The position numbers were made by a program, and so were the translations under genes. Positions 1 to 12,784 of a stretch of DNA of 12,784 nucleotides are shown piece after piece. Source of the stretch: Candidatus Gribaldobacteria bacterium (lineage in GTDB: Bacteria > Patescibacteriota > Minisyncoccia > Minisyncoccales > CG1-02-41-26); contig JAPLWD010000082.1 in assembly GCA_026396775.1 (NCBI GenBank), positions 1 to 12,784 on the forward strand. The letters run 5' to 3'. The notes beneath the pieces were generated by a model, which was not told the origin of the DNA, did no database searches, and worked only from the letters and a program-made list of their open reading frames with translations. The stretch's first letter is position 1, and the number at the start of each line of letters is the position of its first letter.

Positions 1-189
1 AAGCATCGCCAATGGCCTCACCCAAACATCATTATCGCCGTACAGCGCTTTATAAACCACCATTTCTTCTAGAGTTTCGCTGTGACGAGCTACCCCAAGC
101 ACTTCATAGAAATTACCTTTGTAGTGCTGGTATACTCCCCTTTTTAAATTTTGAGCGTTTTCGCTCCATAAAGGTATTGGCTCTATCAT
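1..189 (-). CDS. DUF1653 family protein, C-terminus beyond the window
   Basis: The frame opens with ATG at 189 and stays open for 63 codons to the left edge, so the C-terminus is missing. The visible protein reads roughly MIEPIPLWSENAQNLKRGVY and then QHYKGNFYEVLGVARHSE, followed by an LEEMVVYKALYGDNDVWVRP-type block. This is the pattern of the small DUF1653 family (K-x-G-x-Y-x-H-Y-K-G-x-x-Y-x-V), whose members are usually about 60-80 residues, so most of the gene is probably here. The biochemical role of the family is not known to me. The start lies one base after the TAA of the NUDIX gene, with a weak purine run (GGAAG) inside the end of that gene, so the two are probably translated together. 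It is too short and too near the edge to stand out in an ORF scan; the family match is clear by eye. Confidence 0.85.
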   Translation of the reverse strand, partial: MIEPIPLWSENAQNLKRGVYQHYKGNFYEVLGVARHSETLEEMVVYKALYGDNDVWVRPLAML

Positions 190-190
190 A

Positions 191-655
191 TTATAAATCT
201 TCCACAATTTCTAGCTCTTTTTCTAAAATATTATTTTTAGCATCAAATAAAAATTTTCCCTTAAATTTTTTACCCTCCAAGAATAACGGCATCCAGTGGA
301 TATCGTCTGGCCACATTTCTGCAAATGGTAATTCATCGCAATTAAACCATTGCGGACGCATCTCGTCACTTTCTCGAGGTTCGCCTTCAAAATCGTTAGC
401 TCTAAACAAATGCACCTCTAAAACCTCTGGATCATTTTCTTGTTGAAAATTTAAAATTCCCACCCATTCAATTTGTTCCACTTTCACACCCGCTTCTTCC
501 AAAAACTCTCTTTTAACAGCTTGAGAAATTGTTTCACCCATCTCAACCTTACCCCCAAAGCCATTCCATTTATCAACCCCAAATCCCCTCTTCTTCATAC
601 CTAACAATATCTTGGGGTGTTGATAGATTAAACAAAGTGTAGCTATCTTTGACAT
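191..655 (-). CDS. MTH1-like NUDIX hydrolase (8-oxo-dGTP diphosphatase type)
   Basis: A 154-residue NUDIX hydrolase that probably cleans oxidised purine nucleoside triphosphates from the pool by hydrolysing them to monophosphates. The NUDIX box is complete: G35-x5-E41-x7-R49-E50-F51-x-E53-E54-x-G56-V57, carrying the metal-binding glutamates. It resembles animal MTH1 (NUDT1, 156 residues) over the whole length: LLGMKKRGFG, WNGFGGKV, ESDEMRP-WF and MWPDD all recur. N31 corresponds to MTH1 Asn33, and W115, D117 and D118 to Trp117, Asp119 and Asp120, the residues that recognise the oxidised base in MTH1. Substrate preference is therefore inferred from conserved pocket residues. There is no Shine-Dalgarno motif before ATG 655, only an A-rich run. 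It sits 18 bp after the SanA-like gene and 1 bp before the DUF1653 gene, as part of the valS operon. Confidence 0.93.
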   Translation of the reverse strand: MSKIATLCLIYQHPKILLGMKKRGFGVDKWNGFGGKVEMGETISQAVKREFLEEAGVKVEQIEWVGILNFQQENDPEVLEVHLFRANDFEGEPRESDEMRPQWFNCDELPFAEMWPDDIHWMPLFLEGKKFKGKFLFDAKNNILEKELEIVEDL

Positions 656-673
656 TTTTTTAATAAAATTTAA

Positions 674-1327
674 TTAAATAATTGGAATAACATCGCCTAA
701 AAATTGAGGCTTAGCCTTTAATTTCAAATCTAAAAAGGCTTTGATGTTGGCTATTTTTTCTCTAAACAAATTAAACTCTATGTTACGATATTGTCTTCTA
801 TCCGCCCCAAACCCAACCACCTTTAGCCCTAGTTCGCTACCCAAATAAATCGCTCGAGGCAAGTGAAATTTTTGAGTAACAATAACTAACTCTTTAACTT
901 GAAAAATATCCCTCGCTCGATACAGGCTGTCGTAAGTGTCGAAACCAGCATAATCTAAAAAAATATCACTGTCAGGAACCCCTTTTTGAACCAAATAATT
1001 TTTCACTACAATAACCTCATTATAATCAACTCGGCGATTATCACCACTAATCAAAAACTTCTGAATTTTACCTTTGTGATAAAGCTCCAAGGCCGTGTCG
1101 GCTCTATCTTGTAACATATTACTCATTATCCTGTTGTTCCAAACACTCGCCCCTAACACCAAACCAATCCTCATAACAGGGAGCTTTTCAAAATCAGAAT
1201 AAATTTGCCCAGCGCTTTTCTCTTTAACTTGTAAATCAATCAGTATAATCCCCAAAACCGCTAACCCCAATAAAATCAAAAATCCAATCATTACCTTTTT
1301 AATTGCTGAAATCTTATTTTTAACCAT
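674..1327 (-). CDS. SanA/YdcF-like (DUF218) membrane-anchored protein
   Basis: A 217-residue protein of the DUF218 (SanA/YdcF) family. In Escherichia coli, SanA is linked to envelope barrier function and vancomycin exclusion; the enzymatic activity of the family is uncertain. Residues 1-11 are basic, and about 12-31 form one hydrophobic segment, so the protein should be anchored with its globular domain outside. Family blocks are visible: GLVLGASVW (55-63), a D-R-A-x-x-A-x-E-L-Y helix (75-83), FLISGDN (91-97), the E-x-x-V-x-K-x-Y-L-V-x-x-G-V-P segment (104-118), the T-Y-D-S-L-x-R-A block (131-138) and VIVTQKFHLPRA (148-159). Length is close to SanA (about 239). ATG 1327 is preceded by AGGTGG seven bases upstream, the clearest ribosome-binding site in the window. 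It lies 20 bp after valS and 18 bp before the NUDIX gene. Confidence 0.85.
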   Translation of the reverse strand: MVKNKISAIKKVMIGFLILLGLAVLGIILIDLQVKEKSAGQIYSDFEKLPVMRIGLVLGASVWNNRIMSNMLQDRADTALELYHKGKIQKFLISGDNRRVDYNEVIVVKNYLVQKGVPDSDIFLDYAGFDTYDSLYRARDIFQVKELVIVTQKFHLPRAIYLGSELGLKVVGFGADRRQYRNIEFNLFREKIANIKAFLDLKLKAKPQFLGDVIPII

Positions 1328-1334
1328 TTTAATT

Positions 1335-1340
1335 CCACCT
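1335..1340 (-). promoter_or_regulatory. Shine-Dalgarno site of the SanA-like gene
   Basis: On the minus strand AGGTGG lies seven bases before ATG 1327. It fixes that start. It is listed because most other starts in the window lack a comparable motif. Confidence 0.7.
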
Positions 1341-1347
1341 AAATTTA

Positions 1348-2199
1348 CTATTTTGGCCAGTTTTCAACCATTAAAGAATCCTTCTCTTTGTTCGGTAACA
1401 TCTGATAAACTTGCTCGGTAATAAACGGCATAAAAGGATGCAACAACTTCATTGACTCTCTTAAAACATACATAGGAGGGTCAATTTGTTTTTTACTAGC
1501 CTCGATATAAATATCACAAAAAGAATGCCAAAAGAAATGATAGGCTTTTTGGGCTGCCTCGTGAAACTGAAAATTCTCGATATCCTTAGTAATTTCAGCA
1601 CTAGCCTCCTTGAGTAAGTTTAGGATTACTTCATCGGCCTTAGTCTTCGTTATTATTACTTCCTTATCTGATTTCTGCTTCAAATCATTGGTTTGCTGTA
1701 GAACAAACCGGCTCGCATTCCAAATTTTATTAGTAAACCTCCTTTGAGCAATTATTTTATCCTCGGCAAAAGCAATATCTTGGCCAGGCGAATTAGCAAA
1801 CACCAAAGCCATCCTTAAAGCGTCTGCCCCATATTGATCCACTACACCCAAGGGATCAACTACATTACCCTTACTCTTGGACATTTTCTGCCGATCTTTA
1901 TCACGAACCATTCCATTAAGATAAACATTTTTAAAAGGCACCCGTCCTGTCACATAAATTCCCAGCATCACCATTCTAACAACCCAAAAAAATAGTATAT
2001 CCGATCCTGTTTCCATTACACTTGTTGGGTAAAAATATTCAAAATCACCCTTGTTTGCATTTTGCAAGGTAACAAATGGCCACTGCCCCGAAGAAAACCA
2101 AGTATCAAACACAGCCCCACTCTCATCTCCTGGAATTGGAATACCCCATGGAATTTGACGCGAAATATTCCAATCTCTTAATTTTTCCATCCATTGCAA
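1348..2199 (-). CDS. valS: Valyl-tRNA synthetase, C-terminal part of a split gene
   Basis: This frame carries the second half of the class I synthetase catalytic core and the anticodon-binding domain. RDWNISRQ (8-15), DTWFSSGQWPF (32-42), SDILFFW (66-72) and KMSKSKG (105-111) are all present; KMSKS is the ATP-binding loop. Helical anticodon-domain sequence follows to the end at VENWPK. No C-terminal coiled-coil arm follows; the gene ends with TAG-TAA in frame. The apparent TTG start at 2199 is not a real initiation site but the point where homology enters this frame from the upstream part; the frame is open back only to 2211. Between GIPIP and DTWFSS there are only about eight residues, where most ValRS have roughly 30-60, often with a zinc ribbon. 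The gene is unmistakable; whether a functional protein is made is uncertain. Confidence 0.9.
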   Translation of the reverse strand: MQWMEKLRDWNISRQIPWGIPIPGDESGAVFDTWFSSGQWPFVTLQNANKGDFEYFYPTSVMETGSDILFFWVVRMVMLGIYVTGRVPFKNVYLNGMVRDKDRQKMSKSKGNVVDPLGVVDQYGADALRMALVFANSPGQDIAFAEDKIIAQRRFTNKIWNASRFVLQQTNDLKQKSDKEVIITKTKADEVILNLLKEASAEITKDIENFQFHEAAQKAYHFFWHSFCDIYIEASKKQIDPPMYVLRESMKLLHPFMPFITEQVYQMLPNKEKDSLMVENWPK

Positions 2200-3310
2200 A
2201 AGGTTTTTCAGTCATCTTTATAAACCACTGATTATCCATTAAGGTTGGCTCAATCACCGTGCCACATTTAAAACAGCAAGCCACATTATGCTTATATTTA
2301 TAATCAATCTCTGTTTCATCTAACAGCCCTTTCTCAACCATATCCGCGACTACCTTTTCCCGTGCTTCAGCCACTTTCATCCCCTGATAAATTCCGGCTA
2401 ACTCATTCATTTTGCCATATTTATCAATTACCACTTTAGGTTCTGGAATTTCAGCTTTGTGTCTTTGCCAGGTTTCAAAATCAGCAAAATCGTGGGCAGG
2501 GGTTACTTTTACAGCTCCCGTTCCAAATTCCATATCCACCGACTCATCCGCAATCACTTTAATTTTGGCCTTCCCTAAAACTGTTTCCACCTCAACCTCT
2601 TTGCCCACATAGTCCTGATAGCGTTGATCTTTGGGGTTAACCGCAATGGCTGTATCGCCAAACTTGGTTTCGGGTCGAACCGTCGCCAGCTTAAATGAGC
2701 CATATTTAATGTAATATAAAGGGTCTATCCGTTCCTCATATTTAATCTCTAAATCCGAAAGCGAGGTTTGATGTTTAGTACACCAATTAACTAGCCGACT
2801 GCCTTTATAGATTAGATCATCCTGCTTAAGTTTTTCAAAAGTTTGATAAACTGTTTGAATAATATCTTGATCTAAGGTAAATTTCTCTCTAGTCCAATCG
2901 CACGAAGCCCCCAGCTTTTTAAATTGACCCTCCATTATTTCCTTATTCTTTAGGGTAAATTCCATCATCTCCTTTAAGAGCTGATCTTTAGGTACTTCGT
3001 TTCTTTTGCGACCTTCTTTCTCCAATTTTTTATCAAAAACTACTTGAGTCTCAAAGCCAGCGTGATCAGCTCCAGGTAGCCACAGGGTGGCCTCTCCTTG
3101 CATGCGGTGATAACGAACCATAATATCCTGCAAGGTTACAAATAAAGCATGCCCAATATGCAAAGCGCCGTTGGCATTGGGAGGAGGCATTATAATGCAA
3201 AAAGGCTTCTTGGTTGAGTCAATTTTGGGCGTAAAATACCCGCTCTTTTCCCACATTGTATAAATTTTTTCCTCAAATTCCTTAGAATTATAAACTTTAT
3301 CAATTTCCAT
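2123..3310 (-). CDS. valS: Valyl-tRNA synthetase, N-terminal part of a split gene
   Basis: Attaches valine to tRNA-Val in the cytoplasm. This part holds the N-terminal half of the Rossmann fold with HIGH (H51-I-G-H54, in the MPPPNANGALHIGHA block) and the whole CP1 editing domain (TVRPETKFGDTAIAVNP, then GTGAVKVTPAHDFADFE), which removes mischarged threonine in this family. Valine specificity over Ile/Leu is judged from the PPPNANG-LHIGHA and PAHDF patterns. Homology continues through MDNQWFIKMTEKPFA (to about residue 372, near 2195); the last 23 residues, ending at the TGA at 2123-2125, are out of frame and not family-like. The expected 25-30 residues between this point and the W-M-E-x-x-R-D-W block are missing, so the break is a deletion as well as a frame change. 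ATG 3310 fits the family start; no Shine-Dalgarno is visible. Confidence 0.92.
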   Translation of the reverse strand: MEIDKVYNSKEFEEKIYTMWEKSGYFTPKIDSTKKPFCIIMPPPNANGALHIGHALFVTLQDIMVRYHRMQGEATLWLPGADHAGFETQVVFDKKLEKEGRKRNEVPKDQLLKEMMEFTLKNKEIMEGQFKKLGASCDWTREKFTLDQDIIQTVYQTFEKLKQDDLIYKGSRLVNWCTKHQTSLSDLEIKYEERIDPLYYIKYGSFKLATVRPETKFGDTAIAVNPKDQRYQDYVGKEVEVETVLGKAKIKVIADESVDMEFGTGAVKVTPAHDFADFETWQRHKAEIPEPKVVIDKYGKMNELAGIYQGMKVAEAREKVVADMVEKGLLDETEIDYKYKHNVACCFKCGTVIEPTLMDNQWFIKMTEKPFAMDGKIKRLEYFASNSMGYSNSRR

Positions 3311-3332
3311 AACTATAAGCTTAATTTATCTT

Positions 3333-3361
3333 ATCCTACCCTTTTTTGTTATCTTGTTCAA
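3333..3361 (-). promoter_or_regulatory. Predicted promoter of the valS operon
   Basis: Reading the minus strand, TTGAAC (3361-3356) and TAGGAT (3338-3333) are separated by 17 bases and precede ATG 3310 by 22. Five of six and four of six bases fit the sigma-70 consensus. A start about seven bases downstream of the -10 would leave a leader of about 16 nt. This is a sequence match only. Confidence 0.4.
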
Positions 3362-3397
3362 GTTCAATCTATGCTCAGTTTTGCTTAAAATTGCCCT

Positions 3398-4141
3398 TTA
3401 AACTGTTTTTTTGGATATAGCCCAAATTATCTCAAACAATTGACTAAACATTTGGTGGAATTCACTATTTTCAATCACAATAGCTATAAATTCTTTATTC
3501 TTCCCCGAAACAATAATAAGCTTATCTCCATAAATAAACATCGAACTAGTAAATTTAAACTTTTCGGGTAAAAACCTAATCTCCCTTTGGGCTTTTCGCC
3601 CCTCTTTAACCCTTTTAATAACTTTTTGAGTTTTAAAGTCTAGCCATCTTAACTTAATTCCCTTTTCAATTCTCCGCTTTGTCCATTGCTCCTCGTATTG
3701 AGAGTCAATGTGCTTCATAAAATTTTCATACGAGGCTATAGCTAATACTTCTTTAGGCTTTTCTTTTAAAATGTTTTCATAAACCACTAAATAACCTTCT
3801 TGCCCTTCAAAAAAACGCACTTTGGGCTTAACCCAAGAAATGTTATAAATTGACTTAAGCTCGGGCAAGGCCTCTCTTAAAGCTTGATGACGTCTGTCTG
3901 AATAAGCTAGCAAGTTTTCGGGGTTTTCACTTACTAAAAAAGCTTTAGACCCGCGTTTAATTTGACTCATTAAACCTTTTTCTTTTAAACCTTCTAAAAC
4001 CGTATAAATGGTAGTCCGTTTAACCTGCGACTTTTGAGCTAAGTCTTGAATACTAGCCTGCCCTATTTCTAAGCCAGCTAAATAAACCTTAGCTTCATTA
4101 TTGCTCAAACCAAACTGTTGTAAAACATTAATATTTTTCAT
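3398..4141 (-). CDS. TrmB-family transcriptional regulator
   Basis: A 247-residue DNA-binding regulator. Residues about 1-75 form a TrmB-type winged helix: LQQFGLSNNEAKVYLAGLE, then a recognition-helix region around VKRTTIYTVLEGLKEKGL and a basic wing. The rest (PKVRFFEGQEGYLVVYENIL onward) is the effector-type C-terminal domain seen in many TrmB-like proteins, with a K-E-V-L-A-I-A-S strand and an F-I-Y-G-D-K-L-I-I-V-S strand pair. In characterised archaeal TrmB the C-terminal domain binds sugars; the ligand here is unknown. I chose ATG 4141. A TTG at 4168 would add nine hydrophobic residues unlike the family and would place the palindromic operator inside the coding sequence. It is transcribed away from the 91-residue gene and toward valS. 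The operator just upstream of its start suggests autoregulation. Confidence 0.85.
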   Translation of the reverse strand: MKNINVLQQFGLSNNEAKVYLAGLEIGQASIQDLAQKSQVKRTTIYTVLEGLKEKGLMSQIKRGSKAFLVSENPENLLAYSDRRHQALREALPELKSIYNISWVKPKVRFFEGQEGYLVVYENILKEKPKEVLAIASYENFMKHIDSQYEEQWTKRRIEKGIKLRWLDFKTQKVIKRVKEGRKAQREIRFLPEKFKFTSSMFIYGDKLIIVSGKNKEFIAIVIENSEFHQMFSQLFEIIWAISKKTV

Positions 4142-4149
4142 AAAAATTA

Positions 4150-4168
4150 TTGTCGATAGTATCGACAA
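4150..4168. promoter_or_regulatory. Perfect 19-bp palindrome, probable TrmB-type operator
   Basis: TTGTCGATA-G-TATCGACAA is a perfect inverted repeat of nine-base arms around one base, eight bases upstream of ATG 4141 and about 10-28 bases after the predicted transcription start. A symmetric site of this size in the leader of a winged-helix regulator gene is the classic position for an autorepressor operator. That it binds this regulator is inference; I saw no second full copy in the window. Confidence 0.65.
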
Positions 4169-4184
4169 ATTAAAAACTAATCCT

Positions 4185-4212
4185 AGTATATTCTTTTTTA
4201 AATCTCTGTCAA
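4185..4212 (-). promoter_or_regulatory. Predicted promoter of the TrmB-family gene
   Basis: On the minus strand TTGACA (4212-4207), a 16-bp spacer and TATACT (4190-4185) make a near-consensus sigma-70 promoter. The start would fall near 4178, leaving a leader of about 37 nt that contains the palindrome at 4150-4168. Confidence 0.65.
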
Positions 4213-4279
4213 TCCTTTATTAATAACATTAAATCAGCGATAATATATTTATAAACTAAAATAATAAATGTCTAATCCA

Positions 4280-4308
4280 TTGACATTATATAAATAATAT
4301 GCTACCCT
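4280..4308 (+). promoter_or_regulatory. Predicted promoter giving a leaderless mRNA
   Basis: TTGACA at 4280-4285, a 17-bp spacer and an extended -10 (TGC then TACCCT at 4303-4308). The transcription start expected six to eight bases later falls at 4314-4316, immediately before or at ATG 4317, so the message should have almost no leader. No Shine-Dalgarno is present, in agreement. Confidence 0.55.
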
Positions 4309-4316
4309 AGATTTAT

Positions 4317-4592
4317 ATGGAATTGAGACCACTCACTTATCAGTCTTTGCATGAGACCTTTGAGTCATATGGGCTATCTAAAGAAGAATTAGATGAATTA
4401 GCCTATCTAATTTTCTTATTGCCCAACGATAAAATTAGACAACAAGCTATTCAGAAGATTCTCACAACGCCCGGTCTCATCAACCAACTCGGTGTCTTTA
4501 TTCGGAAAAAGAGTCAATTTTTGGGAGAAATCAATGAGCCGGGTTGGGACAGGATCATCGAAGAACAAAGAAAAATCCTTAAAAGTCTTTAG
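4317..4592 (+). CDS. Small protein of unknown function, 91 residues
   Basis: I do not recognise this protein. It is 91 residues, soluble-looking and mostly helical by composition, with no signal peptide, membrane segment, cysteine or obvious metal motif. The N-terminal half is acidic (an SKEELDELAYLIFLL helix) and the C-terminal half more basic (RKKSQFLGEI, then EEQRKILKSL). The gene is supported as real by a strong promoter ending exactly at its ATG, by lying head-to-head with a regulator gene, and by being followed after 31 bp by the cysteine-rich gene on the same strand. The pair probably forms one transcript ending at the terminator at 6431-6465. Nothing indicates a toxin, antitoxin or ribosomal protein. 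A function cannot be assigned. Confidence 0.7.
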   Translation: MELRPLTYQSLHETFESYGLSKEELDELAYLIFLLPNDKIRQQAIQKILTTPGLINQLGVFIRKKSQFLGEINEPGWDRIIEEQRKILKSL

Positions 4593-4616
4593 TTTGTTAA
4601 ATTAATTTAAACAAAC
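4592..4616. repeat. AT-rich quasi-palindrome between two genes
   Basis: GTTTGTT (4592-4598) and AACAAAC (4610-4616) flank an AT-rich centre; 10 of 12 positions per arm pair around the centre base. It starts at the last base of the 91-residue gene's stop codon and ends eight bases before the next ATG. It could be an operator or a weak hairpin controlling the downstream gene; there is no T-run, so a terminator is unlikely. Confidence 0.35.
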
Positions 4617-4623
4617 ACTATTT

Positions 4624-6420
4624 ATGCAACAAAAAATTCAACAATGCCCCGCCTTCGCTAAAGCTAAGGCGGGCAAGCAGATCTGCCAAAATTGTAAAAT
4701 AGAATTTATAATAGAGCCAGCGGATTTTGATTTTTATGAGAAGACTAAAGTTCCCTCCCCTACCTGGTGCCCAGAATGTCGCGAGAGGAGAAGGCTAGTT
4801 TTTCGCAATGTAAATCATCTCTACAAAAGGACCTGCAATCTTTGTGGTAAAAATATAATCTCTAGAATATCGCCTGACAAGCCTTACACGGTTTACTGTT
4901 CCAAATGCTGGTGGTCAGACCAATGGGATCCATTGGGCTATGGTAAAGAATATGATTTTTCTAGGCCATTTTTTGAGCAATTTCAGGAGTTAATTCTCCA
5001 AACCCCACACGTTGGCGTGTTTAATGCCAACAACATTGATAGTGAATGGGTTAATCACGAAACCGATGATAAAAATTGCTATTTAAACTTTGGCGGACAC
5101 TTTAACGAAAACTCCGCCTACAACGATTTTGAAATGAAAGGTAAGAGTTGTTTTGATAACTATTGGATTTGGCAATGTGAACTTTGTTATGAAAATATAA
5201 ATTGTGAGCGTTGCTGGAAAACCTTTTTTTCTAGAGATTGTTTCGATTGCTTGAGTGCCATCTTATCCAGCGACTGCCGAAGCTGTCAAAACATCCTTGG
5301 TTGCTCAGGTTTAAGGAATAAACAATATTGCCTTTTTAATCAGCAGGTTTCTAAAGAAGAATACCAAAAATTTATTAATGATAACCCCTTAGGGTCATCG
5401 AAAAAACTAGCTGGACTAAAACAAAAAGCTTACGCAACTTGGGTTTTAACTCCTAAAAAATACTCTCAAATCTTAAAATGTAATAATGCTAAAGGATGTT
5501 TTATTACAGAGTCAAAAAATGTCGAAAATGCTTGGTATGCTGATAAATCAGAAGATTCCAAACATCTTTTCATAACCGCTTCAATAAAAGACTCTTACGA
5601 TTGCTCCTCGCTCGGCTGGGCAGAATCTTGTTATGAAATGGGGCATTGCGTGGGCGTAGGAAGTTCTAAATTTTCAGCTTTCGTTTTAGGTGGAGGATCA
5701 GCTGAAGTTATGGGTGCTTTTAATCTGCAATATTGCTTGGCCACGCCTTCAACCAGTGATTGTTTTGGCTGTTGCAATTTAAAGAGTAAAAAGTATTGTA
5801 TTTTAAATAAACAATACACTAAGGAAGCGTACGAAGAATTGGTGCCTCGGATTATCCAGCAGATGAATAACCTGACCTATATTGATAAAAAAGGCAAAAC
5901 CTATAAATATGGTGAATTTTTTCCAATAGAGCTATCCCCTTTTGGCTACAACGAAACAAACGCCCAAGATTATTATCCTCTTACCAAAGAACAAGCTATC
6001 TCTCAAGGATTTAACTGGAGCGATTATGACCCTCAAATTAAATATGAGTTCTCCAACTACCAAATACCTGACAATGTCCAAGATGTTCAAGATGATATTT
6101 TGGAAAAAACTTTAAAATGCGAAATTTCTGGTAAGGGCTATAAAATCATTCCAATGGAACTCCAATTCTATCGCCAAATGAACCTGCCTATCCCTAAAAG
6201 AGCGCCCCTACAAAGGCACGTCGACAGAATGGCTCAACTATTACCAAGAAAACTATTTAAACGCCAATGTATGCGCCAAGCAACCCAAAGGAACAGCAGA
6301 CCTTCCCAGACTCATGAATATGGCGATGGAGCCTGCCCTAATACTCTTGAAACTCCCTACTCTCCTGATCGACCCGAAATTATCTATTGCGAAGCCTGTT
6401 ATCTTAAAGAAATCGCTTAA
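4624..6420 (+). CDS. Cysteine-rich zinc-ribbon protein of unknown function
   Basis: A 598-residue protein with 36 cysteines, many in CxxC pairs. The N-terminus has two predicted zinc ribbons: C21/C24 with C49/C52, and C71/C74 with C92/C95, the latter including SPDKPYTVYCSKC. Then comes a W-W-S-D-Q-W-D-P / F-S-R-P-F-F-E-Q-F block. The middle (about 155-410) is a run of rungs with regularly spaced Cys and aromatics. It contains an internal duplication: NKQYCLFNQQVSKEEY recurs as SKKYCILNKQYTKEAY. This suggests a solenoid or beta-helix made of two similar halves. The C-terminus carries another ribbon ending YSPDRPEIIYCEACYLKE. There is no signal peptide or membrane segment. I recall proteins of this layout as common in Patescibacteria, without known function. 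Residues 6-19 look like a palindromic insertion. Nucleic-acid binding is plausible but unproven. Confidence 0.85.
   Translation: MQQKIQQCPAFAKAKAGKQICQNCKIEFIIEPADFDFYEKTKVPSPTWCPECRERRRLVFRNVNHLYKRTCNLCGKNIISRISPDKPYTVYCSKCWWSDQWDPLGYGKEYDFSRPFFEQFQELILQTPHVGVFNANNIDSEWVNHETDDKNCYLNFGGHFNENSAYNDFEMKGKSCFDNYWIWQCELCYENINCERCWKTFFSRDCFDCLSAILSSDCRSCQNILGCSGLRNKQYCLFNQQVSKEEYQKFINDNPLGSSKKLAGLKQKAYATWVLTPKKYSQILKCNNAKGCFITESKNVENAWYADKSEDSKHLFITASIKDSYDCSSLGWAESCYEMGHCVGVGSSKFSAFVLGGGSAEVMGAFNLQYCLATPSTSDCFGCCNLKSKKYCILNKQYTKEAYEELVPRIIQQMNNLTYIDKKGKTYKYGEFFPIELSPFGYNETNAQDYYPLTKEQAISQGFNWSDYDPQIKYEFSNYQIPDNVQDVQDDILEKTLKCEISGKGYKIIPMELQFYRQMNLPIPKRAPLQRHVDRMAQLLPRKLFKRQCMRQATQRNSRPSQTHEYGDGACPNTLETPYSPDRPEIIYCEACYLKEIA
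4639..4681 (+). repeat. In-frame GC-rich palindromic insertion in the zinc-ribbon gene
   Basis: CCCGCCTT (4648-4655) pairs perfectly with AAGGCGGG (4666-4673); the centre adds a GCT/AGC match. The segment encodes residues 6-19 (around PAFAKAKAGK), which separate MQQKI from the CQNC of the first zinc ribbon. Removing it would leave a natural MQQKICQNC start. It is far more GC-rich than its surroundings. The 3' flank GGCGGGCAA recurs in the hairpin at 10072-10090. Confidence 0.6.
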
Positions 6421-6430
6421 TTAAAATATC

Positions 6431-6465
6431 CAAAACCCCTCCTTTAAAAGAGGGGTTTTGTTTTT
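6431..6465 (+). terminator. Strong intrinsic terminator, possibly bidirectional
   Basis: An 11-bp perfect stem, CAAAACCCCTC (6431-6441) with GAGGGGTTTTG (6450-6460), an 8-nt loop, then TTTTT. It lies 10 bp after the stop of the cysteine-rich gene. The polyprenyl synthase gene converges on it from the minus strand, where the T-run is poorer, so termination there is possible but weaker. Confidence 0.9.
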
Positions 6466-6484
6466 AAACAATCGATTTTTAACA

Positions 6485-7450
6485 CTATTTGTCCCTTTTA
6501 ATCACAAAATCAGCCAAACTTGCTAAAACATTTCTCCATTTACTCGCTGGCAACGAGTTTAAGCTACTTTGAGCTTTTTGAACTAATTTTTCCTTTAAAA
6601 TTTCAGCTTTTTCTTGAGCCTTTGTTTGACTTAAAATCACTATCGCCTTTTTAATATCTCCTGGTTTAACTTTTTTACCCTTCAAAATCCCTAAAATTAT
6701 ATCTTTATTTTTGCCCTTTAACTCTTCAAGAGCATAGATCAGTATGATATTGCCCCCCTTATGCTCCTCTAAGTCTTTGCCTACCTTCTTACCAAACTTT
6801 TCTTCGTCGCCAAACATATCCAAAACATCATCTTGAACTTGAAAAGCCAAGCCTAAATTCAACCCATAATTACGCAAAGCTTTTAATTTTATCTCGTTAA
6901 CCCCTGCCATCAAACCTCCAACTTCACAACAGGTCTGCAGTAAAAAGGCTGTTTTTCTTTTAATCATTTCAAAATATTGTTCTTCGGATATCTCTGATGG
7001 GCGTTCTTTAACTATAAAAGGCTCATTTTCTCTACCTATCCGTTCAAATAAAATATCATCAATCTCACCATCAACTACAACCTTAAGAGCTTTAGCAAAA
7101 ATAAGAGCCACTTCTTTTGGTTTTTTGGATTGAGCAGCAGCGCTTAAAAATGAGGCAGCAAAATCAGCTTCGGTGCATTCCGCCATTGAAGACCCATATT
7201 TTACCTGAATTGTCGGCTGACCCCGCCTAACCTCCCCATGGTCAATAGTATCATCTAATATCAATGTATAGTTATGCAGGATCTCCAAACCAACGGCTGG
7301 ATACAAAGCATCCTGTAGCTTCCCACCCATAGCCAAACAAGATACTAAACACAAAAAAGGCCTTAAACGCTTTCCACCGGTAGCTACTGGATACTTAAGC
7401 ATTTCGTGAAAACGCGGATCAACCTGCTTAATCAACAACTCATTTAACAC
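6485..7450 (-). CDS. Polyprenyl diphosphate synthase (trans-type, short to medium chain)
   Basis: A 321-residue all-helical prenyltransferase that condenses isopentenyl diphosphate onto an allylic primer. GGKRLRP is at 25-31; the first aspartate motif is D66-D67-T-I-D70, followed by the R-R-G-Q-P-T block. The second is D207-D208-V-L-D211, with GKD (224-226) downstream. The first motif has no two-residue insertion, and Tyr61 is five residues before it. By the rules worked out for this family this points to about C15-C20 product, as in archaeal GGPP synthases; that is inference. The product may feed carrier lipid or quinone synthesis, which fits its place 46 bp after murC. The listed start is GTG 7450. 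An ATG at 7484 is out of frame by one base, and the in-frame residues before the GTG (KIEP) look family-like, so the true N-terminus may lie upstream. Confidence 0.9.
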   Translation of the reverse strand: MLNELLIKQVDPRFHEMLKYPVATGGKRLRPFLCLVSCLAMGGKLQDALYPAVGLEILHNYTLILDDTIDHGEVRRGQPTIQVKYGSSMAECTEADFAASFLSAAAQSKKPKEVALIFAKALKVVVDGEIDDILFERIGRENEPFIVKERPSEISEEQYFEMIKRKTAFLLQTCCEVGGLMAGVNEIKLKALRNYGLNLGLAFQVQDDVLDMFGDEEKFGKKVGKDLEEHKGGNIILIYALEELKGKNKDIILGILKGKKVKPGDIKKAIVILSQTKAQEKAEILKEKLVQKAQSSLNSLPASKWRNVLASLADFVIKRDK

Positions 7451-7496
7451 TGGCTCTATCTTGAGCTTCGGTTGTGTAATTCATAAATAATAAAGA

Positions 7497-7847
7497 TTAA
7501 CTAACTAATTGATCAGCTAGTTTATAGATGTCACCTGCTCCCATAATAACCAAAATAGAATCTTGAGGCAAGTTCTGGGCTAAATATTTCCTTAACTTAC
7601 TTTGAGATTTATAAATAACCGATTCTTCACCTATATCCTTTACCAGTTGCTCCGAATTAATAGCCTTTTTTATATCCATCTGCTCCCTTCCAACGACATC
7701 GTATATATCCGTAATAATTATTCTATCCAAACTAAAGTCTTTTTGGGCTGTTTTAAACACCTTAACAAATTTATCTCGCAAATAAAAAGTGCGCTGATAT
7801 TGATGAGGCTGAAAAACCAGCCAAACCTTCTTATTTTTAATCTGACA
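7497..7847 (-). CDS. murC: UDP-N-acetylmuramate--L-alanine ligase, C-terminal part of a split gene
   Basis: This frame carries the C-terminal (ligand-binding) domain of MurC. It includes VWLVFQPHQYQRTFYLRDKF, then the conserved block D-R-I-I-I-T-D-I-Y-D-V-V-G-R-E and a final VIMGAGDIYKLADQL, which matches the usual MurC ending. The frame is open from 7847, where a TAG precedes it. The first start-like codon is a TTG at 7781, but homology begins well before that at about KNKKVW, so a TTG-initiated product would lack the F-Q-P-H-Q segment. It is one frame away from the N-terminal part. It is not expected to work alone, because the MurC active site is built from all three domains. Confidence 0.85.
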   Translation of the reverse strand, partial: CQIKNKKVWLVFQPHQYQRTFYLRDKFVKVFKTAQKDFSLDRIIITDIYDVVGREQMDIKKAINSEQLVKDIGEESVIYKSQSKLRKYLAQNLPQDSILVIMGAGDIYKLADQLVS

Positions 7848-8736
7848 CTACAGTATGTTCATAATCAGCAATAACCATTTTTTTCAACTCAAACCGACGC
7901 CAAATGCCCTTGTACTGCCCCAAAGCTTTCAAAGTAGTCTCCTCCCCTATTTTCAAAATTTGAGCCACTCTCAAGGCAGCTAGAGCGTTAAGAGTATTAT
8001 GTTGGCCTGGCACATTTAAAACTTCCTTAGTTTTCTCAATTTCTTGATCTTTTAACGAATAGTAAACTATTTTAGCTATTAAATTAGAATCTTCTATCAC
8101 CTTAACTATATTTTTGTCGTCTTGATTAGCCACAATATAATCCTTAACTTGGGCAACATATTGACCAAAAACTTTCAAGATATGCTCTAAATCTTGAAAA
8201 AAGTCCATATGCTCCTCTTCTATATTAGTTAAAACCAAAATATTGGGGTGATAATTCAAAAATTTAGCTTTATAATCATCCGCTTCAATAATTAAGTATT
8301 TGCTTTTACCCACTCTCCAACCCGGCTTAGTGCCGATAATAAAGGTTGGATCTAGCCCCGCCTCTATTAGCACTTGGGCGATCATTGAACTAGTAGTTGA
8401 TTTTCCGTGCATCCCTGAAACCGCAATCACAAAATAATCTTGACATAATTGAGCTAAGGCTTCTGCTCCCGCTAGACATTTAATCCCTAATTTTCTAGCT
8501 TGGTTTAGTTCTGGGTTTTCGTCGGGCACCGCCTCACTGTAAATTACCAAATCGGTGTCATTAGCCACTTGGCTCTCTTGATGCCCAAGATAAACTAAAA
8601 TCCCCTGCTCTTTTAATTGCAAAGTTACCTCGGATTCTTCAGCGTCCGACCCTGTAATTTGATGGCCTTTTTGCTGATAGACACACGCTATCCCTGAAAT
8701 TCCAATCCCACCAATCCCAATAAAATGAATTTTCAT
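7837..8736 (-). CDS. murC: UDP-N-acetylmuramate--L-alanine ligase, N-terminal and central parts of a split gene
   Basis: MurC adds L-alanine to UDP-MurNAc, the first peptide step of peptidoglycan synthesis, in the cytoplasm. The first Rossmann domain starts at once with MKIHFIGIGGIGISGIA. The ATP-binding domain has a P-loop written GMHGKSTTSS, with Ser where GTHGKTTT is usual. N-I-E-E-E-H-M-D, PGQHNTLNALAA and G-I-W-R-R-F-E follow, all diagnostic of the Mur ligase central domain. Homology stops around ADYEHT; the family continues D-Y-x-H-H-P-T-E and about 15 more residues before the F-Q-P-H block. Here only a short unrelated stretch and a TAA (7837-7839) intervene. So some 15 residues are missing and the frame shifts by one. 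ATG 8736 is clear, without a Shine-Dalgarno. An inverted-repeat element lies 29 bp upstream. Confidence 0.92.
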   Translation of the reverse strand: MKIHFIGIGGIGISGIACVYQQKGHQITGSDAEESEVTLQLKEQGILVYLGHQESQVANDTDLVIYSEAVPDENPELNQARKLGIKCLAGAEALAQLCQDYFVIAVSGMHGKSTTSSMIAQVLIEAGLDPTFIIGTKPGWRVGKSKYLIIEADDYKAKFLNYHPNILVLTNIEEEHMDFFQDLEHILKVFGQYVAQVKDYIVANQDDKNIVKVIEDSNLIAKIVYYSLKDQEIEKTKEVLNVPGQHNTLNALAALRVAQILKIGEETTLKALGQYKGIWRRFELKKMVIADYEHTVVSD

Positions 8737-8765
8737 ATTTTAAATTACAAAAAGCAAGTCGGCTC

Positions 8766-8898
8766 GGGAAATTATTTTTGTGAACCGCCAGCAAACCCAG
8801 CGAGTTTGCTGGCTTAGTCCTCACCTCGCTCGTCCGCCTACGGATTTGTACGGACACCGTGCCCGCTCGGCTCCGGATGTTCACAAAAATAACTTCCC
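8766..8898. repeat. 133-bp inverted-repeat element with inner hairpins, upstream of murC
   Basis: Terminal arms at 8766-8785 and 8879-8898 pair at 19 of 20 positions. Inside, GCCAGCAAAC (8787-8796) pairs perfectly with GTTTGCTGGC (8804-8813), and GTCCG (8832-8836) with CGGAC (8851-8855). The interior is GC-rich against AT-rich surroundings. There is no transposase or convincing gene in it. It shares architecture and short boxes (GGCACGGT, GGACGAGCG on the minus strand) with the element at 10030-10153. It could be a small non-autonomous mobile element, a REP-like repeat or a structured leader of murC. Confidence 0.7.
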
Positions 8899-8937
8899 TC
8901 GCCTCATTTCGTAATTAAATTAGTGTTTTTAATATAA

Positions 8938-8963
8938 CAAAAAAAGGCTTTATTTGAAAGCCT
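8938..8963 (-). terminator. Intrinsic terminator downstream of the RNA ligase-type gene
   Basis: Reading the minus strand, AGGCTTT (8963-8957), a 5-nt loop and AAAGCCT (8951-8945) form a 7-bp stem followed by a run of seven T residues (the plus-strand A-run 8939-8945, which includes the last stem base). It would end the transcript that carries the helicase, transporter and RNA ligase-type genes, and leave murC to be transcribed separately. Confidence 0.75.
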
Positions 8964-8978
8964 CCATGAAAAGAGTTT

Positions 8979-9002
8979 GGGATGGAGTTTTAAGTCCATC
9001 CC
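8979..9002. repeat. Perfect 8-bp hairpin in the structured intergenic region
   Basis: GGGATGGA (8979-8986) and TCCATCCC (8995-9002) pair perfectly around an 8-nt loop. It lies 15 bp from the terminator stem. There is no T-run on either strand, so it is not itself a terminator. It may belong to the 3' end of a transcript or to a small RNA. Confidence 0.5.
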
Positions 9003-9131
9003 TTATATCTTTTGTCGCGCTATATATAAACTATACATTACAGCTGAACCTCATTTGGTTCGAGATGTACTGCAAGGTACAGTTAATTTCTTTTTGACTT
9101 TACCCAAGAACTAATTTAATAGTAGCAAAAA
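9003..9131. other. Intergenic stretch with possible alternative RNA folds
   Basis: No gene is visible in this part of the 395-bp gap between murC and the RNA ligase-type gene. TACAT/ATGTA (9034-9038 with 9065-9069) encloses GAACC/GGTTC (9046-9050 with 9057-9061). A second stem, TGTAC/GTACA (9066-9070 with 9077-9081), uses the same bases 9066-9069, so the two folds exclude each other. It matches no riboswitch, T-box or tRNA consensus that I know. Confidence 0.35.
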
Positions 9132-9752
9132 TTAACTCAACCTGTCAACTGTGGATAACATTTTAAATTCTTGAAGTAGTTTATACTCCGAACCAGAGCG
9201 TTTTAAAACACTTTCCATTAAATCAATTGATTGCACTTGAAAACTTAAATCCATTTCCGTTTCAATATTAGGTCTTTCTTCGGGTTCAATTTTTTTCCAA
9301 ACCCACTCTTTAATACGAGCTAAAGTAATGTGAGGAGAAAAGCCTCGATTGTCAACTTGATGTAAAATGCCTTGCTCATTAATTTTTTGACTAAGCATTT
9401 TACTTAAACATTCTAAATCCATATTTTTAACTACCCTTGCCCAGATAAAACGCGGTGGTATCAATTTGGCTGGGCCATAACAAATTTGATCAATCTTAAC
9501 TTCAAACTTTTTCCACCCTAAAACACACTCTTGAGTAATTCGAGTAACTTTTTCTATTTTTTCTTGACTTATTTCACCAACAAAAAGCATCGTGATATGC
9601 AAATTTTCAGGTATAACCCACTTAGCCACATACTCACCCGACTCATCTGGAAATGAATTCTTTAAGTCGCTTTGTAATTCTCCTAAATTATTTTTAATTT
9701 CAGCTGGCAAATTAACCGCTAAAAAAATTCTTTTTGTTAACAAATTACCCAT
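9132..9752 (-). CDS. thpR: 2'-5' RNA ligase family protein (RNA 2',3'-cyclic phosphodiesterase, ThpR type)
   Basis: A 206-residue member of the 2H phosphoesterase superfamily. Both signature motifs are present: H52-I-T54 (LHITMLFVGE) and H141-I-T143 (SPHITLAR). They are about 90 residues apart, as in ThpR/LigT, where the two histidines open 2',3'-cyclic phosphate ends or act reversibly on 2'-5' RNA linkages. The N-terminal R-I-F-L-A-V-N-L-P and the W-V-I-P-E-N lead-in to the first motif are also typical. Length is a little above the usual 175-190, with an extra tail after about residue 185. The start ATG 9752 overlaps the end of the transporter gene by eight bases, so translation is probably coupled. 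A terminator lies about 170 bp downstream. The physiological RNA substrate in bacteria is not settled. Confidence 0.9.
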   Translation of the reverse strand: MGNLLTKRIFLAVNLPAEIKNNLGELQSDLKNSFPDESGEYVAKWVIPENLHITMLFVGEISQEKIEKVTRITQECVLGWKKFEVKIDQICYGPAKLIPPRFIWARVVKNMDLECLSKMLSQKINEQGILHQVDNRGFSPHITLARIKEWVWKKIEPEERPNIETEMDLSFQVQSIDLMESVLKRSGSEYKLLQEFKMLSTVDRLS

Positions 9753-9999
9753 ATTTTAATTTAAAAAGTAAAATTAAAAAATTCAAAAACACACTCGCAA
9801 TATTGGCCAAGATTAAAGGAATATCGTGTAATAAAAAACCATAAACTAACCACAAGCCAACGCCAATGGTTACTAAAACATAAGTCCCCAAAGATAGATC
9901 TTTGGTTTGTTTAGTTTTAATAGTTTTAACCACCTGCGGAATAGCCGAAGCCGTAGTTAAAACCCCCGCCAACAACCCCAATAAAGAAATTAATAACAT
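9745..9999 (-). CDS. SemiSWEET-type (PQ-loop/MtN3) sugar transporter
   Basis: An 84-residue membrane protein made of one three-helix bundle, the size of bacterial SemiSWEETs, which dimerise to form a sugar-passing pore. Three hydrophobic segments cover about residues 3-20, 40-55 and 60-80. The P21-Q22 motif follows A-S-A-I at the end of helix 1. The KTKQTKDLSLGTY loop and the L-W-x-V-Y-G and L-I-L-A-N segments match characterised family members closely. I chose ATG 9999. The frame remains open upstream to 10155, but those codons run through the GC-rich palindromic element and encode nothing family-like. No Shine-Dalgarno is visible. The substrate is unknown; a small neutral sugar is the family default. 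It overlaps the next gene by eight bases. Confidence 0.88.
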   Translation of the reverse strand: MLLISLLGLLAGVLTTASAIPQVVKTIKTKQTKDLSLGTYVLVTIGVGLWLVYGFLLHDIPLILANIASVFLNFLILLFKLKYG

Positions 10000-10029
10000 A
10001 CTGAAATAACAAGCTAACAAAGGGGCGAG

Positions 10030-10153
10030 GAAAGTATTTTCAAGGCGCACCTCGAGCCCTGTTGGCACGGTCCCGCCAGCAGGCGGGCAACAGGAGCGAG
10101 AGCTGAGCGAAGTCCCCCGCTGGGGGGACGAGCGTCGCCTTGAAAATACTTTC
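10030..10153. repeat. 124-bp inverted-repeat element with nested hairpins
   Basis: Perfect 18-bp terminal inverted repeats, GAAAGTATTTTCAAGGCG at 10030-10047 and its complement at 10136-10153. Inside are a two-part stem, CCTGTTG/CAACAGG (10058-10064 with 10088-10094) enclosing CCCGCC/GGCGGG (10072-10077 with 10082-10087), and a separate GTCCCCC/GGGGGAC hairpin (10112-10118 with 10123-10129). An AATACTTTC motif is duplicated just outside the right arm (to 10162). It fills most of the gap between the helicase and transporter genes and encodes nothing convincing. Confidence 0.75.
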
Positions 10154-10197
10154 AAATACTTTCCGAGTCCCGTCTAGCTTAGATTGTTTATCATACC

Positions 10198-12784
10198 CTA
10201 TTCTTCGTCGGCCACAAAATGACAAATATCTTTAAAATCACAAAACTGGCAATGGAAACCAGGAGTAGCCTTAAAATTACTACACTTAATCTGCTCAATT
10301 GTTTTTAAAATTTGATTCTTCAGTTTTTCCTTTTCAGCCTGTGTGCCCAAAAAAGAAATACTAGATCCGTCTTCTAGATAATAATAGCTAAGCTCCACTG
10401 GGTTTAAACCAAAAACCTCTTCGGCAGCAATTTGATAAATTAAAAGTTGAGTTTTATTTTCAGGTTGCAGTTTTTCTTTTTTACCACCAGTCTTATAATC
10501 CACAATTCGCACTTGGCACGCTGAAGCTTCAGTGGAAGCGGCTTGGCACGCCATAGCTATGGCGGAGGAGGATGCCACTTGCTCTAAGCGATCAATTTGC
10601 CCGTTAATAAGATACTCCCCTATTTTTAAATTAAAACTTTTTTCTAATCCCAATTCATCGCCAATTTTTAAAATTTGAGGCGGATTTTTAACAAACTGCT
10701 TATGAAAATTAATTAAAACTTCTTTGCCCAGCTCCCAATATTCTTGCTTTTGTTTTTTGTTTTGATACCATTCATCAATCCAATTTTTTTCGTAGATTTT
10801 TAACAATTCAGCCACATCCGAAAAATCTTTCTTCACTAAATCTTGGGGGCTAACCTTAAAACCAAATAAATTTTCAACCTTCGTGGATGATTCTTGGTAA
10901 TATAATCTTGCAAATTCGTTTAAAGTGCGATGAATACTTTGCCCAAAAGAAAAAACAGCCTTACCCTTAACAGGCACCTTTAAAATATGGGCTAGCTTAT
11001 ACTGATACGGGCATTTCTGAAAAGCCGCTATTTGCGTAAAAGAAAAATGATACGGTAAGGGCCACTGCTCAATTTTAACACCAGCTAATTCTTGTGATGC
11101 TTCTTTTAGCTCAACCATTTCCTCTTTGGTTTTTTTAGATTTTTCCTGAACGGCCAAACCCAGAACAACAAAAAATAAAGAAGGTTTTTTACTTAACTGT
11201 CCTCCGTAATTATCTGCCCAAGTTAAAAATAAACTTTTTTTGGCTCGAGTTAAAGCCACATAAAAAAGTCTCCTTTCTTCTTGCAAATGAACATCACCTT
11301 CGGGCTCTTCTTCTTTAGCTAAAGCCTCAGGAATTTCAATGGGATCTTTTCTTTCGGTAGATGGAAACCTTCGGTCAACCAGACTTACTACAAAAACATA
11401 TTTAAACTCTAAACCCTTAGCTGAATGAATCGTCATTATTTTTATCATCTCTGGGCCCTGTTCGGGATCAAATTCTAATTTACCTTGCTCCCCTCCTTCG
11501 AGTTCCCAATTAAATTGACTCAAAAAACTTTTCAGCGAACAATCTAGAGCCGACTCTTCAAAAGATTTTATCTTTTTATGAAATTGCACCAATAAATCAA
11601 TCTCAAACAATTTATCGTTTTCAGTTAAGTATTTTAAATACCCCGAATCATTTAAAAATGAAACAAAAATTTGAGAAGCCAAATAAGTTTTAGCCAATTC
11701 GGTATGTTTACTAATTAAAGTTAAAAGCCAAGCCACCTTACTAACGGTTTTGGGTTTAATGTTTTTAACGAAGGATATTTTTAAAAGCGTTTCGTAAACC
11801 GACAAACCTTTGCGATGACTTTCACGAGTAATCAACATAATATCCTCGTTACTAATTTCCAAAAACGGCCAGCTTAAAATGCGATACAAGGCTAGGCTTT
11901 CGTGATAATTGTCTAAAATTTTTAAGTAAGCTGTAGCATCCAAAATAGCTGGCTTTTGATAAAGACCCCGAGAGGCTAAAAACTGATACGGCAAACCTGC
12001 TTTATCTAAGGCCTTCGCAAAAGGCGTAGCTGAATTGTTAGCTCGTACTAAAATAACAAAATCATTTGGATCAACCGTTTTGTCTTTTTTTAGAATCCCA
12101 GCTATTTCTTCAGCCACTCCCCTTGCCTCCTCTTCAAGTGATTTAAAATGTAAATATTTAACTTGGCCTTGATCTTTAATTTGAGCCTGCAGTTTTTTAT
12201 CAATTTTAGATAAATACTCTAAACGATTGGGGTTATTCGCTTGAATAAAGCGATAAGCTAAATCTAAAATTGTCTGTCCCGAGCGATAATTTTTCACCAA
12301 GTAAACTTCAGTCACTTTTGGAAAATCATTTTTAAATTGGTGAATATTGCTCAACGAGGCGCCCCGCCAATTATAAATAGCTTGATTGTCGTCACCACAA
12401 ACTGTTAAGTTTTGGCTTTTTTGAGCTAAAAGTTTAATTAATTCGTATTGAGCCTTATTAGTATCTTGAAACTCATCCACTAAAATATATTTAAATTTTT
12501 CTTGATACTTTTTTAAAATGGCTGGGCGTTTTTGAAATAATTGTAAGCAATAATTAATTAAATCACCAAAATCTAAAAAATTATTTTCCAATAAAATTCG
12601 CTGATAAATATGATAAGCGTTGGCGATTTCTTTTTGCCGTTCTATCTCGGCATTCTCTGGTAAATCATCCAAGCTGGTTTTTAAATCATCCGCATATTGC
12701 AAATACTGTTCAGGGTAAATCATTTGATCCTTACAATGCGAAAAATGGCTTAAAAGCGCTCGAATAAATTTATTGGGATTGCCC
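10198..12784 (-). CDS. UvrD/PcrA-type helicase fused to a RecB-like nuclease, N-terminus beyond the window
   Basis: A superfamily 1A helicase with a C-terminal nuclease, likely in recombination or double-strand break processing like AddAB/AdnAB. The frame is open to the window edge; the Walker A part lies outside. Numbering from the ATG codon at 12723: DEFQDTN (83-89, motif II), CGDDNQAIYNWRGA (109-122, motif III), KNYRSG (motif IV), TIHSAKGLEF (motif V) and FYVALTRAK (motif VI). The C-terminal 250 residues form a PD-(D/E)XK domain: FQKCPYQYK, GQIDR (708-712, D711) and VDYKTG (741-746, D742 and K744), then a CxxCx5C cluster near the end (HCQFCDFKDIC). Together with the CPYQY cysteine this gives four cysteines, as in iron-sulfur AddB/Cas4-type nucleases. 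Residues 716-737 are a palindromic insertion between GQIDR and VDYKTG. It lies upstream of the transporter gene and ends in TAG. Confidence 0.92.
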   Translation of the reverse strand, partial: GNPNKFIRALLSHFSHCKDQMIYPEQYLQYADDLKTSLDDLPENAEIERQKEIANAYHIYQRILLENNFLDFGDLINYCLQLFQKRPAILKKYQEKFKYILVDEFQDTNKAQYELIKLLAQKSQNLTVCGDDNQAIYNWRGASLSNIHQFKNDFPKVTEVYLVKNYRSGQTILDLAYRFIQANNPNRLEYLSKIDKKLQAQIKDQGQVKYLHFKSLEEEARGVAEEIAGILKKDKTVDPNDFVILVRANNSATPFAKALDKAGLPYQFLASRGLYQKPAILDATAYLKILDNYHESLALYRILSWPFLEISNEDIMLITRESHRKGLSVYETLLKISFVKNIKPKTVSKVAWLLTLISKHTELAKTYLASQIFVSFLNDSGYLKYLTENDKLFEIDLLVQFHKKIKSFEESALDCSLKSFLSQFNWELEGGEQGKLEFDPEQGPEMIKIMTIHSAKGLEFKYVFVVSLVDRRFPSTERKDPIEIPEALAKEEEPEGDVHLQEERRLFYVALTRAKKSLFLTWADNYGGQLSKKPSLFFVVLGLAVQEKSKKTKEEMVELKEASQELAGVKIEQWPLPYHFSFTQIAAFQKCPYQYKLAHILKVPVKGKAVFSFGQSIHRTLNEFARLYYQESSTKVENLFGFKVSPQDLVKKDFSDVAELLKIYEKNWIDEWYQNKKQKQEYWELGKEVLINFHKQFVKNPPQILKIGDELGLEKSFNLKIGEYLINGQIDRLEQVASSSAIAMACQAASTEASACQVRIVDYKTGGKKEKLQPENKTQLLIYQIAAEEVFGLNPVELSYYYLEDGSSISFLGTQAEKEKLKNQILKTIEQIKCSNFKATPGFHCQFCDFKDICHFVADEE
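10511..10570 (-). repeat. Two tandem 30-bp palindromic units inside the helicase-nuclease gene
   Basis: Units 10511-10540 and 10541-10570 share 20 of 30 positions, including CTTGGCACGC and the central AGCT. Each holds a 16-bp palindrome: CGCTGAAGCTTCAGTG (10519-10534, one G-T pair) and CGCCATAGCTATGGCG (10549-10564, perfect). The three arm positions that differ between units change on both sides so that pairing is kept. The insert is in frame and encodes about 22 Ala/Ser/Cys-rich residues, with ACQ repeated. Confidence 0.8.

Follow-up and report, generated by a model that had tools for sequence, protein, structure and literature searches.

Two adjacent 30-bp units in the gene of a UvrD-type helicase-nuclease are most probably copies of a short dispersed hairpin, which was inserted into the gene and is tolerated there, with the hairpin rather than the encoded peptide being what is copied. 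The repeat family to which they belong has a covarying fold, occurs in many phyla, lies in frame in many Patescibacteria genes and is missing from nearly all orthologs of the helicase-nuclease. The window, i.e. the whole stretch of 12,784 nucleotides that was analyzed, holds the following features.

4648 to 4677, minus strand: an unbulged third family copy, in frame close to the N-terminal end of the ORF at 4624-6420 (R1 E = 4.3e-6)
10198 to 12723, minus strand: host gene, UvrD-type helicase with a C-terminal PD-(D/E)XK nuclease (from Pfam; the frame continues past the window edge)
10486 to 10503, minus strand: VDYKTG motif of the nuclease, intact (from the sequence and the ortholog alignment)
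10512 to 10541, plus strand: CTTG hairpin unit 1 (R1 E = 1.3e-4 in its own genome)
10542 to 10571, plus strand: CTTG hairpin unit 2 (R1 E = 0.002 in its own genome)
10588 to 10602, minus strand: GQIDR motif of the nuclease, intact (from the sequence and the ortholog alignment)

The Pfam search placed PF12705 at residues 559-835 of the helicase-nuclease. The insert lies between GQIDR and VDYKTG, motifs that in this fold would carry the metal ligands of the nuclease, and its site is presumably a surface turn. The frame through the insert is open on the minus strand, the peptide is rich in Ala, Ser and Cys, and both motifs are undamaged, as the first-pass annotation of this DNA had stated. The tandem 30-bp units that it described are present as well, although it started them one base early; they have 70% identity at a spacing of 30. 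The complementary changes it had read in them are equally real: with numbering from 10512, positions 11-13 and 18-20 form three pairs (TGA with TCA in unit 1, CAT with ATG in unit 2), and at 9-22, the fourth pair, unit 1 has G-T and unit 2 has G-C.

The helicase-nuclease was matched in 25 of 40 relatives' genomes, and 22 loci besides the window's own span the insert site in the alignment. The insert is missing from 21 of these, including that of the same-genus genome G001 (76% identity); in L065, which also lacks it, the loop is longer by about four residues. The 22nd locus, L060 of genome G011, carries at the same site a different palindromic insert, also rich in Ala, Ser and Cys and of equal net length, which was rejected as a family member and left out of the family because R2 does not match it even at an E of 10. 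An Ala/Ser/Cys-rich loop in all orthologs was thus not found, and neither was a lack of copies elsewhere: copies occur in many other genes and genomes, and the in-frame insertion proposed in the first-pass annotation is supported. The net gain in the window helicase is 18 codons as compared with the 20 codons in the two units, so that the units did not simply add to an ortholog-like loop. Given this, and given that the inserts in the TatD proteins described below seem to replace a few residues, the insertion was probably not clean or was later trimmed.

The covariance model R1, built from 15 copies with none from the window, recovers all three window copies, which bears out the earlier description of the units as a structured element. 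In the same 750-kb assembly, R1 finds, besides these three, copies at C69:5588-5651 (E = 1e-4) and C8:3647-3678 (E = 0.007), together with six weaker matches at E of 0.1 or more. A 30-bp class pattern with one mismatch allowed gave 30 matches, two of them the window units, in 19 of 147 genomes from the order, as against 0 for the reversed class pattern in the same 147 genomes. When the exact pattern was searched in one genome per species, at least 117 stretches were matched, and the matches listed come from Bradyrhizobium, other Alphaproteobacteria, Deltaproteobacteria, Acidobacteria, Verrucomicrobia, Planctomycetes and many Patescibacteria. Copy numbers at E ≤ 0.001 run from at least 3 to at least 65 in 13 genomes, which were chosen for holding one, and with R2 at E ≤ 0.01 at least one copy is found in 23 of 40 genomes (own genome included; range 0 to 18), the same-genus G001 having none. 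Some loci consist of tandem arrays of 30/31-bp units, and inverted pairs are also seen. Outside the Patescibacteria, several copies appear, from a reading of their flanks, to lie within intergenic short repeats.

With the 31-nt consensus as query, phages and E. coli gave no match and plasmids eight weak ones (E up to 1), and on these searches carriage by phage, plasmid or E. coli was rejected; the pattern matched two viral contigs. Rfam 15 gave no match at gathering score in the whole window, and only matches far below gathering score for the L190 array and for window positions 10480-10620. A comparison of the left flank with the element end in 105 copies revealed an excess identity of one base (70 of 105, vs 50 with shuffled flanks) and identity of two bases or more in 20 (vs 13), with no clear target-site duplication beyond one base.

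The family fold consists of an unpaired 5' CTTG, an outer 6-bp stem usually interrupted by a one-base bulge, a 3x3 internal loop of the form GWA/GRA, which would form sheared G-A pairs, and an inner hairpin. In an element of about 30-31 nt, the stem is made of pairs 5-6/30-31 and 8-11/26-29 with the bulge at 7, and the inner hairpin, which varies in length, of pairs 15-16/21-22; G-U pairs occur within the stem, and no letters after it are conserved. Unit 1 has, after its CTTG tag, the same outer stem (5-6/30-31 and 8-11/26-29, bulge at 7), position 31 being 10542, the first base beyond the unit, as well as an internal loop GAA/GGA and inner pairs 15-17/20-22, of which 15-22 is G-T. All six outer pairs are kept in unit 1 and four of six in unit 2; the outer stem of unit 2 is decayed, and the window units are imperfect members of the family. 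Pair 11-26 is compensatory between the two, being T-A in unit 1 and C-G in unit 2, and it likewise switches from C-G to T-A in copies elsewhere.

Among the matches listed (121 copies), pair 5-31 is Watson-Crick in 112, as C-G in 77 and as G-C in 35. In a scan of all column pairs in these copies it ranks first and 11-26 fifth; the pairs ranked two to four involve flanking positions, notably position 0, with 31 and with 5. In an alignment of 31 distinct copies, 95% of cells pair when 17-20 is included, two-sided changes occur at five pairs, and the covariation is 0.239 vs 0.122 (0 of 500 shuffles) and collapses when the fold is slid; for further pair types, the observed value was reached in 31 of 500. 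RNAalifold, unprompted, returned the family fold minus pair 17-20. It has to be noted that most copies were found by patterns in which part of the sequence is fixed; some of the conservation of the fixed letters is therefore a product of the search, and some pairs could hardly vary; the covariation evidence is carried by 5-31, plus 9-28, 10-27 and 11-26 in single copies. A scan in which the inner hairpin was left free found 154 hairpins as compared with 15 in the reversed sequence; in the clear ones, the outer frame is retained around longer inner hairpins. The tag was CTTG in 135 of the 154, CTTT in 14 and CTTC in 5, in a scan that demanded CTT followed by G, T or C at loci mostly selected for CTTG, and with the 15 reversed-sequence hits to be kept in mind. 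Unbulged copies have other complementary stems (TCCTCC/GGAGGA and CCCTGC/GCAGGG) around the same loop, and inner hairpins of other length or sequence stand at the same place, e.g. GTCC-AAA-GGAC and GCTCC-CGCA-GGAGC.

The conserved pairing is thus a different, nested hairpin and not the one described in the first-pass annotation, which had taken the inner palindrome (TGAAGCTTCA / CATAGCTATG) to be the conserved structure. That palindrome is perfect in both window units, and in unit 2, where it reads CGCCATAGCTATGGCG, it is the best fold, being preferred when the unit is folded alone as DNA (-6.2 kcal/mol, z -2.9); as RNA it reaches z -1.9 (this strand) and -2.2 (opposite strand). Among the matches listed, however, only 2 of 121 copies elsewhere have it perfect, as compared with 2.3 expected by shuffling, its arms varying independently, and on the same 31-copy alignment its covariation is at the level of shuffles (0.094 vs 0.102), the compensating pairs being variable positions of the internal loop, apical loop and stem. 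It is therefore very improbable that the inner palindrome is what the family conserves, although for a small local subfamily this may still be the case. The two units folded together do no better than shuffles, and when either window unit or the 31-nt consensus is folded alone as DNA, pairings other than the family fold are preferred.

Many copies lie inside genes. Among 70 Patescibacteria copies, 31 are in ORFs whose flanking part comes to 150 codons or more, and 26 are in long ORFs that extend 15 codons or more to either side. The latter copies use five of the six frames (15, 4, 3, 2 and 2) and both orientations, so that the peptide is hardly the selected unit, which agrees with the earlier remark that it is not the conserved part. 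In a partly overlapping set, 18 of 27 judged R2 loci are within long ORFs (31 loci in all, 29 from the scan of relatives and two of the own genome, with four too short to judge). Twenty host proteins were named by Pfam and include tRNA synthetases, RecG, GyrB, NusA, S-adenosylhomocysteine hydrolase, a MiaB-like enzyme, DnaK, Fpg, a class V aminotransferase, a RecJ-like DHH protein, RuvA, S2 and sigma-70. Some intragenic copies are N-terminal, where the gene start may be misplaced; judging by the open frames and intact domains, the intragenic copies probably lie within functional genes.

One loop of TatD carries family hairpins in 5 of 29 sequences, as five different inserts in five genomes; as one sequence (G023) was the query and another (G072) was added for having the element, a less biased count is 3 of 27. 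The hairpin is in reverse orientation in G023 and forward in G072, and those in G027, G017 and G007 have longer inner hairpins; all five are matched by R2 at this loop, with E values in 37 kb of 5e-9, 5e-5, 0.019, 0.039 and 0.022. In a joint R2 search of nine loci, the only matches besides TatD were two decayed copies of the 4648 type and one at an E of 4.5. The TatD of G015 is four residues longer with the hairpin absent, and the loop is empty in the TatD of the window's own genome.

Copies are also associated with RNA genes. Overlap with a tRNA, or a distance of 10 nt or less, was found for 8 of 122 copies as compared with 0.7 expected by random placing, a figure to which the GGCGG end of the search pattern may contribute by favoring tRNA starts. 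The L090 copy at 7073-7103 sits within an RNase P RNA gene (RF00010, 7028-7445).

These observations bear on two alternatives. The insert might be an ordinary low-complexity loop, specific to the lineage and produced by local slippage, its likeness to other sequences being compositional, a reading consistent with the tandem arrangement of the units, their Ala/Ser/Cys-rich peptide and the seeming placement of several non-Patescibacteria copies within short intergenic repeats. It is contradicted by the class pattern with its empty reversed control, by the R1 E values and by the unrelatedness of the host genes, and the covarying stem across the family largely refutes it; we regard it as extremely improbable. 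Alternatively, the hairpin could be kept by selection as an RNA control element, acting e.g. in mRNA stability, tRNA processing or pausing, with its insertion into genes being functional. The G-U pairs of the stem, the copy inside the RNase P RNA gene and the adjacency to tRNAs, subject to the same caution about the GGCGG end, would fit such a role. Against it, hardly any ortholog has the element at the helicase site, 24 of the 29 TatDs lack it, it occurs in unrelated genes in both orientations and it has no Rfam family; this makes the explanation improbable, though less so than slippage.

A third alternative concerns the way of spreading, and holds that the element is a CTTG-tagged REP that only a dedicated RAYT copies, the two making up a true REP/RAYT pair. 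The tagged, bulged hairpin and its tandem and inverted copies speak for this, as do the occurrence of PF01797 in 7 of 8 copy-rich genomes and a correlation between copies and Y1_Tnp genes over 40 genomes (Spearman 0.46 for gene number, uncorrected for kinship and genome size). Y1_Tnp is present in 16 of 23 genomes with copies vs 4 of 17 without (Fisher p 0.0095, uncorrected for kinship), the association being non-significant within the window's own family (p 0.18) and reaching p 0.004 among other families. The window's own genome has two RAYT-like genes, which score 21 and 26 bits with NCBIfam RAYT models, far short of the curated cut-off of 80, and are both flanked by other hairpins; in this look beside RAYT-like genes, the gene was recognized in only 2 of 19 loci, and these two belong to the window's genome. 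On the other hand, a confident copy was found at only 1 of 37 Y1_Tnp loci (about 1.5 kb on each side), on which ground flanking of RAYT genes by the CTTG element was rejected; 7 of the 23 relatives with copies have no Y1_Tnp; PF01797 is not matched in Bradyrhizobium macuxiense, which holds 26 copies or more; and the tag is neither GTAG nor CGTC. The link of the element to Y1_Tnp is only statistical, with no physical link, and a strict REP/RAYT pair is a minority possibility, unlikely but not negligible.

For the preferred reading, a mobile hairpin tolerated in the gene, the probable course is as follows. The element would have entered the helicase-nuclease gene either singly, with later duplication, or as a tandem. 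The landing site would be a turn between two nuclease strands, where a stop-free multiple of three bases may be tolerated, and the element would then persist as nearly neutral. The unit copied would be the hairpin and not the peptide. As a weaker step, an HUH/Y1-type (RAYT-like) enzyme might copy the single-stranded hairpin in trans, as proposed for GTAG REPs, and the data above on Y1_Tnp, PF01797 and RAYT-like genes bear on this step too, both for and against; that a RAYT or another HUH enzyme acts in trans is a tentative suggestion, possible but on the doubtful side.

The CTTG hairpin appears to be a hitherto undescribed relative of the mobile palindromes known so far. MITEs and the hairpin ends of IS200-IS605 elements likewise have a bulged hairpin with a short guide-like tetranucleotide at its base, but the CTTG element differs from them in having no terminal inverted repeats, no transposase gene and no clear target duplication beyond one base. 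With RPE-1 and similar Rickettsia palindromic elements it shares the insertion of a palindrome in frame in proteins, and the analogy drawn at first pass, to in-frame, structured and dispersed elements, is apt. The RPE-1 type is presumably unrelated to it in sequence. In the main text of Di Nocera, De Gregorio and Rocco (2013, PMC3733652), elements of the RPE-1 type are called longer palindromic insertions, and they exceed the CTTG element in length.

According to the text of the same paper, GTAG and CGTC REPs are described in more than 80 species, the GTAG REPs being thought to be moved by RAYT transposases, and intragenic REPs occur in UvrD, RecBCD and tRNA synthetase genes, the recB genes of two Xanthomonas carrying REPs at about the same site (PMC3733652), so that intragenic tagged palindromes, even in such genes, are not new. 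As described there, the GTAG REPs, especially GTAG-3, are like the CTTG element in being 20-40 bp tagged hairpins with alternative complementary stem residues, dimers and clusters, and GTAG-3 also has unpaired di- or trinucleotides between the stem and a GC-flanked, possibly self-complementary loop (PMC3733652). The CTTG element differs in its tag, in not flanking RAYT genes and in being often intragenic in the Patescibacteria sample. CGTC REPs, including Rickettsia RPE-4 and RPE-6, are, in the text of that paper, likewise small tagged hairpins, intragenic in R. conorii and with no associated transposase gene, but they have a CGTC tag, 8-9 bp stems, 4-5 bp loops and a short tail, mostly CCA (PMC3733652), whereas the CTTG element has a 6-bp stem together with an internal loop and an inner hairpin, and the letters that follow its stem are not conserved. 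It therefore shares with the REP super-families the dispersed hairpin of 20-40 bp, the alternative complementary stem residues and the dimers and clusters; since it has neither a GTAG or CGTC tag nor the flanking of RAYT genes, it is not filed as a GTAG or CGTC REP, though it is REP-like in its working. CTTG, CAAG and the Patescibacteria names looked for are absent from the main text of PMC3733652, the consensus sequences being carried in its figures, and a literature search that covered few subscription papers found no description of a CTTG-tagged family, of the internal-loop architecture or of the in-gene abundance in Patescibacteria. On balance, the chances seem even that the family represents a third, unnamed super-family of mobile palindromes, spread over many phyla, which in the Patescibacteria inserts preferentially or persistently in genes and repeatedly remodels the same surface loops in essential proteins as well as tRNA gene ends, its enzyme not being encoded beside it.

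Small, gene-dense Patescibacteria genomes carry these hairpins within genes for gyrase, RecG, NusA, aminoacyl-tRNA synthetases, RuvA and TatD. If mobile, the family would constitute a running supply of in-frame insertions of about ten residues and so a natural experiment on the sites at which proteins tolerate them. For annotation, peptides of the form A-S/F-A-K-A-S/T-A should be read as a mark of the repeat and not of protein function, and the CTTG hairpin offers a testable substrate for orphan HUH enzymes.

The third copy in the window, at 4648-4677, adopts the family fold when folded alone as DNA (-11.1 kcal/mol, z -3.9). It is older: decayed versions, each with an R2 E of 0.012, share its place in a same-genus ortholog (L294) and in a paralog (L308).

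The 3' stem of the CTTG element, a dispersed hairpin repeat of about 30-31 nt with an unpaired 5' CTTG tag, overlaps the first bases of tRNA genes, often CGGG, at six loci of the searched genomes (L102, L122, L127, L132, L140 and L181) and at position 10322 of contig C14 of the window's own genome. At these same places CGGG, as at the tRNA starts, often also stands 5' of the CTTG tag, so that the start of the tRNA gene appears to be duplicated.

The helicase of locus L060, from the related genome G011, carries at the same site as the window insert a palindromic insert (net 54 nt) of different sequence, which has no match to the CTTG family model and is independent of the window insert.

Further features of the window and of its own genome are listed below.

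Locus L218 (own genome, contig C101), 3587-4324: RAYT-like gene
Locus L219 (own genome, contig C78), 1505-2209: RAYT-like gene
Window 4624-6420: protein of 598 aa that carries cysteine-rich motifs
Window 10030-10153: GC-rich intergenic element, with inverted repeats GAAAGTATTTTCAAGGCG / CGCCTTGAAAATACTTTC at its borders
Window 1348-3310 and 7497-8736, minus strand: class I tRNA synthetase and Mur ligase ORFs

Both RAYT-like genes are flanked by long hairpins, nearly or fully perfect and unrelated in sequence. The cysteine-rich protein, without a Pfam match at E 0.001, belongs to a multi-copy family, with 11 matching stretches in G001, a genome of the same genus, and 9 in the relative G026.

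Downstream of the GC-rich element lies a SemiSWEET-like gene, whose real start is probably within the ORF 9745-10155. In the relative G014 (L217), three CTTG-type units in tandem terminate beside CTTGAAAATACTTT, which is similar to the inverted repeats of the GC-rich element. The tRNA synthetase, which we read as valyl, and the Mur ligase each appear as a pair of ORFs that overlap or adjoin but do not share a frame, as would result from a frameshift or an assembly error.
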